Assembly (NCBI RefSeq): GCF_001458415.1 | Contig: NZ_CYSD01000021.1 | Coordinates: 62,001-126,000, forward strand | Source: Tritonibacter multivorans | Lineage (GTDB): Bacteria; Pseudomonadota; Alphaproteobacteria; Rhodobacterales; Rhodobacteraceae | Direction of reading: 5' to 3' | DNA length: 64,000 nucleotides | Shown here: piece by piece, positions 1-64,000 of the stretch | How positions within the stretch are numbered: the first letter of the stretch is position 1 | How the letters are laid out: every line of letters begins with the position of its first letter | Notes under the pieces: model-generated | The model's database searches: none | What the model saw: only the letters and a program-made list of their open reading frames with translations | Told to the model about the DNA's origin: nothing | Position numbers and translations under genes: made by a program

Positions 1-220
1 GAAGCTGAACCACCCCGAAGCCATTGCCCTGATCACCGATGCGGTGGTCGAAGGCGCGCGCGATGGCCGGTCTGTGGCCGATATGATGGAGGCCGGCGCG
101 CAGGTCGTGTCCCGCGCTCAATGTATGGAGGGCGTGCCCGAGATGATCCACGAGGTTCAGGTCGAGGCCACCTTTCCCGATGGCACCAAGCTGGTGACCG
201 TCCACAACCCCATTCGCTGA
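1..220 (+). CDS. ureA: urease gamma subunit, 3' part
   Basis: The C-terminal 72 codons of urease gamma subunit, reading in from the left edge of the window; the family is about 100 residues, so roughly 28 N-terminal residues lie outside. The visible part contains the conserved [11 protein letters not shown] block and ends with the typical VTVHNPIR tail. UreA is the smallest structural subunit of the cytoplasmic nickel enzyme that hydrolyses urea to ammonia and carbamate. ureB and ureC follow on the same strand, interrupted by two accessory genes. ureD, not seen in the window, may lie upstream. Identification is secure despite the truncation. Confidence 0.95.
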
Positions 221-247
221 TACATATAGAAAGACAGGACCCAACCG

Positions 248-409
248 ATGAAACACGCAATTGCACTCGCCACCGCAACCCTCGCCGCCTCCCCTGCCTT
301 TGCCCATGGCGGCGCCCATGTTCACCCGCACGGGTCCGAGATGTGGATCGCGCTGGCCTTTGCCGCCGCGCTGGCCGGTGGTGCACTTTATATGTGGGGG
401 CGCAAATGA
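248..409 (+). CDS. small His-rich exported or membrane protein in the urease operon
   Basis: A 53-residue protein between ureA and ureB; its stop overlaps the ureB start as ATGA. Residues 1-19 look like a signal peptide ending in PAFA. A short His-rich stretch follows ([10 protein letters not shown]), then one transmembrane helix (about residues 32-49) and a WGRK tail. This predicts a membrane-anchored peptide with histidines on the periplasmic side. Translational coupling to ureB says it belongs to the operon. A role in nickel binding or delivery is inference from the histidines and context only; no family was recognised. Confidence 0.75.
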
Positions 410-711
410 TCCCGGGTGAGGTCTACCCCGCCGAAGGGGAGCTTGTGCTAAACGACGGGGCTGAGGCAATCACCCTGATGGTCGCCAACACCGGCGACCG
501 CCCCATCCAGGTGGGCAGCCACTACCACTTTGCCGAGACCAATCCGGGCCTCGATTTCGACCGCGCCGCCGCCCATGGCCTGCGTCTGGACATCGCAGCC
601 GGCACCGCCGTGCGGTTCGAACCCGGCCAGAAACGCGAAGTGCAGCTGATCCCAATCTCCGGCGCGCGCAAGGTCTATGGGTTCAACGCAAAGGTCATGG
701 GGGACCTCTGA
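406..711 (+). CDS. ureB: urease beta subunit
   Basis: A 101-residue protein with the UreB hallmarks: N-terminal IPGEV, the [13 protein letters not shown] motif and the C-terminal GFNAKVMG segment. UreB joins UreA and UreC in the (alpha-beta-gamma)3 urease apoenzyme. The length is normal for a bacterial separate beta subunit. The start overlaps the preceding small gene (ATGA) and its stop overlaps the following lprI-like start (TGATG), so translation is coupled through this part of the operon. Confidence 0.98.
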
Positions 712-1115
712 TGCGGCTCGTCGCGCTCGCCCTTGCCCTGCTTGCTACAGGCCCTGCCCCAAGCGCCCTTCAGGCGCAGGACCTCGATTGCAGCAACCCG
801 CTGACGCAGGTCGAAATGACCGGCTGTGCGGCGCAGGCCTTTGAGGCCGCCGACGCAGACCTCAATCTCGCCTACAGGATGGCACGGGATATGGCGCGCA
901 GTCTCGATCAGGGGCTGCCTGCCGATCAGATCCCGGCCGAGATCATCCTGCGTGACGCCCAGCGGGCCTGGATCCCCTATCGCGATCAGGCCTGCGAGGC
1001 GGAAAGCCTGCTGGCGCGCGGCGGCTCGCTTCAGAACCAGCTGTTTTACATGTGCCTTGAACGGCTGACCCGCGCCCGGACCGAAGACCTCAGACTTTTT
1101 GGCGAAGTGAACTGA
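711..1115 (+). CDS. LprI/DUF1311-family secreted protein
   Basis: A 134-residue protein with an N-terminal signal peptide (about residues 1-22, ending LQAQ) and a mature domain with paired cysteines and the pattern [13 protein letters not shown]...LNLAYR...[13 protein letters not shown], typical of the DUF1311/LprI family (lysozyme-inhibitor-like periplasmic proteins). It is predicted to be exported and disulfide bonded. It starts in a TGATG overlap with ureB and ends 31 bases before ureC, so it is transcribed with cytoplasmic urease subunits, an odd position for such a protein. Family assignment is fairly sure; any function in urea use is unknown. Confidence 0.8.
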
Positions 1116-1146
1116 CGCTCGCCCCCGACATTCAGGAGATGACACC

Positions 1147-2856
<1,710 letters not shown>

Positions 2857-3171
2857 CCAGGGCCGCGCGCTGCCTGCCCCCCGATCCGCCAAGTGGCAAG
2901 CAGGGTTGCACTCAGCGCGTAGCTCGCACCAAAATCCGGGCCAGAACAGCAACGAGGGCGGGGTTTCCCGCCTCTCACCGCAGAAAAAGGCCCTTTTCGC
3001 CTGCAAAGCGACTGAAAAATCGAAAGAACTGCATAAAAACCATGCACAGCCTCAGAAAAGCAATGCCCCAGATGCATGACTGGAATGCGTCAACAATACT
3101 ACCCTATACGCCGCGCTGCGGCTATGTTGTCTGCAGGGGAGGGAGAACATCTGATACAGGAGTGATCCCAA
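2857..3171. other. intergenic gap between ureC and the DUF1127 gene
   Basis: 315 bases with no convincing gene. The left half has a GGCGGG/CCCGCC stem-loop (2957-2972) that could attenuate the ureABC transcript. The right part is less GC-rich and presumably carries the promoter of the downstream small gene; no -35/-10 pair is clear by eye. An AGGAG ribosome binding site (3158-3162) ends the gap. Confidence 0.6.
2957..2972 (+). terminator. stem-loop downstream of ureC
   Basis: Six-base-pair stem GGCGGG (2957-2962) with CCCGCC (2967-2972), loop GTTT. There is no T-tract directly after it, so it is more likely an attenuator or mRNA end-stabilising hairpin than a strong intrinsic terminator. Confidence 0.4.
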
Positions 3172-3390
3172 ATGGCATACGCAACCGATTTTGCAGCACC
3201 GAAATCCACCGGCTTCTTCGCACGTCTGGGCGCGAAACTGGCGGACATGATCGAAACTGTCGCGCTGTCCAGCAGCCGCGCACAGCTGATCGAAGAGCTG
3301 AACAACCTGACCGACGCCGAACTGGCAGCCAAGGGCCTGCGCCGCGACGACATCGTGCGCCACGTCTTTGCGGACAAAATGTACATCTGA
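3172..3390 (+). CDS. DUF1127-type small protein
   Basis: A 72-residue protein with the C-terminal segment SSSRAQLIEELNNLTDAELAAKGLRRDDIVRHVF, which resembles the DUF1127 domain (short helical, common in alphaproteobacteria and often stress or phosphate regulated). A strong AGGAG site nine bases upstream fixes the start. It sits between ureC and ureE but after a 315-base gap, so it probably has its own promoter. No link to urease is known to me; the family is often a small RNA- or protein-interacting regulator. Confidence 0.8.
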   Translation: MAYATDFAAPKSTGFFARLGAKLADMIETVALSSSRAQLIEELNNLTDAELAAKGLRRDDIVRHVFADKMYI

Positions 3391-3421
3391 TCTCAGCACC
3401 TCGTGCGGACTGGGGGCGCGC

Positions 3422-3979
3422 ATGAGCGCCCCTCAGCTGACCGCCCGCGCCTATCATGGCCACGCCCATGACGACACGCCGCGCGAACAGGTGACACTCG
3501 ACTATGACGCCCGCTTCCTGCGTCGCAAGGTTCTGACCTGCGACAGCGGCGCGCGGCTTCTGGTCGATCTGCCCCAGACCACATCGCTGGACCATGGCGG
3601 CGTCCTCTGCCTTGAAGGCGGCGGCGAGGTTCTGGTGGTTGCCGCGCCCGAGCCCCTGCTCGAGGTGCGCGCTGTCTCGCTCAACCGCGTAGCCTGGCAC
3701 ATTGGCAACCGCCACACCCCCTGTCAGATCGAAGACGACCGCCTGCTGATCCAGCGCGATCATGTGATCAAGGCGATGCTGGCCCATCTTGGCGCGGATG
3801 TGGTGGAGGTCACGGAACCTTTCACCCCCGAAGGCGGCGCATATGGCCACGGCCGCACCCACGCCCATGACCACGGCCACACGCACCACACCGGTGAGGG
3901 CCATTCCCATCATCACGGGCACGGGCACGGGCATGATCACGGGCATTCACATGATCATGGGCACTCTCATGACCACTGA
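3422..3979 (+). CDS. ureE: urease accessory metallochaperone UreE
   Basis: A 185-residue protein. Residues 1-140 form the UreE fold (peptide-binding N-terminal part with LDYDARFLRRKVL and the NRHTPCQIEDDRLLIQRDHVI central motif containing the conserved metal-binding His). The last 45 residues are a histidine tail with about 21 His in GHSHDHGH-type repeats, expected to bind several nickel ions. UreE delivers nickel to the UreDFG-apo-urease complex. The ATG at 3422 fits the family better than an in-frame upstream ATG at 3368 lying in the preceding gene. It overlaps ureF by 11 bases. Confidence 0.96.
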   Translation: MSAPQLTARAYHGHAHDDTPREQVTLDYDARFLRRKVLTCDSGARLLVDLPQTTSLDHGGVLCLEGGGEVLVVAAPEPLLEVRAVSLNRVAWHIGNRHTPCQIEDDRLLIQRDHVIKAMLAHLGADVVEVTEPFTPEGGAYGHGRTHAHDHGHTHHTGEGHSHHHGHGHGHDHGHSHDHGHSHDH

Positions 3980-4613
3980 ACCCGCTGTTCTGTTGATGCA
4001 ATGGCTGTCCCCCGCCTACCCGGTGGGGGCCTTCGCCTATTCCCACGGACTAGAGGCGGCGGTGGCTGATGGCACGGTCAAAACGGGTGCAGACCTGTCT
4101 CTCTGGCTCGAAGACCTGCTGACCCATGGCGGCGCACGCTCTGATGCGCTTTTGCTGGCAGCGGCGTATCATGCCGACAGCCAAGCCGCCCTCAAGGATA
4201 TTGACGCGACCGCCCGCGCCTTCTGCCCCTCGGCCGAACGGCTGCGTGAAACAGCCCTTCAGGGCGAGGCCTTTTGCCGGACCACTGCGGCGATCTGGGG
4301 GGAGGACCTGTCCGCCCTCACCTACCCGGTGGCGCTGGGATATGCCGCGAAACAGCACAGTATCCCACTGGATCTGACCCAACAGATGTATCTGCACGCT
4401 TTTGTGTCTAACCTCATCTCCGCCGGCCAAAGGCTGCTGGCGCTTGGGCAATTGGAAGGGCAACAGCGCCTTTCTGCCCTGTCGCCCCTGATGCGCGAAA
4501 CAGCCGCAGCCACATATGCGGGCGACCTCGCCCTGCTGTCGGGCGCCTCTTTTGCCGCAGACATTGCCTCCATGCGCCATGAAACCCAATATTCAAGGAT
4601 CTTCCGCTCATGA
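3969..4613 (+). CDS. ureF: urease accessory protein UreF
   Basis: A 214-residue all-helical protein beginning [27 protein letters not shown]; the [16 protein letters not shown] block is the UreF signature. UreF binds UreD and gates UreG GTPase activity during nickel insertion. The ATG lies inside the end of ureE (11-base overlap) and the stop overlaps ureG as ATGA, so the three chaperone genes are translationally coupled. Reading further upstream in the same frame would only translate the ureE histidine tail out of frame, so this start is chosen. Confidence 0.95.
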
Positions 4614-5251
4614 GCCCCTCTCCCAATGGCCCGCTCCGCGTGGGCATCGGCGGCCCCGTCGGCGCTGGCAAAACCACGCTGACCGCCAACCTCGCCCGCG
4701 CCTTGGCCCCGCATCATTCCATCGGTGTGATCACCAATGACATCTACACCCGCGAAGACGCCGAGGCGCTGATGCGCCAACAGATCCTGCCGCAGGATCG
4801 CGTGATCGGGGTTGAGACCGGCGGCTGCCCGCATACGGCCATTCGCGAGGATGCCTCGATCAACCTCGCCGCCGTCGCCGAAATGCAAACGCGTCATCCA
4901 GAGGTCGAGATCGTCCTGATTGAATCGGGCGGCGACAACCTGTCGGCCACCTTCTCGCCGGAACTGGCGGATGTAACACTCTATGTGATCGACGTGGCCG
5001 CAGGCGAGGAAATCCCCCGCAAGGGCGGCCCGGCGATCACACGGTCTGATCTGTTGATCATCAATAAAACCGACCTCGCCCCGCATGTCGGCGCAAGCCT
5101 CGAGGTGATGGACCGCGACGCCACCCGCATGCGCGCGGGCCTGCCCTTTGTCTTCACCGCCCTGCGCCACGGGACCGGCGTCGACGCCGTGATCAGACAC
5201 CTGTGCGACATTGGTGGCATTGCCTCGCCCCTTTTGGCAGAGGCTGGTTGA
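4610..5251 (+). CDS. ureG: urease accessory GTPase UreG
   Basis: A 213-residue SIMIBI-class GTPase with P-loop [11 protein letters not shown] (about residues 11-21), switch region [15 protein letters not shown] containing the Cys-Pro-His nickel-binding motif, [11 protein letters not shown], and the NKTDLAP guanine-specificity motif. It hydrolyses GTP to drive nickel insertion into urease. Last gene of the operon, overlapping ureF by four bases and followed 13 bases later by a strong hairpin. ureD does not follow, so it must lie elsewhere, probably upstream of ureA. Confidence 0.98.
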
Positions 5252-5264
5252 ACAGAAATCTGAT

Positions 5265-5293
5265 CTTCCTTGCGGGTATGGCCCGCAAGGAAG
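5265..5293 (+). terminator. strong stem-loop ending the urease operon
   Basis: Perfect 12-bp stem CTTCCTTGCGGG (5265-5276) with CCCGCAAGGAAG (5282-5293), loop TATGG. No T-run follows, so it may act as a 3' stabiliser or a non-canonical terminator. Confidence 0.65.
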
Positions 5294-5575
5294 GCGCCCA
5301 AGCGATACACGCCAGCACATTGTGCACCTTATCTGCAGGGTCGCATTGCAGCCACCGCTGCAAGCCGAAGCGGCGAAAACGCGTATTCTACACCCTTTTT
5401 TTGCCATCTGCGCCGTTGAAGGTTTGTGCCGGGCCCGTGCCCGTGCGATACCTCTTTGCGTTGGAGCCGCCCCGGGTGCAAAATGATCGCAAATCCAACC
5501 TTGATGTCTCTTGATGCTGCGCTTGCTTTGTTTCGCGCAAAGGAAACGTCATATTTCTCAAATAAGTGTAGAACC

Positions 5576-5587
5576 GTTAGCGCTAAC
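5576..5587. promoter_or_regulatory. LacI-type palindromic operator upstream of pgi
   Basis: GTTAGCGCTAAC is a perfect 12-base palindrome with a central CG, the shape of LacI-family operators. It lies about 84 bases before the pgi start, where it could overlap the promoter. A 10/12 match (GTTAGCGCAATC) occurs upstream of glk at 33675-33686, suggesting one repressor for glucose phosphorylation and the ED genes. The regulator is not identified. Confidence 0.55.
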
Positions 5588-5670
5588 CTGCCATATAGGC
5601 GGCGAGGAGGAGACTCGCACCCTAGACGGATGGCCAGAAAGGTAGTGCGAGACCGATGAGGAACAGATCC

Positions 5671-7287
5671 ATGAACGAACGCCTGACTGACATCTGGCAA
5701 AAGCTGTCTGACCATTACGCGGACCACGACGAACGGGATATTACCACCCTGTTTGAACGCCCCGAGCGGTTCGAACGGTTCTCCCGCTCCTGTGGGGATC
5801 TGCTTCTGGATTTCTCCAAAACAAATCTGGACGAAGAAACCATGTGGCTTCTGAAGTCCCTCGCGGCCGAAGCCGGTCTGCCCGAGAAAATCAAAGCGAT
5901 GTTTGAGGGCGATAAGATCAACACCACCGAAGACCGCGCCGTGCTGCACACGGCCCTGCGCGCGCCTGCCGATGCCGAGATCATGGTGGATGGTCAAAAC
6001 GTTGTGCCCGGCGTTCAGGCTGTGTTGGACCAGATGTCTCGGTTTGCCACTGCGTTGCGGTCGGGTGAACATCAGACCAAAGGCGGCAAAAAATTCACCG
6101 ATGTTGTCAACATTGGCATTGGCGGCTCGGACCTTGGTCCTGTTATGGCGACGCTGGCGCTGGCGCCTTATCACGATGGCCCAGCCTGCCATTTTGTGTC
6201 GAACGTCGATGGCGCACACATCCATGACACGCTGAAGGGGCTCGACCCGAAAACCACGCTGATCGTCATTGCCTCCAAGACCTTCACCACCATTGAAACC
6301 ATGACCAACGCCAAAACGGCGATCAAATGGTTGCAAGAGGCTCTGGGTGAAGATGTCTCGGAACATCTCGCCGCGGTTTCCACCGCGCAGGACAAGACCG
6401 AGGCCATGGGCATTCCGCTGTCGCGTGTCTTTGGGTTCGAAGACTGGGTTGGTGGTCGCTATTCCATGTGGGGGCCGATTGGCCTGCCGATCATGATCGC
6501 TGTGGGGCCGGATAACTTCCGTGCGTTCCTTGCGGGTGCCGCTGCCATGGATGACCATTTCCGGACTGCCAAACTGGATGACAACTTGCCTGCGTTGCTG
6601 GGCATGATCGGCATCTGGCACAACAATGTCTGCGGCTATAACTCCCGCGCGGTGCTGCCCTATGACCAACGTCTGGCGCGTCTGCCTGCCTACCTCCAGC
6701 AGCTGGATATGGAAAGCAACGGCAAATCCGTGACGCTGGATGGCGAATGGGTACAGCGCAAAACCGGACCGATTGTCTGGGGCGAACCCGGCACCAATGG
6801 CCAGCACGCGTTTTATCAGCTGCTGCATCAGGGCACCTATGTGACCCCAGCAGAGTTCCTGATCGCAGCTGAAGCACATGAGCCTGAGCTGGCCCACCAG
6901 CATACCCTGCTGAAAGCCAACTGCCTTGCCCAGTCCGAAGCGCTGATGCTGGGCCGCTCCAAAAACAAAGCCCGCGAGATCGCAGCAAAGCGTGGCTTTG
7001 AAGGCGACAAGCTCGAGGAAATGGCAGGCCACCTGTCCTTCCCCGGCAACCGCCCCTCTGTGACCATCGCCTACCCGAAACTGACGCCCTTCGTTCTGGG
7101 TCAGATCGTTGCGCTCTATGAACACCGCGTGTTCACCGAAGGCGCGATCTGGGACATCAACCCGTTTGATCAATGGGGCGTGGAGCTTGGCAAAGAACTG
7201 GCCCTGTCGCTGCAACCTCTGTTTGAAGGCGGCGATGCCTCTTCCAAAGATGGCTCGACCCAGGGCCTGCTGAAAAAACTGACCTGA
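5671..7287 (+). CDS. pgi: glucose-6-phosphate isomerase
   Basis: A 538-residue phosphoglucose isomerase interconverting glucose-6-phosphate and fructose-6-phosphate in the cytoplasm. Seen: [25 protein letters not shown], the signature [14 protein letters not shown], and the C-terminal signature [18 protein letters not shown]; the catalytic Glu and His region ([16 protein letters not shown]) is present. An ATG 15 bases upstream (5656) is possible, but GAGGA at 5658-5662 is well placed only for 5671. First gene of a pgi-zwf-edd-eda run; a hairpin separates it from zwf. Fructose-6-phosphate from fructose uptake (frc locus) would enter the ED route through this enzyme. Confidence 0.98.
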
Positions 7288-7296
7288 CCTTAACGC

Positions 7297-7320
7297 CCCC
7301 GGCAGGATCACCTGCCGGGG
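7297..7320 (+). terminator. stem-loop between pgi and zwf
   Basis: Perfect 10-bp stem CCCCGGCAGG (7297-7306) and CCTGCCGGGG (7311-7320), loop ATCA, followed by CTTTCG. It is 9 bases after the pgi stop and 25 before zwf; probably a partial terminator, so pgi may be expressed more than the downstream genes. Confidence 0.65.
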
Positions 7321-7345
7321 CTTTCGCAAAAGGACCAATCCGCAC

Positions 7346-8791
7346 ATGGTTTCCCGCGTTATTCCCGTCGACAGCTTTGACTTCGTCCTGTTCGGGGCGA
7401 CCGGTGATCTGGCCAAGCGCAAGATCCTGCCCAGCCTGTTCCACCGTTTTCAGATCGGCCAGTTTGGTGACAACAGCCGGATCATTGGTGCCTCGCGCAG
7501 CCAGATGGACCGCGCGGGCTTTCAGGACCATGTGCGCGACGCGCTGGAAACCTATGGTGGGGCCACCGATAAGGAAGCCATCGCAGGGTTCCTCGACCTG
7601 CTGGATTACACGCCGGTAGACGCCAAAGGCGACGGCGGCTGGGACGTGCTGAAATCCATGCTGCGCGAGGGCGAAATCCGCGCCTTTTACTTGTCAGTTG
7701 CGCCCAGCCTGTTTGGCGACATTGCCAGCCGACTGAAATCCACCGGCTGCGCGGATGATGACAGCCGCATTGTGGTCGAAAAGCCCTTTGGTCACGACCT
7801 TGCCTCGGCACAGGCGCTGAACACCGCCCTGCGCGCGCATTTCCGCGAAGGTCAGATCTACCGCATTGACCACTATCTGGGCAAAGAAACCGTGCAGAAC
7901 CTGATGGCCCTGCGCTTTGCCAATTCGCTGTTTGAACCCCTGTGGAATTCTTCTCACATCGACCATGTGCAGATCACCGTGGCTGAAACCGTCTCGACCG
8001 AGGGGCGCGGTGGCTACTACGACCAGTCGGGCGCCATGCGCGATATGGTGCAGAACCACCTGATGCAGCTTCTGTGCCTGACCGCGATGGAGCCGCCGTC
8101 GAAATTCTCGCCCAATGCGGTACGCAACGAGAAACTGAAAGTGATCGAGGCGCTGGAGCCGGTGCAGCCGGAAAACATCGTCCGTGGCCAGTACCGCGAA
8201 AGCGCAGCAGGCGGCGACAGCTACCGCGACCACGCAGGCAACCCCGACAGCCGCACCGAAAGCTATGTTGCGATGAAGGTCGAGGTATCGAACTGGCGTT
8301 GGGCGGGCACACCCTTCTACCTGCGCACCGGCAAATGCCTGCGCACCCGAGAAAGCGAAATTGCCGTTTTCTTCCGCAAGCCACCGCACAATATCTTTGG
8401 CGAAGACAACGAACTTGACGCCAATATGCTGGTCATTCGCCTGCAACCGGATGAAGGCATTGAACTGCGCACCACCATCAAAGACCCCGGTCCGGGCGGC
8501 ATGCGCCTGACGGGGGCCAATCTGGACATGACTTTCGCCGACAGCCTGCCCGACAGCGGCAGCCAGGACGCCTATGAACGGCTGATCATGGATGTGATCC
8601 GCGGCAACCAAACCCTGTTCATGCGCGGCGATGAGGTCGAGGCCGCCTGGGCCTGGGCCGATCCGATCATTCACGCCTGGGAAGAAAGCGGCCAGGCCCC
8701 ACAACAATACGACCAGGGCGGCTCCGGCCCCGATGACTCGCTTCTTCTGATGCACCGCGACGACCGTCGCTGGCGCCCGATCGAAGCCTGA
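7346..8791 (+). CDS. zwf: glucose-6-phosphate 1-dehydrogenase
   Basis: A 481-residue enzyme oxidising glucose-6-phosphate to 6-phosphogluconolactone with NAD(P)+. Seen: N-terminal dinucleotide motif [11 protein letters not shown] (about residues 12-22), catalytic signature RIDHYLGKE (about 173-181), EKPFGHD, and the C-terminal [12 protein letters not shown]. Length is normal. AAGGA precedes the ATG at a slightly long spacing. No 6-phosphogluconolactonase gene follows; edd starts 40 bases downstream, so lactone hydrolysis must be done by a pgl elsewhere or spontaneously. Confidence 0.98.
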
Positions 8792-8831
8792 TCGCCCTTC
8801 CCTCCTTCTCCCCTATGACGAGGCTCAAGCC

Positions 8832-10643
8832 ATGACGCTCAACGCCACCATCGCCGCCGTCACCGAACGGATCATCACCCGCTCTGCGCCCACGCGCAGC
8901 GCCTATCTGGACCGTATGCGGTCTGCCGCCTCCAAAGGCCCCGCGCGCGCACATCTGAGCTGCTCTGGCCAGGCCCACGCCTATGCCGCCGCAGGCGAAG
9001 ATCAGGTCACCCTTGCCACTGGCAATGCCGGCCACCTTGGCATTGTAACCGCCTATAACGACATGCTCTCGGCGCATCAGCCGTTCGAGGACTACCCGCA
9101 GAAAATCAAAGCCGCCGTCCGCGAAATCGGTGGCACCGCGCAGGTCGCCGGTGGCGTGCCCGCCATGTGTGATGGCATCACCCAGGGCGAAGCCGGCATG
9201 GAGCTGTCGCTGTTTTCCCGCGATGCCATCGCAATGAGCGTCGGCGTGGCCCTGTCGCACAATGTGTTTGACGCCGCCGTCTATCTGGGCGTCTGTGACA
9301 AGATCGTCCCCGGCCTGATCATCGCCGCCCAGACCTTTGGCCACCTGCCATCGGTGTTCATCCCAGCTGGCCCGATGACCTCGGGCCTGTCCAACGACGA
9401 AAAGGCCATGACCCGCCAGAAATTCGCCAAGGGCGAGGTGGGCCGCGATGAGCTTTTGAAGGCAGAGATGGCCGCCTACCACGGCCCCGGCACCTGTACC
9501 TTCTATGGCACCGCAAACACCAACCAGATGCTGATGGAGTTCATGGGCCTGCACCTGCCCTCGTCGTCCTTCGTCAACCCCGGCACAGACCTGCGCGAAG
9601 CCCTGACCCGCGAAGGTGCCAAACGGGCGCTGTCGCTGTCGGCGCTTGGCAATGACTACACGCCAGTCTGCGACGTTCTGGACGAGAAAGCCTTCGTCAA
9701 TGGCATCGTCGGCCTGATGGCCACCGGCGGCTCCACCAACCTGCTGATCCACCTGATCGCCATGGCACGCGCGGGCGGGATTATCCTTGACTGGCAGGAC
9801 TTTGCGGAACTCTCTGACGTGGTGCCCCTCTTGGCGCGGGTCTACCCCAACGGTCTGGCGGATGTGAACCACTTCCACGCTGCGGGCGGTCTGGGCTTCA
9901 TGATCCGCGAACTGCTGGGCGCGGGCTACCTGCACCCCGACACCAAAACCGTCGCCGGTGGCGGTCTGGGCGAATATCTGATGGAACCCTTCTACGAAGG
10001 TGGCAGCCTGACGTGGAAAGAGGGCACCGAAAAATCCCTCAACGAGGCGATCCTGCGCCCCGCCACCGAACCGTTTCAGGAAACAGGCGGCCTTGCGCGC
10101 CTGACCGGGAACCTTGGCACCGGGGTCATGAAGGTTTCGGCTGTGGCCGAGGAAAACCGCACGGTTGAAGCCCCTGTGCGCGTCTTCCACGATCAGGACG
10201 AGGCCAAAGCCGCCTTCAAAGCCGGTGAGCTGAACGAAGGCGATGTGGTCATCGTGGTCCGCTTCCAAGGCCCCAAGGCCAATGGCATGCCAGAGCTGCA
10301 CTCCATGACGCCTTTCCTGTCGATCATGCAGGGCCGCGGCCAGAAAGTGGCGCTGGTCACCGACGGGCGCATGTCCGGCGCATCCGGCAAGGTGCCCTCG
10401 GCCATCCACGTGGTGCCCGAGGCGCTGGATGGTGGCCCGATTGCCAAACTGCAGGACGGCGACCTTGTGCGTGTTGACGCGACAACCGGCCAACTGGAGG
10501 TGCTGACCGAAGGCGTGATGGACCGTGCGCCCGTGACCGCCGACCTGTCCTCTTATCAGCATGGCGTCGGCCGCGAGCTGTTTGCAATGTTCCGCGCTAA
10601 CGTGACCTCTGCCGACACCGGCGCAACCGTATTCGGAGTTTGA
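8832..10643 (+). CDS. edd: phosphogluconate dehydratase
   Basis: A 603-residue member of the IlvD/Edd family, converting 6-phosphogluconate to 2-keto-3-deoxy-6-phosphogluconate. Seen: [25 protein letters not shown], the Fe-S cysteine regions (ACD and [19 protein letters not shown]), [21 protein letters not shown] and the C-terminal [19 protein letters not shown], all typical of Edd rather than dihydroxyacid dehydratase. It is preceded by GAGG and separated from eda by only three bases, showing tight coupling of the two ED-specific enzymes. Confidence 0.97.
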
Positions 10644-10646
10644 TCC

Positions 10647-11294
10647 ATGTCGATTACCCCTCAGGAAGCTTCCCGCAAGGCCCGCGAAATCTGCGAACTG
10701 GCCCCGATTGTGCCGGTTCTGGTTGTTCATGACGTGGCCCATGCCCGCCCGCTGGCCGAAGCACTGGTCGCCGGTGGCCTGCCTGCCCTCGAGGTGACCC
10801 TGCGCACCCCCGCAGCCCTCGATGTGATCCGCGAGATGGCGCAGGTCGAAGGCGGCGTTGTTGGTGCTGGCACCCTTGTCACCCCCGCCGATGTTCAGGC
10901 CGCTGTTGAGGCTGGCGCGAAATTCGGCGTCTCTCCCGGCGCAACGCCAAAACTGCTGGACGCCGCCGAAGAGGCAGGCCTGCCGATGCTGCCGGGTGCG
11001 GCCACCGCCTCCGAGGCCATGGCGCTGCTGGAACGCGGATACGATATGCTGAAGTTCTTCCCGGCCGAAGCCTCGGGTGGTGCCCCTGCGCTCAAAGCCA
11101 TTGGCGCGCCCCTGCCGCAGATCAAATTCTGCCCCACCGGCGGCGTCAGCCCCAAGAACGCGCCCGATTATCTGGGCCTGTCCAATGTGGTCTGCGCCGG
11201 CGGGTCCTGGGTTGCGCCCGGCGATCTGGTCAAGGCAGGTGACTGGGCGGGCATTGAGGCCCTGGCCCGCGACGCCAGCCAGCTGCCGCGCTAG
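10647..11294 (+). CDS. eda: KDPG aldolase
   Basis: A 215-residue class I aldolase cleaving 2-keto-3-deoxy-6-phosphogluconate to pyruvate and glyceraldehyde-3-phosphate. Seen: IVPVLVVHD, PALEVTLRTPAALD with the catalytic Glu, GAGTLVTPADV, the Schiff-base lysine in MLKFFPAEASGG, and FCPTGGVSPKNAPDYL. It follows edd directly and is closed by an intrinsic terminator, ending the ED operon. Confidence 0.98.
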   Translation: MSITPQEASRKAREICELAPIVPVLVVHDVAHARPLAEALVAGGLPALEVTLRTPAALDVIREMAQVEGGVVGAGTLVTPADVQAAVEAGAKFGVSPGATPKLLDAAEEAGLPMLPGAATASEAMALLERGYDMLKFFPAEASGGAPALKAIGAPLPQIKFCPTGGVSPKNAPDYLGLSNVVCAGGSWVAPGDLVKAGDWAGIEALARDASQLPR

Positions 11295-11333
11295 GGACCG
11301 GACCCGCAAATCGCGCCAAGCTTCTGTCAATTT

Positions 11334-11347
11334 GTGCCAGATGGCAC
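11334..11347. promoter_or_regulatory. short palindrome upstream of the araC-type gene
   Basis: GTGCCA-GA-TGGCAC inverted repeat immediately before the eda terminator and 84 bases upstream of the AraC-family start. It could be an operator or simply an extra hairpin of the terminator; weakly supported. Confidence 0.3.
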
Positions 11348-11353
11348 TTTCTG

Positions 11354-11387
11354 CCCCGCCTCCCCCTTGAGGCGGGGTATTTTTTTC
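11354..11387 (+). terminator. intrinsic terminator of the ED operon
   Basis: Stem CCCCGCCTC (11354-11362) with GAGGCGGGG (11369-11377), loop CCCCTT, followed by TATTTTTTT. A textbook Rho-independent terminator. Confidence 0.92.
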
Positions 11388-11430
11388 CAATCTAAGAGAG
11401 ACCCCAGGCCAGCAAGAAAACGAGGCATCC

Positions 11431-12465
11431 ATGGCACAAACAGAGCGGTTCCCCTTTGTCAAAGGCCTCAAGGCAGGCTGTGCCTTGCTGAAGATCTCTC
11501 CTGAACGGGTCATGCGCCGCGCAGGCCTACCGCTCGACCTTTTGGAAAATGAAAGACGCGGGATCACCGGCGAACAGCTCTTCAACAGCTGGGAAGCAAC
11601 TTTTGCCGAGATCGACAGCCCGGATGCCGTTATGGAAATGGCCAAGGCAGCGGCGCGCAGCCCGTTCAAACCGGCCCTTCTGGCATTTTCCTGTTCGCCC
11701 AATGTGTCCACGGGTCTGGAACGTCCGAACACATTCAAACCATTGGTGGCCCCCGTACAAATCCGCACCACCCGCGAAGCCGACCGTTTGGTTGTGGATG
11801 TCACCAGCACCATGGCGCATTGCCCGATCCCGCATTCGGTCTGCGCTTTTGAACTGGTGTTCTTCCTCGAACTGTTCCGCGCCTGTACCGCCCATCACAT
11901 GATCCCGCTGCGCGTCGCCCTGCCCGGAACGCACGCCAATATCGACAAGCTAGAGGCCTTTGTTGGCTGCCCGATCGACCATGGGGCCACCCTGTCGTTT
12001 GAGCTCGCCCCCGAAGATGCCGACCGTCGTCTTTTGTCCGAAGCCGAAGACCTTTGGCCCGGTTTCGAAAAAGAACTGCGCCGCCAGATGATGGATTGGC
12101 GCGGCAGCCAGCCGACGAGTGCGCGGGTGAAGTCGGCACTGCTGGAGCTTCTGCCCTCGGGCCATGCAACCGCGGATGCGGTCTGCCGCGAGCTCTTGAT
12201 GTCCAAGCGCAGCCTCTACCGCCATTTGGCCCGTGAAAACATCACCTTCCAAGCCATCCTCGATGAAACCCGGACCGAGCTTTCGCTGCACTATCTGAAG
12301 AATGACGAGATCACAGTGGACGAGATTTCCTATCTCCTCGCCTACTCGGATCCGAACTCTTTCTACCGTGCGTTCCGCAACTGGACCGGCATGACCCCAA
12401 TGCAGGCGCGCGAACGTATTGCCACGGGGCAGTTGGATTCGGGCGGATTGGCAACCCCGACCTAA
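11431..12465 (+). CDS. AraC-family transcriptional regulator (OruR/ArgR2-like)
   Basis: A 344-residue protein. Residues about 20-200 match the arabinose-binding-like ligand domain found in AraC regulators with a C-terminal HTH; residues about 245-335 are the AraC double HTH (ATADAVCRELLMSKRSLYRHL and VDEISYLLAYSDPNSFYRAFRNWTGMTPMQARE). It has its own leader after the eda terminator. It lies upstream of and in the same direction as the iorAB genes, 268 bases away, and may control them; the effector is unknown. Confidence 0.85.
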   Translation: MAQTERFPFVKGLKAGCALLKISPERVMRRAGLPLDLLENERRGITGEQLFNSWEATFAEIDSPDAVMEMAKAAARSPFKPALLAFSCSPNVSTGLERPNTFKPLVAPVQIRTTREADRLVVDVTSTMAHCPIPHSVCAFELVFFLELFRACTAHHMIPLRVALPGTHANIDKLEAFVGCPIDHGATLSFELAPEDADRRLLSEAEDLWPGFEKELRRQMMDWRGSQPTSARVKSALLELLPSGHATADAVCRELLMSKRSLYRHLARENITFQAILDETRTELSLHYLKNDEITVDEISYLLAYSDPNSFYRAFRNWTGMTPMQARERIATGQLDSGGLATPT

Positions 12466-12606
12466 GCACAACAGACACCCAAGGGGCCGTATTGGCGGGT
12501 TTCTGCCGTGTTCCCTCAGCCCCTCTGCCACCTTGGCCGCTTCTGCATGAACAATGGCACGGATTGTTTTTGAAAGCGGCCGCTGAAGACCTATTTTTCC
12601 TATTGT

Positions 12607-12624
12607 CGCTGATTTAAATCGGCG
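12607..12624. promoter_or_regulatory. palindrome upstream of iorA
   Basis: CGCT-GATTTAAATC-GGCG: a perfect 10-base palindrome (12611-12620) extended by three more pairs and one wobble. It lies about 110 bases before iorA in the only gap between the regulator and the hydroxylase, so it is a candidate operator or activator site. Confidence 0.4.
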
Positions 12625-12732
12625 CTCCCGAGTTCTTCGCTTGGGGACCGAAATTTTTTCAGACCTGCAGGCATCGGCCCTTCGCCGCCCGCGCACCAGC
12701 GGACGGCGTCCTACCCAACAGGAGACTGCATC

Positions 12733-13197
12733 ATGAGCATCACATTGAAATTGAACGGCAAGACCCACGAGGTCGACGCCGAGCCAGGCACCCCCCTTCT
12801 GTGGGTGATCCGGGACGAACTGAAACTGACCGGCACCAAATTTGGCTGCGGCGTTGCCTCTTGTGGCGCCTGCACTGTGCACCTGAACGGCGAACCCGTC
12901 CGCTCCTGCCAGACCTTCATCGAAGACGTTGAAGACGCCGAAGTCACCACCATTGAAAAAATGGAAGAAGACAAAGTCGGCGCGGCTGTCCAGCAAGCCT
13001 GGATGGAACTGGACGTTGTTCAGTGCGGCTACTGCCAGTCCGGCCAGATCATGAACGCTGTCGGCCTCTTGAAAGAGAACGCAAAGCCCTCCGCCGAGGA
13101 AATCGACGAAGCCATGTATGGCAACGCCTGCCGCTGCGCGACCTACCAGCGCATCCGGGCCGGTGTTCAACGCGCAGCTGAAATTCTGGAGGCTTGA
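12733..13197 (+). CDS. iorA: (2Fe-2S)-binding subunit of a molybdenum hydroxylase (IorA-type)
   Basis: A 154-residue small subunit of the xanthine oxidase family, isoquinoline 1-oxidoreductase type. Residues 1-75 are a plant-type ferredoxin domain with the CX4CX2CX11C pattern (CGVASCGACTVHLNGEPVRSC region, given as Cys positions only); residues 80-150 are the helical [2Fe-2S] domain with CGYCQSG and CRCATYQRI. It passes electrons from the molybdenum site of the partner subunit to an acceptor, probably a cytochrome. Two-subunit enzymes of this type lack a FAD subunit, and none is nearby. The substrate cannot be deduced. Confidence 0.88.
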   Translation: MSITLKLNGKTHEVDAEPGTPLLWVIRDELKLTGTKFGCGVASCGACTVHLNGEPVRSCQTFIEDVEDAEVTTIEKMEEDKVGAAVQQAWMELDVVQCGYCQSGQIMNAVGLLKENAKPSAEEIDEAMYGNACRCATYQRIRAGVQRAAEILEA

Positions 13198-13202
13198 AGC
13201 AG

Positions 13203-15389
13203 ATGACCATTAACACATCCCGCCGCGGCTTTCTGCAGGGTGCAGCCGCATCCGGCGCAGCGCTCTACATCGGTGCAACCGCCAATGGCGCCATGGCAGC
13301 CTCTGGCTCTGCCGATGCCATGCTCAACAACTTCGTCAAAATCGGTGCCGACGGCCGCGCGATCGCGATCTGTAAGCACGTGGAATTCGGCCAGGGCTCT
13401 GCCACCGGTCTGACCACGCTGATCGCCGAAGAGCTGGGCGTCACCATGGAGCAGATCGACTACGAATTTGCCCCCTCCAACCCCGCGATTTACAACAACC
13501 TGCTGTTCGGTCCCTTCCAGGGCACCGGTGGCTCCACCGCGATTGCGAACTCCTTCCCGCAGTATCGCAACGCCGGTGCCGCCGCGCGCGAGATGCTGAT
13601 CTCTGCCGCCGCCAAAGAATGGGGTGTTGAGGCCTCCGCGCTGGACATCGTCGAAGGCATGGTCACTGGTGCAGGCAAATCTGCCCCTATGGGTGAGTTT
13701 GTTGCGGCAGCCGCTGAAATGGAGGTTCCCGCAGAGCCCCGCCTGCGTGACGCGTCCGAGTGGAAACTGATCGGCAACGCCCAGACCCGCCGTCTGGACA
13801 GCCCGGCCAAAGTGAACGGCACCGCCATGTTCGCCATGGACGTTCAGCTGGACAACCAGATGGTTGTCATGGTCCGCCGCACGCCACAGCGCGGTGGCAC
13901 CGTTGTGTCCTTTGATGACAGCGCCTCCAAAGAGGTCAAAGGCTTCATCATGGCGCAGGCGCTCCCGACCGGTCACGGTGTTGCGGTTTACGCCGAAAAC
14001 ACCTGGGCTGCGATGCAGGCGCGCAATGCGCTTGAGGTCGAATGGGATCTGTCTGCCGCAGAAACCCGCTCCTCGGCGGAAATCAAAGACGAAATCATGG
14101 CTGCTCTGAACACCGAGCCGACCTATAACGTCAACAAAGCCGACCGCGCTGCCGTGAAATCCTCCGTGGATGGCGCCGCACAGGTGATCGAGAAGACCTT
14201 CTACTTCCCGCTCCTGGCCCACGCACCGATGGAGCCGCTGAACTGCACTATCGAGCAGACCGCCGACGGCGACATCGTCCTGCACGACGGCGCACAGATG
14301 CCAACCGGCCCGCATATGGCCTATCAGCAGATCTTTGAACTGCCTGCTGAGAAGATCCAGATCAAATCCATGCTCGCCGGTGGTTCCTTCGGCCGTCGCG
14401 CAACACCGGATGCGGACTATCAGGTCGAAGCCGGTCTGGCCTTCATCATGACGGACCGTTCCCGCCCGGTGAAACTGGTTTGGGACCGCGAAGATGACAT
14501 CCGTGGTGGCTACTACCGCCCCGCCGCAGGCCACAAGGTCCGCGTGGGTCTGGACGAAAACGGCACAATCGTCGGCTGGGATCACCAGGTTGCGGGTCAG
14601 TCCATCATGAAAGGCACTGCGTTTGAATCCTTCGCGGTACATGATGGCATCGACCACTCCACCGTTGAAGGCATTGCCGACAGCCCCTACACCATTCCTG
14701 GTCAGGCGCTGGGTCTTACCGACACCGAAAAAGCGACCTCGGTTCTGTGGTGGCGTTCTGTGGGTCACACCCACACAGCTTATGTCATGGAAGTGATGAT
14801 GGATCTGGCGGCCAAAGCGGCTGGCAAAGATCCCGTGGACTTCCGTCTGGACTATCTCGCAGCCGAAGGCGACGCAGCGCGCAAAGCGGGCGTTCTAAAG
14901 CTGGCGGCGGAAAAAGCAGGCTGGGGCAATCCAGCAGCGGGCCGCGCCCAGGGCATCGCGGTTCATAAGTCGTTCGGCTCCTACGTGGCGATCGTTGCGG
15001 AAATCTCCGGCAACAACGATGACGGCATCGTGATTGAGAAGATCACCGCAGCCGTGGATTGCGGCATCGCCGTGAACCCCGACACTGTGGTTGCTCAGCT
15101 CGAAGGGGCAGTTGGCTACGGCATCGGTCACGCCATGCGCGATCAGATCACTCTGGACGGCGGTGCGGTGGAACAGTCCAACTTCCCGGACTATGAGCCG
15201 CTGCGCATCTCTGACATCAAAGCGATCGAGACCCACATCGTGGCCTCTGCTGAAGCGCCCACCGGCATGGGCGAACCGGGCACCCCGCCGTCCGCACCGG
15301 CACTGGCGAACGCCATTGCATCGCTGCTCGACAGCAGCGACATGCTGGCAGAGCTGCCAATGGCGGAAGCAGGCGTCTACTTCGCCTGA
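13203..15389 (+). CDS. iorB: molybdopterin subunit of a Tat-exported aldehyde/N-heterocycle hydroxylase (IorB-type)
   Basis: A 728-residue large subunit. The N-terminus carries a twin-arginine signal (SRRGFLQGAAASG, cleavage near AMAA), so the enzyme acts in the periplasm. Family blocks seen: GQGSATGLTTLIAEELG, GSFGRRATPDADYQVEA, WWRSVGHTHTAYVMEV and the C-terminal GMGEPGTPPSAPALANAIASL containing the catalytic Glu. The ATG at 13203 has GGAGG ten bases upstream; an in-frame TTG three codons earlier is less likely. The iorA stop is five bases before this start. Substrate unknown: N-heteroaromatic compounds or aldehydes are usual for the family. Confidence 0.88.
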   Translation: MTINTSRRGFLQGAAASGAALYIGATANGAMAASGSADAMLNNFVKIGADGRAIAICKHVEFGQGSATGLTTLIAEELGVTMEQIDYEFAPSNPAIYNNLLFGPFQGTGGSTAIANSFPQYRNAGAAAREMLISAAAKEWGVEASALDIVEGMVTGAGKSAPMGEFVAAAAEMEVPAEPRLRDASEWKLIGNAQTRRLDSPAKVNGTAMFAMDVQLDNQMVVMVRRTPQRGGTVVSFDDSASKEVKGFIMAQALPTGHGVAVYAENTWAAMQARNALEVEWDLSAAETRSSAEIKDEIMAALNTEPTYNVNKADRAAVKSSVDGAAQVIEKTFYFPLLAHAPMEPLNCTIEQTADGDIVLHDGAQMPTGPHMAYQQIFELPAEKIQIKSMLAGGSFGRRATPDADYQVEAGLAFIMTDRSRPVKLVWDREDDIRGGYYRPAAGHKVRVGLDENGTIVGWDHQVAGQSIMKGTAFESFAVHDGIDHSTVEGIADSPYTIPGQALGLTDTEKATSVLWWRSVGHTHTAYVMEVMMDLAAKAAGKDPVDFRLDYLAAEGDAARKAGVLKLAAEKAGWGNPAAGRAQGIAVHKSFGSYVAIVAEISGNNDDGIVIEKITAAVDCGIAVNPDTVVAQLEGAVGYGIGHAMRDQITLDGGAVEQSNFPDYEPLRISDIKAIETHIVASAEAPTGMGEPGTPPSAPALANAIASLLDSSDMLAELPMAEAGVYFA

Positions 15390-15411
15390 TTGGTCTGACA
15401 GAGACACATTT

Positions 15412-15441
15412 GAAAGGGGCCCGTTTCAGGGCCCCTTTTTC
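15412..15441. terminator. bidirectional terminator between iorB and frcK
   Basis: Stem GGGGCCC (15416-15422) and GGGCCCC (15429-15435), loop GTTTCA, followed by TTTTTC on the plus strand and by a short T-run on the minus strand. It serves the convergent iorB and frcK genes; the frcK stop codon lies at its right edge. Confidence 0.88.
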
Positions 15442-16072
15442 ATTTGCCTGCCTGACGGCCCTGTAGCGGCCAATCCAGATCAGCAGGCAAGGCGTGCTCT
15501 GCCAAAAGGCGGGCGTTGACCATATCATTTGCATCGGCACGTGCCGTGGCATCCTGTTTGGTCAACCCATGGTCCAGCCAGCGCTGAACCAACCTGCGCC
15601 GCAGTTCGGCGTCAGCGACATTGAGCCGGATCGCAACATCCCAAAAAGCCCGCAAGTCGCGCCAGCCCGGCTGATCAAACAGCAGATAGTTTCCTTCCAG
15701 CACCACTGTGTCACACTCTGCCGCGACCTCACCAGCGCCTGCCACGGCCAGATCGCGCGCGCGATCAAACAGCGGGTAGATCACCTGCGGGTCCTGCCGA
15801 AGCCGCGCGACCAAATGGCTCAGACCTTGGAGATCAAACGTGTCTGGTGCCCCTTTTCGGGCCCGCAGATCGCGGGCGTCCAACAATCGGTTGTCCAGAT
15901 GAAACCCATCCATGGGAACCACTTGTGCCCGACGCCCCGCTGCCGTCAGCGCGCGGGCCAGACGGTCGGCCAATGTGCTCTTGCCACTGCCCGGCGCCCC
16001 CGCCAAAGCGACCAGCGCCCGCCGCCCTTTGGGAAGGCGCGGCAGGACCAGTTCGGCAAGGGCGCGTGTCAT
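15440..16072 (-). CDS. frcK: P-loop sugar/nucleoside kinase, FrcK type
   Basis: A 210-residue kinase with Walker A GAPGSGKSTLADRLA (about residues 24-38), MDGFHLDN, and VLEGNYLLF, the layout of the uridine kinase/phosphoribulokinase-like family. In rhizobia the same gene follows frcBCA and is called frcK; its exact substrate has not, to my knowledge, been settled. The start overlaps the frcA stop as ATGA, so it is the last gene of the fructose transport operon. Phosphorylation of the imported sugar is plausible but inferred from context. Confidence 0.8.
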   Translation of the reverse strand: MTRALAELVLPRLPKGRRALVALAGAPGSGKSTLADRLARALTAAGRRAQVVPMDGFHLDNRLLDARDLRARKGAPDTFDLQGLSHLVARLRQDPQVIYPLFDRARDLAVAGAGEVAAECDTVVLEGNYLLFDQPGWRDLRAFWDVAIRLNVADAELRRRLVQRWLDHGLTKQDATARADANDMVNARLLAEHALPADLDWPLQGRQAGK

Positions 16073-16845
16073 GCGCCTTCCATCTCTGCCTCTGGAACTT
16101 TCGCGCCGGTCATATAGGCCACGGCGTCCGCCATCTCGTGTTGTTTCGGGTCAATCACACAGAGACGACGGCCAAGGCGGTGCACATGGATGCGGTCCGC
16201 TACCTCGAACACATGGGGCATATTATGACTGATCAGAATGATTGGAATGCCACGCGATTTCACATCCAGGATCAGCTCCAGCACCTTGCGGCTTTCCTTT
16301 ACCCCCAGCGCGGCTGTGGGTTCATCAAGGATGATCACCTTGGAGCCAAAGGCCGCAGCCCGCGCCACCGCGACGCCCTGACGTTGCCCACCCGACAGCG
16401 TTTCCACCGCCTGATTGATGTTCTGGATCGTCATCAACCCCAGTTCCGACAACTTGTCGCGGGCGATCTTCTCCATCTTTGGGCGGTCCAACTGGCGCAG
16501 GTACTTCCCGCGCCAACCGGGGCGACGCAATTCGCGGCCCATGAACATATTGTCGGCAATCGACAGCGCGGGCGACATGGCAAGGGTCTGGTAGACCGTC
16601 TCGATCCCCGCTTCGCGCGCCTCAATCGGGGAGGCAAACTGGATCGGTTTCCCCTCCAGCTCTACCGTGCCTTCGTCCGGTGTAACCGCCCCCGAAATGG
16701 CCTTGATCAGCGTGGATTTACCCGCGCCATTGTCGCCAATCACAGCAAGGATTTCGCCCGGCATCAGGTCAAAATCACAATGATCCAGTGCCGTGACCTT
16801 GCCATAGCGTTTGACGAGCCCGCGTGCTTTCAAAATCGGTTCCAT
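16069..16845 (-). CDS. frcA: fructose-type ABC transporter, ATP-binding protein
   Basis: A 258-residue single ABC domain starting MEPILKARGLVKRYG. Walker A is GDNGAGKSTLIK, the signature is LSGGQRQGVAVARAAA, Walker B is VIILDEPTAALG, and the switch is SHN. Most carbohydrate-2 (ribose-type) importers have a double ATPase, whereas FrcA has one ABC domain, as here. An in-frame upstream start would lie within frcC; ATG at 16845 overlaps the frcC stop. It powers uptake by FrcC. Confidence 0.88.
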   Translation of the reverse strand: MEPILKARGLVKRYGKVTALDHCDFDLMPGEILAVIGDNGAGKSTLIKAISGAVTPDEGTVELEGKPIQFASPIEAREAGIETVYQTLAMSPALSIADNMFMGRELRRPGWRGKYLRQLDRPKMEKIARDKLSELGLMTIQNINQAVETLSGGQRQGVAVARAAAFGSKVIILDEPTAALGVKESRKVLELILDVKSRGIPIILISHNMPHVFEVADRIHVHRLGRRLCVIDPKQHEMADAVAYMTGAKVPEAEMEGA

Positions 16846-17921
16846 CAGACAGACACCTTTCTGATCCATTGGTCCACAGCGACGGCGGCAATGATGAGCA
16901 CACCAATCAGCAGATAGGTCCATTGCGCATCGGCGCCCAGCAAACGCAGGCCAAGCGTGAAGACACCCACAATCAGCGCCCCAAAAAACGTGCCCAGGAT
17001 CGACCCGCGACCGCCAAACAACGAGATGCCACCAATCACCACAGCGGTGATGCTTTCAATATTGGCCAGCTGCCCCGAAGTCGGCGAGACCGAGCCGATC
17101 CGCCCAATCAGCGCCCAGCCCGCAAAGGCACAGATCAGCCCCGACAGCATATAGACGGAAATCAGCGTGCGGTTGACGTTGACACCGGCCAGTTCGGCCG
17201 CTTCCGGGTCATCCCCCACCGCATAGACATGCCGCCCCCACGCCGTGTGACGCAGCACATAGGCCAGCACCAGCACAAGAAGCACCATAAAGATCACGCC
17301 ATAGGTAAAGACCGCACCGCCCACTTTGAACTTTTCGCCAAAGAACTGCAGGAAGGCCGCGTTTGCTGCAATGTCCTGACTGCGGATGGTCTCATTCGCG
17401 GAATAGAGGAAGTTCGACGCCAGAACGATCTGCCACATGCCAAGGGTGACAATGAAGGGCGGCAGCTTCATCCGCGCAATCAGCCAGCCATTGATATAGC
17501 CGCATAGGGTGCCGCAGATCAGGCCGCAGGCCACCCCCATCACAGGCGGCAAACCGTACCGAAAGGTAAACTGCCCCATCACCACCGAACTCAGCACCAT
17601 GATCGCGCCGACCGACAGGTCAATGCCCGCCGTGAGGATCACCACAGACTGGGCGCAGGCCACAATGCCGACGATCCCCACCTGTTGCAGGATCAAGGTC
17701 ATCGCAAAGGGCGAAAAGAACTTGGATCCGAGCAGCAGCCCAAAGATCGCGATGGACATCAAAAGCACGATCAACGGCACCAAGGACGGTGTCACATGCA
17801 AAGCGTGCTGGAATTTCTGAATAAAACTGGATTGGCCCTGATCAAATTCGGCCACATGTTGTGGGCTGTCTGCGGCGGCAGCCTCGAAGCTCTGCACAGG
17901 TGAGCTTGGGGGGGTAGACAT
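16845..17921 (-). CDS. frcC: fructose-type ABC transporter, permease
   Basis: A 358-residue integral membrane protein of the BPD_transp_2 (ribose/xylose/fructose) family with about ten hydrophobic helices after a long cytoplasmic N-terminus (residues 1-42). Family blocks: VILTAGIDLSVGAIM, WLIARMKLPPFIVTLGMW, GDDPEAAELAGVNV and AVVIGGISLFGGRGSILGTFFGALI. Operon order frcB-frcC-frcA-frcK matches the rhizobial fructose system. Confidence 0.9.
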   Translation of the reverse strand: MSTPPSSPVQSFEAAAADSPQHVAEFDQGQSSFIQKFQHALHVTPSLVPLIVLLMSIAIFGLLLGSKFFSPFAMTLILQQVGIVGIVACAQSVVILTAGIDLSVGAIMVLSSVVMGQFTFRYGLPPVMGVACGLICGTLCGYINGWLIARMKLPPFIVTLGMWQIVLASNFLYSANETIRSQDIAANAAFLQFFGEKFKVGGAVFTYGVIFMVLLVLVLAYVLRHTAWGRHVYAVGDDPEAAELAGVNVNRTLISVYMLSGLICAFAGWALIGRIGSVSPTSGQLANIESITAVVIGGISLFGGRGSILGTFFGALIVGVFTLGLRLLGADAQWTYLLIGVLIIAAVAVDQWIRKVSV

Positions 17922-18005
17922 GGGGGGTCTCCGGAGTGTCTACGACCGGTTCGGCAACGGGGCGGATCACAGATCCAACCGATGCCTCAGTCTTGCGAAA
18001 AGGAA

Positions 18006-18031
18006 CAGGGGCGACGGCTGGGCCGCCCCTG
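18006..18031 (-). repeat. stem-loop between frcB and frcC
   Basis: CAGGGGCG (18006-18013) pairs with CGCCCCTG (18024-18031). There is no T-run. Such hairpins after a binding-protein gene usually protect its mRNA and lower expression of the permease genes. Confidence 0.5.
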
Positions 18032-18048
18032 CGAATAGCCCAAGAGGA

Positions 18049-19065
18049 TTAACCCCAGCAGAGGTTCGTGCCCTCGGCGGTGTCAATGCTGTCAACGCCC
18101 GGTGCGGGCTTGTCGGTGACCAGTGCAACGCCTGTGTCAAAGAACGCTTTGCCCGGTGTCGGTTCCGGTTTCACACCGCTGTCGGCCCAGGTCTTGATCG
18201 CTTCAACGCCAAGGGACGCCATCAGCAGCGGATACTGCTGCGAGGTGGCGCCGATCACGCCTTCTTTCACGTTCTGCACGCCGGGGCAGCCGCCATCGAC
18301 AGAGACAATCAGCACGTCATTTTCGCGACCGATTGCCTTCAGCGCCTCATAAGCGCCTGCGGCAGCGGGTTCGTTGATGGTGTAGACCACATTGATAAAG
18401 GGATCTTTGGCCAGAAGGTTCTCCATCGCCTTGCGGCCGCCTTCCTCGTTGCCAGCAGTCACGTCGTGACCGACAATGCGGGCATCATCTTCGTCACCCC
18501 ATTTGCCGGGATCTTTGATGTCGATGCCGAAGCCAGTCAGAAAGCCCTGATCGCGCAGCACGCCGACAGATGGTTGGCTCACGGCCAGATCCAGCATGCC
18601 GATTTTCGCATTGGCCGCATCATCGCCAAGTGCCGCTGCGGCCCATTTGCCGATCAGCTCGCCCGCCAGAAAGTTGTCGGTTGCAAAAGTCGCATCCGCC
18701 GCATCGATCGGTTCAAGCGGGGTATCCAGCGCGATGACCACCAGACCAGCGTCCCGCGCCTGCTGAACGGCGGGCACAATGGAAGATGTGTCCGATGCGG
18801 TAATCAGAATGCCCTTGGCGCCATCGGCAATGCAGGTTTCAATCGCGGCAACTTGGGTTTCGTGGTCGCCATCGACCTTACCAGCGAAGGACTTGAGCGT
18901 CATACCCAGCTCATTTGCCTTGGCGGTCGCCCCCTCTTTCATTTTCACAAAGAAAGGGTTGGTGTCGGTTTTGGTGATCAGGCATGCGGTGACCTTATCG
19001 TCAGCCTGCGCCATGCCAGCCGTCAGCGCCACGCCTGCAAGCGTGGTCAAAAGAAATTTCTTCAT
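18049..19065 (-). CDS. frcB: fructose-type ABC transporter, periplasmic substrate-binding protein
   Basis: A 338-residue protein with signal peptide ([21 protein letters not shown]) and a ribose-binding-like fold: [54 protein letters not shown] and [16 protein letters not shown]. The start at 19065 is fixed by GGGAGGAG six bases upstream; a farther in-frame ATG at 19116 lies beyond it in the leader. First gene of the operon, with the frcR divergent region immediately upstream. Sugar specificity (fructose, possibly ribose or mannose) comes from similarity of locus architecture. Confidence 0.9.
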
Positions 19066-19144
19066 GGTTCTCCTCCCAAAGAGCGGCGCGAGTCTTCTCA
19101 ACCCGCACTCAAGCACAGGCTAGGATTGCAATTGCCTCCCTGTC

Positions 19145-19169
19145 AATAAATAACTCAACTTGATTTATT
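19145..19169. promoter_or_regulatory. AT-rich inverted repeat in the frcB-frcR divergent promoter
   Basis: AATAAAT (19145-19151) and ATTTATT (19163-19169), 11 bases apart, in an AT-rich island about 80 bases before frcB and 55 before frcR. ROK-family repressors bind such A/T-rich repeats, so FrcR is the likely ligand. Confidence 0.6.
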
Positions 19170-19223
19170 AACTCTGAGCGGGCAGTCTCACAGGAATTAC
19201 CCTTGTTTTGCGGAGCCTGTGAG

Positions 19224-20414
19224 ATGACCGAAGCGCGGACCTATTCCAGTGGTGCCAGTCAAAGCGAACTGCGCAACCACAACGAAAGGTTGATTCTCAC
19301 GATTTTGCAACGCGAAGGCGCCATGGCCGGCAGCGATCTGGCGCGGCTCACCGGGCTGTCGCCACAGACCACTTCGGTGATCCTGCGCAAACTGGAACAT
19401 GACGCGCTTTTGGCCCGCGGCGAGACGCAGAAAGGGCGCGTCGGCAAGCCCTCGGTGCCGATGGGCATCAATCCCGAGGGGCTGTTTTCCTTTGGCGTCA
19501 AAATCGGACGCCGCAGCAGTGAACTGGCCCTGATCAACTTCAATGGCGAAATTCAGGATCAGAGGCAGCTGCACTACCCTTTCCCCCGCCCGGAAGAGGT
19601 CTTTGGCTTTCTGGCGCAGGGGCTGCAGGAACTGACCAATACCCTTCCCCACGGCCGTCAGGACCGCATTGCCGGGATTGGGGTCGGCATGGCCTTTGAC
19701 ATCTGGCGCTGGCATCAGCAAATCGGTGCGCCACGCGCAAGTCTGGAAAGCTGGCGTGAATTGGACCTGAACGCGGAAATGGCGCGCATATCCGATTTGC
19801 CTGTCTTCAGTGTCAATGATGCCACCGCCGCCTGCCGGGCCGAACATATGCTGGGCGGCGGCAAGGCGTGGCGGGACTATGTGTATTTCTACATTGGCTC
19901 GTTTCTTGGCGGTGGAATTGTCCTGAACAATTCGGTCTATGAAGGCGGGCGCGGCAATGCAGGGGCTTTGGGCCCCCTGCCCGTGACGCGCCCGGATGGA
20001 CCGGAAGGGCGGCTGCTGGATTTGGCGTCGCTCACGATTTTGGAACAGGATCTGGGGCAGAACGGCCAGGACCCGCGTGCGCTTTGGGATCAACCCGGCG
20101 ACTGGTCCGAATTCGAGGCTCAGCTAGCCCCCTGGATCGAGGCCTGCGCCGCAGGTTTGGCTCGGGGTGCACTGGCGTCATGCGCCGTGATTGATTTTGA
20201 AGCCGTTGTGATAGACGGTGCCTTCCCCGAAGCAGTGCGCCGCCGTGTGGTCGAACGCACAAGGTCCATCCTGCCCTCCTTGGACGCGCGCGGGCTAATC
20301 CTACCCGAAGTGGCCGAAGGCCAAATCGGGGCTGATGCCCGTGTGCTGGGCGCCGCCACAAAACCGATCATCGCGCAATATTTCCTCGACAATCACGCCG
20401 GGCTTGCGGCCTGA
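19224..20414 (+). CDS. frcR: ROK-family transcriptional regulator of the frc operon
   Basis: A 396-residue protein with an N-terminal winged helix (RLTGLSPQTTSVILRKLE, about residues 35-55) and a C-terminal ROK sugar-kinase-like domain (FGVKIGRRSSELALINFNGE, GIGVGMAFDIW, FYIGSFLGGGIVLNNSVYEGGRGNAGALG). The kinase-like part probably senses the sugar rather than phosphorylating it. ATG at 19224 is preceded by GGAG; an in-frame TTG at 19203 is rejected. It is divergent from frcB, as expected for the local repressor. Confidence 0.85.
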   Translation: MTEARTYSSGASQSELRNHNERLILTILQREGAMAGSDLARLTGLSPQTTSVILRKLEHDALLARGETQKGRVGKPSVPMGINPEGLFSFGVKIGRRSSELALINFNGEIQDQRQLHYPFPRPEEVFGFLAQGLQELTNTLPHGRQDRIAGIGVGMAFDIWRWHQQIGAPRASLESWRELDLNAEMARISDLPVFSVNDATAACRAEHMLGGGKAWRDYVYFYIGSFLGGGIVLNNSVYEGGRGNAGALGPLPVTRPDGPEGRLLDLASLTILEQDLGQNGQDPRALWDQPGDWSEFEAQLAPWIEACAAGLARGALASCAVIDFEAVVIDGAFPEAVRRRVVERTRSILPSLDARGLILPEVAEGQIGADARVLGAATKPIIAQYFLDNHAGLAA

Positions 20415-20522
20415 TCATAGATGTTTCCGCCAAGAAGCATTTGACCTTCGCCGTCCCACGTGGCTGAGTGTCGCGCGACGGAAGACAGCCCGTGTAAAAA
20501 GGGCAAACGAGGGGTGCAGGAC

Positions 20523-21350
20523 ATGCTTGATTTTGGAACTTTGCTGCCGCTTCTGGCGGTGGCCGCGGCGTCAGGTGTTGTCGGCGGCGTGCTGGCTGGG
20601 CTGTTGGGCGTTGGCGGCGGCATTGTCATTGTTCCTGCGCTTTACTTTGCCCTGTCTCTCAGCGGGATGGACCCGGCACTGACCATGCAGGTGGCGGTGG
20701 GGACATCACTGGCGACAATCGTCTTCACCTCGCTGTCGTCCAGCTGGGGGCATTACCAGAAGGGCGCGATTGACATGGGGCTTCTCCGTCTCTGGGCGCC
20801 AGCGATCCTTGTGGGCGTGGGCATCGGCGGGATCCTGGGCGGTGTCGTGTCCGGCTACGTGCTGATGGCGGTCTTTGCCACAGTGGCGCTGGCAGTGGCC
20901 ATCGACATGGTGTTGCGCAAACCAAAGACCGAGGTCGCAGCGCGCAGCTTTTCGCGCCCGGTCTGGGCCGGTCTGGGTGTCTTTGCCGGTGGCGTCTCCG
21001 CCATGATGGGGATTGGCGGCGGCACGGTCTGTGTGCCAGCGCTCAGCTTCCTTGGGTATGACATCCGCAAGGCCGTGGGCACTTCAGCGGCGATTGGTTT
21101 TGTCATCGGCCTGCCCGGCGCGCTGATCTATATGGCCACGGGGCTTGGCACCGAAGGGCTGCCGCCGTTTTCGTTCGGATATGTGAACCTGCTCTTGGCG
21201 GCGGTGATCATCCCATTGTCGACCACCTTTGCCCGCGTCGGCGTGAAGATCGCACATGCCATCCCGCCGCGGGCGCTGAAGCTGTGCTTTGGCCTGTTCC
21301 TTGCCATCACCTCGCTGCGGATGTTTGCCGACCTCTTTGGCGTGGTTTAA
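20523..21350 (+). CDS. TauE/SafE-family sulfite or sulfonate exporter
   Basis: A 275-residue membrane protein with about eight helices in two related halves, each with the TauE/SafE glycine motif (GLLGVGGGIVIVPAL near residue 28 and GIGGGTVCVPALSF near residue 160). The family exports sulfite, sulfoacetate or related anions and is common beside sulfonate degradation genes. ATG 20523 is chosen because the domain begins directly after it. Its stop overlaps the end of the convergent peroxidase gene. It could dispose of sulfite made by the monooxygenase at 28190-29344, but it is not in the same operon. Confidence 0.82.
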   Translation: MLDFGTLLPLLAVAAASGVVGGVLAGLLGVGGGIVIVPALYFALSLSGMDPALTMQVAVGTSLATIVFTSLSSSWGHYQKGAIDMGLLRLWAPAILVGVGIGGILGGVVSGYVLMAVFATVALAVAIDMVLRKPKTEVAARSFSRPVWAGLGVFAGGVSAMMGIGGGTVCVPALSFLGYDIRKAVGTSAAIGFVIGLPGALIYMATGLGTEGLPPFSFGYVNLLLAAVIIPLSTTFARVGVKIAHAIPPRALKLCFGLFLAITSLRMFADLFGVV

Positions 21351-22663
21351 GGGCGGTCTACCGGCAGGCCGGACGGCACGCTGTCGGGCACGCCAAAAGG
21401 CGGGTTGGTGACGCTGTCCGTACCGGTGAGGCTATGGAGGAAGGCCACAAGCGACGCGATCTCCGCATCGGTCCGCGCCGGGATAAAGATATCCCGCTTG
21501 GCGGCTTGACGCGTCATTTCGAACCGGTCATTGCGCACCATAAAGTCCACCGGTTGCAGCCACGGCACCTCTGGCAGGATCGGCATGTCGGTGGTCCAGT
21601 CCGCCCGCGCGGCGTCGGGGTCAAGGTGATGGCGGATCATCTCCTCGAGCGTGCGATACGCGCCATTGTGGCCGTAAGGCGCTGTCAGCGCGATATTTCT
21701 AAGCGCAGGTGTTTTAAACCGATAGGCATCCTCCAGCGCATCGCTTTCGCCCATACGGCCCACATCGCGGGCAATCAGATCAAATTTACGCGTGCGCCCG
21801 GGGCCAAAGGCTGGAAGGCCAAGGGCGTGGAATTTCAGGTCCGAGAACCGCGCGCCCGCGTGGCATCCCGAACAGCCTGCCGCTCCAAAGAACAGCTCTG
21901 CACCCGCCCGCGCCTGCCCGCTCAGCGCGTCTGTGTCACCTGCAAGGAAAGCATCAAAGGGACTGTCAAAACTGCGAAATTCCAAAGACATAAACGCCGC
22001 CAAAGAATTGGCAATTTCAACAATCGTGACCTCTTCGGGTTTGCTGATGTGATCAAAGGCCGCGACAAACATCGGGCCATACTCCGCGTTGACGCGCACC
22101 CGTTTGGCGATGATCGGCCAGCCCTTGTCGATCCGGTCAAACACCGCGCCCGCGACCTCGTTTTCCTCGGTGCCACCGGCCATTTCGCGCTCGGACGCCA
22201 TCGGGAACAGGGCCTGGGCGGCGAGGACAGAGTTGAGCCCCGGCGGCAGCCATTCCTCGGCGGGCGTATTGAAGCCATTGCCATAGATCGGATCGCGGGA
22301 GATGCGGCCGTCATGCATGACCACATGGACCTCGGACGCGCCCAAATTCCACAGCGCCGGCGCATTGCGCGGCACCCGGCGTTCAATGCGGCTGTGGCCT
22401 GTGCCGCCGGTGCGTGTGGGGCCCAGCCCGACACCGCCTTCACCAATGCCAAGCGATGTCCCATCGGACGAGCCAAAGGCGGGGTGATGGCAGGTTGCGC
22501 AGCTGATATTTCTGTTCCCGGACAGGATTTTATCATAAAACAGCAACTGACCAATGGCCGCCTGTTTGGCGTCGACGGGGAGGAAATCCGCAGGCCCAAG
22601 CGCCGGGGGATACTCCGTCGCCAGCGCAGGTGCCGCCATGCACGCCCCAAGGAGGAGACCCAC
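21347..22663 (-). CDS. dihaem cytochrome c peroxidase (MauG/CcpA family)
   Basis: About 438 residues. Two CXXCH haem sites are visible, CATCH (near residue 65) and CSGCH (near residue 275), in the order and spacing of dihaem peroxidases, with SNRNISCATCHHPAFGSSDG-like context and a C-terminal APYGHNGAYRTLEEMIRHH block. It is expected in the periplasm, reducing hydrogen peroxide or modifying a substrate. The start is uncertain: a GTG at 22663 gives a short signal-like leader (LLLGACMAAPALA) but has no good ribosome site; an ATG 24 bases downstream gives none. If GTG is right, only three bases separate it from the divergent Sel1 gene. Confidence 0.82.
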   Translation of the reverse strand: MGLLLGACMAAPALATEYPPALGPADFLPVDAKQAAIGQLLFYDKILSGNRNISCATCHHPAFGSSDGTSLGIGEGGVGLGPTRTGGTGHSRIERRVPRNAPALWNLGASEVHVVMHDGRISRDPIYGNGFNTPAEEWLPPGLNSVLAAQALFPMASEREMAGGTEENEVAGAVFDRIDKGWPIIAKRVRVNAEYGPMFVAAFDHISKPEEVTIVEIANSLAAFMSLEFRSFDSPFDAFLAGDTDALSGQARAGAELFFGAAGCSGCHAGARFSDLKFHALGLPAFGPGRTRKFDLIARDVGRMGESDALEDAYRFKTPALRNIALTAPYGHNGAYRTLEEMIRHHLDPDAARADWTTDMPILPEVPWLQPVDFMVRNDRFEMTRQAAKRDIFIPARTDAEIASLVAFLHSLTGTDSVTNPPFGVPDSVPSGLPVDRP

Positions 22664-22666
22664 CCA

Positions 22667-23143
22667 ATGCGCACGCTGTTGACCGCTGCCGTTCTGACCC
22701 TTGCGCCGCTTGCTGCGACCGCCGAGATTGAGGTGGCCCGCGACCTGATGGAGGCCGGAGACTACAAGGCGGCTTATGATGCGTTTCTGCCCGCCGCCAA
22801 ATCCGGCAATGCCGACGCGGAAGAGCTGATCGGCGTGCTCTATGCCCTTGGACTGGGTGTGGAACGCGACGATGAACGCGCGTTTGAGTGGTACCTGCGC
22901 AGCGCCATGAAGGGGCATCCGGGTGCGCAATCTGGCGTTGGCTGGTACTACGAGGTTGGACGTGGCCTGCCCGCCCCGGACCTGACCCGTGCTTACATGT
23001 GGTACACGCTGTCCGCGATCGGCGGCGACCCGGATGCGGCGATCAGCCTGGAAGAGGTGGTCAAAAAGATGACCCCGGCGCAGATTGAAAAAGCGCATAT
23101 CCTTGTCTCCGATTACAAGGGCTGGATGTACCCGTTCCACTGA
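22667..23143 (+). CDS. Sel1-repeat (TPR-like) exported protein
   Basis: A 158-residue protein with signal peptide (MRTLLTAAVLTLAPLAATA) and about three Sel1-like repeats: DYKAAYDAFLPAAKSGNADAEELIG, DERAFEWYLRSAMKGHPGAQSGVG and LTRAYMWYTLSAIGGDPDA. Such repeats form solenoids for protein contacts. AAGGAGGAG directly upstream fixes the ATG. It is divergent from the cytochrome c peroxidase with essentially no gap, so each promoter must lie within the other gene. Function unknown. Confidence 0.82.
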   Translation: MRTLLTAAVLTLAPLAATAEIEVARDLMEAGDYKAAYDAFLPAAKSGNADAEELIGVLYALGLGVERDDERAFEWYLRSAMKGHPGAQSGVGWYYEVGRGLPAPDLTRAYMWYTLSAIGGDPDAAISLEEVVKKMTPAQIEKAHILVSDYKGWMYPFH

Positions 23144-23182
23144 ACGGAACATTTGGCAAAAGGGAGAAAGGCGGGTGTTGGA

Positions 23183-23509
23183 TCAGCGAGAGCGGCGATC
23201 CGGCACCTCGAGGTCATAGACCAGAATGCCGTCCGCTCCCCCGGTACACAGCGCGCACAGCCGCGCACCAAGCGCACGATGGGTTGGGTGTTCGGCGTAT
23301 TCCGCTAAGGCATCCGCATCCCGGAAGCGGAGCACGAACCCGTGGCTGTAGCCTTGTGTTTTCTGTTCAAAATCGCGGTTCGGGCCGAATTCGGCACTCA
23401 AACAGCGCCGCAGGCTCATGGCAAAATCGCGCAGCTCTGACAAAATGGCCTGCCGCTGGGCGGCTGTCGCCGCATCCGAGAAATTGCAGAATACACAATG
23501 CAGGATCAT
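23183..23509 (-). CDS. Dabb (stress-responsive A/B barrel) domain protein
   Basis: A 108-residue protein starting MILHCVFCNF with the ferredoxin-like alpha/beta pattern of the Dabb family (GYSHGFVLRFRDADALAEYAEHPTHRAL is the typical second half, with the HP-x-H motif). The family forms dimeric barrels, some of them enzymes, many unknown. It lies downstream of dctP on the same strand but after a strong terminator, so it is probably a separate unit. It is convergent with the Sel1 gene. Confidence 0.78.
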   Translation of the reverse strand: MILHCVFCNFSDAATAAQRQAILSELRDFAMSLRRCLSAEFGPNRDFEQKTQGYSHGFVLRFRDADALAEYAEHPTHRALGARLCALCTGGADGILVYDLEVPDRRSR

Positions 23510-23557
23510 ACCTGCGCCTCCCCTTCCCTCACGTTCCTCCCCGAACGTATAGGAAAA

Positions 23558-23591
23558 GGGCCGCCGCGCAATGCGACGGCCCCCGTTTTTT
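23558..23591 (-). terminator. terminator after dctP
   Basis: GGGCCGCCGC (23558-23567) pairs with GCGACGGCCC (23573-23582) with one mismatch, loop GCAAT. On the minus strand it is followed by CCCTTTTCC; on the plus strand by TTTTTT. It closes the TRAP transporter operon. Confidence 0.8.
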
Positions 23592-23599
23592 ACGAGACC

Positions 23600-24661
23600 T
23601 TAGTTCAGGTCTTTTGCCAGATCGGCACCAATTTCAGCTTCGGCTTCGGCAACGGCCTCTGTCAGCGCAGTGAAGATTTCATCACCGCGGGACACATTGG
23701 ACTTGAACCAGTCGTAAACCGGCGTTGCGGCCTCTTTGAAGGCTGCTTTTTGCGCCGGTGTCGGCACATAAAGATCACCACCGCCTGCGACGAATTCTTC
23801 GTAAGCTGCAATGGACTTACGCTTCGGGGACGCAAAAGTTGCCTGCTGCAGGGCGTAGAAGCCGTCCACAACCACGCGGCGCATGTCTTCGGGCATCGCC
23901 ATGAAGTTCTGGTTGGACATCCACCACATTGCGCCCATGTAGGCGTGGCCGTCGAGGGTGACATACTTCAGGCCGGCATCGGGGAATTTCATGCCCATGA
24001 TGTCGGTGATGCCGTTCTTGGAGCCTTCAACAACGCCAGTCTGGAAGGAGGTGAAGAGTTCCGGCCACGGGATCGGGGTCGGCGATGCCCCTAGCGCTTT
24101 GACGAGTTCCTGCGGCAGGTCGGCAACCACGGTGCGAATCTTCAGACCTTCCATGTCCGAAGGCTCTGCGATGCGGCGTTTGGTGTTGGCGAAGTTGCGC
24201 CAGCCGCCGGTGTTGCCGATGGTCATCAGACGGATGGTGTCGCCGGAATCTTCCAACGCCATGTCACGCATTGTGCGGGTGAATTCGCCGGACAGGACGG
24301 ATTCTGCGATCCGGTCATCAGACATCAAATAGGGCAGATCCATAACCTGCACATAGGGGAACAGGCCCGCTGCACCCGAGGAGGTGGACACAAAGACGTC
24401 AATGGAGCCGTCCGCCACGCCTTGCAGACACTCTGCGCCGTTGGAGCACAGCTGGGTGCCGATGAACAGCTCAACCTCGATCGCGCCGTTGGAGGCCGCT
24501 TCGACGTAGTTTTTGAACACAACGAGACCGTCATAGTCTTCGTCGTTTTCGTTGGAGTTTGCGGTGGCACGGATCTTGTAGTCCGCAGCCGTCGCAGCAG
24601 TCAGCGCGGTGCCTGCCATCATGGCCGCCAGTGCGGCGGTTTTCAAAGCCTTTTTGAGCAT
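23600..24661 (-). CDS. dctP: TRAP transporter solute-binding protein (DctP family)
   Basis: A 353-residue periplasmic protein with signal peptide (ends TALTAATAA) and the DctP fold: FKNYVEAASNGAIEVELFIG, GLKIRTVVADLPQELVKALGASPTPIPWPEL with the conserved Arg that binds the ligand's anionic group, and FQTGVVEGSKNGITDI. It captures an anionic solute for DctQM. The operon lies directly downstream of the smoCBA-like genes, so the ligand may be sulfoquinovose or its glyceride; this is inference, since TRAP proteins of known specificity mostly bind carboxylates and some sulfonates. Confidence 0.93.
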   Translation of the reverse strand: MLKKALKTAALAAMMAGTALTAATAADYKIRATANSNENDEDYDGLVVFKNYVEAASNGAIEVELFIGTQLCSNGAECLQGVADGSIDVFVSTSSGAAGLFPYVQVMDLPYLMSDDRIAESVLSGEFTRTMRDMALEDSGDTIRLMTIGNTGGWRNFANTKRRIAEPSDMEGLKIRTVVADLPQELVKALGASPTPIPWPELFTSFQTGVVEGSKNGITDIMGMKFPDAGLKYVTLDGHAYMGAMWWMSNQNFMAMPEDMRRVVVDGFYALQQATFASPKRKSIAAYEEFVAGGGDLYVPTPAQKAAFKEAATPVYDWFKSNVSRGDEIFTALTEAVAEAEAEIGADLAKDLN

Positions 24662-24687
24662 GGTTTTCCTCCCTTAAGCTCTTCTTC

Positions 24688-25977
24688 TTAGTTCACGAAC
24701 CCGGTGATGCGCGGGATCGTCATGGAAATGGCTGGAATGAAAGTGATCAGGAAAATCACAATGATTTCAACAGCCAAAAACGGCAAAATTGCACGTGCAA
24801 TCGTCGTAACCCGTTCACCGGACACAGCTGACGCAACGAAAAGCACCAGTCCCATGGGCGGTGTGGCCAGACCAACGGTCAGGTTGACACACATGATGAT
24901 TGCGAAATGCACAGAGTCGACGCCAAGGCTGGTGAACACCGGCCCCAAAATCGGCCCCAGAATAATGATGGCCGGGCCCGCATCGAGGAACATACCGACC
25001 ACGAACAACAAGAGGTTGATCAGGAACAGCAGCAGAAGCGGGTTCTCGGTCAGGGTCAGGATGAACTCTGCCAGATGCTCGGGCGCGTGCGACAGCGACA
25101 CCACGGTCTTGAAGGACATCGCCGCGCCAACCAGCAGCAGCACCACGGCCGAGGTCAGACCGGCGCGCGCCAGCACGTCAGGCAGTTCGGACACCCGCAG
25201 GGTCTTCAGCACAAACAGACCAATCACCAGCGCGTATGCCACAGCAATTGCCGCTGCCTCGGTTGGTGTAAAGATGCCCGCAAGGATACCACCCAGAATG
25301 ATGACGGGTGTCATCAGCGGGAAGAACGCCTTGAGGCTCGCCTGACCGCGTTCACCCCAAGTGTAGCGGCGCGAAGCGACCGGGAAGTCGTAGCGGTCTG
25401 CCATCACCTTGACCATGAACATCAGGCCAAGGCCAACCATGACACCAGGCACAATGCCCGCAAGGAACAGCGCCGCGACGCTTTCGCCCATGACGTAAGC
25501 GTAGATGATCATAATGCCCGAGGGCGGAATGATCGGACCAATCACGGAGCTGGCCGCGGTGATCGCAGCGGCGAATTTACGGGAATAGCCCTGCTTCTCC
25601 ATCGCCGGGATCAGCATCGACCCCAGAGCGGATGTGTCTGCCACAGCCGACCCCGAAAGACCCGCAAACAGCATCGACGACAGCACGTTCACATGCGCCA
25701 GACCACCGCGCAGGTGGCCCATCAGGGCTTGGGCAAATTCGACCAGCCGCAGGGTGATGCCACCGCGGTTCATCAGCTCGCCTGCGAGCATAAAGAACGG
25801 GATCGCCATCAGCGGGAAGCTGTCCATCCCGTTGTAAAGGTTGCGGTACAGCAGCGTGATGTCGCGCTCTTGGCCGTTCAGCCACAACAGGAAGCCGGGC
25901 GCGGCCAGCAGGCCAAAGAACACCGGCAGGCCGATCATCAGAAGGACCAGAAAGACAGGAAGGAACCAGATCAGCAT
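24688..25977 (-). CDS. dctM: TRAP transporter large permease (DctM family)
   Basis: A 429-residue protein with about twelve transmembrane segments. Family blocks: FFMLAGELMNRGGITLRLVEFA, GLSGSAVADTSALGSMLIPAM, FTPTEAAAIAVAYALVIG and VNLTVGLATPPMGLVLFVAS. It is the sodium-driven translocating subunit. Its ATG overlaps the dctQ stop by one base (TAATG), and dctP begins 26 bases after its stop. Confidence 0.96.
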   Translation of the reverse strand: MLIWFLPVFLVLLMIGLPVFFGLLAAPGFLLWLNGQERDITLLYRNLYNGMDSFPLMAIPFFMLAGELMNRGGITLRLVEFAQALMGHLRGGLAHVNVLSSMLFAGLSGSAVADTSALGSMLIPAMEKQGYSRKFAAAITAASSVIGPIIPPSGIMIIYAYVMGESVAALFLAGIVPGVMVGLGLMFMVKVMADRYDFPVASRRYTWGERGQASLKAFFPLMTPVIILGGILAGIFTPTEAAAIAVAYALVIGLFVLKTLRVSELPDVLARAGLTSAVVLLLVGAAMSFKTVVSLSHAPEHLAEFILTLTENPLLLLFLINLLLFVVGMFLDAGPAIIILGPILGPVFTSLGVDSVHFAIIMCVNLTVGLATPPMGLVLFVASAVSGERVTTIARAILPFLAVEIIVIFLITFIPAISMTIPRITGFVN

Positions 25978-26567
25978 TATTCAGCACCTCCGACTTCGGC
26001 TGCATCAAGAGACGGCAGGGCATCATCCCCACCCAGAAGCGAGACGATCCGGTGCAGGATCAGTTCAATATTCACAAGGATCAGCAGCGCGATGCCGACC
26101 AGAAGGGACCACATCATCCACGACCGTGGCACGCGGTACCAGTCGTCAAAGCCAAAGGATGTGGGCACATAAAGCGATGCGGTGGCGAAACGGCCGCCAA
26201 TGCCGGTGACTTCCTTATAGCCGATCTGCACACCCACGGTCAGAACCGTGAGCGAGACCGCCAGCAGGAACAGCATCAGGACGCTGAAGGCGCGTTTCGG
26301 GAGCGCCGCTGTCACAGTGTCAATCGCAGCAAAACCGCCCTGACGGAACGCGGTGGGCGCCATCAGACCGGTCATCCAAAGCATGCAGAAACGCGCCGCC
26401 TCGTCTGGCCAAGGGAGCGCGTTGTTCAGAACATAGCGGAAAAAGACCTGCACAAGGATCGCAACAACCATCGCGGCCACGGCCACGACTCCGATCCACC
26501 TGCCAATTCGCAGCAGCGTGCCATTCACCCAATACAGCAGTGTCACCACCGCCATCAGTGCCTTCAT
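25977..26567 (-). CDS. dctQ: TRAP transporter small permease (DctQ family)
   Basis: A 196-residue protein with four hydrophobic helices and the DctQ pattern (QVFFRYVLNNALPWPDEAARFCMLWMTGLMAPTAFRQGG). ATG 26567 has GGAGGAAG at ideal spacing; a farther in-frame start at 26654 runs through the leader and is rejected. First gene of dctQMP, 199 bases after the flavin reductase gene, with only a modest hairpin between, so read-through from the monooxygenase operon is likely. Confidence 0.92.
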   Translation of the reverse strand: MKALMAVVTLLYWVNGTLLRIGRWIGVVAVAAMVVAILVQVFFRYVLNNALPWPDEAARFCMLWMTGLMAPTAFRQGGFAAIDTVTAALPKRAFSVLMLFLLAVSLTVLTVGVQIGYKEVTGIGGRFATASLYVPTSFGFDDWYRVPRSWMMWSLLVGIALLILVNIELILHRIVSLLGGDDALPSLDAAEVGGAE

Positions 26568-26646
26568 ATTGTCTTCCTCCCACGGCCCCGGCCCTGCCTG
26601 ATCACAGCATGGGCCACTCCGCACAGTATTTTTCTCTTTCGCCACC

Positions 26647-26665
26647 CCCGCCAAGACCTGGCGGG
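26647..26665 (-). repeat. stem-loop between flavin reductase gene and dctQ
   Basis: CCCGCCA (26647-26653) and TGGCGGG (26659-26665), loop AGACC. It has no T-run on the minus strand, so it is an mRNA processing or attenuating hairpin rather than a full terminator. Confidence 0.45.
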
Positions 26666-26766
26666 AGCGGCGTGTTTAGGTGGCCCTTTTGCGGATCACA
26701 ATCCCCGATTGGCACCAGTGTTCGCGTCTGGAACCAAAGGGTTGGATCACGGGCTTCTCAACGGGA

Positions 26767-27285
26767 TCAGCTGCCGGTGAATTGGCCGATCTGACCTTTG
26801 AAAAAGGCCAGCGCGTCTCCCTCTTCGCGCATTTCCGCCCGGTTTACGGTGCCCAGAACAATGGTGTGATCACCACCGTCATAGACAGCCTTCCGGGTGC
26901 ATTCGAAACGCGCCAGGCAGTTTTCAAGGACCGGCACACCTTCGGCATTTTTGGCCAGATCCATGGACCGCAGGCCATAGACGTCTTTGGCCACCTGCCA
27001 GCACAGATCGCTCTGCTCGGTTGCCAGCACGTGGATGGCGTAATGTTCGGCCGCATCGAAATAGGGGAAACGGCGCGAATTGCGGTCGGGCGACCACAGA
27101 ACCATCGGCGGTGTCAGCGACACGGAGGAAAAGCTGTTGGCGGTGATCGCCACCACACCCTCGGGCGTGTTGGCGGTCACGATGGTCACCCCGGTTGCGA
27201 AACGCCCAAAGGCGTCGCGCAACAGGCGGGTGTTGCTTTCATCCGGTACAAAGGCAGTGCTGCTGTTTGGCATATCCAGTCCCAT
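26767..27285 (-). CDS. smoA: FMN reductase of a two-component monooxygenase (SmoA-like)
   Basis: A 172-residue flavin reductase of the split-barrel family: LLRDAFGRFATGVTIVTA, ITANSFSSVSLTPPMVLWSPDRNSR, and HTIVLGTVNRAE near the end. Such proteins reduce FMN with NAD(P)H and hand it to a monooxygenase. It lies 14 bases after the aldo-keto reductase gene in the run monooxygenase-AKR-reductase. This set matches smoC-smoB-smoA of oxidative sulfoquinovose desulfurization in Agrobacterium. The family call is secure; the gene name is inferred from the trio. Confidence 0.72.
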   Translation of the reverse strand: MGLDMPNSSTAFVPDESNTRLLRDAFGRFATGVTIVTANTPEGVVAITANSFSSVSLTPPMVLWSPDRNSRRFPYFDAAEHYAIHVLATEQSDLCWQVAKDVYGLRSMDLAKNAEGVPVLENCLARFECTRKAVYDGGDHTIVLGTVNRAEMREEGDALAFFKGQIGQFTGS

Positions 27286-27299
27286 GTCAGTGCTCTCCC

Positions 27300-28190
27300 T
27301 TAGGGAACCTCGGTGCCCAGAGCCGCCTCATAGAGGAGGTACCAGGTTTCGCGGTCCAGCTCGACTTTCAGCGCATCGGAGATCTTCTTGATGCGGTCGA
27401 TATTGTTGGTGCCCAGAACCGGCAGGATTTTCGCCGGGTGACGCAGCAGGAAGGCCACGGCCACAGCGGCGCGGTCCACACCTTGGGCGGCGGCGATGGT
27501 GTCCAGACGGGTTGCAAGTTCACTGTCCCCGGTCATCAGGCTGCCACCACCAAGCGGGGACCACGCCATCAGCGCGTCGCCATTTTTCTGGTGGAAGGCC
27601 AGATCGCCATTGGTGAAGGGGGAAATCTCGCCCAGCGAAATCTCGATCTGGTTGGTCGCCAGTTTGGTCGACATCGCAGATTGCAGCAGATCCCAGTCAT
27701 AGGGGCGGAAGTTCGACACGCCGACGGATTTGACCTTGCCAGATTTGACCAGATCATCCAGCGTCGCGCCGGTCTCATGATGGTCCATCAGCGGGTCCGG
27801 GCGGTGGATCAGCAAGAGGTCAATCTGCTCGATGCCCATCTCGGTCAGCGAGGTTTCAACCGACTTCTCAATGTGGGCCCGAGAAGTGTCGTAGTATTTG
27901 ACCTTCGCGTCAGAATAGCGACCGCAGGGCGCGACGATGTCGCATTTGGTCACGATTTCCATCTTCTCGCGCAGGGACGGGTTGGCCTTCAGCGCGCCGC
28001 CAAGGATCGCTTCGGCACCGTAGTCGCCGTAGATATCCGCTTGGTCAAAGGTAGTGATGCCTTGTTCAAGGCAGGCGTTGATCTTGGCTTCAACGGTGGC
28101 GGGCGACGTGTCTTCCACGTCCCCAATGCGCCACATGCCATAGACAAGGCGGCTGAAATCCAGATCGTCGTTTAGTTTAATACGGTCCAT
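27300..28190 (-). CDS. smoB: aldo-keto reductase (SmoB-like, 6-oxo-glucose reductase candidate)
   Basis: A 296-residue (beta-alpha)8 aldo-keto reductase starting MDRIKLNDDLDFSRLVYGMWRI. The catalytic tetrad is visible: Asp near 49 (TTFDQADIYG), Tyr54, Lys82 (VTKCDI) and His129 (LLLIHRPDP); the NADPH-binding end is LPVLGTNNIDRIKK. In the known sulfoquinovose monooxygenase route the AKR SmoB reduces 6-oxo-glucose to glucose. The ATG overlaps the upstream monooxygenase stop (TAATG). Alternative: a general YdhF-like reductase, but the coupling to a sulfonate-type monooxygenase argues for the pathway role. Confidence 0.72.
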   Translation of the reverse strand: MDRIKLNDDLDFSRLVYGMWRIGDVEDTSPATVEAKINACLEQGITTFDQADIYGDYGAEAILGGALKANPSLREKMEIVTKCDIVAPCGRYSDAKVKYYDTSRAHIEKSVETSLTEMGIEQIDLLLIHRPDPLMDHHETGATLDDLVKSGKVKSVGVSNFRPYDWDLLQSAMSTKLATNQIEISLGEISPFTNGDLAFHQKNGDALMAWSPLGGGSLMTGDSELATRLDTIAAAQGVDRAAVAVAFLLRHPAKILPVLGTNNIDRIKKISDALKVELDRETWYLLYEAALGTEVP

Positions 28191-29344
28191 TAGCGGCGAA
28201 CTCCTACGCCAAGGGGTGTTTCCGGGGTGCTTGCGGGCACGCGGCCATAGGCCTCGGGCAGCGAGCATGTTTTCAGGTTCGGCAGAATGCGGGCGCCGAA
28301 ATGTTTGGCTTCCTCGAGGTGGGGATAGCCAGAGAAGATAAAGGCGCGCATGCCCATCTTCTGGTATTCTTCGATCTTGGACATGACCTGATCAGTCGAG
28401 CCAACCAGCGCCGCACCACAGCCAGAGCGCGCACGGCCAACGCCGGTCCAGAGGTTCGGCTCGATGTAGCCGAAGTCATCCGCGTTGTCGCGGTTTTTCG
28501 CCTGATGGCTGACGCCAAGGGATTTTGCATCCAGCGCGCGTTCGCGGATCGCGGTGCCCTGCTCATCATCCAGTTTGGAGACGATGTATTCGGCGTATTC
28601 TTTCGCCTCGGCCTCGGTGTCGCGCACGATCATGTGGACGCGCAGACCGTAGTCCAGCGTGCGGTCGTATTTCTCGGCGACCGCGTTGACGGCTTTCATC
28701 CGGCCTGCCAGCTCTTCTTTTTTCTCCGGCCACATCAGGTAGACGTCGCAGTGCTGACCACACAGCTCCAGCGCATCGGGGGAGTAGCCACCAAAATACA
28801 GCAGCGGGCCGCCGGTCTGATAGGGGCGCACGGGGTCGGTTGTCAGACCTTTGAAGTTATAAACTTCGCCTTCGTAGTTGATCTCGTCCTGAGTCCAGGC
28901 CTGCTTCAGGATCTCCACCACTTCGCGGGAGCGCTGGTAGCGGTAGGGGCTGGGCTCTTTCTGACCGGGGAAGTCAGAGGAGATGATATTGACGGTCAGG
29001 CGACCTTCGAGCATGTGGTCGAGCGTCGCCAGCGTGCGTGCCAGCATGATCGGTTGCATTTCGCCGCAGCGCACAGCCGCCAGAAGGTTGATCTTGTCGG
29101 TGATCGGCGCACAGCCGGACACAAAGGACAGCGTGTCCTGACCCACCTGATAGGAGGACGGGCACAGAATGTTGCGGAAGCCTTGCTTTTCGGCCTCTTT
29201 CACGATGTTTGAACAATGCGCCCAGGAAGACCGCAGATCCCCATCCGGCACACCCAGAAACTGGTAGTCATCCGAGCACAGCGCAGCGAACCAGGACACC
29301 TCAGCGGCGTCAAGATCAGGGGATGTAATAGGGACGACGGTCAT
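28190..29344 (-). CDS. smoC: FMNH2-dependent sulfonate monooxygenase (SmoC-like, sulfoquinovose monooxygenase candidate)
   Basis: A 384-residue luciferase-like monooxygenase of the SsuD (alkanesulfonate) group: DLRSSWAHCSNIVKEAEKQGF, PIMLARTLATLDHMLEGRLTVNIIS, PYRYQRSREVVEILKQAW, PLLYFGGYSPDALELC and the C-terminal VGSTDQVMSKIEEYQKMGMRAFIFSGYPHLEEA. These enzymes use reduced flavin and oxygen to cleave a C-S bond, releasing sulfite and an aldehyde. Directly coupled to an AKR and a flavin reductase, the smo arrangement, rather than to ssuABC. First gene of the minus-strand operon, divergent from a GntR regulator. Confidence 0.72.
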   Translation of the reverse strand: MTVVPITSPDLDAAEVSWFAALCSDDYQFLGVPDGDLRSSWAHCSNIVKEAEKQGFRNILCPSSYQVGQDTLSFVSGCAPITDKINLLAAVRCGEMQPIMLARTLATLDHMLEGRLTVNIISSDFPGQKEPSPYRYQRSREVVEILKQAWTQDEINYEGEVYNFKGLTTDPVRPYQTGGPLLYFGGYSPDALELCGQHCDVYLMWPEKKEELAGRMKAVNAVAEKYDRTLDYGLRVHMIVRDTEAEAKEYAEYIVSKLDDEQGTAIRERALDAKSLGVSHQAKNRDNADDFGYIEPNLWTGVGRARSGCGAALVGSTDQVMSKIEEYQKMGMRAFIFSGYPHLEEAKHFGARILPNLKTCSLPEAYGRVPASTPETPLGVGVRR

Positions 29345-29403
29345 AATGTTGCTCTCCTGCCGAGTCTTGCAATTTCTTCTTGCGTAGCAGCAGAATTAAA
29401 GTA

Positions 29404-29421
29404 CATCAATGGTGCATCAAT
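29404..29421. promoter_or_regulatory. direct repeat in the smoC-gntR divergent region
   Basis: CATCAAT occurs at 29404-29410 and again at 29415-29421, one helical turn apart, in the short AT-rich interval between the divergent genes. Candidate binding site of the GntR/UTRA regulator. Confidence 0.35.
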
Positions 29422-29459
29422 TTTTTTCCGCACAAAAAACGGGCGACCCCGGACCGCTT

Positions 29460-30254
29460 ATGGACAAAGACAGTAATACTGATCCTGCCGCCGTCGAGGC
29501 AGGACTTGACACGCGGCAGCAAGAAAGCCTGCACAGCGGCGTTCAGGGCGGCATCCAAGGCGCACCCACCGCGCTGCCCATTTACATGCAGATTTCAGAG
29601 TTTCTGATCCGGGAAATCGCCGCTGGCCGTCTGGTCGACGGCGAACGCCTGCCGCCCGAACGGGAGCTCGCAAAGAGCCACGGAACCACCGTGCGCACCC
29701 TGCGCAAGGCCCTGTCCGAGCTCGAGAAAAAAGGCCTTCTGGAACGGGTTCAGGGATCGGGCAACTATGTGCGCGCCAGCACCGCCCCCGAAAGCATCTA
29801 TGCGATGTTCCGGCTGGAGCTGACTACTGGCGGCGGCCTGCCAACCGCAGACATCCTGTCAGCAGCAGAGGCCGCAAAACCCAGCGACCTGCCCAATTTC
29901 GGCACCTCGGACCGCGGCTTTCGGTTCCGCCGCCTGCGCTATTTGAACCGCGTTCCAATCGCGGTCGAGGAAATCTGGCTGGATTGCGACGCGGGGTCAC
30001 TGGACCTCGGCGACATGTCCGATTCGCTTTACCGGAGCTATCAGCTGCAACTTGGCCTGCGAATCTTACGCGCCGAAGACCGCGTTGGCATTGGCTCTGT
30101 GCCCGAATGGGCCCCGAACACCTTTGGCAAGGCGCCCCACGCGCCTGTCGGATATATCGAACGCTTCAGCTGGGCCGATGGACCGGTGCCGGTGGAGTTT
30201 TCGCGCACCTGGTATGACACAGACAAAGCACTTTATGTGCAACGACTGATTTAG
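29460..30254 (+). CDS. GntR-family regulator with UTRA effector domain
   Basis: About 264 residues. The winged helix is PIYMQISEFLIREIAAGRLVDGERLPPERELAKSHGTTVRTLRKAL (seen in parts around residues 40-105), followed by a chorismate-lyase-like UTRA domain (FRFRRLRYLNRVPIAVEEIWLD, SLYRSYQLQLGLRI, APVGYIERFSWADG). UTRA regulators usually sense sugars or sugar phosphates. The start is uncertain: ATG 29460 or ATG 29409, neither with a good ribosome site; 29409 sits inside the direct repeat, so 29460 is preferred. It is divergent from smoCBA-like genes and 9 bases upstream of a Gfo/Idh/MocA gene, making it the likely regulator of both sides. Confidence 0.85.
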   Translation: MDKDSNTDPAAVEAGLDTRQQESLHSGVQGGIQGAPTALPIYMQISEFLIREIAAGRLVDGERLPPERELAKSHGTTVRTLRKALSELEKKGLLERVQGSGNYVRASTAPESIYAMFRLELTTGGGLPTADILSAAEAAKPSDLPNFGTSDRGFRFRRLRYLNRVPIAVEEIWLDCDAGSLDLGDMSDSLYRSYQLQLGLRILRAEDRVGIGSVPEWAPNTFGKAPHAPVGYIERFSWADGPVPVEFSRTWYDTDKALYVQRLI

Positions 30255-30263
30255 GAGAAAGAC

Positions 30264-31370
30264 GTGTCCAAAATCACCAATTACGGCATCATCGGCTGCG
30301 GCATGATGGGCCAGGAACACCTGCGCAATATCGCACTTCTGGACGGCACCCGCGTGTCGGCGATCTTTGAACCCGATGCGGGCATGGTGGCCGAATGCAA
30401 AAAATTCGCCCCCGAGGCCGAATATGTCGACAGCGTAGAGGCGCTGCTGGAGGTTGCGGATCTGGATTGTATCCTGATCGCCAGCCCCAACTTCCGCCAC
30501 GTGGAGCAGCTAGAGGCGCTGGCCGCCAAACGCCCCCTGCCCGTTCTGGTCGAAAAGCCGCTGTTCACCGATCCGTCCCATGTTGCGCGCCTGGAAGAGT
30601 TCCGCGCCAACTACCCCGCACCGGTCTGGGTGGCGATGGAATATCGCTACATGCCCCCCGTTGCGACCCTGGTGAACGAAGCCGAAGACGCCACCGGCGG
30701 CATCAAGATGCTGACCATCCGCGAGCACCGCTTCCCGTTTCTGGAAAAGGTTGGCGACTGGAACCGCTTCAACCGCTACACCGGTGGCACCTTTGTGGAG
30801 AAATGCTGCCACTTCTTCGACCTGATGCGCCTGACGCTGAAGGCCGAACCGATCCGCGTTCTCGCATCCGGTGCGATGGATGTGAACCACGTCGATGAGG
30901 CTTACGAGGGTGAAACGCCTGATATCCTCGACAATGGTTATGTGATCGTGGATTTCGAAGGCGGCGCGCGCGCGATGCTGGAGCTGTGCATGTTCGCAGA
31001 AGGCTCGCGGTATCAGGAAGAGATTTCCGCTGTGGGTCCCAACGGCAAGATCGAAGCGCTGGTGCCCGGACCGGGCCGTTTCTGGCCAGAGCATCTGGGC
31101 GAAGCACCCGTGCCGCAGGTCATCGTCTCGCCGCGCGATCCCAAAGGTCCCGAGGTCCGCGACATTCCCGTCGATCCGACCATTCTGGAAGCGGGCGACC
31201 ACAATGGCTCGACCTTCTACCAGCACAAAGGCTTCCTTGAGCTGGTGCGCGGCGAACGCGACGTGCCCGAAGTGTCCCTGAAAGACGGCCAGCTGGCGGT
31301 TCTGATGGGCATGGCGGCGCAGATTTCCATGAAAGAACATCGCGCGGTGGAGCTGAAAGAGCTGATGTAA
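30264..31370 (+). CDS. Gfo/Idh/MocA-family NAD-dependent protein, candidate sulfoquinovosidase
   Basis: A 368-residue protein with an N-terminal Rossmann fold (GIIGCGMMGQEHL, residues 8-20), the VEKPL motif (96-100) and the C-terminal Gfo/Idh sheet domain. The motif GGTFVEKCCHFFD (174-186) keeps the His of the usual active-site block but has Glu-Lys where dehydrogenases commonly have Asp-x. GTG start with AGGAGAAA just upstream. It is cotranscribed with the GntR gene, opposite the smoCBA-like operon. Some members of this fold are NAD+-dependent glycosidases, including sulfoquinovosidases; since no GH31 sulfoquinovosidase is present here, this protein may liberate sulfoquinovose. A plain sugar dehydrogenase remains possible. 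Confidence 0.7.
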   Translation: MSKITNYGIIGCGMMGQEHLRNIALLDGTRVSAIFEPDAGMVAECKKFAPEAEYVDSVEALLEVADLDCILIASPNFRHVEQLEALAAKRPLPVLVEKPLFTDPSHVARLEEFRANYPAPVWVAMEYRYMPPVATLVNEAEDATGGIKMLTIREHRFPFLEKVGDWNRFNRYTGGTFVEKCCHFFDLMRLTLKAEPIRVLASGAMDVNHVDEAYEGETPDILDNGYVIVDFEGGARAMLELCMFAEGSRYQEEISAVGPNGKIEALVPGPGRFWPEHLGEAPVPQVIVSPRDPKGPEVRDIPVDPTILEAGDHNGSTFYQHKGFLELVRGERDVPEVSLKDGQLAVLMGMAAQISMKEHRAVELKELM

Positions 31371-31394
31371 GCGGCCACACTAGCCAGATCGAGA

Positions 31395-31422
31395 GAGCCG
31401 TCCTTTTGGGGCGGCTCTTTTT
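31395..31422 (+). terminator. intrinsic terminator after the Gfo/Idh/MocA gene
   Basis: GAGCCG (31395-31400) pairs with CGGCTC (31412-31417), followed by TTTTTGTTT. Confidence 0.88.
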
Positions 31423-31539
31423 GTTTCAGACCGCCAAACCGGACTTCAGCACTGCGTCAATATGGCGTCTGTTATCCCACGACACCCATGCATACCTGTG
31501 CCCGCAGAAGTTCGCGTCAACAACTCGATGGAGACGACA

Positions 31540-31680
31540 ATGGACATAAGCTGGGCAAATTTCTTTCCTCTGGTGTTCTTCCCCTTCAAAATCATCGTGC
31601 TGGGCATCGGCATGTTCTTTGCCATCAAATGGCACCACGACGAGGCCAAACGGCGGGCAGCGGAGGCCGCAGAGCAATAG
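31540..31680 (+). CDS. 46-residue single-pass membrane protein
   Basis: Starts MDISWANFFPLVFF with GGAG seven bases upstream (31530-31533); in-frame ATGs at 31462 and 31528 lack a ribosome site. A transmembrane helix (about residues 9-31, VFFPFKIIVLGIGMFFAI) is followed by a charged tail (KWHHDEAKRRAAEAAEQ). Coding potential is supported by the ribosome site and the clean membrane-plus-tail pattern. It stands alone after the Gfo/Idh terminator. No family recognised. Confidence 0.65.
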   Translation: MDISWANFFPLVFFPFKIIVLGIGMFFAIKWHHDEAKRRAAEAAEQ

Positions 31681-31732
31681 GGGCGTTTGAACGGCAACCT
31701 ATCGCAAGAACGTCGTGCGCGCCTGCGTCCCT

Positions 31733-32476
31733 CTAGGCCACAGCAGGCACCATTTTAAAAATGAGTTCCGGGCTTTTTGATGAGACGGCTCCGCCATTCC
31801 AATCGCCAAACGCCGCTGACACGGTAAATCCGTTGCGGCGCGCGGCGGCCTGAACCGCGTCGAAGGTTGGAAACTTAAGCGTGGAGCGTGAACGACCCGC
31901 AGCACGGCCGTCGCCAAAGACATAGCTTTCGTCAAAGGTCACATACTCGCCGTCCACCGCGCTGACCTCGTGAAACACTTGCACAGTTTGACCTTCGGCG
32001 AAGGTAACAGCAGGTGACGCCTGCTTTGGGGTCCATCGCAGCCACGGCTTTGCGGCGGGATTGCGTGTCTCGAACCAGAATACACCATTCTCTTTCAGGA
32101 TGGTTTTCACAGAAATAAACAGATCATCGACTTCTTCGTCTGAGAGCAGGCATTGGAAGGCGTGGCCGGTCATAATAGCTGCATCACACCACCCACGTTC
32201 CGCGGCATCGGTCGCCTGCCCTGTGATCCATCGCACAGCGTCGGCCCTGTCTTTGGCCATGGCGTAGGCAATCATTGCGGGTGCTGGGTCGACAGCGGTG
32301 ACATCATGCCCAAGTCCTGCAAGCTCAATAGCAAAGGTCCCGGTGCCACATCCAATGTCGAGAATACGTGACGGGGCGTTGGGCAACCGGCTGCGATAGA
32401 ACTCAAAATCGCTGCGCCCGCTATTTAGAGCGTCATAAACAGCGACCAGAGCGGGATCTATGTAGAGAGCATCCAT
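31733..32476 (-). CDS. class I SAM-dependent methyltransferase
   Basis: A 247-residue protein with the SAM-binding motif ILDIGCGTGTFAIELAGLG (about residues 38-56), acidic VTAVDPAPAMI, and a C-terminal beta domain. The N-terminal YIDPALVAVYDALNSGRSDFEFY segment is typical of small-molecule methyltransferases of the Methyltransf_25 type. Substrate unknown. It is on the same strand as glk but separated from it by 135 bases with two strong hairpins, so probably an independent gene. Confidence 0.88.
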   Translation of the reverse strand: MDALYIDPALVAVYDALNSGRSDFEFYRSRLPNAPSRILDIGCGTGTFAIELAGLGHDVTAVDPAPAMIAYAMAKDRADAVRWITGQATDAAERGWCDAAIMTGHAFQCLLSDEEVDDLFISVKTILKENGVFWFETRNPAAKPWLRWTPKQASPAVTFAEGQTVQVFHEVSAVDGEYVTFDESYVFGDGRAAGRSRSTLKFPTFDAVQAAARRNGFTVSAAFGDWNGGAVSSKSPELIFKMVPAVA

Positions 32477-32540
32477 GCGGGCATATTAACCGCTGTTGAT
32501 GGACCTCCAAGGCTTCAACTTATGCACCGTTGGAGATTTT

Positions 32541-32601
32541 GCGCTTTGCCTTTGGCAAAGCGCCCGGGGGCGCGCCCGAGCCTGCGGCTCAGGCGCGCCC
32601 C
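32541..32601. repeat. twin perfect hairpin element downstream of glk
   Basis: Hairpin 1: GCGCTTTGCC (32541-32550) and GGCAAAGCGC (32554-32563), loop TTT. Hairpin 2: GGGGCGCGCC (32567-32576) and GGCGCGCCCC (32592-32601), with an inner GAGCC-TGC-GGCTC stem (32578-32590). It begins 10 bases after the glk stop (minus strand). It may terminate glk, but two adjacent perfect palindromes also look like a REP/BIME-type intergenic element. Confidence 0.7.
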
Positions 32602-32610
32602 TCCCTCAGA

Positions 32611-33576
32611 TCAACGGTTGACCAAATAATTCCTTGCGCCGATCAGGCCGAAGTTTGGCTGATGGTACAGGTGCAAAGGCAGTTCCTGACGCCAGCCGGT
32701 ATGGCGGCCACCTGCGTTGAAGGCCGCAACAAAGGCCTCATCAAACATCCACGGGTTCGCCGCTGCCACGCCGCCGGTCACAAACACGCCGCCCTTGGCC
32801 GCGAAGACGAGGCCGAGGTCCCCGGCGACACCGGCCAAATACCGCGCGAAGAGTTCAACTGCGCGCATCGCTGCAGTGTCGAGCTTGGCCTTGGCGGCCT
32901 CAAAGATATCTGCCCCATTGTCCAGCGGCGCGGTCAAATCCATAGATTTTGCAACCGCACGGTAAAACAACGGCAGGCCGGTGCCCGACAGGATCGCCTC
33001 GGCTTCCACAATCAGGCCCTCGCCCATGCCCACCTCGGGCCATTCGTCCCGCATGGCTTTGAAAATCGGCACCTCTTCGGGCGTGCGCGGGCCTAGCGCC
33101 ACATGGCCGCCCTCACCCGGAACCACGCAAGGCACATCGCCTGCCCAGACCAGCGCGCCAACGCCAAGGCCGGTGCCGGGGCCAAGGATCAGGCAGGGGT
33201 CTTTCGGAAATTCTGCCTTACCCTGCAGGGTGGTCACATCCTCGGGGCCAACGGTCGCCAACGACCAGGCTGCGGCCTCAAAATCATTCAATACTTTGAC
33301 GGATGCGCCGGCCAGAGCCTGCGACAGAGAGGTCTCAGAAAAACTTTGATTGTCGGCATTTGTCAGCTGAACTGCGCCGTCTTTGACCACGCCCGCAGCA
33401 GCAATCACGGCACGGGCAGGCATGGAACCACGGCTGTTTGCGAATTGCACACAGGCCGCTTCGAGCGTCATCTCGCCCTTGGTTTGGAACCGCTCCTGCG
33501 TCAGGATCTCCCCCTCGGCGGAGACCTCGGCCAGACGCATATTTGTGCCGCCTACATCGGCGATCAGGTTCCACAT
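32611..33576 (-). CDS. glk: glucokinase
   Basis: A 321-residue enzyme, the length of E. coli Glk. Seen: phosphate-binding LIADVGGTNMRLAEV at the N-terminus, KVLNDFEAAAWSL with the catalytic Asp, LGPGTGLGVGALV, VVPGEGGHVALGP and GGVFVTGGVAAANPW. It phosphorylates intracellular glucose with ATP. ATG 33576 is preceded by GGAG at six bases; in-frame ATGs at 33588 and 33636 lack one. It stands alone with its own promoter, carrying a half-conserved copy of the pgi palindrome. It feeds the pgi-zwf-edd-eda route and would take up glucose released from xyloside/glucoside or sulfoquinovose breakdown. Confidence 0.95.
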   Translation of the reverse strand: MWNLIADVGGTNMRLAEVSAEGEILTQERFQTKGEMTLEAACVQFANSRGSMPARAVIAAAGVVKDGAVQLTNADNQSFSETSLSQALAGASVKVLNDFEAAAWSLATVGPEDVTTLQGKAEFPKDPCLILGPGTGLGVGALVWAGDVPCVVPGEGGHVALGPRTPEEVPIFKAMRDEWPEVGMGEGLIVEAEAILSGTGLPLFYRAVAKSMDLTAPLDNGADIFEAAKAKLDTAAMRAVELFARYLAGVAGDLGLVFAAKGGVFVTGGVAAANPWMFDEAFVAAFNAGGRHTGWRQELPLHLYHQPNFGLIGARNYLVNR

Positions 33577-33674
33577 GTCATTCTCCATCAACTGCGCACG
33601 CGGTGTGCCCCCGCGATCTTGGCCTGCTTTTGACATGGGCGCGCAGCACCGTGCAAGAGCGGCTTCGCGCGAAT

Positions 33675-33686
33675 GTTAGCGCAATC
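33675..33686. promoter_or_regulatory. LacI-type operator-like site upstream of glk
   Basis: GTTAGCGCAATC matches the perfect pgi palindrome GTTAGCGCTAAC at 10 of 12 positions and lies about 100 bases upstream of the glk start. It is a candidate second target of the same regulator. Confidence 0.4.
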
Positions 33687-33721
33687 GGCGCTATTTTCGC
33701 ACTGTTTTTGAGGATTTCCGC

Positions 33722-34444
33722 TCAGCTCAGCCGCAAAACCGGTTCGAAGTGATGCATGTTCTCAAAGGTGCAGAATTCCACCGGTCCAAGTGGGATCTCA
33801 GCCAGCGCTGCCCCATGTGCTGCAAAGGCCGCATCAGAGGCTGCGATCACCGCCTTCGCCTCTGCTGCAGTCATCCAGCGCAGCGGATAACCCAACGTGA
33901 TGTGAAAAGTATAAGTGTCAAACCCGTGCGGGTGCAAACCCGTCGCATCCCGCAGGGCCATGCGCGCACCGCGCAGGCGCGCCTCGGCTGCGGCATCCTT
34001 GCCCTCCAGCGTCACCGAATGGCCTGCGTGCAGGCCACGGGCGGTGGGCGTGAGATGCTGGGGGACACTTACGTCCTGCAGGCGGGACAGGAATTCCTTG
34101 GTCACCTCATCCCGGCTGAGGTCTCGCGGCAGGCCTACGGGCCAGACCGGATCGTCAGGAGAAATGCCCTGAAAGACGGTCATGTGGAAGCTTGCCGGTG
34201 GCAGCCAGCTGAACAATGCGCCGACATCGCTGGCCCTCATCGCATCCTGCATCGCACAAAGCGCCGCATGCGGATCGCTGTTTTTGGCGATATGGCAAAT
34301 GAAGGTATTGCCCGGCCAATGTTGCACCGCGCCATCATGGGTGAACTTGCCGCCCTGCCCCGGCTCTGAAATCGCGCGCGGCACAGGGTGGTCCGACAGC
34401 TGGCCGGTCAGAAATTCAAAAGGGTCGTCGCGAAAGATGGCCAT
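33722..34444 (-). CDS. DUF1868 protein, 2H phosphoesterase-like
   Basis: About 240 residues. Two HxT-type motifs, FHMTVFQG (near residue 86) and FHITLGYPL (near residue 185), are the hallmark of the 2H phosphoesterase/RNA ligase-like superfamily; the overall pattern (GNTFICHI, FSWLPPASFHMTVF, ENMHHFEPVL) fits DUF1868. Members act on cyclic phosphodiesters or RNA ends; this one's substrate is unknown. ATG 34444 has GGAG six bases upstream; an alternative ATG at 34477 has a poor site. It is downstream of the xyloside ABC permease on the same strand, 63 bases away, so it could be cotranscribed. Confidence 0.75.
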   Translation of the reverse strand: MAIFRDDPFEFLTGQLSDHPVPRAISEPGQGGKFTHDGAVQHWPGNTFICHIAKNSDPHAALCAMQDAMRASDVGALFSWLPPASFHMTVFQGISPDDPVWPVGLPRDLSRDEVTKEFLSRLQDVSVPQHLTPTARGLHAGHSVTLEGKDAAAEARLRGARMALRDATGLHPHGFDTYTFHITLGYPLRWMTAAEAKAVIAASDAAFAAHGAALAEIPLGPVEFCTFENMHHFEPVLRLS

Positions 34445-34507
34445 GGTGTGCTCCGGGGGGGTCTGCCCTTTGTCCATAGCTATCTTTCGCGACAGTTCCT
34501 TGACGGA

Positions 34508-35335
34508 TCAACCCTTTACAGCCCCTCCGGTGAGGCCCGCGACAATGTAGCGTTGGGCCGCCAGAAAGAAGATCAGCGCCGGCACCAGTGTCAGCGTCAC
34601 AAAGGCCAGGATCTTGTTCCATTCCACGATGAATTCGCCCCGGTATTGCATCATGCCCAAGGTCCAGGGAAACGACGCGCTGTCATTCAGAACGATCAAC
34701 GGCAACAGGTAGTTGTTCCACGAAGTCACAAAGACAAACACAGCCACCGTGCCAAGGATCGGCGTGGACAGCGGCAGGGTAAAGCGGAAGAAAAACCCGA
34801 TGTAGGAGATCCCATCGATCCGCGCTGCCTCGAACAGTTCACGCGGCAACTGGTCAAAGAAGGTTTTGAACAGCAGCACCGAGAACCCCAGCCCAAAGGC
34901 CGCTTGCGGCAGGATTACGCCCCATGGGGTGTCCAACAGACCCAGATCGCGGATCTTGATGAACAGGGGCACAACCGCTGCCGCCAGCGGGAACATCATG
35001 CCAAGGAGGAGGTAGGACATGATGTAGTCAGAACCGAAAAATTTTATATGCGAGAACACATAGGCCGCCATGGCACCGGTCATCAGGGTGATGAAAACCG
35101 TCAAAAGCGCAATGAACAGCGAATTCCACATATAGCTCCAGAAGTTGGGGTTCCCCAGCACATCGCCGTAAAACTCAAACCGCCAGACCTCTGGCAGGGA
35201 AAACGGGGCGAGGCGCAGCTCACCTGATGTTTTGAACCCGCCTAGGAAGGTTGCTGCCAGCGGGAACAGGATGGTGGCCGCGACCACCAGAAGGATGGCA
35301 ATACGCGCAGTGTCGCGCCAATCAAAGGTCCGCAT
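34508..35335 (-). CDS. ABC sugar transporter permease (MalG-type)
   Basis: A 275-residue permease with six helices and the EAA loop ELFEAARIDGISYIGFFFRFTLPLSTPI typical of carbohydrate-uptake-1 transporters. Its start overlaps the next permease by close spacing (two bases). Last transport gene of the operon lacI-SBP-GH43-ATPase-permease-permease. It imports an oligosaccharide, probably xylo-oligosaccharides given the GH43 gene. Confidence 0.92.
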   Translation of the reverse strand: MRTFDWRDTARIAILLVVAATILFPLAATFLGGFKTSGELRLAPFSLPEVWRFEFYGDVLGNPNFWSYMWNSLFIALLTVFITLMTGAMAAYVFSHIKFFGSDYIMSYLLLGMMFPLAAAVVPLFIKIRDLGLLDTPWGVILPQAAFGLGFSVLLFKTFFDQLPRELFEAARIDGISYIGFFFRFTLPLSTPILGTVAVFVFVTSWNNYLLPLIVLNDSASFPWTLGMMQYRGEFIVEWNKILAFVTLTLVPALIFFLAAQRYIVAGLTGGAVKG

Positions 35336-35337
35336 GC

Positions 35338-36270
35338 TCAGGTCTCCTTCATGGCGGTGTTGCGATAGACCACAGCGAAGGCAACCGTGATCAGGAACAG
35401 GACAATCCCCACGGCAGAGCCAAAGCCGACTTTGAGCCGGGTGAGCCCGAAGGTGTAGAGATAGCTGACAATTGTGTGGGTCGAATTGGACGGCCCGCCA
35501 TTTGTCAGCGGCACGATCAGGTCAAACAGCTGTAGGGAACCGATCACCGCAAAGAACACCGACACCGCAATTGCGGGTTTCAGCAGCGGCAGTTTCACAA
35601 ACCAGGTGATTTGCCCCGGTTTTGCGCCGTCAATGCGCGCGGCCTCGGTCAGGTCTTCGGGAATGCCCTGAAGGGCGGCGATAAAGATCATCATATGGAA
35701 GCCAAAGAATTTCCAGACCACTACAAACAGAACCACAGGGAAGGCCCATGTGCGGTCCGACAGCGGGAAGAACGGCTCCCCCCCCAAGGCCTGCGAGGCC
35801 ATGGCCGCAACCCCATAGTCGCCATCAAAGATAAAGGACCAAATCAGACCGGTCGCGACCTCCGCCAGGATATAGGGCGCAAAGAAGATCAGTCGAAAGA
35901 CCGTGTTTGACCAGGTTTTGCGGTAGATCAGCAGTGCCATCGACATGGCCAGCGGGATCTGCAGCAGGCAGGAGGCCACGATCACCCAGACCGTATTCAT
36001 CAGCGACTGATGAAAGGCCGAGTGCTTCTGCAGGATCTCAAAGTTGCGCATGCCGACCCATTCAGTTGGATCGCCGTAGCCGGACCATTTGTAACCCGCA
36101 TAGCCAGCCGCTTCGATCAGCGGCAGGGTCACAAACAGGGTGAACAACAACAGCGCAGGCGGCAGGAACACCAGAACGGTTACAAGCCGCCCATCGGAGA
36201 GCGCGCGTTTGAGCGCCGAGGGGCGCCCCTGCGCAGGTGAAATGATGTTATTTGTCTCAGCCACAGCCAT
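35338..36270 (-). CDS. ABC sugar transporter permease (MalF-type)
   Basis: A 310-residue permease with six helices after a cytoplasmic N-terminus; EAA loop is DLTEAARIDGAKPGQITWFVKLPLL. The ATG at 36270 shares its A with the ATPase stop (TGATG); a GTG one codon earlier is also possible. Pairs with the MalG-type permease downstream. Confidence 0.92.
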   Translation of the reverse strand: MAVAETNNIISPAQGRPSALKRALSDGRLVTVLVFLPPALLLFTLFVTLPLIEAAGYAGYKWSGYGDPTEWVGMRNFEILQKHSAFHQSLMNTVWVIVASCLLQIPLAMSMALLIYRKTWSNTVFRLIFFAPYILAEVATGLIWSFIFDGDYGVAAMASQALGGEPFFPLSDRTWAFPVVLFVVVWKFFGFHMMIFIAALQGIPEDLTEAARIDGAKPGQITWFVKLPLLKPAIAVSVFFAVIGSLQLFDLIVPLTNGGPSNSTHTIVSYLYTFGLTRLKVGFGSAVGIVLFLITVAFAVVYRNTAMKET

Positions 36271-37277
36271 CACGCTGCCCCCAAGCTTTGGCCATTTGCA
36301 TCAAAGATGCGCAGGCAACCGGGACGCGGGCTGAGGGTGATTTCAGATCCGCGCTGCAGCGGATGCGACCCATCAAGGCGCACCACAACCCGGCCTGCCT
36401 CGGCCGACTGCACATGGGCGATGGTATCGGCGCCAAGGTATTCCGCATGCACGACCTCGCCCGACACAATCGGGTTGTCGCTGCTGATTTCCAGATGTTC
36501 GGGGCGCACGCCCACCTTGTCACCGCCGAAACGGGCCGCAGTAGCGCCATTCAGCAGGTTCATCTTCGGCATGCCGATAAACTCGGCCACGAAGGTGTTT
36601 TCCGGCGTGTTATACAGGTCAAGCGGCGCACCGACCTGCTGCACCTCGCCCTTTTTCAGCACCACGATCTGATCCGCCATGGTCATGGCTTCGACCTGGT
36701 CGTGGGTCACATAGATCATCGTCGCGCCGAGCTTTTCATGCAATTCAGCCAGTTCGACCCGCATCTGCGCCCGAAGGGCCGCATCAAGATTGGACAATGG
36801 TTCGTCAAACAGGAACACTTTGGGCTGACGCACAATCGCGCGGCCAATGGCGACACGCTGGCGCTGACCACCGGACAGGGCCTTGGGCTTGCGATCCAGA
36901 TAATCCTCGAGCTGAAGGATCGCGGCGGCCTCTTTGACGCGCGTTCTGATCTCGTCCTTCGGCGTCTTGGCCAGTTTCAGCGCAAAGCCAATGTTATCCG
37001 CCACGGACATATGCGGATAAAGCGCATAGGACTGGAACACCATGGCGATGCCGCGTTTTGCAGGGTCCGCGTCGGTGACATCTTCGCCGCCAATGGTGAT
37101 CTGGCCCGAGGTAACCTCTTCCAGACCGGCGACCATCCGCAACAGCGTGGATTTACCACAGCCCGAGGGGCCAACGAGCACAGAAAAGCTCTTGTCTGGG
37201 ATGGTCAAATCGAGCGGCGGGATCACCTCGACCCCGCCATAGCTCTTGGTCAGATTGTTCAGGCGCACTTCGGCCAT
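36270..37277 (-). CDS. ugpC: ABC sugar transporter ATP-binding protein (UgpC/MsmX/MalK type)
   Basis: A 335-residue ATPase: Walker [17 protein letters not shown], signature [17 protein letters not shown], Walker [14 protein letters not shown], switch His in [13 protein letters not shown], and a C-terminal TOBE regulatory domain ([10 protein letters not shown]). Such ATPases often serve several sugar importers. It sits between the GH43 gene (three-base gap) and the permeases. The gene symbol is generic; the exact sugar is unknown. Confidence 0.9.
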
Positions 37278-37280
37278 GGC

Positions 37281-38921
37281 TCAGTTCCCCCCTTGGGTAT
37301 TTTCAGGCGTGCGGTAGGTGAAGCTGGAGAAGTCAGCCGTTGCCCCCTGCCCGGTGATGTCTTGAGCGGCCATTCCCAGGAAACAGCCGGTAAAGTTTGC
37401 ATGCTCCCCGCGCCCGCCTTCGTCCGACAGGATCGCGGCATCCAGCGCAGGGCCAATGTCCTGCCAGTCGTTTTGCCCGTCCATACGGCAACGAAACTGC
37501 AGGCTGCCGTAGCGGATCGTCAGGGACAGCCAAACTGGCCCCTCTGGCAACGCAATGCCATCGCCAATGGGATAGGTCAGACTGGCTTCGGGCCAGTCGC
37601 CAGCACAGCATTGAATGCCCAGACGGCGCGCGCCTGCGTCATCGCAGGAAATGTTGAGATAGTAGAACTGGTGGCGACCATAATACGCCACAAGCCCCGC
37701 CATATGTTGAAAATCAACCGGTTCAAAATCGACCAAGACCTCGGCTTCGACATGGTGTTCAGTCTGGCGGCGGGCGACCAGCGCCTGTTCAAACCAGGAC
37801 CCGATGCTTTCGCGGCCAATCAGACGCAGCCAGCCGGGACGCGCCTGCAAATCAAAGATCCGGTCGGGTTCCGGCGTGCGCAGCCACTGGAAATCCTGCG
37901 GCAGATCGCCCGGTTCGAAACGCGTGACACTTTCGGCGGGCAGTGGTCTTGCCGTGCCGCCAAAGGCGGGGGTCTGTTCGGGGACCATGCCGCCGCCCCG
38001 GCGGTAGAGCCAGCCATCTTCGGCCCACTCCAAAAGTTCAATTCCGCTTTCGCGCCCCAGCGGGGAATGCCGCCCAGCCCCGGTATCGGGCAATGGCCGG
38101 GTACACAGGAAAGAATGGACCATTGTTCCGGGTTCCGGCCCTTCGCAGGGCTGGCCGTGGCCGGTGCGTTGCAGCGGGTTTTCCGGCGCGTCCTTGGCGC
38201 TCAGCACGTGCCAGTTGGGATGCAGTTCATAAGGGCCATCAATCGCATCGGCGCGGGCATGGGTCACGGCGTGATTGTAGCCGGTGCCGCCTTCGGCCGT
38301 GATCAGGTAATACCTCCCCTCGCGTTTGAACAGATGCGGTGCCTCGGTGTAGCCCAAGGGCGAGCGATGGAAGATCTGTTTGACCGGGCCAACCAGCTTG
38401 CGGGCCTCAACATCATATTCCTGCAGCACCACACCGCCAAAGAAATCAAGCGGCAGATCACGGTGCTCCATCGTGGCGCGGTGGTCCCAGCGCATATTGA
38501 CCAGCCATTTGCGGCCGTCATCATCGTGAAACAGCGACGGATCAAAGCCCGAGGCGTTCAGATACACGGGATCGGACCAGGGCCCATTGATCGTCGGCGC
38601 GGTCACCATGTAATTCGGGGTATCTTTGTAGTTGCCATCATAGCGGCGGACATTGGTGTAGACCAACCAGAACAGCCCATCCGCATAGGACAAGGCCGGG
38701 GCCCAAACACCGCAGCTGTCGGGGTTGCCGCGCATGTCCAATTGCGCCGCACGCGTCAGTGGCCGCGAGACCAATTCCCAATTCGCAAGATCACGCGAGT
38801 GGTGGATTTGCACGCCCGGATACCATTCAAAGGTCGAGGTGGCCATGTAGTAGTCATTGCCGACACGGCACAGCGACGGGTCCGGGTTAAAGCCACGCAG
38901 GACAGGGTTTTGAAAGGGCAT
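37281..38921 (-). CDS. xynB: GH43 beta-xylosidase
   Basis: A 546-residue glycoside hydrolase without signal peptide, so cytoplasmic. The N-terminal five-bladed propeller shows the GH43 catalytic triad regions: GFNPDPSLCRVGNDYY (base Asp), SGFDPSLFHDDDGRKW (pKa-modulating Asp) and YTEAPHLFKREGRYYLITAEGGTGY (acid Glu). The last about 200 residues are the C-terminal beta-sandwich of the GH43_11-type xylosidases. It removes xylose from the non-reducing end of xylo-oligosaccharides after import. Its place inside an ABC operon supports this. Confidence 0.92.
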   Translation of the reverse strand: MPFQNPVLRGFNPDPSLCRVGNDYYMATSTFEWYPGVQIHHSRDLANWELVSRPLTRAAQLDMRGNPDSCGVWAPALSYADGLFWLVYTNVRRYDGNYKDTPNYMVTAPTINGPWSDPVYLNASGFDPSLFHDDDGRKWLVNMRWDHRATMEHRDLPLDFFGGVVLQEYDVEARKLVGPVKQIFHRSPLGYTEAPHLFKREGRYYLITAEGGTGYNHAVTHARADAIDGPYELHPNWHVLSAKDAPENPLQRTGHGQPCEGPEPGTMVHSFLCTRPLPDTGAGRHSPLGRESGIELLEWAEDGWLYRRGGGMVPEQTPAFGGTARPLPAESVTRFEPGDLPQDFQWLRTPEPDRIFDLQARPGWLRLIGRESIGSWFEQALVARRQTEHHVEAEVLVDFEPVDFQHMAGLVAYYGRHQFYYLNISCDDAGARRLGIQCCAGDWPEASLTYPIGDGIALPEGPVWLSLTIRYGSLQFRCRMDGQNDWQDIGPALDAAILSDEGGRGEHANFTGCFLGMAAQDITGQGATADFSSFTYRTPENTQGGN

Positions 38922-38962
38922 TATTGCCTCCGGGATCGGTTGGGTCTGGCGGATAGAGGGGG

Positions 38963-38996
38963 GCTCCGGCCCACAGGATTGGGTGCAGGCCGGAGC
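38963..38996 (-). repeat. stem-loop between the binding-protein gene and GH43
   Basis: GCTCCGGCC (38963-38971) and GGCCGGAGC (38988-38996), 16-base loop, 40 bases after the SBP stop. It has no T-run. Likely stabilises the abundant binding-protein mRNA and reduces downstream expression. Confidence 0.55.
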
Positions 38997-39035
38997 AGTT
39001 TGCCGGGAGGTTGGCGCTCCCAGCGGGAGGAGTTC

Positions 39036-40295
39036 TTATTGGAACATACGCGCTTCTTCTACGCGCTCTGCGGCTTCTTGCGGGGTGGTCGCCCCCGAGG
39101 CCAGATCCGCGCTGACGTCATTCACAGTGCCGCCAACGCTGGCACCCAGCGCCTGATCCAGGAACAGCTGGTGATAGGAGGACCCCGCCAGGTTTTCAGA
39201 GATCTGCTTGAAGAAGGGGTTCGCAACCTCGCCAGAGGAGCCTTTGGCCACAGGAATCCAGAAGCCTTCAGCCCCCGCCTGGGTCTGATTTTCCTGATTC
39301 AGCATAAAGCAAAGGAAATCCACCGCCGCGGGATCTGCGTCTTTGGTCACCAGCCAGCCGTTCACACCGCCAAAGGTCGCCGAGGCATCGCCCGCGCCGC
39401 CTTCCACCATCGGGAAAGAGATCAGCCCGGTCTGTGCGTCGGTCAGGCCATTGCCCGAGGTAGAGCCGCCCTTGGAGGCCAGATAGTCCCAGTTGCCCAT
39501 AATGTGGAACAGGCCCTTGCCGTCACCAAACAGGCCGGTCGCCTTGTCATAGCCAGCATCCATATAACCGGGCTGGAAGGGCTCCATCGCGGCCAGACGC
39601 TCCAGCTGTTTGCCCACTTCAACAAAGCCTTCGCCTGCAAAACCGCCATTTTCACCAGCGGCTGCGGCCTGAATGCCATCCGCGCCAACAATGCGCAGCG
39701 CCAGCATGGAATAGATAAAGTGCAGCGGCCACTTGTCCTTGCCGCCGACAACCAGCGGGGTGACACCAGCGCCTTTGGCGGTTTCCAGCGCGGCCAGGAA
39801 CTCTTCCCAGGTTTTGATGGCTGTCGGGTCAATGCCTGCTTTTGCGGCCAGTTCGGTGTTGTACCAGACCACAACTTCGGCCGCATACATGGCCATGCCG
39901 TGCTGTCTGCCATCAAAGGCAAACGCGCCAAGGGACGCGTCGGAATGCGCCGCCTTGCATTCGAGACTCATCAGCGGGCCAATGTCTTCCAGAACGCCTG
40001 CTTTGGCTTGTTCATAAAAGAGCCCCCCACCCCAGCTGAAGAAGATGTCAGGCCGCGCATTGGACTGCAGCAGTGTCGGCAGACGCGTCTTAAAGCTTTC
40101 GTCGTCCTGATATTCGATCACAATATCCACGCCGGGGTTGGCAGCCTCATAAGCGGCCTCGATCGCGGCGAAATAGGGCTTTTCCCCTTCGGAGTTGGTG
40201 TTGATCGACAGCATCTTCACCTCGGTCGCCATGGCGGCGGTGGCGGTGCTTGCCAGCAAAAGGCCCCCTAAGGCCCGTTTCATCTGCGTTTTCAT
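39036..40295 (-). CDS. ABC sugar transporter substrate-binding protein (MalE-type)
   Basis: About 419 residues with signal peptide (ends ATAAMA) and a family-1 sugar-binding fold: FETRLPTLLQSNARPDIFFSWGGGLFYEQAKAGVL, YAAEVVVWYNTELAAKAGIDPTAIKTWEEFLAAL, and FLCFMLNQENQTQAGAEGFWIPV. Two ATGs are adjacent (40298 and 40295); the second has the better distance to GGAGG. It lies just downstream of the LacI regulator and is the receptor of the oligosaccharide importer. Confidence 0.92.
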   Translation of the reverse strand: MKTQMKRALGGLLLASTATAAMATEVKMLSINTNSEGEKPYFAAIEAAYEAANPGVDIVIEYQDDESFKTRLPTLLQSNARPDIFFSWGGGLFYEQAKAGVLEDIGPLMSLECKAAHSDASLGAFAFDGRQHGMAMYAAEVVVWYNTELAAKAGIDPTAIKTWEEFLAALETAKGAGVTPLVVGGKDKWPLHFIYSMLALRIVGADGIQAAAAGENGGFAGEGFVEVGKQLERLAAMEPFQPGYMDAGYDKATGLFGDGKGLFHIMGNWDYLASKGGSTSGNGLTDAQTGLISFPMVEGGAGDASATFGGVNGWLVTKDADPAAVDFLCFMLNQENQTQAGAEGFWIPVAKGSSGEVANPFFKQISENLAGSSYHQLFLDQALGASVGGTVNDVSADLASGATTPQEAAERVEEARMFQ

Positions 40296-40352
40296 CATGT
40301 TCCTCCCAATGATGGTTTGTCCAAAGTTCCGATTGAGCCCGACCTCCTCCGG

Positions 40353-41381
40353 TCAGGGCAGGTTGTCGCGCAGAAACACATCGATCCCGATGTTTTCCTG
40401 AGCGTCGTTAAAGGGGTCGCCAAAAGCGCTGGCGGTGAGCTTGCGTACGGCAGAGCGGGCGATATGGCCCACGTCCTGACCGATCACCGCATCGAGACAG
40501 CCATCTTCCAGCGCATGGCGCGTGGCCAGCGACAGCTCGTGCGCAATCACCACCGGGCGCGGCACGGGCCGCATTTCGCGCAGGGCGGCAAAGATGCCCG
40601 AACTGCCGCTTGAAATTGCATAGATCCCGACAACGCGTTTCTGGTCACGCAGCAGGTCGATGGTGATGGAGTGGTTTTTCGCAGCAATAGAGTTGCCCTC
40701 CACCGCCGAGAGAATGCGCAGGTCGCGGTGCTCGGCCCCCAAGACCTGCCGAAAACCCATCTGCCGTTCCACGTGGTCGCGGATCTGCATATTGCCGGTT
40801 ATAATGGCGATCTCGCCCGAAACACCGCGCAGGAATTTTCCCATCAGGCGGCCCGCAGTGCGACCTGCGGCCATATTGTCGATGCCAACAAAGCTGACAC
40901 GGCGCGAGGACGGCACATCCGACACCAACGTCACCACAGGCACGCCGCGTGCCATGCAATCATCAATCGCGGACCGCACGCCAGGCGCATCCACCGCAAA
41001 AAGTCCGACGCCCTGATAGTCACGGGCTTTGACCTTTGACAGGGCTTCAATGATCTCGGTTCCCGAGATCAGAGGAATACGTTTGATTTCGACCATGACC
41101 TCAACATCCGGCACCGCGTCATGGGCCTGTTTGAGGTCTTCAATCATCTGCGTGACAAAACCCGTGGTCAGCTGCGGCAGCAGGAACAATAGCTTAATGC
41201 GGCCACGCACTTTGCGTGACAGGCGGGCTGGCAATTGGCGAAAGCCCAATTCATGGATCGCCTCTTTGACGCGTTGCCGCGCGCGAGAGCTTACCCCTTC
41301 CCGTTCATGCAGAACTCTGTCCACGGTCGCGACGCTTACATTTGCTAGCGTCGCGACGTCTTTCATCGTCGCTTTAGCCAT
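40353..41381 (-). CDS. LacI-family transcriptional regulator
   Basis: A 342-residue regulator with the LacI HTH (MKDVATLANVSVATVDRVLHEREGVSSRARQRV, about residues 6-38) and a periplasmic-binding-protein-like effector domain (VGIYAISSGSSGIFAALREM near 250). ATG 41381 is fixed by GGGAGGAACC; a longer in-frame start lies in the leader. It heads the xyloside operon on the same strand, so it probably autoregulates it. The operator was not found in its own leader; whether it also binds the pgi/glk palindrome is open. Confidence 0.9.
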   Translation of the reverse strand: MAKATMKDVATLANVSVATVDRVLHEREGVSSRARQRVKEAIHELGFRQLPARLSRKVRGRIKLLFLLPQLTTGFVTQMIEDLKQAHDAVPDVEVMVEIKRIPLISGTEIIEALSKVKARDYQGVGLFAVDAPGVRSAIDDCMARGVPVVTLVSDVPSSRRVSFVGIDNMAAGRTAGRLMGKFLRGVSGEIAIITGNMQIRDHVERQMGFRQVLGAEHRDLRILSAVEGNSIAAKNHSITIDLLRDQKRVVGIYAISSGSSGIFAALREMRPVPRPVVIAHELSLATRHALEDGCLDAVIGQDVGHIARSAVRKLTASAFGDPFNDAQENIGIDVFLRDNLP

Positions 41382-41540
41382 GGTTCCTCCCGTCTTTATT
41401 CTGGCGCTGAGGGCGCTCAGAAGACCATGACCGATTGAGGACTTATCTGCACGCCATTGATGTATTCCGATCAATTTAACGAGGCCGTGATGATGGGATT
41501 AAATCATTTTTCCATTATGACCCGAATCCTCCCACGCAAA

Positions 41541-41569
41541 GAAAAACCCCCGAACCAACGGCCGGGGGT
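41541..41569 (-). terminator. terminator of the chemoreceptor gene
   Basis: CCCCCG (41547-41552) and CGGGGG (41563-41568). On the minus strand the hairpin is followed by TTTTTC. It lies 63 bases beyond the stop of the minus-strand chemoreceptor. Confidence 0.8.
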
Positions 41570-41631
41570 CTGTCTGTTCTTCGGTTTCCACCGCGCGAAA
41601 AGTGGCGAAACCTGCGTTTGGTCCTGCCTCG

Positions 41632-44346
41632 TCAGCCGGTGCCCTGGAGCCAATCGTCATCGTCACCCGCCGCGTCAAAGCCCGCTTCAAACGCGTCCAG
41701 TCCGTCACTCTGGGTGGACGGCCCGGCGCCACCGCCATCGCCCACAATATGCGCCCGATCCCCGTCGGTCTGGAATTCCGACACCATATGCGCCAGCTTG
41801 GTAGAGTCGCTGTTCAGCAAATGCCCCGCTGCGGTGGCTTGTTCCACCATAGCTGCATTCTGCTGGGTCACCTGATCCAGCTGTGTCATCCCGGTGTTGA
41901 TCTCGTACAGACCGGTGGACTGTTCTTCGGCGCCATTGGCGATTTCAGACACCAGTTCAGCAATATGGTTCACGCGGGTCATAATCGACTGCAGCGCTTC
42001 GCCCGCCTGTCCCACAAGTTCCACACCGCTTTCTACCTGCTTGGAGCTGGACGAAATCAGGGTCTTGATCTCCATCGCCGCATCCGAAGAACGCTGCGCC
42101 AAGGCGCGCACTTCGCTGGCGACCACGGCAAAGCCACGGCCCGCTTCACCGGCACGGGCGGCTTCGACACCGGCGTTCAGGGCCAAGAGGTTGGTTTGGA
42201 ACGCAATGTCGTCAATCACAGAGATGATCTGCGAAATATGGTTCGAGCTCTGCTCAATCTCGGTCATCGCGGCAACCGCGTTCTGCACCACCTGACCGCT
42301 GGCTTCCGCCTCGGTGCGTGCGGTGTCCACGGTGCGTTCTACGTCCCGTGCGCCTTCGGCGGCAGATTTCACACTGGCGGTCAGCTCGTCCAGAGCGGCT
42401 GCGGTTTGCTCCAGCGTCGCAGCCTGCGCTTCGGTGCGATGCGACAGGTCATCAGAGGCCTGACTGATTTCAGACGCGCCGCCCTGCATGGAGGCCGCCG
42501 CTTCGACCACCTGCACCATGGTCTGGTTCAGCGTATCGATGGTGACATTGAAGTCCGCGCGCAGCTGCTCGTAGCCTTCGGCCAGCGGCTGTTCGATCCG
42601 CGCCGTCAGATCCCCCCGGCTGAGGCTGGACAGCCCCGAGGCCAGCGCCGCCACAGCAGCATCCTGTGCCTCTTGACGCGCACGGCGCTCTTCTTCGGCC
42701 AGACGGGTCATTTCTTCTTTCTCGACCAGACCATCGCGGAAAATCGACAGCGAACGTGCAATGCTTGCGATCTCAAGGCTCGCGCGTTCGAACCCGGTCA
42801 CCGGGCTGCGGTCGCCTTCAGCCAGACGTTCGGTTGCAGCACTGATTTTCTGCAGCGGGCGGGCAATCCACAGCTGGGTCAGGATCATTGCTACAACAAA
42901 CACCCCGGCCGCACCAGCCATAATGGCGAGCATATTCAGTTCGGCAGTGATGATCTCGCCGGTGATGTTCTGCGCCATAGCGGTGATCTCGGCCTGTACA
43001 GTCGTGTTCAGATCCGCAGCCAGAAGGGCAATGGTCAGAACCGCCGCTTCGGTTGCATCCGTGGCAGCCAGCGCCCCCGCTTCCGCGTCCAACGTGGCGA
43101 TCTTCAGGGCGACCAGCCCGCTGTTCTCATCGGTCAGACGTGCAATCTGAGTGATCGAGGAAAACAGCGCACCGTCCCCAAATTCCGAATATTTGGACAG
43201 GGTATTGGAAGCCGCGACAAGGCCTTCCGCCGCCAGGTTGACCTCTTCCATATCGGTGGCTGTGACAACCCCCAGGGCGCCGACCTGAAACTGGCTGATC
43301 GCGCTGTTCACATCCAGAAGCGTGGTCAGGAATTTGACTTCGCCTTCCAACAGCGCGCGGATTTCCTTGCGGTTGGTAGAGTTCACCATCTGAGCGCCGA
43401 TCATGAGTTCGAGACCCATATTGTCGATGGCGCCCGAAATGGCCCCATCAGCACTGTTGCGGGCCTCGATCGCGGCGCGGCGCAGGCTTTCTGAGGGGAA
43501 CAGGCTCTGTTTGACAACCGAAGACAGCACTTCGCCCGCATCGCGCAGGATTGTGGTGTCCAGCATGGTCTGGCCGCTTTCTTCCATGCGACGCACCAGC
43601 GCATCCAATTTCCAGATCGAATTGTCCGCGATCTTCTGCAGGGTCGCAGACATGCCTGCGTCTTTGGTCAGCCCCAGCGCAATCGCGGTGCCTGACAGCA
43701 GGTTCACCTCGGCACGGGCTTCCAGCAGGTTCTGCATCAACTCAAAATCTTCGTCGATCAGGCGCGACATGCTCTGATCAATGGTCTCAACAGCCGCGTC
43801 ACCGCCTTTGGTCAGATTGGCATAGGCCTGTTCCGACATCTGACGCATTTTCTCCTGCACGTACTCGCTTGTCATCTGCAGGTCCGAAATCAGAATGCTG
43901 ATCGCCTCTTCGCTGCGCAGAAGCGTGCCACGGGCAGAGGCCAGCTTGTCCAATGCCGATTGCGCGTCCAGAACCGCCTGTTCGAACTCAGGACGTTTGG
44001 ACTCGTCCAGTTCCGCAACATGGGCCTGCAGCGCGGTTGTTGTCTCCTCTGCCTCGGCTCGGATGGCGCTCAGCGCAAAACTGTCCTGCACCTTCATCAA
44101 AGAGATCAGATTGTTTTTGGTTTTGGTCGCAGCCGAGGTGATGGCAGAGCTGACCTCAAGACGCGGCAATTGTTCGTCCGTCAGACCGGTCATATCGGTT
44201 GAGATCCGTTCGAACACCAAGAACACCATGAACCCCACCGCAGCCGACGTCGCAGCCATTGCCAGAAGGATCATCGCGATTTTGGTGCGGATACTGGAAA
44301 AAAGGCGGAAACGGCGTTTGACCGAAGTCTTTGGAGATTTGGGCAT
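41632..44346 (-). CDS. methyl-accepting chemotaxis protein
   Basis: A 904-residue chemoreceptor. A transmembrane helix at about residues 17-40 ([21 protein letters not shown]) and a second near 470-492 ([19 protein letters not shown]) enclose an unusually large periplasmic domain of about 425 residues, rich in helices. HAMP follows ([17 protein letters not shown]), then the signalling hairpin with the tip [39 protein letters not shown] (given as a landmark in parts). The C-terminus is an acidic tail ([10 protein letters not shown]) without a CheR-docking pentapeptide. It is preceded on the same strand by two LysM solute-binding proteins, possible ligand receptors for it. Confidence 0.93.
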
Positions 44347-44738
44347 CAGGTCACCTGGTTTGCGACAACCTCTCACTCCAGCTGGCAAGCCACAGCCAGA
44401 AGAAAGGCGCTTGAATTAATAATCTCCATAAAGTTGGGTTCAGCCCATTTAACATTGGGTGAAGAGAAGCCGCATTTGATGCCGCAAAACACCACTTTCT
44501 TGGCGTGAAAGCATCAAAATTTCTTGAATTCTGGCCCCAATCGCCGATTCCGGTCCTTTTCAAAAGACGAAAGTTGCTTTGCCAGCGACACCGCCCTGTT
44601 AGCGTCGTCACAAACTGCAAGGGACGGGGCGTGTGATTCTTTGCCCCCTTCCCTAGCGTCGCAGGACACCTAACAGGCCATAAAAAAATCCGGCAGACCT
44701 AAGCCTGCCGGATAATTGTAACATTTCAGATGTTGGAT
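44347..44738. other. gap between LysM-SBP gene and chemoreceptor
   Basis: 392 bases. The right end has the terminator of the LysM-SBP gene (44682-44713). The rest presumably carries the chemoreceptor promoter: it becomes AT-rich from about 44400 to 44530. No gene or clear sigma-28/sigma-54 promoter is visible by eye. Confidence 0.5.
44682..44713 (-). terminator. terminator after the LysM-SBP genes
   Basis: ATCCGGCAG (44688-44696) and CTGCCGGAT (44705-44713), loop ACCTAAGC; on the minus strand the stem is followed by TTTTTTTA. A clear Rho-independent terminator. Confidence 0.9.
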
Positions 44739-45800
44739 TTACTGAAGCTTGCCCCAGAACAGTTCCAAGTGACGGGCCATGATCTCATCAAAGCGGCCGC
44801 TTTCGCGCAGCTTCTTAAGACCGGCATTCACACGGTAAAGATGTGATGTGCCGCGCCAATGGGTTTTGGAAATGATCACGTGAAGGCCAATCTCGGAAAA
44901 AGGCTTCTCCAACGGCTGCACCTGATCGCGCAGGTCTTCCAGCAGCAGGGTTTCCGCCCCCACAAAGAGGTTGAGCAAGGCGGCATCTGCCTCGCCTCTC
45001 GCAACCGCATGCAGGCAGGACGCCGCCCCACCACCAGGCTGCACAAGGGTGATTTTGCTGTCCCGCACCCAGCGGCGTTCGGGGCTGTCCAGATCGCCAC
45101 TGTAAAAACCGGCCGGGACGCAGATGGTTTTGCCCAGCACATCCGCATCGGTCTGATAGCTCATGCCACCGTTGACCTTTGAAAAGAACATCATCGGGAC
45201 ACTTACGATCGGGTCCGTGAAATGAAAGTTCACACAGCGGGCATTGGTGGGGTCTGCCTCGCAGTCCGGCTTGGCCCAGGGAAAGCCCATATCGGTCTCT
45301 TTCCCGGAAATCATCGAGTAATGCTTACCCCAGTCATCTTCCCAGGTGATGGCATAGCTGACCGGTGACGGCGCCAGCTCAAGTGCGGCGTTTACCAGCT
45401 CTGTCACCATGCCCTGCCCGGGCAGGTTCCGCCCCACAAAAGGTTCATAGTGATCGCCGGTCAGCAGTTTAAGATCCGCCGTCTCTTTCAGCAGAGGCGT
45501 CGCATCGGCCTCGACCTCATTCGGCGGGCAAGGAATGTGCAGACTGCGCCCCGGCACGGCTGACGGCCCCGCCAGTTTGTCCTGGTTGCGATAGTAGATC
45601 AGCGTCCAACGGTTGCGGTCGCCGTAATGCTTGTCTGCAATAGAGAACAGATTGTCCCCGGGCTGCACCACATAGTCCACATTACAGATCGCAAAGGCAG
45701 AGGTCGGGGCCAGCCCGAAGGCAGCCCCCAGACCCATCACAGCGGCCAAGGCCGGGCGGCGCAGCGCCGCAGGAAGCAGAGACGTGAGCGAAATAGCCAT
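44739..45800 (-). CDS. LysM plus periplasmic solute-binding protein, copy 1
   Basis: A 353-residue exported protein: signal peptide (about 1-38, ends TSAFA), a LysM domain (about 42-90: YVVQPGDNLFSIADKHYGDRNRW), then a family-3 amino-acid-type solute-binding domain (about 100-350) with DMGFPWAKPDCEADPTNARC and a DADVLGKTICVPAGFYSGD segment. LysM binds peptidoglycan, so the receptor would be tethered to the wall. Paralogue of the gene just upstream (10-base gap). No ABC permease is nearby, so a sensory rather than transport role is likely. Confidence 0.85.
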   Translation of the reverse strand: MAISLTSLLPAALRRPALAAVMGLGAAFGLAPTSAFAICNVDYVVQPGDNLFSIADKHYGDRNRWTLIYYRNQDKLAGPSAVPGRSLHIPCPPNEVEADATPLLKETADLKLLTGDHYEPFVGRNLPGQGMVTELVNAALELAPSPVSYAITWEDDWGKHYSMISGKETDMGFPWAKPDCEADPTNARCVNFHFTDPIVSVPMMFFSKVNGGMSYQTDADVLGKTICVPAGFYSGDLDSPERRWVRDSKITLVQPGGGAASCLHAVARGEADAALLNLFVGAETLLLEDLRDQVQPLEKPFSEIGLHVIISKTHWRGTSHLYRVNAGLKKLRESGRFDEIMARHLELFWGKLQ

Positions 45801-45810
45801 ACTCCCCCCC

Positions 45811-46887
45811 TTAGAAACCAGCCCAGACGCGGGCCAAGTGGTCTTCGACGATTGCCTGATACTTGCCGTTCTCACGGATGCCACGCAGACCATCATTGAC
45901 CATCGCCAGCAGCGCGTCTGCCTGCGGGTGGGTTTTGTGAACCACAGCGTGCAGCGGCTGGATCGAAACCGGCTGCGGCACAACCTGAATACGGTCAGAA
46001 ATGCCCATTTCCTTCATTTTGTCACGACCGGTGAATTCGTTCAGCACAACCGCATCCGCTTCCCCCTCGAGAACCATCTCGAAGCAATCAGCCGGGGTCG
46101 ACGGCACCAGAACTTCGATCTTGCCGTCTGTCATCCAGTTGCGGCCGTTCTCGTTGAAGATAGAGGTGTCATACCCCTGCGGGCGGCAGATTTTCAGGCC
46201 AAAGATGTCCTCATCGTTTTCAAAGGTCACCGGGCGCGAAGCGTCCGCAAACATCAGAGCAAGGATTTCAAAGATCGGGTCGGAAAAACGGAAGTTCTGG
46301 CAACGATCATTGTCGGGCAGCGCTTCACAATTCGGGCGATACCAGGGGAACCCGACGTCCAGCAGCGCGTTTGCCAGCAGCGGATCGTCATGCGCGGTCC
46401 AGAGGTCAACCCAATGGATTGCATAGCCCTGCTGCGGGTTAGCTTCGGCCATGGCGACGTTGATCACATCAACCAGCATGCCACCATTGTGCAGCTCTTT
46501 GCCGGTAAAGGGCTGGAAGTCATCACCGGTCAGCAGGTTCACTTTTTGACGCACAGAGGCATTGCCTGCAGTGATCTGAACCGGCTGCGCAGCAACAGGT
46601 TCGGCAGTGATCGCGCGCCCACCCGGCAGCCCCGTCGGCAAGCCGTTCAGACAGGCCAGTTTCAGCTTCATGCCGACCTGGATGGCCGAGGGCTTGGGAC
46701 CGATCTGATCAAGGTTGCCATTGTGGATCACCGACCACATGCCCGCATCTTTGTATTGCGCATCCGCAATCACCGAGAGGCTGTCGCCCGGCTGAACGGT
46801 GTAAATACCACCGCAGGTGTCGGCTGCCGCACCGGTGGCGGTGAAAGCCGACAGCCCAAAGGCAGCGGCTACAACGAGGTTCTTCAT
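45811..46887 (-). CDS. LysM plus periplasmic solute-binding protein, copy 2
   Basis: A 358-residue exported protein with the same layout: signal peptide (MKNLVVAAAFGLSAFTATGAAA), LysM domain (YTVQPGDSLSVIADAQYKDAGMWSVIHNG, about 30-78), a linker rich in Ala/Pro, then the solute-binding domain (LLTGDDFQPFTG...DVGFPWYRPNCEALPDNDRC). Shared FPW-PNC and NFRFSDPI/NFHFTDPI blocks show recent duplication of the pair. Ligand unknown; amino-acid-like compounds or small peptides fit the fold. Confidence 0.85.
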   Translation of the reverse strand: MKNLVVAAAFGLSAFTATGAAADTCGGIYTVQPGDSLSVIADAQYKDAGMWSVIHNGNLDQIGPKPSAIQVGMKLKLACLNGLPTGLPGGRAITAEPVAAQPVQITAGNASVRQKVNLLTGDDFQPFTGKELHNGGMLVDVINVAMAEANPQQGYAIHWVDLWTAHDDPLLANALLDVGFPWYRPNCEALPDNDRCQNFRFSDPIFEILALMFADASRPVTFENDEDIFGLKICRPQGYDTSIFNENGRNWMTDGKIEVLVPSTPADCFEMVLEGEADAVVLNEFTGRDKMKEMGISDRIQVVPQPVSIQPLHAVVHKTHPQADALLAMVNDGLRGIRENGKYQAIVEDHLARVWAGF

Positions 46888-47023
46888 GACTTCCCCCTGA
46901 AGGTTCTTTTTGTCGTGCTATTTATGATCCACCCGAGGCGCGCGAACTTGTCTGGCAGGACAAGGACACGTCGCCCCAGATGCTGAGACTATTTGTGAAG
47001 TGAGTGGGCGTGCGGCTCTGGCC

Positions 47024-47941
47024 TTATTGCGCGATGAACAGGCTAAGGATGGATTGCGTGTCCACGCGGCCAGTGCCATCGATCAGGCCCGCAGGCACGG
47101 CGATTTCACCTTTGGCATAGGCATCGTTAACCAGCTGATCAATGTATCCTTCGGACTGGCCTTGCGAAACTGCGGTCACCACCATGCTGTAAAGTGCGGA
47201 CACCGCGGCCTCATCCGCTGCGGATTGCGCGGCCGTGGGGGCTGCGGCATCAGCAGTGCCCTGTCCGCGCAGAGCGGCAAGCGTGCCCGCCGTCATTTTG
47301 GCGATCATTTTATCGCTGTCGGACATCTCTTCCACGGCTGGGGTCGCCGTTTCGGCCGCCACAGGTGCAGCAGCAGCCACAACCGGCTCCGCCGCTTTGG
47401 GTTTGACGGTTGTAATGTCCACGGGGCTCGTCACTGGTTTCACCGGAGCCGCGTCTGCAGCTGTGGTTGAGCCTGTGGCTTGCGCCTCAGTGTCTGATCC
47501 GCCGCCCATCTGCAGGGCGACAACACCCAGACCGACGACCAATGCGCCAACCGCGGCCACCACCATCAACGGGCGGTTGCTTTTCTGTTCCGGTGCAGTC
47601 TTTGCCGGTGACCCAGGGTGTTGCACCGCTTTGGGCGACTGCTGGATCTTTGCCTGTTTCGGGAACGGCAGAGCCGCACCGTCGGAGGCCGGCTTGGCCC
47701 CGGCTTTGGAGGCCTGACCGCCCTGAGCCGGAACGGCCGCAAGCGGTGTTGCTGATTTGACCTGCGGCGCTTTATTGCGCTCCACCGCGACGCTCTGGAC
47801 ATTGGCAGATGCCCCAGAGGTCTGGCCTTTGACCGCCACTTTCAAATTACCAGAGGCCGAGATTGCCTCGATTTTGGTGGTTTTACTTTGCGGTTTTTCG
47901 TTGATCGCGTTTTCCACGATTTTTGGTTTTTTCTGCTGCAT
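47024..47941 (-). CDS. single-pass membrane protein of unknown function
   Basis: A 305-residue protein. Residues 1-122 are a low-complexity, basic cytoplasmic region rich in Lys, Ala and Pro; one transmembrane helix (about 126-146, LMVVAAVGALVVGLGVVAL); residues 147-300 are an Ala/Thr/Pro-rich periplasmic linker and a short helical C-terminus (MSDSDKMIAKMTAGTLAAL...LFIAQ). ATG 47941 has GGGGGG upstream; a TTG one codon earlier is rejected. The layout resembles SPOR/TonB-like envelope proteins without the named domain. Two CtrA-like sites precede it. It is on the same strand as the LysM genes, 136 bases away. Confidence 0.75.
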   Translation of the reverse strand: MQQKKPKIVENAINEKPQSKTTKIEAISASGNLKVAVKGQTSGASANVQSVAVERNKAPQVKSATPLAAVPAQGGQASKAGAKPASDGAALPFPKQAKIQQSPKAVQHPGSPAKTAPEQKSNRPLMVVAAVGALVVGLGVVALQMGGGSDTEAQATGSTTAADAAPVKPVTSPVDITTVKPKAAEPVVAAAAPVAAETATPAVEEMSDSDKMIAKMTAGTLAALRGQGTADAAAPTAAQSAADEAAVSALYSMVVTAVSQGQSEGYIDQLVNDAYAKGEIAVPAGLIDGTGRVDTQSILSLFIAQ

Positions 47942-48005
47942 CAATGCCCCCCCGGAATGTGACTTGTCACAGTTCTAAACGCCAAATAGAAACTCTTTGA
48001 ATTTA

Positions 48006-48021
48006 GTAACCATTTGTTAAC
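48006..48021. promoter_or_regulatory. CtrA-like binding site
   Basis: GTAA-CCATTTG-TTAAC matches the CtrA consensus TTAA-N7-TTAAC with one mismatch. It lies 65 bases upstream of the membrane protein start. Confidence 0.5.
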
Positions 48022-48101
48022 TATCGGTCCGATGCCTGTCAACATATTGTGGGATTCTAACAAGTTCCCCATAGGATATCTGCCATAGCTCGCAGCATTA
48101 G

Positions 48102-48117
48102 TTAACAAAGCCCTAAC
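48102..48117. promoter_or_regulatory. second CtrA-like binding site
   Basis: TTAA-CAAAGCC-CTAAC matches the CtrA consensus with one mismatch, 161 bases upstream of the same gene. Confidence 0.45.
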
Positions 48118-48206
48118 AATCCAAAGGGTTACCCGCTGCACGCTGCGCGTTCTGGGGGCTTTCCTCGCTTTGGTGCGATATTTCCGGGTCAATATGACAG
48201 AAAATC

Positions 48207-48244
48207 AGCGCAAATCCTGAGGGGCTCGCCCCGAGAATTGCGCT
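48207..48244 (-). terminator. hairpin at the end of the nucleotidyltransferase gene
   Basis: Inner GGGGC-TC-GCCCC (48221-48232) within an outer AGCGCAA/TTGCGCT pair (48207-48213, 48238-48244). The gene's stop codon lies in the outer arm. Followed on the minus strand by GATTTTC; moderately convincing. Confidence 0.55.
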
Positions 48245-49277
48245 AAATGCAGCGGCTGACCGATGGGTTTCTGCCCGGCGGCCAAATCATATGACGCAAA
48301 GGGCGCGACAGCCGCTGCCCCACCTGCAAACAAGCCCATTCGGCGCGACCCAAACCGGGAAACCGCATTTTCCACAGCCGCCGTTGGTGCAACGCCTGCT
48401 GTAGACGGCCCTGCGGCAGGGGCCATGGCCCCCGCAGCCCAAACAAATGCGCCAGCATCAACAATTGCAGATCCAGCGCCAATGCAAACCGTGGATGGGC
48501 GGCCTTGGCCCGCAACCACGCCCAGTCAAGCGGCGCGTCTTCCTCCTGCATTTGCGCGGCCAGAACCAGCAAATAGCGCAGATTGCTGGCCCCGCTGATC
48601 AAGGCCGTGTGGTGCAGCATGTCGTGGCTGATATTGATCAAGAACCGCAAGCTTGCATCTGGCACCCACATGCGCGCGCCATCCCGTGTAACCAGCTGTA
48701 GACGTGAAGGCGCGCCCAGACCGCCGCTCGGCGGCAAGTTCCAGTCCTCTTCGTCCAGAAGCACGGAAATTCGACGTGGCAGGCTTGCGTGCATATCGAG
48801 GCTGGCAACAGCCCCCTGACGCCAGAAACTGCCCGGAGAATGCGCATCTTCGCTGTCCTCCAGAGCTGCAAAACCCATCTCGGCCAGCACCTCTTGCCCT
48901 TTGGCCAGATCCTCCGGGGCAAGGATCATATCAATGTCAATCATCACCCGTGGAAAGCCCGCGGGGTCCGACCGGGCAGCCATATCAGAGGCCCCTTTGA
49001 TCAGTGCAGGCACAATCCCCGCGGCGTTCAAGGCTGCGACCACCTCGCAGGTAAGCGTCCACATTTGCCGGTTGCGGCTGCGGGTCGCGGTTTCGAGTGT
49101 TTCAAGGTAGGCCTCGGCATCGGCATCCGCCTGCACGTCGCTTGCGGCAAGGCTGCGACTGAGAAAGGCCGCCACGAAATGCTCATTTGCAGTGTTGACC
49201 AGTTCGAACCAATCCAAATTGCCGCTAAAGTCGCCATTGAGGCAGGCCGCCAGCCGTTCTGTCGCAGAGCGCCCCAT
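48243..49277 (-). CDS. nucleotidyltransferase-family protein (PF14907 type)
   Basis: A 344-residue protein with the pattern ALIKGASDMAARSDPAGFPRVMIDIDMIL (about residues 100-128): the Lys-Gly, Arg and Asp-x-Asp residues are the marks of the NTP_transf_5 group of nucleotidyltransferases. The rest is helical. It is coupled to the upstream kinase by a TAATG overlap. In other bacteria such proteins occur with HprK-related kinases and PqqD-like proteins in uncharacterised envelope or peptide systems; its substrate is unknown. Confidence 0.78.
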   Translation of the reverse strand: MGRSATERLAACLNGDFSGNLDWFELVNTANEHFVAAFLSRSLAASDVQADADAEAYLETLETATRSRNRQMWTLTCEVVAALNAAGIVPALIKGASDMAARSDPAGFPRVMIDIDMILAPEDLAKGQEVLAEMGFAALEDSEDAHSPGSFWRQGAVASLDMHASLPRRISVLLDEEDWNLPPSGGLGAPSRLQLVTRDGARMWVPDASLRFLINISHDMLHHTALISGASNLRYLLVLAAQMQEEDAPLDWAWLRAKAAHPRFALALDLQLLMLAHLFGLRGPWPLPQGRLQQALHQRRLWKMRFPGLGRAEWACLQVGQRLSRPLRHMIWPPGRNPSVSRCI

Positions 49278-50476
49278 TACGCCCCCTGCGCCCATTCTGG
49301 AAACTGGTCATCTGGCATCGGCTCCTGATCTCCCCTGTCCGCCAACGCCATGAGGGTCGACACGGCTGGGTCCAGATCACTGTAGCGAAACGCAAAGCAA
49401 TGCGCCTTGTCCAGACAGGCCGCAAGGGCGCGGAACTCCGCCGGGTCGAGCTCTTCCGTGCCGGACCAAGAGGCCGCAATCATGCGCGACAGCACCTCCG
49501 GCACGTCAAGAGGCGTCACCTCTGGCTGCGCGACCGGGCCCGGCACACGGTCCAGAAAAACCACCCATCTTACTGGCAGCGCGGCAGAGGCAATATCCCC
49601 CTCCCCACCAGAGAGCGGCAGATACCGCACATGCTGCGCGTCCGGGCGCAGGTAACTGCGGGCCGCTTCTATCTGGCCCGCCAGTGGCCACCCCTCATTT
49701 GACGTATCCTGCCCCGAAAACAGGGCCCAGGAACCGGTTTTCAAAGTCGCCGGAAAAGGCACGGCCTGCACGGCACCATCCCACCCCAACAGCGCAAGGT
49801 CATCCCCACACAGGTGGCAGCCCGCACGGGCCAATGACATCGCCAAGGTGCTTTTCCCCGCTCCGGGGTCGCCAACAATCAACATGGCAGCGGGTGCCTG
49901 TGTTGCGGTCCGCACCGCAACCACAGCGGCATGCAGCAACAGAGGGTCGATAAGATCGAGGAGCACATCGGTCAGCGCCAACTTCAAAAGCGGCGCCACC
50001 GCATCCGCACGCCCCAGGCGCGGGTCGCCCCCGCGCGCAGCCACACAGCCGCCGTCCTTATGGCGGGAAACCGTGATCCAGGCCTCTGTTGGTGTGGCGC
50101 CTTCGAGCCACGCGGCCTCTGGCACAGTGACATGCGCGTAGATCGGCGCAAGTTCTTGGAAAAATTCATCATCCGAATAGCAGAGACCAATTCTGAAACC
50201 CGCCATGTCAAGGATCTGAACATGCGCAACGGCACAGTCTTCGCCCCCAACCTGCAGCGGCTCCAGCGCGCCCGCGACGGTGAGATCTTCAAGGGTCGGA
50301 TCCGGCAACACCGCAGAGCCCGCATTCCGATACACGCCACACTGAAGGCGTGGCCAAACGGCTGCCACCTCCGCGCTGAGGGCTAAGAGGGACTGTTTCT
50401 CGGGAAGAAATAGATAGGACACGCCTTTTATTGCCGTCAATTCGGCATGCGGCGCAGGAACAAGAAGGGTCTGCAT
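49277..50476 (-). CDS. PqqD-like/HprK-like fusion kinase
   Basis: A 399-residue protein. Residues about 1-90 resemble a PqqD-like (peptide-recognition) domain: GVSYLFLPEKQSLLALSAEVAAVWPRL has the hydrophobic LALSxxxAxVW pattern. Residues about 175-390 form an HPr kinase-like core with Walker A IVGDPGAGKSTLAMSLARAG and CGDDLALL. HprK-related kinases usually come with a separate PqqD-like protein; here the two seem to be joined. The partner nucleotidyltransferase follows (TAATG), and a small basic protein precedes. The kinase domain is clear; the PqqD call is by eye. Confidence 0.72.
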   Translation of the reverse strand: MQTLLVPAPHAELTAIKGVSYLFLPEKQSLLALSAEVAAVWPRLQCGVYRNAGSAVLPDPTLEDLTVAGALEPLQVGGEDCAVAHVQILDMAGFRIGLCYSDDEFFQELAPIYAHVTVPEAAWLEGATPTEAWITVSRHKDGGCVAARGGDPRLGRADAVAPLLKLALTDVLLDLIDPLLLHAAVVAVRTATQAPAAMLIVGDPGAGKSTLAMSLARAGCHLCGDDLALLGWDGAVQAVPFPATLKTGSWALFSGQDTSNEGWPLAGQIEAARSYLRPDAQHVRYLPLSGGEGDIASAALPVRWVVFLDRVPGPVAQPEVTPLDVPEVLSRMIAASWSGTEELDPAEFRALAACLDKAHCFAFRYSDLDPAVSTLMALADRGDQEPMPDDQFPEWAQGA

Positions 50477-50589
50477 GAACAGCCTCGACCAAGATCAAAG
50501 AATACCAAAACCAGATTAGACAGAATTCAAAACGCGCAACGAGACCCGGCTTCGCACCACCGGATCCCGTCGTTCATTGGTGACGTCAA

Positions 50590-50835
50590 TCAGGCTCTGT
50601 ACTTCCGACGCTTGCGCTTCACGATTCTGCGGATTTTCTTGATCTTCTTCTTGCGGCGTTTGCTGTGGCCGCCCCCGGAGCGCATGAAGTTCGATGCATC
50701 GGCATCTTTGGTGGTCGACAGCAGCACAACAAGCGCGGCCGGCGTGGCGGCTGCGAATCTGCCAGCCTTGGCCAAAAGGGCGCGCCGCTCTGGGGAATCT
50801 GGTTTATCTATGAGGTCTTTATCGTGTTCGGACAC
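50590..50835 (-). CDS. small protein with hydrophobic core and Arg/Lys-rich tail
   Basis: An 81-residue protein read from GTG 50835, which has GGAGG eight bases upstream; a TTG at 50850 overlaps that site and is rejected. It has an acidic N-terminus (1-16), an SPERRALLAKAGRF segment, a hydrophobic stretch (27-42, AAATPAALVVLLS), then DADASNFMRSGGG and a tail (59-80) in which 17 of 22 residues are Lys or Arg. It lies 113 bases upstream of the PqqD/HprK-like kinase on the same strand. It could be that kinase's peptide substrate or a membrane-tethered polyanion binder; no family recognised. Confidence 0.6.
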   Translation of the reverse strand: MSEHDKDLIDKPDSPERRALLAKAGRFAAATPAALVVLLSTTKDADASNFMRSGGGHSKRRKKKIKKIRRIVKRKRRKYRA

Positions 50836-50853
50836 TGGGAAATCCTCCAATCA

Positions 50854-50861
50854 TTAACCAT
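50854..50861. promoter_or_regulatory. CtrA half-site upstream of the small basic protein
   Basis: TTAACCAT, the exact CtrA 8-mer half-site, lies 18 bases upstream of the GTG start. It may link this module to the same cell-cycle or motility regulator as the CtrA-like sites at 48006 and 48102. Confidence 0.35.
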
Positions 50862-51115
50862 AATACTTTGCGAAACTTTCACAAAAACATCAAGGTCACA
50901 TACAACCCAAACGGGAGCCACTCCAGTTTCGGGAACGCTAACACGGGCTTAAGGCCATGCAAAAAAACATTTTTTTATTCCCATAACGAATTCTTGTGCC
51001 ACCCTATAGGGGCGCGACGAAAACTGTGGTATTCAATTGATTAATATTGGCATGGTTCGCCAATTTTTGTTCCCGGATTGTCCGGTTTGTTTGTTTAAGT
51101 GGTGTACGTGGTTTC

Positions 51116-52651
51116 ATGGTGAACAAAGTGAGGGCCGGCACTGTCGGCGCCAGCGTCCGCAATGTCGGATGGGCCTACGCGTCTTTTTTCTGCACCAAGG
51201 GGCTGAATCTGGCCTCTGTTGTCATTCTCGCTTGGTATTTGGACCCGGCGGAATTCGGCGTTATGGCAATTTGCCTTGCGGTAATGAGTTATCTCGAAAT
51301 CATCTCGCAGTTTGGCATGGGGTCGGCGCTCATCTCCGCTCAGGAGAAGATCGAGGAAACCGCCTCCGCCGTGTTCATTGGCGGGCTGACGTTCTCCCTG
51401 TTGTTACTCGCCCTGTTATGGCTCACCGCCGCACCAGTGGCCGCTTGGTACGGTGACGCACAGCTGGCGGACCTGCTGCCGATCATTGGCTTTGCGCTGG
51501 TGGTACATGCGCTGACCACGGTGAATACCAGCTTTCTGTACCGCGAACTGAAGCTCAAACAGAAGCTTCTGCCTGACACGGCCAAGGGCCTGTGCAAAGG
51601 GGTGGTGGCCATCACACTGGCCCTGCTAGGGTTTGGCGTGTGGTCTCTGGTTCTGGGCCATTTGGCCGGTGCGGTTGCCGCCACGCTTGTGACGTGGTGG
51701 GTGCGCCCCTGGTGGCCCAGCAAATGGCCAGACCTTGCAACCTTCCGCTATATCTTTGGCTTTGGCGGCCACCTAATCGGGGCGCAGACCATCAATGCAA
51801 CGCCGCGCCTGCTGGACAATCTGCTGGTGGGCAAAATCCTTGGCATGCAGGCGCTGGGGATCTATTCGCTGGCGTTCCGCATTCCCGAACTTGGCATCAA
51901 GAGCTTTACCAATGTGGTGGGGTCGGTGCTGCATCCGGTGATGTCCCGCCTGCAGTCGGATCGGGCAGAGCTTGTGGCCTATTACTATGGGGCACTGAAG
52001 TATTCGGCCCTGTTGATGTTTGGCGCGGGCGCTGGCATCGCGGTGATGGCAGAACCCATGGTGCATCTGCTGTACCCGCCAAAATGGTACCCGATGATCG
52101 AGATCATGCAGCTGATCGCCGTCGCCTTTGCCATTGGAACGATCAATATGGTTCCGGGCAATGTGTTCAAGGCGCTCAACCGCACCGATCTGATGTTCAA
52201 GGTTTCGCTGATCAACCTGCCGTTCTTCCTGATCCTGCTGTGGCTTGCTGTGCCGCATGGGATTGTGGCCGTGGCAATGGTGCAGCTGGCGCTGGCGGTG
52301 ATCCGGTTTGTGCCGAACTACCTGCTGCTGCGCCGGGCGATCGACATCACCGCCCGCAGTACATTTGCCGCGCTATTGCCCGGCGCAGTCAGCGCCCTGT
52401 CCGGCGCGGCCGCCGGCTTGGTGATCCTGCATTCTGGTCTTAGCGCCGAAAGCGCATTATCGCGCCTGCTGTTCACCGCCCTTGCCTTTACGCTGGCCTA
52501 TCTGTGCGTTGCAGCACTCACCGCGCCAGAGGCCACAAGCGCGATCCTAAAGCGTCTGAGCCGTAGGTTCAGCAAATCCAACAAACCCCCAAAAGGATCA
52601 CCCGCCCCCCAGTCACCCTCCTCGAACCGCGCGAAGGCGGCGCGAAACTGA
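51116..52651 (+). CDS. polysaccharide flippase (MOP/Wzx-type)
   Basis: A 511-residue membrane protein with about 12-14 helices and the oligosaccharide flippase/stage V sporulation B-like pattern (FFCTKGLNLASVVILAWYLDPAEFGVMAI at the start; FGGHLIGAQTINATPRLLDNLLVGKILG near 210). It flips lipid-linked repeat units for exopolysaccharide export. ATG 51116 is chosen since the first helix follows it; upstream in-frame TTG 51047 would add an unlikely Cys-rich leader. It is divergent from the small basic protein and ends in a bidirectional terminator. Confidence 0.9.
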   Translation: MVNKVRAGTVGASVRNVGWAYASFFCTKGLNLASVVILAWYLDPAEFGVMAICLAVMSYLEIISQFGMGSALISAQEKIEETASAVFIGGLTFSLLLLALLWLTAAPVAAWYGDAQLADLLPIIGFALVVHALTTVNTSFLYRELKLKQKLLPDTAKGLCKGVVAITLALLGFGVWSLVLGHLAGAVAATLVTWWVRPWWPSKWPDLATFRYIFGFGGHLIGAQTINATPRLLDNLLVGKILGMQALGIYSLAFRIPELGIKSFTNVVGSVLHPVMSRLQSDRAELVAYYYGALKYSALLMFGAGAGIAVMAEPMVHLLYPPKWYPMIEIMQLIAVAFAIGTINMVPGNVFKALNRTDLMFKVSLINLPFFLILLWLAVPHGIVAVAMVQLALAVIRFVPNYLLLRRAIDITARSTFAALLPGAVSALSGAAAGLVILHSGLSAESALSRLLFTALAFTLAYLCVAALTAPEATSAILKRLSRRFSKSNKPPKGSPAPQSPSSNRAKAARN

Positions 52652-52680
52652 TGGGGGCGGCTGGGCTGCAGAAAACACAA

Positions 52681-52705
52681 AAGGCGGGCATCGCCGGCCC
52701 GCCTT
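52681..52705. terminator. bidirectional terminator between flippase and lyase genes
   Basis: AAGGCGGGC (52681-52689) and GCCCGCCTT (52697-52705), loop ATCGCCG; plus side has CTTCTGTTTT, minus side TTTTGTGTTTT. Serves the two convergent genes. Confidence 0.85.
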
Positions 52706-52773
52706 CTGCTTCTGTTTTATGTCTGCGCCAAGGCCACCCTCATCCCGAGGCCGACCGCATGGCGCGGCGCGCC

Positions 52774-55011
52774 TTAGGCCAGCAGCGCGTCTGCGAACAG
52801 CTCAATGCTGTCGATCCGCAGCGGCTCGCCACCATCGGCATAGCCCTGCAGGACAATGGCGTCACCGGCGGCGATCTGGATGTCCTCGATCACGTGGCGG
52901 GCCAGGCTGTCCTTGGAGGCCAGGTTCTGTTCGGTTTCGGCGTTCCAGGTCCAGGCATCCACGACCTCGCCGCCAACGACAACCTCGAGGAAGCTGGCGC
53001 CATCGGCCTCATCAAAGTAATCGATCGCGATGTCATAGATGCCGGTCTCACCTTCAAAGAAGGTCGACGCAGTGCCTTCGCCACCGCCTTTGACGCGGAT
53101 CACGTCACCACCAGAGGCATGACCGTTGGATTCAATCCGGAAGCCATCCTCGAGCAGCAGAGATTCTGCTTCGATCTTGATCGGGTCAATATCGACACCG
53201 CTTTCAAAGGTGTCTTCACCCATGACTTCACCAACCAGCTGCGGACGCAGGTCAACATAATCCACACGCAGCGGCTCTTTGCCCTGGCCTTTGCCAACAA
53301 GGGTGACGGTGTCGCCTTCGTTGATCTCAACCCCCTCAATAACCCGCTCAGTCAGGGTTTTGTTGTTTGCCAGATCAGACCCGAGGTCCTTGTTCCACTT
53401 CCAAGAGTCGACAGCCTTGCCGTTCACCAGCACCGAAAGCTCGGCTTTGCCGTCGTTTTCATCGAAGTAACCGATCACAAGATCATAGGTGCCACTGGCG
53501 CCATCAAAGGCCAGCTCGGCCTCCCCTGCTTTGGTGCCTTTGACCTGCAGGACATCATCACCAGAAGCTGCGTTGTTGCTGGACTCAAAGAAGCCCTCGA
53601 TGATTTTGAAATCTTCGGCTTCAACCCGCATCGCAGAGCCAGAAGAGCCAGTGCCGGAAGAGCCAGAGCCAGCGGACCCAGAAGACCCGGTGTCGTCGGA
53701 CGACCCGCTGTCGGAGACACCACCTGCGCCAGTGTCAGAGCCGCCGGACCCTGTGTCGGTCGGCGTCTCAACCGGTGCCGTGGCAACATCACCGTCGATC
53801 AAACCGTTGATGTAGTCTTCGATATTGGAAATACCGTCACCATCCGCATCGCCGTGAGCGTCGAATTTGTTCGGGTTGGTACCCATGGTCTTTTCAACCG
53901 CATCCGGGATACCGTCTTTGTCGCTGTCCTTCGGCGCGGCGACGTTTTTGCCAAAGTCGTAACCGCCAACCTGATCCGGGCTGTCGATAATGCGCCCTGT
54001 GCCATCTTTGACAGACTGGATGATCCGCTCGTCCACGTCGTTCAGCTCCGGGTAGCGCGCACCGGCGTTGGACAGAACATGGTCCACCACCTGCGACGAC
54101 GGCAGGACGGTCACATTGCTCGGCTCGAACACATATTTGTTTTTGATTTTGGACGTCGCGCCACCGTCAACTTCGGCGATGTTGTCTTCGAGGTAGTAAG
54201 CGGTGCCGGCCTCAGGGGATTTCAGCTGGATCGCCGCGCGACCCGCCGAGTCCTTACCCGCAATATAAGCGTTGCCGATGATATGCGCGGTGGTGCCTTC
54301 GTGGCCAAGCAAGCCATTGGGGCCGTAGTTGTAGACAACGTTGTTGATGAACTCGATCTGCTTGGAGTCATCCTTTACGGTCATATTGCGGAATTCATTG
54401 TGCGCAATCAGGTTGCCAACAATGGTGACATTCTCTGCGCCATCACCAACCAGCAGACCCATGGAGTGGTCGCCTTTGGAGTGAATAGAGCTCTGCAGAG
54501 CTTCGGCCATAATGTTGTTGGAAATGGTGACGTTCTGGGCGCCGTACCAGACAGTGACCAGCTCATCGATGGACCAGCTGAAGGAGTTGCTGTCAACGAT
54601 CACGTTTTTAACGGTGTGAGAGCTGGACCCGATGGACAGACCATCGCGGTTGTCGGGGGTGTCACCATCGCCGTCGCCGGGACGGAACTGCATGCCGCGA
54701 ACGATGACGTTGTCCTCGACGATGCGCAGCTTCGCACCTGTGACTGTGACACCATTGGGCGAGGTCTGACCAGCGATGGTCACATCGCCATTCACCTTGA
54801 TCATATCCTTGAGGTTGATCTCACCGCTGACGTCAAAAACAACGATCCGAGGACCGTCCTGTTGTTCCAGCGCCCAGCGCAAGGACCCCTTGCCGGAGTC
54901 GTTCAGGTTGGTGACATGGATGATTTCGCCGCCTCGACCGCCGGTGGTTTCAGCGCCAAAGCCTTCTGCACCGGCGAAGGCAAGGTCTGCTGCGTTGGTG
55001 GTGGTGCTCAT
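52774..55011 (-). CDS. pectate-lyase-like polysaccharide lyase with Ca-binding and repeat domains
   Basis: A 745-residue protein. Residues about 10-330 are a right-handed parallel beta-helix of the pectate lyase type (EGFGAETTGGRGGEIIHVTNLNDSG, DVTIAGQTSP, NVIVRGMQFRPGDGDGDTPD, NIMAEALQSSIHSKGDHSMG). A thrombospondin-3-like calcium segment follows (DSDKDGIPDAVEKTMGTNP, DADGDGISNIEDYING), then a Ser/Gly/Asp linker and two homologous carbohydrate-binding-like repeats of about 115 residues (RVEAEDFKI... and KIEAESLLL...). There is no signal peptide, so export would need a type I system through the Gly/Asp-rich C-terminus. It may trim the local exopolysaccharide. Confidence 0.87.
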   Translation of the reverse strand: MSTTTNAADLAFAGAEGFGAETTGGRGGEIIHVTNLNDSGKGSLRWALEQQDGPRIVVFDVSGEINLKDMIKVNGDVTIAGQTSPNGVTVTGAKLRIVEDNVIVRGMQFRPGDGDGDTPDNRDGLSIGSSSHTVKNVIVDSNSFSWSIDELVTVWYGAQNVTISNNIMAEALQSSIHSKGDHSMGLLVGDGAENVTIVGNLIAHNEFRNMTVKDDSKQIEFINNVVYNYGPNGLLGHEGTTAHIIGNAYIAGKDSAGRAAIQLKSPEAGTAYYLEDNIAEVDGGATSKIKNKYVFEPSNVTVLPSSQVVDHVLSNAGARYPELNDVDERIIQSVKDGTGRIIDSPDQVGGYDFGKNVAAPKDSDKDGIPDAVEKTMGTNPNKFDAHGDADGDGISNIEDYINGLIDGDVATAPVETPTDTGSGGSDTGAGGVSDSGSSDDTGSSGSAGSGSSGTGSSGSAMRVEAEDFKIIEGFFESSNNAASGDDVLQVKGTKAGEAELAFDGASGTYDLVIGYFDENDGKAELSVLVNGKAVDSWKWNKDLGSDLANNKTLTERVIEGVEINEGDTVTLVGKGQGKEPLRVDYVDLRPQLVGEVMGEDTFESGVDIDPIKIEAESLLLEDGFRIESNGHASGGDVIRVKGGGEGTASTFFEGETGIYDIAIDYFDEADGASFLEVVVGGEVVDAWTWNAETEQNLASKDSLARHVIEDIQIAAGDAIVLQGYADGGEPLRIDSIELFADALLA

Positions 55012-55103
55012 GGGTTATCCTTTTCTCGATACTGGCGGTTTTATCCGCCCGGCCTCCTGGCCTCGACTTTGACACGGGTCTTCTGCCCGCCAAGTCGCTC
55101 GTT

Positions 55104-55205
55104 GGGTTTCGCGTTCGGTTTTACGGTCGCTTATGCGTATGTAAGTGCGTTCGGGTTGGTGTTTCGGTTTGTGTATTCGTCTGTGGTTTCGGGTTTCGCG
55201 TTCGG
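55104..55205. repeat. direct repeat in the lyase 5' leader
   Basis: GGGTTTCGCGTTCGG occurs at 55104-55118 and 55191-55205, 87 bases apart, with several partial TTCGGGTT/TTTCGGTT copies between them. Confidence 0.65.
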
Positions 55206-55423
55206 GGTTGCGTTCATCCAATCGCCACCACGCAGTTGGTTTGCTGCGCCGCGGCTTCCGGAGTGCGTCCTACACTTCATCCAAGAGATTTGGAAATTAC
55301 TAATCAGCGGAATTAGACCACAGTTGGGCGGAACCTTGCCACTTTGTGCCAGATTCACGGTTTCGGGGGCAAAACTGAGCGAAATCGCGCTTTTTGTCGG
55401 CAATACGCTGCCAGATTTACGAT

Positions 55424-55435
55424 ATGTGATCACAT
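55424..55435. promoter_or_regulatory. palindromic site upstream of the GT fusion gene
   Basis: ATGTGATCACAT is a perfect 12-base palindrome (TGTGA directly joined to TCACA), 104 bases upstream of the GT start. A regulator operator is likely; CRP-type sites need a six-base spacer, so another dimeric regulator fits better. Confidence 0.45.
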
Positions 55436-55538
55436 TTTTCACCAGTGAGAGGTTGGCACAAATGTACAAAAACAAAAGTTTTGAAAACTTCACCCTAGGT
55501 CAACAGCCGTCGCTGCGCCCGACTCAAAGGGGGCTGTC

Positions 55539-57983
55539 ATGAGCAAGATTCGAATTTTGGCCCTGACCAAATCGACCGGCGGGATCGCGTTTTACAACAA
55601 AATGCTGTTGTCGGCCTTGGACGCCGAGTTGTTCGAAAGCCACACCATCTGCTTTTCCGAAAACGCCGAAACCTATGCCGCTGGTCTGCGCGAGGCAGGG
55701 CTGAGTGCTGAAACCTGTGCAATGGACCGCTATCGGATTAATCCGGGTGGGGATCTGCGGGCGCTGCAACATGTCCGTCGTGTCGCAAAAGAGCGCCAAG
55801 CCGACATTCTGATCTGCCATGGCAGCAAAGCGGGCTTCATTGGGCGCGCGGTTGGGCTCTTGGACGGGATCCCGGCAATCTATCGTCAGGCCTCCATGCC
55901 GTTCCTGCGTCGTGTGCAGGGAAAGAAGGCCCCTTATTATTGGCTGCTCGAACATCTTGCCGGGCGACTGGGCGGCACGCTTGTCGCCATCACAGAACAC
56001 GCACGCCGCGAAACCCGCGACCGCAATGTGGTCAAGGACCGCGCCATTCGGGTGATCCGGACAGGCATAGACACGGACCGCTTCCGCCCAAATGGCCTAC
56101 GCCAAGAGGTCGCAGCGGAACTTGGGCTCGACCCGGCGCGCCCCATTGTGGGCTGGCTGGGTCGGTTTGAACCGCAAAAAGCGCCAATGGATTACGTCGA
56201 GGCCCTGCTGCAGGTCGCCCCGCGCCACCCGGATGCACAGTTTGTGATGGCCGGTGAAGGGCGCCTGCGTGGCGAGGTTGAGGCCCTGGCCACATCGGGC
56301 CAGCTACCCGCGAATGTGCAGTTGCTGCCCTGGCAAGCCGATCCCGCGCGCGCGTTTCAGGCCATGGATGTCTATGCGCTCAGCTCCCTATGGGAGGGGC
56401 TGCCGCTGACTCTGCTCGAGGCAATGGCCTGCGGCTGCGCTCCGGTTTCCACCACCGTGGACGGCTGCGCCGAAGCCATTGGCACCGACGGCGCCGGTAT
56501 TTTGGTCCCGCCCGCAGACCCCGCCGCAATGGCGGTCGCGCTGGACCGGATGCTTTCGGACGCTGATTTCCGCCAAAGCTGTTCGGACGCCGCCCGCGCA
56601 AGGGTGCTGCAACTGTTTGACCGCCGCCGCATGGTCGGCGAATGGGAAGCCCTGCTGCGCGAGAAAGCACGCCCTGATGCGCATGCCTTGCCGGTTGCCC
56701 CCAAACGCGCACTGCATCCGCTGCCGGAACAGCAGGCGCAGCCGATGAAGATCTGCATGGTGATTTCTTCCTACCACCCCGTGGTGGGCGGGGCCGAAAA
56801 ACAGCTGGCGCAGTTAGCGCGGCTGATGGCGGATCAGGGGCATCACCTGCGGATCATAACCCGTCGCTACCCCGGCCTTGCACCGTTCGAGGTGATCAAT
56901 GGCATCGAGGTCGAGCGGATTGCCTGCTCGGGCCCCAAACCCATAGGGGCTGCGCGCTTCCTGTTTGGCGCTGCCGCCGCCATCCGCCGCTTTGGCCCGG
57001 ATGTGATCCACTGCCATTCGACTTTCAGCCCAACCCTTGCCGGGCTTTTGGGGCGGATGATGACCGGACGCCCTCTGCTGGCCAAACCAATGTGCAGCGG
57101 CGAGGTCGCCTCGGTCTGCGGGAAGATGGGTGGCAGCATCCGGCAACGGGCCATGGCAACCTATGTCGATGGCTTTGCCGCGGTCAGCCGCGAGATCGAA
57201 ACAGAACTGCGCGCGCATGGCATCGCGCCGCAGAAGATCCTGCCCATTCCAAATGGTGTGGACACCCGGACGTTTTCTCCCTGCCCCAATGCTGCAGAAG
57301 ACAACGCAGCCAAAGCCGCACTGCGCCAAGAACTTGGTCTGCCAGCTGGCCCTTTGGTGCTTTTTGCCGGTCGGATCGCGCGGCAGAAGCGCCTGCCTTT
57401 GCTGCTCGAGGCCTGGCCGGACGTGCTGGCCGCCTGCCCCGAGGCGCGTTTGCTGATCGCAGGCGCTAACCGTCAGACTGCGGCAGGCCACAATGCAGGT
57501 AGCGGCGACGCCGACAGCGTGCCCGAAGCGCTTTTGACCCAGCCCGGCGTTATCCGGCTGGGACATGTGGATGACATGCCATCATACTTGCGGGCCGTTG
57601 ATGTTTTTGCCTTGCCCTCGGACCGCGAGGGGCTCTCTAATGCGCTGCTCGAGGCCTGCGCCTCGGGGCTTGCGGTGGTGGCTTCAGACGTTGGTGGCAC
57701 CGAAGATGTGATCGAGAACGGCATCAATGGGCGGCTCTTTGCTCCCGGAAATCGGGCTGCGCTGGCCCAAGCCTTGATCGATCTTGTGCAATCACCCGAA
57801 AGCTGCCGCCGGCTTGGCGCAGCCGCACGGCGCACCATGATCGCGCATTACGATATTCGCATCACCGCGCAACGGCTGCTGGCCGCTTACAGTGACCTGA
57901 AGCGACCGCCCACTCCGGAGCGGGGAACACGCGACCAGCATGCACCGCGCCACACACCGCAACATGACGGGGGAACACGCTGA
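55539..57983 (+). CDS. double GT4 glycosyltransferase fusion
   Basis: An 814-residue protein made of two GT-B enzymes. Domain 1 (about 1-385) has GGIAFYNKMLLSAL, GWLGRFEPQKAPMDYVEAL and the donor-site SLWEGLPLTLLEAMACGCAPVS. After a Pro-rich linker, domain 2 (403-814) starts MKICMVISSYHPVVGGAEKQLAQLARLM and has LFAGRIARQKRLPLLLEAW and SDREGLSNALLEACASGLAVVASDVGGTEDV. Each half has its own E-x7-E donor site, so both should be active on the exopolysaccharide repeat. The internal ATG (56745) lacks a ribosome site, supporting a true fusion. Stop overlaps the sulfotransferase start. Confidence 0.9.
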   Translation: MSKIRILALTKSTGGIAFYNKMLLSALDAELFESHTICFSENAETYAAGLREAGLSAETCAMDRYRINPGGDLRALQHVRRVAKERQADILICHGSKAGFIGRAVGLLDGIPAIYRQASMPFLRRVQGKKAPYYWLLEHLAGRLGGTLVAITEHARRETRDRNVVKDRAIRVIRTGIDTDRFRPNGLRQEVAAELGLDPARPIVGWLGRFEPQKAPMDYVEALLQVAPRHPDAQFVMAGEGRLRGEVEALATSGQLPANVQLLPWQADPARAFQAMDVYALSSLWEGLPLTLLEAMACGCAPVSTTVDGCAEAIGTDGAGILVPPADPAAMAVALDRMLSDADFRQSCSDAARARVLQLFDRRRMVGEWEALLREKARPDAHALPVAPKRALHPLPEQQAQPMKICMVISSYHPVVGGAEKQLAQLARLMADQGHHLRIITRRYPGLAPFEVINGIEVERIACSGPKPIGAARFLFGAAAAIRRFGPDVIHCHSTFSPTLAGLLGRMMTGRPLLAKPMCSGEVASVCGKMGGSIRQRAMATYVDGFAAVSREIETELRAHGIAPQKILPIPNGVDTRTFSPCPNAAEDNAAKAALRQELGLPAGPLVLFAGRIARQKRLPLLLEAWPDVLAACPEARLLIAGANRQTAAGHNAGSGDADSVPEALLTQPGVIRLGHVDDMPSYLRAVDVFALPSDREGLSNALLEACASGLAVVASDVGGTEDVIENGINGRLFAPGNRAALAQALIDLVQSPESCRRLGAAARRTMIAHYDIRITAQRLLAAYSDLKRPPTPERGTRDQHAPRHTPQHDGGTR

Positions 57984-59011
57984 TGCACGCCATGGACCAA
58001 ACATCCCCCCACCACCAACAGGAGCACAGAATGGACCATCGTACTGCTTCGTCTTCGGGCCCGATCTTTATCCTTGGATTGCAGCGCGGCGGGACCAATC
58101 AGCTCCTCAATATCCTGCGCTCGCACCCCGACACGATCTGGCCTGACGGGGAACTGCACGAGGTGCTGCGCCCCAAATGGGGCGGTCTGCGCGCGCCGGG
58201 ACCGTTTCTGCGCCAGACCATGTGGTATCTGCCGTTCTTGATGCGGCAGGGCGATGTCCTAAGCCCGCGCCGCCCGCCAAACGGCAACCAGCAGCCCCTG
58301 CCGCAGGGGTTGCGCCGCCGCATGGCGCGCAGGCTGGAACAGGAATGCGCCCGCAACGCCCGCGAGGTCGCCCGGTTCCGGGGCGCAATGGCCGAAGAAG
58401 GCTACGCGCCAACACGCGCGCCTGCCGAAGGGGAGACACCGCGTATGGTGGTCAAACTTGTGAACTATAATGTCGGCCTTGCGCAGGACCTTCTGCGGAT
58501 CTACCCCAATGCCCGGTTTGTTGGCATCATCCGCGAAGCCGAAGGGATCTGCGAAAGCATGATCTCGCGCGGGATGAGCCCCGACGTGGTGCTGCCGCTG
58601 TATCAATATGTGGCACGCGAGCTTTTGGCGCTGCGGTCTGCGGGTTTCCCGGTTCTTTTGCTGCGGTTCGAGGACATTATCGCCAATATCGCAGCCAGCA
58701 CACGCGCCGTCTACGATTGGTGCCATCTGGATGCGACGGCCGTGTCTGGCCTCTGCTTACAGGACAAGACCCGCGTCACAGACACCAAAGGCAATGTTGT
58801 CGGCATGCGCAAAGTGGACGCGTTTTATGACCTCGACAGCGCCGCAAAACACCTGCGCCGTGATGTAAACAGCGCCGCCAAAGCCCGGCTGCCTCAGTCC
58901 CTGCAACAAGAGATCGCCACACGATGCGGCCCTCTGATGCAGCAACTTGGGTATTCCAGCGACACCGCGCCCCCAGATGGCCCCGCGCCGTCTGGCATCC
59001 AACCGGCCTGA
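57983..59011 (+). CDS. sulfotransferase (PAPS-dependent), first copy
   Basis: A 342-residue protein with the 5'-phosphosulfate loop FILGLQRGGTNQLLNILRSHP (about residues 28-48) and the 3'-phosphate region FVGIIREAEGICESMISRGMS. It would move sulfate from PAPS to a sugar hydroxyl of the polymer or its lipid intermediate. The start is TGATG-coupled to the GT fusion; an ATG at 58031 with AGGAG is an alternative that begins closer to the domain. Followed by a strong terminator. Confidence 0.8.
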   Translation: MHAMDQTSPHHQQEHRMDHRTASSSGPIFILGLQRGGTNQLLNILRSHPDTIWPDGELHEVLRPKWGGLRAPGPFLRQTMWYLPFLMRQGDVLSPRRPPNGNQQPLPQGLRRRMARRLEQECARNAREVARFRGAMAEEGYAPTRAPAEGETPRMVVKLVNYNVGLAQDLLRIYPNARFVGIIREAEGICESMISRGMSPDVVLPLYQYVARELLALRSAGFPVLLLRFEDIIANIAASTRAVYDWCHLDATAVSGLCLQDKTRVTDTKGNVVGMRKVDAFYDLDSAAKHLRRDVNSAAKARLPQSLQQEIATRCGPLMQQLGYSSDTAPPDGPAPSGIQPA

Positions 59012-59090
59012 GGGGCAGGCCACAGGATTTAGATATGCCAAACGCCAATCCCACGCTAGCGGGGCTGGCTCTTACTTCCCGGACCTGAAA

Positions 59091-59129
59091 GGCCGCTTGC
59101 GTCTCCCTGGACGCCAGCGGCCTCTTTTT
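59091..59129 (+). terminator. intrinsic terminator after the first sulfotransferase
   Basis: GGCCGCT (59091-59097) and AGCGGCC (59116-59122) enclose GCGTC/GACGC; followed by TCTTTTTG. Confidence 0.9.
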
Positions 59130-59175
59130 GTTGAGAGTGTTGATGCAATAACTGCGATGGACAGCCCCCAAAGGT

Positions 59176-60666
59176 TTAGCTCACCCGCATGTCTCCTGTT
59201 AGCAGCAGGCTGGGAACAGGGGCTGTCTCGTCCTCTCCCTCCTCGGACATATCGCCCTCTTTGGGCGGCGGCAGTGTCGCCAGAACCACCCCGTCGGCTT
59301 CGATTGCCATCACCAACACGATCCACAGGAACCGCGGGTAGGCATCATGCAGAAATGCCATCCCGGTGAGATACCCCAAAAGACCCGCGCCAAAGGCCGC
59401 CATTTGCAGCGCCAAACGCCGATCGCCTGCCGCATGGGCAATCCTATTTGCACGCCACACCCCACGCGCCGCCGCCGCCAAAAATCCAAGGAAGAACATC
59501 AGACCAATCAGCCCCTGCTCCGTGAGCACCTCTAGATAAAGGGAATGGGTCGAACGTCCCTCACCCCGGAAAATCAGCCCCTTTTCCAGCGCAATATCCT
59601 GATAGAGCAAATTGAAGTTGCCCGCGCCCACCCCCATCCAAGGGTAGCTGCGAAAAATCTCGGCGGCGACAGTCCAGCTGGCAAGCCGCCCTTCGGTGCT
59701 TTTGTCGACCCCTTCCTCGCTCACCAGCGAACCAAGGGTTGCGAGACGTTCAAACGCCTCATCGCCGATGAAAAAGCTCGCCGCAATCACCACAAGGATC
59801 GAGGCCACAACAGCCCCCACCTTCTGTCCCCGGCTCAGCTGAGCAAACAGCACACACAGCCCGACACATAGCGAAAGAATCCCCCCACGCGATTGGGTTG
59901 CCAGCAATCCAAAGAACAGCAGCGCACAGGTCAGCCCCCAAAGCGTCACCCCCCGCGTGTTGCGCGCCTCCAACAGCTGCGCCAATGCCAGCGGGATGCA
60001 GAACACCACCACAACGGCAAAGAAATTCTCGTCCTCAATCGGCCCGGCAAAACGGCCATTGTATTCGCCAAACCGGGCAAACAGCCAGAACGCCCCCGGC
60101 AGATCGACGCCCAGCACCTGTATCAGCCCCAGCCCGCAAATGAAGGCAACCGTCAACGCGGCTGACGCCACAACCACCTGAAATCCGTTTCGATAATTCA
60201 GAAAAGCCAGCGCAAGCAGTGCGACAATGGCATCTTTTAAGAAATCCGAGCAATCCTTGAGCGTTTTGCTCCAGTCATCCGCCGCATAGGTGGCCCCAAA
60301 CAGCTTCAATCCCAAAAGCCCGCAGAAAAACCAAAGGCTCAGCCAGCCAACATAGGGGCGATCTCCCCAAAACATCAGCCGCACAATCAGCAGGGCCATC
60401 ATCCCCGGCGCCGCCAGCTTGGCCACCGAAGGCGCGCCGAACCCAAGGATCAGATTGGACGACAGATTCGATACCGTCATCACAATCAGCAACGACAAAG
60501 CCACCAACGGATAGCGCAGCGTGAGCGCACAGAGGCCACCAAACAGCACCAGTGCCAGTAGTTTATCAAGCGACGAATCCCCAATCGCCAACGCAGCCCC
60601 GGCGGCCAATACGCCCAGCCCAAGGAGCATGAACCTTTCCCGCATCTGTTCAGTGCTTCCAAACAC
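59176..60666 (-). CDS. O-antigen ligase/polymerase-type membrane protein (Wzy_C)
   Basis: A 496-residue protein with about 12 helices and a large central loop; the Wzy_C pattern is seen around 290-375 (TQSRGGILSLCVGLCVLF; EGRLASWTVAAEIFRSYPWMGVGAGNF; STHSLYLEVLTEQGLIGL). It polymerises or ligates repeat units at the periplasmic face. The GTG at 60666 has GGGAG at good spacing; ATG 60645 is an alternative. It is coupled to the upstream sulfotransferase gene (11 bases). The last 35 residues are an acidic cytoplasmic tail. Confidence 0.88.
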   Translation of the reverse strand: MFGSTEQMRERFMLLGLGVLAAGAALAIGDSSLDKLLALVLFGGLCALTLRYPLVALSLLIVMTVSNLSSNLILGFGAPSVAKLAAPGMMALLIVRLMFWGDRPYVGWLSLWFFCGLLGLKLFGATYAADDWSKTLKDCSDFLKDAIVALLALAFLNYRNGFQVVVASAALTVAFICGLGLIQVLGVDLPGAFWLFARFGEYNGRFAGPIEDENFFAVVVVFCIPLALAQLLEARNTRGVTLWGLTCALLFFGLLATQSRGGILSLCVGLCVLFAQLSRGQKVGAVVASILVVIAASFFIGDEAFERLATLGSLVSEEGVDKSTEGRLASWTVAAEIFRSYPWMGVGAGNFNLLYQDIALEKGLIFRGEGRSTHSLYLEVLTEQGLIGLMFFLGFLAAAARGVWRANRIAHAAGDRRLALQMAAFGAGLLGYLTGMAFLHDAYPRFLWIVLVMAIEADGVVLATLPPPKEGDMSEEGEDETAPVPSLLLTGDMRVS

Positions 60667-60677
60667 GACGGCGCTCC

Positions 60678-61673
60678 CTACTGCGGCGACCGGCGCTTTT
60701 GCAGCCGATTGCCAATAGTGATGCGCAGACCGTTGATCATGCCCTTGCGCCGCATTTTATGAAGGATCGATCGCAGACCGTCCGCCCCCGTCAGCATCTT
60801 GCGCGCAAGCGGGCTCATCGGGCGGTAGCGCCGCGCCAGCTCGGCCTTGTAGGGCGTGTCGTGATCCGTGATCCAAGGAAAGGTGATTTCTTCAATCCGG
60901 CGCTGCAACGTCGGCGGCATTGTCTGCCGGTATTTTTGAATGTTCTTCGCATCGATAAAGCGTTTACCCCGCGCCCCGCCGATGTTTTCAGATGGCACGC
61001 TGAGCGTCGTCATCTCTGCCTCGAAGGCGCGATCAATAAACGTTGAAACCCGGCGCAGTTCAGTTTCGGGATCCGCAACCAGCTGTTCATAGAACACACG
61101 CAAATAATCGCGGCCGAGCGCCTTTGCCCCCTGCTCTGCCGCGGCCATGTCTCGGGCCCATTTTACCGCCGTGCGCAAAGGGTTATGCCCCCAGGCCGCC
61201 TTGGCGCTCAGGGCGACATCCCGCGGATCGCGCACAATGTGGACGAACCGTGCGGCCGGAAAAATCCGCTTCAGAAGGTCCATTTCCAAAACGTAAGACG
61301 GCGTCTTGTCGCCCCAGATTGGCCCCTCGCCCGCCGCTGCATCCTCGCCGTAAAACCGCAAGATCACCTCGAACGCATCGCTCCAATTGCGCGCCTGTTC
61401 GAGGTGCTGAAAATCCCGTCGCGTCATCACCGGACGGCCCTGGCTTTGGCAGTAAATCTGAAACGGCAGTTGATCGAAATCGATAAAAAGTGCGTCCAGA
61501 TCTGCCTCAAAATGCTCCGGCTGACCGCCGTGTTTCTGAAAGAGATAAGGGATAAAATGAGATTCCGGATCACAGAGATTGACCAGCGAATTTCGGTTCA
61601 ACAAACTGCGCAACAGTTTGGTGCCGCTGCGGGGACTCCCCACGAGGAACAAAGGTCCAGAAAAAACGTGCAT
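60678..61673 (-). CDS. sulfotransferase (PAPS-dependent), second copy
   Basis: A 331-residue protein with PAPS loop FLVGSPRSGTKLLRSLLNRN (about residues 8-27), RFVHIVRDPRDVALSAKAAWGHNP (3'-phosphate binding) and the usual Sulfotransfer_3 helical remainder. It probably decorates the same polymer as the first copy but on another position. ATG 61673 is preferred because the PAPS loop follows at the normal distance; the longer in-frame start at 61730 adds a Cys-rich stretch. It heads a two-gene minus-strand unit with the polymerase. Confidence 0.88.
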   Translation of the reverse strand: MHVFSGPLFLVGSPRSGTKLLRSLLNRNSLVNLCDPESHFIPYLFQKHGGQPEHFEADLDALFIDFDQLPFQIYCQSQGRPVMTRRDFQHLEQARNWSDAFEVILRFYGEDAAAGEGPIWGDKTPSYVLEMDLLKRIFPAARFVHIVRDPRDVALSAKAAWGHNPLRTAVKWARDMAAAEQGAKALGRDYLRVFYEQLVADPETELRRVSTFIDRAFEAEMTTLSVPSENIGGARGKRFIDAKNIQKYRQTMPPTLQRRIEEITFPWITDHDTPYKAELARRYRPMSPLARKMLTGADGLRSILHKMRRKGMINGLRITIGNRLQKRRSPQ

Positions 61674-61879
61674 AACGACTGTGCACCCACAAAACAGGCC
61701 CGACACTTCGGGCGTACCACTTAAAAACACTGCCTCCAGTCTAGGCGACAGTTTTTCAAAATGTAAAGTTCCATCCGAAAAAATCTGAGTTCTGCGGCTG
61801 CCTTATTGCCGGATCGGGAATCCGGTGCTACGCTCGATTGTGTTGTGTTTTCGAGTGTTATGTGTTTAGGAGCTGAGCT

Positions 61880-63112
61880 TTGGACCAGCCAATTCGTTTT
61901 TCGTGGAAATTCGTTCGCATCACCCTAGCCGTCGCCATGTGCGTGTTTCCGGTGCTTGCATTTTACGTCCTTTCCAAAGCGCCCAATTTCGAGGCGCGAT
62001 CGCTTATCCTCTTCCAACTTGGGCGAGAATTCATTTACGTCCCCGATGCCGAAGGCTCGGGGGTCAAGGCGCCGAACCCCGGTGACTTTCAGGGCGTTGT
62101 AAACGCGGAAATGCTGCTTCTCGACAATCCGGAGCTGAACCGCGAAGCGCTGGAAAAGGTCGGAATTCAAAGGGTTTTCCCCGGACTTCCCGAGGATGAG
62201 AATGCGATTCGTCAGGCCGTTTTGTGGTTTCAGGCTGCAACGCGGGTGGAATTGATCACCGGATCTTATGTGGTCAAAGTGGCCGTCCGCCACGAAGACC
62301 CCGAGATCGCGGCAGAACTGACCAATACCCTGACCAATGCCTTTCTGGAACGCCGCCGCCGCCTTCACGCCACCCGTGAAAGCGCCAATTTGCGTGTCCG
62401 CCTGCAAGCGGCCACAACGCAGGAAGGCGAAATCACCCGACAGCTTTCTGTGCTGCTGGGCGGTCTTGATCCACAGTTTGTGGCGACAGACCTCGATAAA
62501 ACCTCTGAAGATCAGGCCAATCTTGCGCGTCTTCTGCGGGATTCCCGCACCAAGCTCGCCGCGCTCGAGGCCCGTCGCCAACTCTACCAGAAACGGTTTG
62601 GAACGGGCGATCAGATGCTGGAAACTGAAATCGAGATCCGCGAAGAACTGGCCCGTGTGGATTACATCGAACGCGCCATGGTCGCAAACCGCAGCAAGAT
62701 GGAGCATCTGTCCAAACTGATGCCGGCAATGCGCCCTCTGATCGAACTGCGGGACCAACAGGCCGAACGCATTGCGGGGCTGCAACTGCGTCTGCGCGAC
62801 AGCGAAGCACTGAGCCAGGGCACCTCGGAGGGCAATGTGCGCGTGATCGAAGCCGCGGTTGCACCGCTGCGGTCCACCTCTGCGCCGCGGCGGGTTCAAT
62901 TGGCGATTGTCATGGTTGTTTCACTGCTGGCTGGCTTGTCCGTTGCGGGGTTCAATGCGCTGATCACGCACAAGGAAACCACCCCGCGCACGCCCGGCCC
63001 GCAGACGCGCAGCCGCGAAGGGGCTCCGTCATCGCCAGCCGGTCGCAGCAAAGTGCCCTCGGAACGGGTGAACCTGATGCGCCACCGCGCGGTCGGCCAG
63101 GACCGAAGCTAA
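61880..63112 (+). CDS. chain-length determinant-type protein (Wzz)
   Basis: A 410-residue inner-membrane protein: an N-terminal helix (about 12-33), a long periplasmic part with coiled coil (about 160-300), a second helix (about 333-356, LAIVMVVSLLAGLSVAGFNAL) and a cytoplasmic Pro/Arg-rich tail. No tyrosine kinase domain is attached. TTG start at 61880 with AGGAG seven bases upstream; no ATG is available nearby. It controls polymer length together with the polymerase at 59176. It is divergent from the second sulfotransferase. Confidence 0.82.
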   Translation: MDQPIRFSWKFVRITLAVAMCVFPVLAFYVLSKAPNFEARSLILFQLGREFIYVPDAEGSGVKAPNPGDFQGVVNAEMLLLDNPELNREALEKVGIQRVFPGLPEDENAIRQAVLWFQAATRVELITGSYVVKVAVRHEDPEIAAELTNTLTNAFLERRRRLHATRESANLRVRLQAATTQEGEITRQLSVLLGGLDPQFVATDLDKTSEDQANLARLLRDSRTKLAALEARRQLYQKRFGTGDQMLETEIEIREELARVDYIERAMVANRSKMEHLSKLMPAMRPLIELRDQQAERIAGLQLRLRDSEALSQGTSEGNVRVIEAAVAPLRSTSAPRRVQLAIVMVVSLLAGLSVAGFNALITHKETTPRTPGPQTRSREGAPSSPAGRSKVPSERVNLMRHRAVGQDRS

Positions 63113-63211
63113 CAGCCATTCGCCGCTCTGGTTCACGTGAAGCAGTCCCGCCGCTGACACACAGGCGCGGGACTGCAGGCGGAAAGAGCCCCCAGCGAGG
63201 AGGATCCCAAG

Positions 63212-64000
63212 ATGAATACCCCTTCACCGGCAGCGCCTCTGCGGCTTGCCTATGTGATTGATACTTTGGTCACCGGCGGCGCGGAACGGCTTGTGGTGAC
63301 TTTTGCCAAAGCGGTGGAAGACCGCGCCGACATTCAGTTGACGGTCATTGTTCTGAACGGCCAAAAGACCCCATTTATGGAAGAGATTCAGGCAACCCGC
63401 ACCGAGGTTGTCTGCCTTCCCGGCAAAAGCCTCATTGATCCGCGCCGGTTCTTGCGCGTGGTGGCAGCGCTGCGACGGCGGCGGATCGAATTTGTCCATG
63501 CGCATCTGATTACATCCACGGTTGTGGCAGGGTTCGCCGCGCGCCTGTTGGGCATTCCGTTTGCCACGACAATCCACAATGTCAAAGCCAGCACCGCCCG
63601 TGTCAGCCGCGTGCGCGGCACCCTATACCGCGCGGTGCTTGCCCTGCCCGGCATTACCCGCATTGCGGTTGGTCAAGCCGTGGCGGATGCGGCCCAAGCC
63701 GATACGGGCAACCGCCCCTGTCTTGTCGTCCCCAATGCGGTGGCGCCAGAAGCGGCGCTGACGGATGCCCAGCGCGTGACCGCACGAGCCGCCCTGCGTG
63801 CAGAGCTTGGCTTTGACCAGCCCGGCGCACAGATGGTGCTCGCTGTGGGGGCGGTGATCGGGCAGAAGGCCTATGACGACATGCTAACGGCGTTTGCCAA
63901 AGTGGCCGCAGAAGCCCCCCAAGCGCGCCTGATGATCGCGGGCAAAGCACCGGAGCCAAATCGCCTTGCCGCATTGGAACAGCAGATCACCGAACTTGGC
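63212..64000 (+). CDS. GT4 glycosyltransferase, 5' part
   Basis: The first 263 residues of a GT-B enzyme running off the right edge. Start ATG 63212 has GAGGAGGAT eleven bases upstream. N-terminal donor/acceptor pattern YVIDTLVTGGAERLVVTFAKAV, HAHLITSTVVAGFAARLLG, and LAVGAVIGQKAYDDMLTAFAKV at the visible end (the nucleotide-sugar side). It follows wzz and is probably part of the same plus-strand operon. Confidence 0.88.
   Translation, partial: MNTPSPAAPLRLAYVIDTLVTGGAERLVVTFAKAVEDRADIQLTVIVLNGQKTPFMEEIQATRTEVVCLPGKSLIDPRRFLRVVAALRRRRIEFVHAHLITSTVVAGFAARLLGIPFATTIHNVKASTARVSRVRGTLYRAVLALPGITRIAVGQAVADAAQADTGNRPCLVVPNAVAPEAALTDAQRVTARAALRAELGFDQPGAQMVLAVGAVIGQKAYDDMLTAFAKVAAEAPQARLMIAGKAPEPNRLAALEQQITELG

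Follow-up and report, generated by a model that had tools for sequence, protein, structure and literature searches.

A probable sulfoquinovose-splitting operon with a TRAP importer and a GH188 glycosidase in Tritonibacter multivorans

The window, a stretch of 64,000 nucleotides from Tritonibacter multivorans, raises the question of whether a divergent block of genes within it imports and degrades sulfoquinovose (SQ). The initial annotation had placed a GntR/UTRA regulator and a Gfo/Idh/MocA gene on one side of this block, and a monooxygenase, an aldo-keto reductase (AKR), a flavin reductase and dctQMP on the other. All of these genes were found present, intact and in the described places (Table 1), and the TAATG coupling was located at 28190-28192, where the smoC stop overlaps the smoB start. 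Judged from their sequences, the genes very probably serve the import of a sulfur-containing plant sugar and its splitting into glucose and sulfite. The Agrobacterium smo pathway is said to have been described by Sharma et al. 2022. The same SmoC/SmoB/SmoA chemistry, from SQ to glucose and sulfite, is given for Agrobacterium in parts of PMC9594981 and PMC12890257.

Table 1 Features of the SQ locus and its surroundings, with positions in the window.
Feature	Position	Strand	Basis or remark
TauE/SafE family permease, possible sulfite exporter	20460..21350	+	PF01925
Di-haem cytochrome c peroxidase (CCP)/MauG family, associated	21347..22636 (start approximate)	-	PF03150
Sel1-repeat protein, TRAP-associated	22667..23143	+	PF08238; 40/66 TRAP loci
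Dabb stress-responsive A/B barrel protein, associated	23183..23509	-	PF07876; in a few close relatives
dctP, TRAP solute-binding protein, proposed to bind SQ or SQ-glycerol	23600..24661	-	PF03480
dctM, TRAP large permease	24688..25977	-	PF06808; TIGR00786 above cut-off
dctQ, TRAP small permease	25977..26567	-	PF04290; ATG at 26567
smoA, putative flavin reductase supplying FMNH2	26767..27285	-	Flavin_Reduct PF01613; next to smoB
smoB, AKR, proposed 6-dehydroglucose to glucose	27300..28190	-	65.4% to 7bby; start overlaps smoC stop
smoC, predicted FMNH2-dependent SQ monooxygenase (LLM family)	28190..29344	-	76.5% to 7oh2, 75.2% to 7olf
Conserved TGCTACGCAAG	29379..29389	-	Consensus TGcTAcGCAAG over loci; TACGCA 17 nt after -35-like TTGATG
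Conserved operator (predicted) TTGATGCACCATTGATGTAC	29401..29420	-	TTGAT-N6-TTGAT; second TTGATG can serve as -35
gntR, GntR/UTRA regulator	29460..30254	+	PF00392 and PF07702
sqgA, predicted GH188 NAD+-dependent sulfoquinovosidase	30264..31370	+	67% identical to 8zn9; matches 8qc2, 8qc3
glk, glucokinase-like, proposed entry of glucose formed	32611..33636	-	Glucokinase models match, all below cut-off

The monooxygenase, matched once in its own genome, scored 684 bits against the best SmoC-type chain, versus 191 bits against the best alkanesulfonate monooxygenase (MsuD-type 7jv3) and 182 bits against SsuD. The PDB entry names are generic, and we take 7oh2 and 7olf to be SmoC and 7bby to be SmoB. 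The curated SsuD models stayed under half of their cut-off (TIGR03565, 242.5 bits versus 518.2), and the stretches SSYQVGQD, RCGEMQP and SGCGAA are common only to SmoC chains, not to SsuD/MsuD. An SsuD/MsuD identity was rejected on these scores. The initial annotation had named membership of the SsuD group, or of another group without SQ activity, as the point on which its reading would fall; the protein groups with the SmoC chains. An SsuD/MsuD-type operon that desulfonates alkanesulfonates for sulfur scavenging would share the LLM flavin monooxygenase family and fold, the flavin reductase partner and the C-S cleavage; however, the monooxygenases of that type reach less than 200 bits here, and an AKR and a GH188 enzyme have, by general knowledge, no role there. 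Next to no weight is given to this explanation.

Similarly, the AKR, for which a comparison with SmoB had been proposed, has 7bby as its closest PDB chain, and it scored 414 bits against 7bbz versus 201 bits against YdhF. The flavin reductase is a putative SmoA by family and position; none of the curated NCBIfam models scanned was above cut-off, and no chain was recognised as SmoA among its PDB matches. The smoB and smoC genes are adjacent and overlapping, and the presence of both proteins within one cluster is the mark of the sulfo-SMO pathway in a part of PMC13372026.

The Gfo/Idh/MocA gene had been guessed to encode an NAD-type glycosidase, a guess borne out by homology and residues. On this basis it is assigned as SqgA, a GH188 NAD+-dependent sulfoquinovosidase, with 558 bits against 8zn9, 375 against 8qc2 and 371 against 8qc3, the next best match being 69. 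PMC11465081 assigns the chain 8qc2 to GH188. SqgA carries each of the eight residues published for binding and catalysis (K98, Y127, R156, L160, K162, E179, H183 and H313), as mapped by motif and spacing in an alignment with 8qc2; the reference residues are the sulfonate triad R166/L170/K172 with K107, Y136, E189, H193 and H321 (PMC10755693, PMC11465081). A SmoC-type monooxygenase, a SmoB-like AKR and a GH188 glycosidase together argue for the SQ desulfurization that had been proposed. That the sugar is not SQ itself but a sulfosugar close to it, or a different SQ glycoside, is considered quite improbable. Homology cannot fix the sugar, but the three enzymes are 65-77% identical to their closest solved relatives, and two of these relatives we take to be SQ enzymes. 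The third falls with GH188; for FlSqgA, a member of that family, neither the glucosides tested nor the glucuronide was a substrate (PMC10755693). Sulfofucose is degraded by a Paracoccus according to a part of PMC12421959.

The gene set read here as SQ-degrading is conserved. Of the 295 family genomes, 124 hold a SmoC match at E 1e-100, in most cases flanked by the same genes, which indicates that the cluster is not a chance match. Gene order among the 123 SmoC loci of the census is kept for GntR in 119, for SmoB in 118 and for SmoA in 107. SqgA is found in 107 of the 113 loci having at least 2.5 kb of upstream sequence (114 of all 123).

The smo glycosidase of Agrobacterium is a GH31 sulfoquinovosidase. 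No GH31 match was found in the genome analysed, while the same search was positive in 6 of 14 control genomes, and a GH31 sulfoquinovosidase was rejected as the glycosidase. Roseobacter sulfo-SMO clusters with GH188 are reportedly also described by Liu et al. 2023. The Agrobacterium form has an SQ-glycerol ABC importer, as a part of PMC9594981 gives it, whereas here a TRAP importer stands in its place, with GH188 and a GntR/UTRA regulator. The initial annotation had called the locus a variant of the described set. This holds against the ABC/GH31 form of Agrobacterium, but the same core with the same glycosidase family was already published for Roseobacter (Kaur et al. 2023, PMC10755693), and the window is a member of that group. 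Neither 'TRAP' nor 'transporter' appears as a word in the PMC10755693 main text; the importer census, the operator, the TRAP link to a sulfo-EMP-like cluster and the possible soeABC link are new beyond it.

All three components of a TRAP importer, DctP, DctQ and DctM, are present together. The dctQ start is most likely the ATG at 26567, behind GGAGG, rather than the TTG at 26654, so that about 200 nt separate dctQ from smoA; the domain scan of dctQ began at 26558, 9 nt inside this ATG. A TRAP importer of this kind and two ABC types were looked for beside SmoC in the 123 loci, and TRAP was found in 71 and ABC in 13, with none seen in 32 and 7 too short. TRAP is the commonest importer type of the family SmoC loci, and the importer that had been claimed proved real and conserved across them. 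The 32 loci without these types indicate that TRAP is not obligatory; 2 of these genomes carry dctP on another contig. Ten of the 13 ABC loci have the ABC genes immediately after smoB/smoA and in the same orientation, in the slot of TRAP; they are further off or on the opposite strand in L153, L169 and L170.

The sulfo-SMO core could be real and the TRAP importer a mere neighbour, importing something else such as an organic acid while a different carrier brings in SQ. Carboxylates are the usual ligands of TRAP binding proteins as a class, and the 32 loci without the importer types looked for and the gap before dctQ fit this picture, as do 5 of the 24 SmoC-less dctP genomes, which have no linked GH188. 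Against it, DctP at 68% identity or more was found in 76 of the 124 SmoC genomes versus 24 of the 171 without a SmoC match, and ABC genes occupy the same slot in other loci. Moreover, GH188 lies 2.7-6.5 kb from dctP in the remaining 19 SmoC-less genomes, so that dctP orthologues stand near GH188 both with and without smoCBA. The GH188 is of a distant type in 17 of these cases. It is SMO-type (65-68% identity) in two, including G040, which is a smo cluster without smoC, and these two are therefore not independent support. The linkage of dctP to GH188 in genomes without SmoC supports an SQ-type substrate. The neighbour explanation is judged unlikely, though it keeps some weight. DctP itself scored 119 bits against its best PDB relative, and its proposed specificity for SQ or SQ-glycerol is drawn from genetic linkage. 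A sulfolytic SQ (sulfo-SMO) operon fed by the TRAP importer is the preferred reading, and it is held with high confidence.

One SmoC-less locus was read through to GH188, and a sulfo-EMP-like cluster was found behind a DeoR regulator. Its DctP nests among the SMO-type DctPs. Sulfo-EMP-like clusters with a fucose-isomerase-type protein and GH188 are described in PMC11465081, and this family genome (L331, L338) has a similar set with the same TRAP family. The clusters in PMC11465081 have ABC transporters, whereas the L331/L338 set has TRAP and a DeoR family regulator. After import, sulfo-EMP-like degradation proceeds by isomerisation, phosphorylation and aldol cleavage, unlike sulfo-SMO. TRAP importers of this kind seem to be used by some related bacteria for a chemically different SQ degradation. 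SQ uptake by TRAP was found in none of the titles, abstract beginnings and SQ passages searched; an earlier mention is possible in Liu 2023 or Sharma 2022.

The gntR reading frame is open from 29409, a start which falls inside the conserved operator, and annotated homologues have 102-120 nt between gntR and smoC. Both points indicate that gntR probably starts at 29460 or later, the exact start being uncertain. TTGAT-N6-TTGAT was found in 108 of 124 loci (the 123 of the census and the window) versus 0.01 per shuffled set, and the GntR/UTRA protein is predicted to bind it. The operator is unique in the 64-kb window, and a separate operator for dctQMP was rejected since no second site lies there. 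A sigma-70 consensus scan for a dctQMP promoter found 2 candidates versus 2.6 expected. A similar site stands before an exporter-soeABC-like (yeiH-soeABC) operon; it was found in 7 of the 12 orthologous loci, the organism's own included, with two mismatches in one of the seven (G681). These sites hint at a regulon that may also dispose of sulfite. The operator-like site at G000 C14:60584, behind one gene and before terminator-like sequence, was rejected as regulation.

The recurrent TRAP neighbourhood extends downstream to the Sel1 and CCP/MauG genes, and in some close relatives also to Dabb and TauE. The CCP/MauG gene lies downstream in 39 of 66 TRAP loci with at least 9.5 kb of downstream sequence, versus upstream in 2 of 57 control loci with at least 8.9 kb upstream. 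Of 12 loci from the same genus, 4 have TauE next to smo, as does L114 of that genus. In some non-TRAP loci a protein, F11, is encoded behind smoA; it was rejected as an EamA transporter, since BLAST showed no similarity between it and the L259 EamA protein, and its sequence looks like that of an alpha/beta hydrolase.

In the proposed mechanism, periplasmic DctP would capture SQ or sulfoquinovosyl glycerol for import by DctQM. By homology, the cytoplasmic SqgA would cleave the glycoside with catalytic NAD+, SmoA would make FMNH2, SmoC would use it with O2 to cleave the C-S bond of SQ, yielding sulfite and 6-dehydroglucose, and SmoB would reduce the latter to glucose. Glucose would pass through glk to the Entner-Doudoroff genes of the window. 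The glk, pgi, zwf, edd and eda genes that had been claimed are all there, the last four above curated cut-offs, but the glk models match below theirs. Sulfite would be exported or oxidised, by TauE beside the cluster or by the YeiH-SoeABC-like operon elsewhere. The GntR/UTRA protein would repress its own gene and smoCBA-dctQMP at the double TTGAT over the -35 region, and would release it on binding a sugar ligand.

Taken jointly, a wider reading is possible and is offered tentatively. This TRAP family may serve marine Rhodobacterales as a port reserved for SQ/SQ-glycerol, and may have been exchanged between sulfo-SMO (GntR) and sulfo-EMP (DeoR) clusters with GH188 and the periplasmic di-haem peroxidase; in the lineage of the window, the smo regulator may also command the distant yeiH-soeABC, so that desulfonation and sulfite disposal would be co-induced. 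TRAP transporters are ion-driven, and if this one is the SQ port, an ion-driven binding-protein route for SQ would be directly testable and dctP would serve to trace SQ uptake in ocean data. If the importer is common to two pathways, SQ pathways would be built from exchangeable modules for import, glycoside hydrolysis and cleavage.

The layout given in the initial annotation was confirmed. The minus strand carries smoC, smoB, smoA, dctQ, dctM and dctP in this order between 29344 and 23600, with a TAATG overlap between smoC and smoB, and the divergent pair on the plus strand consists of the GntR/UTRA and Gfo/Idh/MocA genes. A search of the own genome returned SmoC as a single copy and two matches in total to the LLM family PF00296. 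The phmmer scores of SmoC against the PDB were 684 bits for 7olf (288/383 identical) and 683 bits for 7oh2 (293/383), versus 191 bits for the next relative, 7jv3, and 182 bits for SsuD (1m41/1nqk), and place the protein on the SmoC side. The depositor names of 7olf and 7oh2 are generic (methanesulfonate sulfonatase, alkanesulfonate monooxygenase); we take both to be SmoC as solved by Sharma et al. The proposed SmoB was likewise supported, with 193/295 residues identical to 7bby, presumably SmoB itself.

Coordinates of the features discussed
Feature	Location	Strand
smoC	window 28190-29344	-
smoB	window 27300-28190	-
smoA	window 26767-27285	-
dctQMP	window 26567-23600	-
gntR (start uncertain)	window 29460-30254	+
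sqgA (GH188)	window 30264-31370	+
TTGAT-N6-TTGAT operator	window 29401-29420	
CCP/MauG di-haem protein	window 21347-22636	
Divergent Sel1 gene	window 22667-23143	
xsc-tauE-ackA-yeiH-soeABC-like sulfonate cluster, smo-type operator before yeiH	G000 contig C14; L315:4918-16106	
EamA permease gene	L259; G000 C14:60584	
300-350 aa protein after smoA	L128:6680-7735	

The Gfo/Idh/MocA gene had been guessed to encode an NAD-type glycosidase, and both homology and binding residues identify it as the GH188 sulfoquinovosidase SqgA. The protein shares 244/364 residues with 8zn9 and scores 375 bits to 8qc2 and 371 to 8qc3, with 69 for the next protein. 8qc2 is a GH188 crystal structure according to the available text of PMC11465081. 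R156, L160, K162, K98, Y127, E179, H183 and H313 (window numbering) are kept; these match in the alignment the sulfonate- and sugar-binding residues named in the accessible parts of PMC10755693 and PMC11465081. GH31 had no match in the own genome, so SqgA is likely the gateway enzyme. The proposed glucose route held for pgi, zwf, edd and eda, with curated-model matches above cut-off, and in part for glk, whose glucokinase-model matches scored below the cut-offs.

GH188 in Roseobacter sulfo-SMO clusters has already been published (PMC10755693, available text), and PMC13372026, in its accessible part, cites Liu et al. 2023 for the prevalence of sulfo-SMO among strains of rhizobia and within the Roseobacter clade. 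By homology, the window enzymes are an ordinary member of a published, widespread marine pathway. The glycosidase is therefore not a departure from the described set, as had been claimed; the importer part of that claim stood against the text that could be read. "TRAP" and "transporter" are absent from the main texts, figures and supplements aside, of PMC10755693 and PMC13372026, "TRAP" is absent from the available text of PMC12890257, and ABC systems and "various transporters" are what is mentioned for sulfoquinovose (SQ) uptake in the accessible parts of PMC9594981 and PMC12421959. No relevant paper joining SQ with TRAP was found, an earlier mention in figures or supplements being possible. 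The TRAP system is an importer variant found in no readable SQ passage.

Of 295 family genomes, drawn evenly and spanning 294 genera, 124 had a SmoC match with an E-value of 1e-100 or lower; at 1e-80, SmoC was present in 21/385 genomes of the class, 12 of the 21 at only 49-53% identity. The surroundings of 123 other family SmoC loci (window excluded) directly display the conserved gene identities and order: GntR was kept in 119, SmoB in 118, SmoA in 107 and SqgA in 114, the last in 107/113 loci having enough upstream DNA. The importer was TRAP at 71 loci, ABC at 13, none seen at 32 and undecided by a short contig at 7; because the search covered the TRAP family of the window and two ABC types only, "none seen" does not equal absence. 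A close dctP lay on another contig in 2/32 and 2/7 genomes of the last two classes, and dctP was present in 62 of the 80 best named loci. ABC genes immediately followed smoB/smoA in 10 of the 13 ABC loci. Four of these share one type, and in three (L137, L148, L205; L149 is incomplete) the importer operon also takes in a gene of the GH13 alpha-amylase family; the sugar imported by this ABC system may therefore be another one, for example alpha-glucosides instead of SQ. Nine TRAP/ABC changes were needed on the SmoC tree (73 TRAP and 13 ABC rows, remaining rows ignored), and the importer slot therefore looks exchangeable. An annotated TRAP cluster of the same make-up on large plasmids of Rhizobium sp. 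SL42, Ruegeria sp. TM1040 and Paracoccus seriniphilus indicates occurrence outside the family too. Several loci without TRAP (L128, L134, L150, L153, and nearby in L136 and L139) carry a 300-350 aa protein after smoA. It had no Pfam match at 1e-8, reads like an alpha/beta hydrolase, and might be an esterase that acts on acylated SQ glycosides.

Close DctP orthologues (at least 68% identity; two more at 47-49% were left out) were found in 100/295 genomes, 76/124 with SmoC versus 24/171 without a SmoC match. GH188 was present in 22 of these 24 SmoC-less genomes, in 19 of them no more than 7 kb from dctP (range 2.7-6.5 kb; 5.1-5.3 kb in 11). It was of a distant type (45-55% identity) in 17 of the 19 and of SMO type in G143 (68%) and G040 (65%). 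In the three distant-type genomes read upstream (G001, G057, G193), dctQMP was preceded by a DeoR-family regulator, the family to which CsqR presumably belongs, not by smoCBA. In E. coli, the SQ genes are under the control of CsqR (PMC10991401, available text). Downstream of dctQMP, G001, the one genome read through to GH188, encodes Sel1, CCP, a PfkB kinase, a DeoC/LacD aldolase, a fucose-isomerase-type protein, GH188 and a 2-hydroxyacid dehydrogenase. The aldolase scored 306 bits to 8tnf and 64-66 bits to solved sulfofructosephosphate aldolases/YihT, and the fucose-isomerase-type protein had no PDB match. This locus resembles the sulfo-EMP-like sets (fucose isomerase, SF kinase, SFP aldolase) in the accessible part of PMC11465081. 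The three EMP-linked DctP nest among SMO-linked DctP in the tree (SH-aLRT 94, not starred, for their own group).

One importer near one glycosidase family ahead of two chemistries is the best evidence here for SQ or SQ-glycoside cargo. We infer from this linkage in two cluster kinds, which is real support, that the TRAP importer carries SQ or its glycosides, and it would be specific for SQ. Against the link, GH188 near dctP is missing in 5/24 SmoC-less genomes. Some SmoC-less cases derive from smo clusters, as gene remnants indicate: G040 (L332) keeps sqgA, gntR, the operator, smoB, smoA and TRAP, G126 (L335) smoB, smoA and TRAP, and G048 (L336) smoA and TRAP. Either decay or another desulfonating enzyme might account for these three.

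GH188-like genes were also seen on plasmids. The 33.9-kb pZZM402 of Zymomonas mobilis (L342) carries one (44% identity) together with genes for a class II aldolase, an epimerase, a TonB receptor, MFS carriers and a protein of fucose-isomerase type. In this ethanol-producing species, the set resembles an SQ-type cluster. A Burkholderia multivorans plasmid typed as conjugative (L339) carries another (49%) adjoining a DeoR regulator, with an ABC importer, epimerase, SDR and IlvD/Edd dehydratase, apparently a sulfo-ED-like set.

Downstream of dctP in 66 TRAP-smo loci, the CCP/MauG protein was found in 39 and the Sel1 gene in 40. CCP occurred in 2/57 upstream controls, and after smoA in 4/30 loci without importer and 0/11 ABC loci; it also follows dctP in the EMP-type locus (L331). 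The role of these companions is perhaps peroxide removal.

The gntR-smoC intergenic consensus was AATTGATACAcyATTGATcTAC...TGcTAcGCAAG. Its TTGAT-N6-TTGAT core was present in 108/124 loci, or 118/124 with one mismatch, and in 0.01 per set of the shuffled control. By importer class, the core was found in 60/71 TRAP, 12/13 ABC, 28/32 no-importer and 7/7 short-contig loci. The second repeat lies 17 nt ahead of TACGCA, a spacing like that of -35 to -10. The operator is sharp, its conservation is seen in the aligned loci, and the GntR protein would bind it. The gntR-smoC site is the sole one of its type in the window. A looser pattern (at most 2 mismatches) was found in 67/120 family genomes versus 3 for the backward control, and sites distant from smo were scattered. 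The own genome holds two additional operator-like sites, with 2 and 3 mismatches; about 2 three-mismatch sites are expected by chance in 4.17 Mb (rate from the window scan), so single matches mean little.

Of these two sites, one is found 44 nt upstream of a gene of PF03601 type (YeiH), for which related genomes carry the annotation putative sulfate exporter. Behind this gene comes a SoeABC-like set of molybdopterin oxidoreductase, Fe-S protein and DmsC-type anchor; the neighbours are ackA, genes for a MocR-type regulator and an xsc-like TPP enzyme, and a member of the TauE family. An EamA permease gene (PF00892) with an FMN-riboswitch-like leader was also seen (L259); in our reading it is RibN-like. 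The site AATTGATACACAAATGATGCAC or a near variant occupied the same position in 7/12 orthologues (identity at least 73%, counting the own genome); it departs from the core at no more than one base in six of them and at two in the seventh (G681). SmoC was present in all seven genomes. Among the five site-less orthologues, G689 and G007 are without SmoC, G683 (TM1040) has a YeiH gene within its smo cluster, and G677 and G686 have SmoC, with no YeiH or TauE in the stretch examined. Among 12 genus members, YeiH follows the smo genes in five and TauE in four; L114 is one more with TauE. The genomes with the site are close kin, so a single event is possible.

A link of the smo regulon to the yeiH-soeABC-like operon is a tentative reading that falls a little short of probable. 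The route of sulfite is putative, and the smo genes would be inducible. The window offers a testable operator and a possible reach of the regulon to sulfite disposal.
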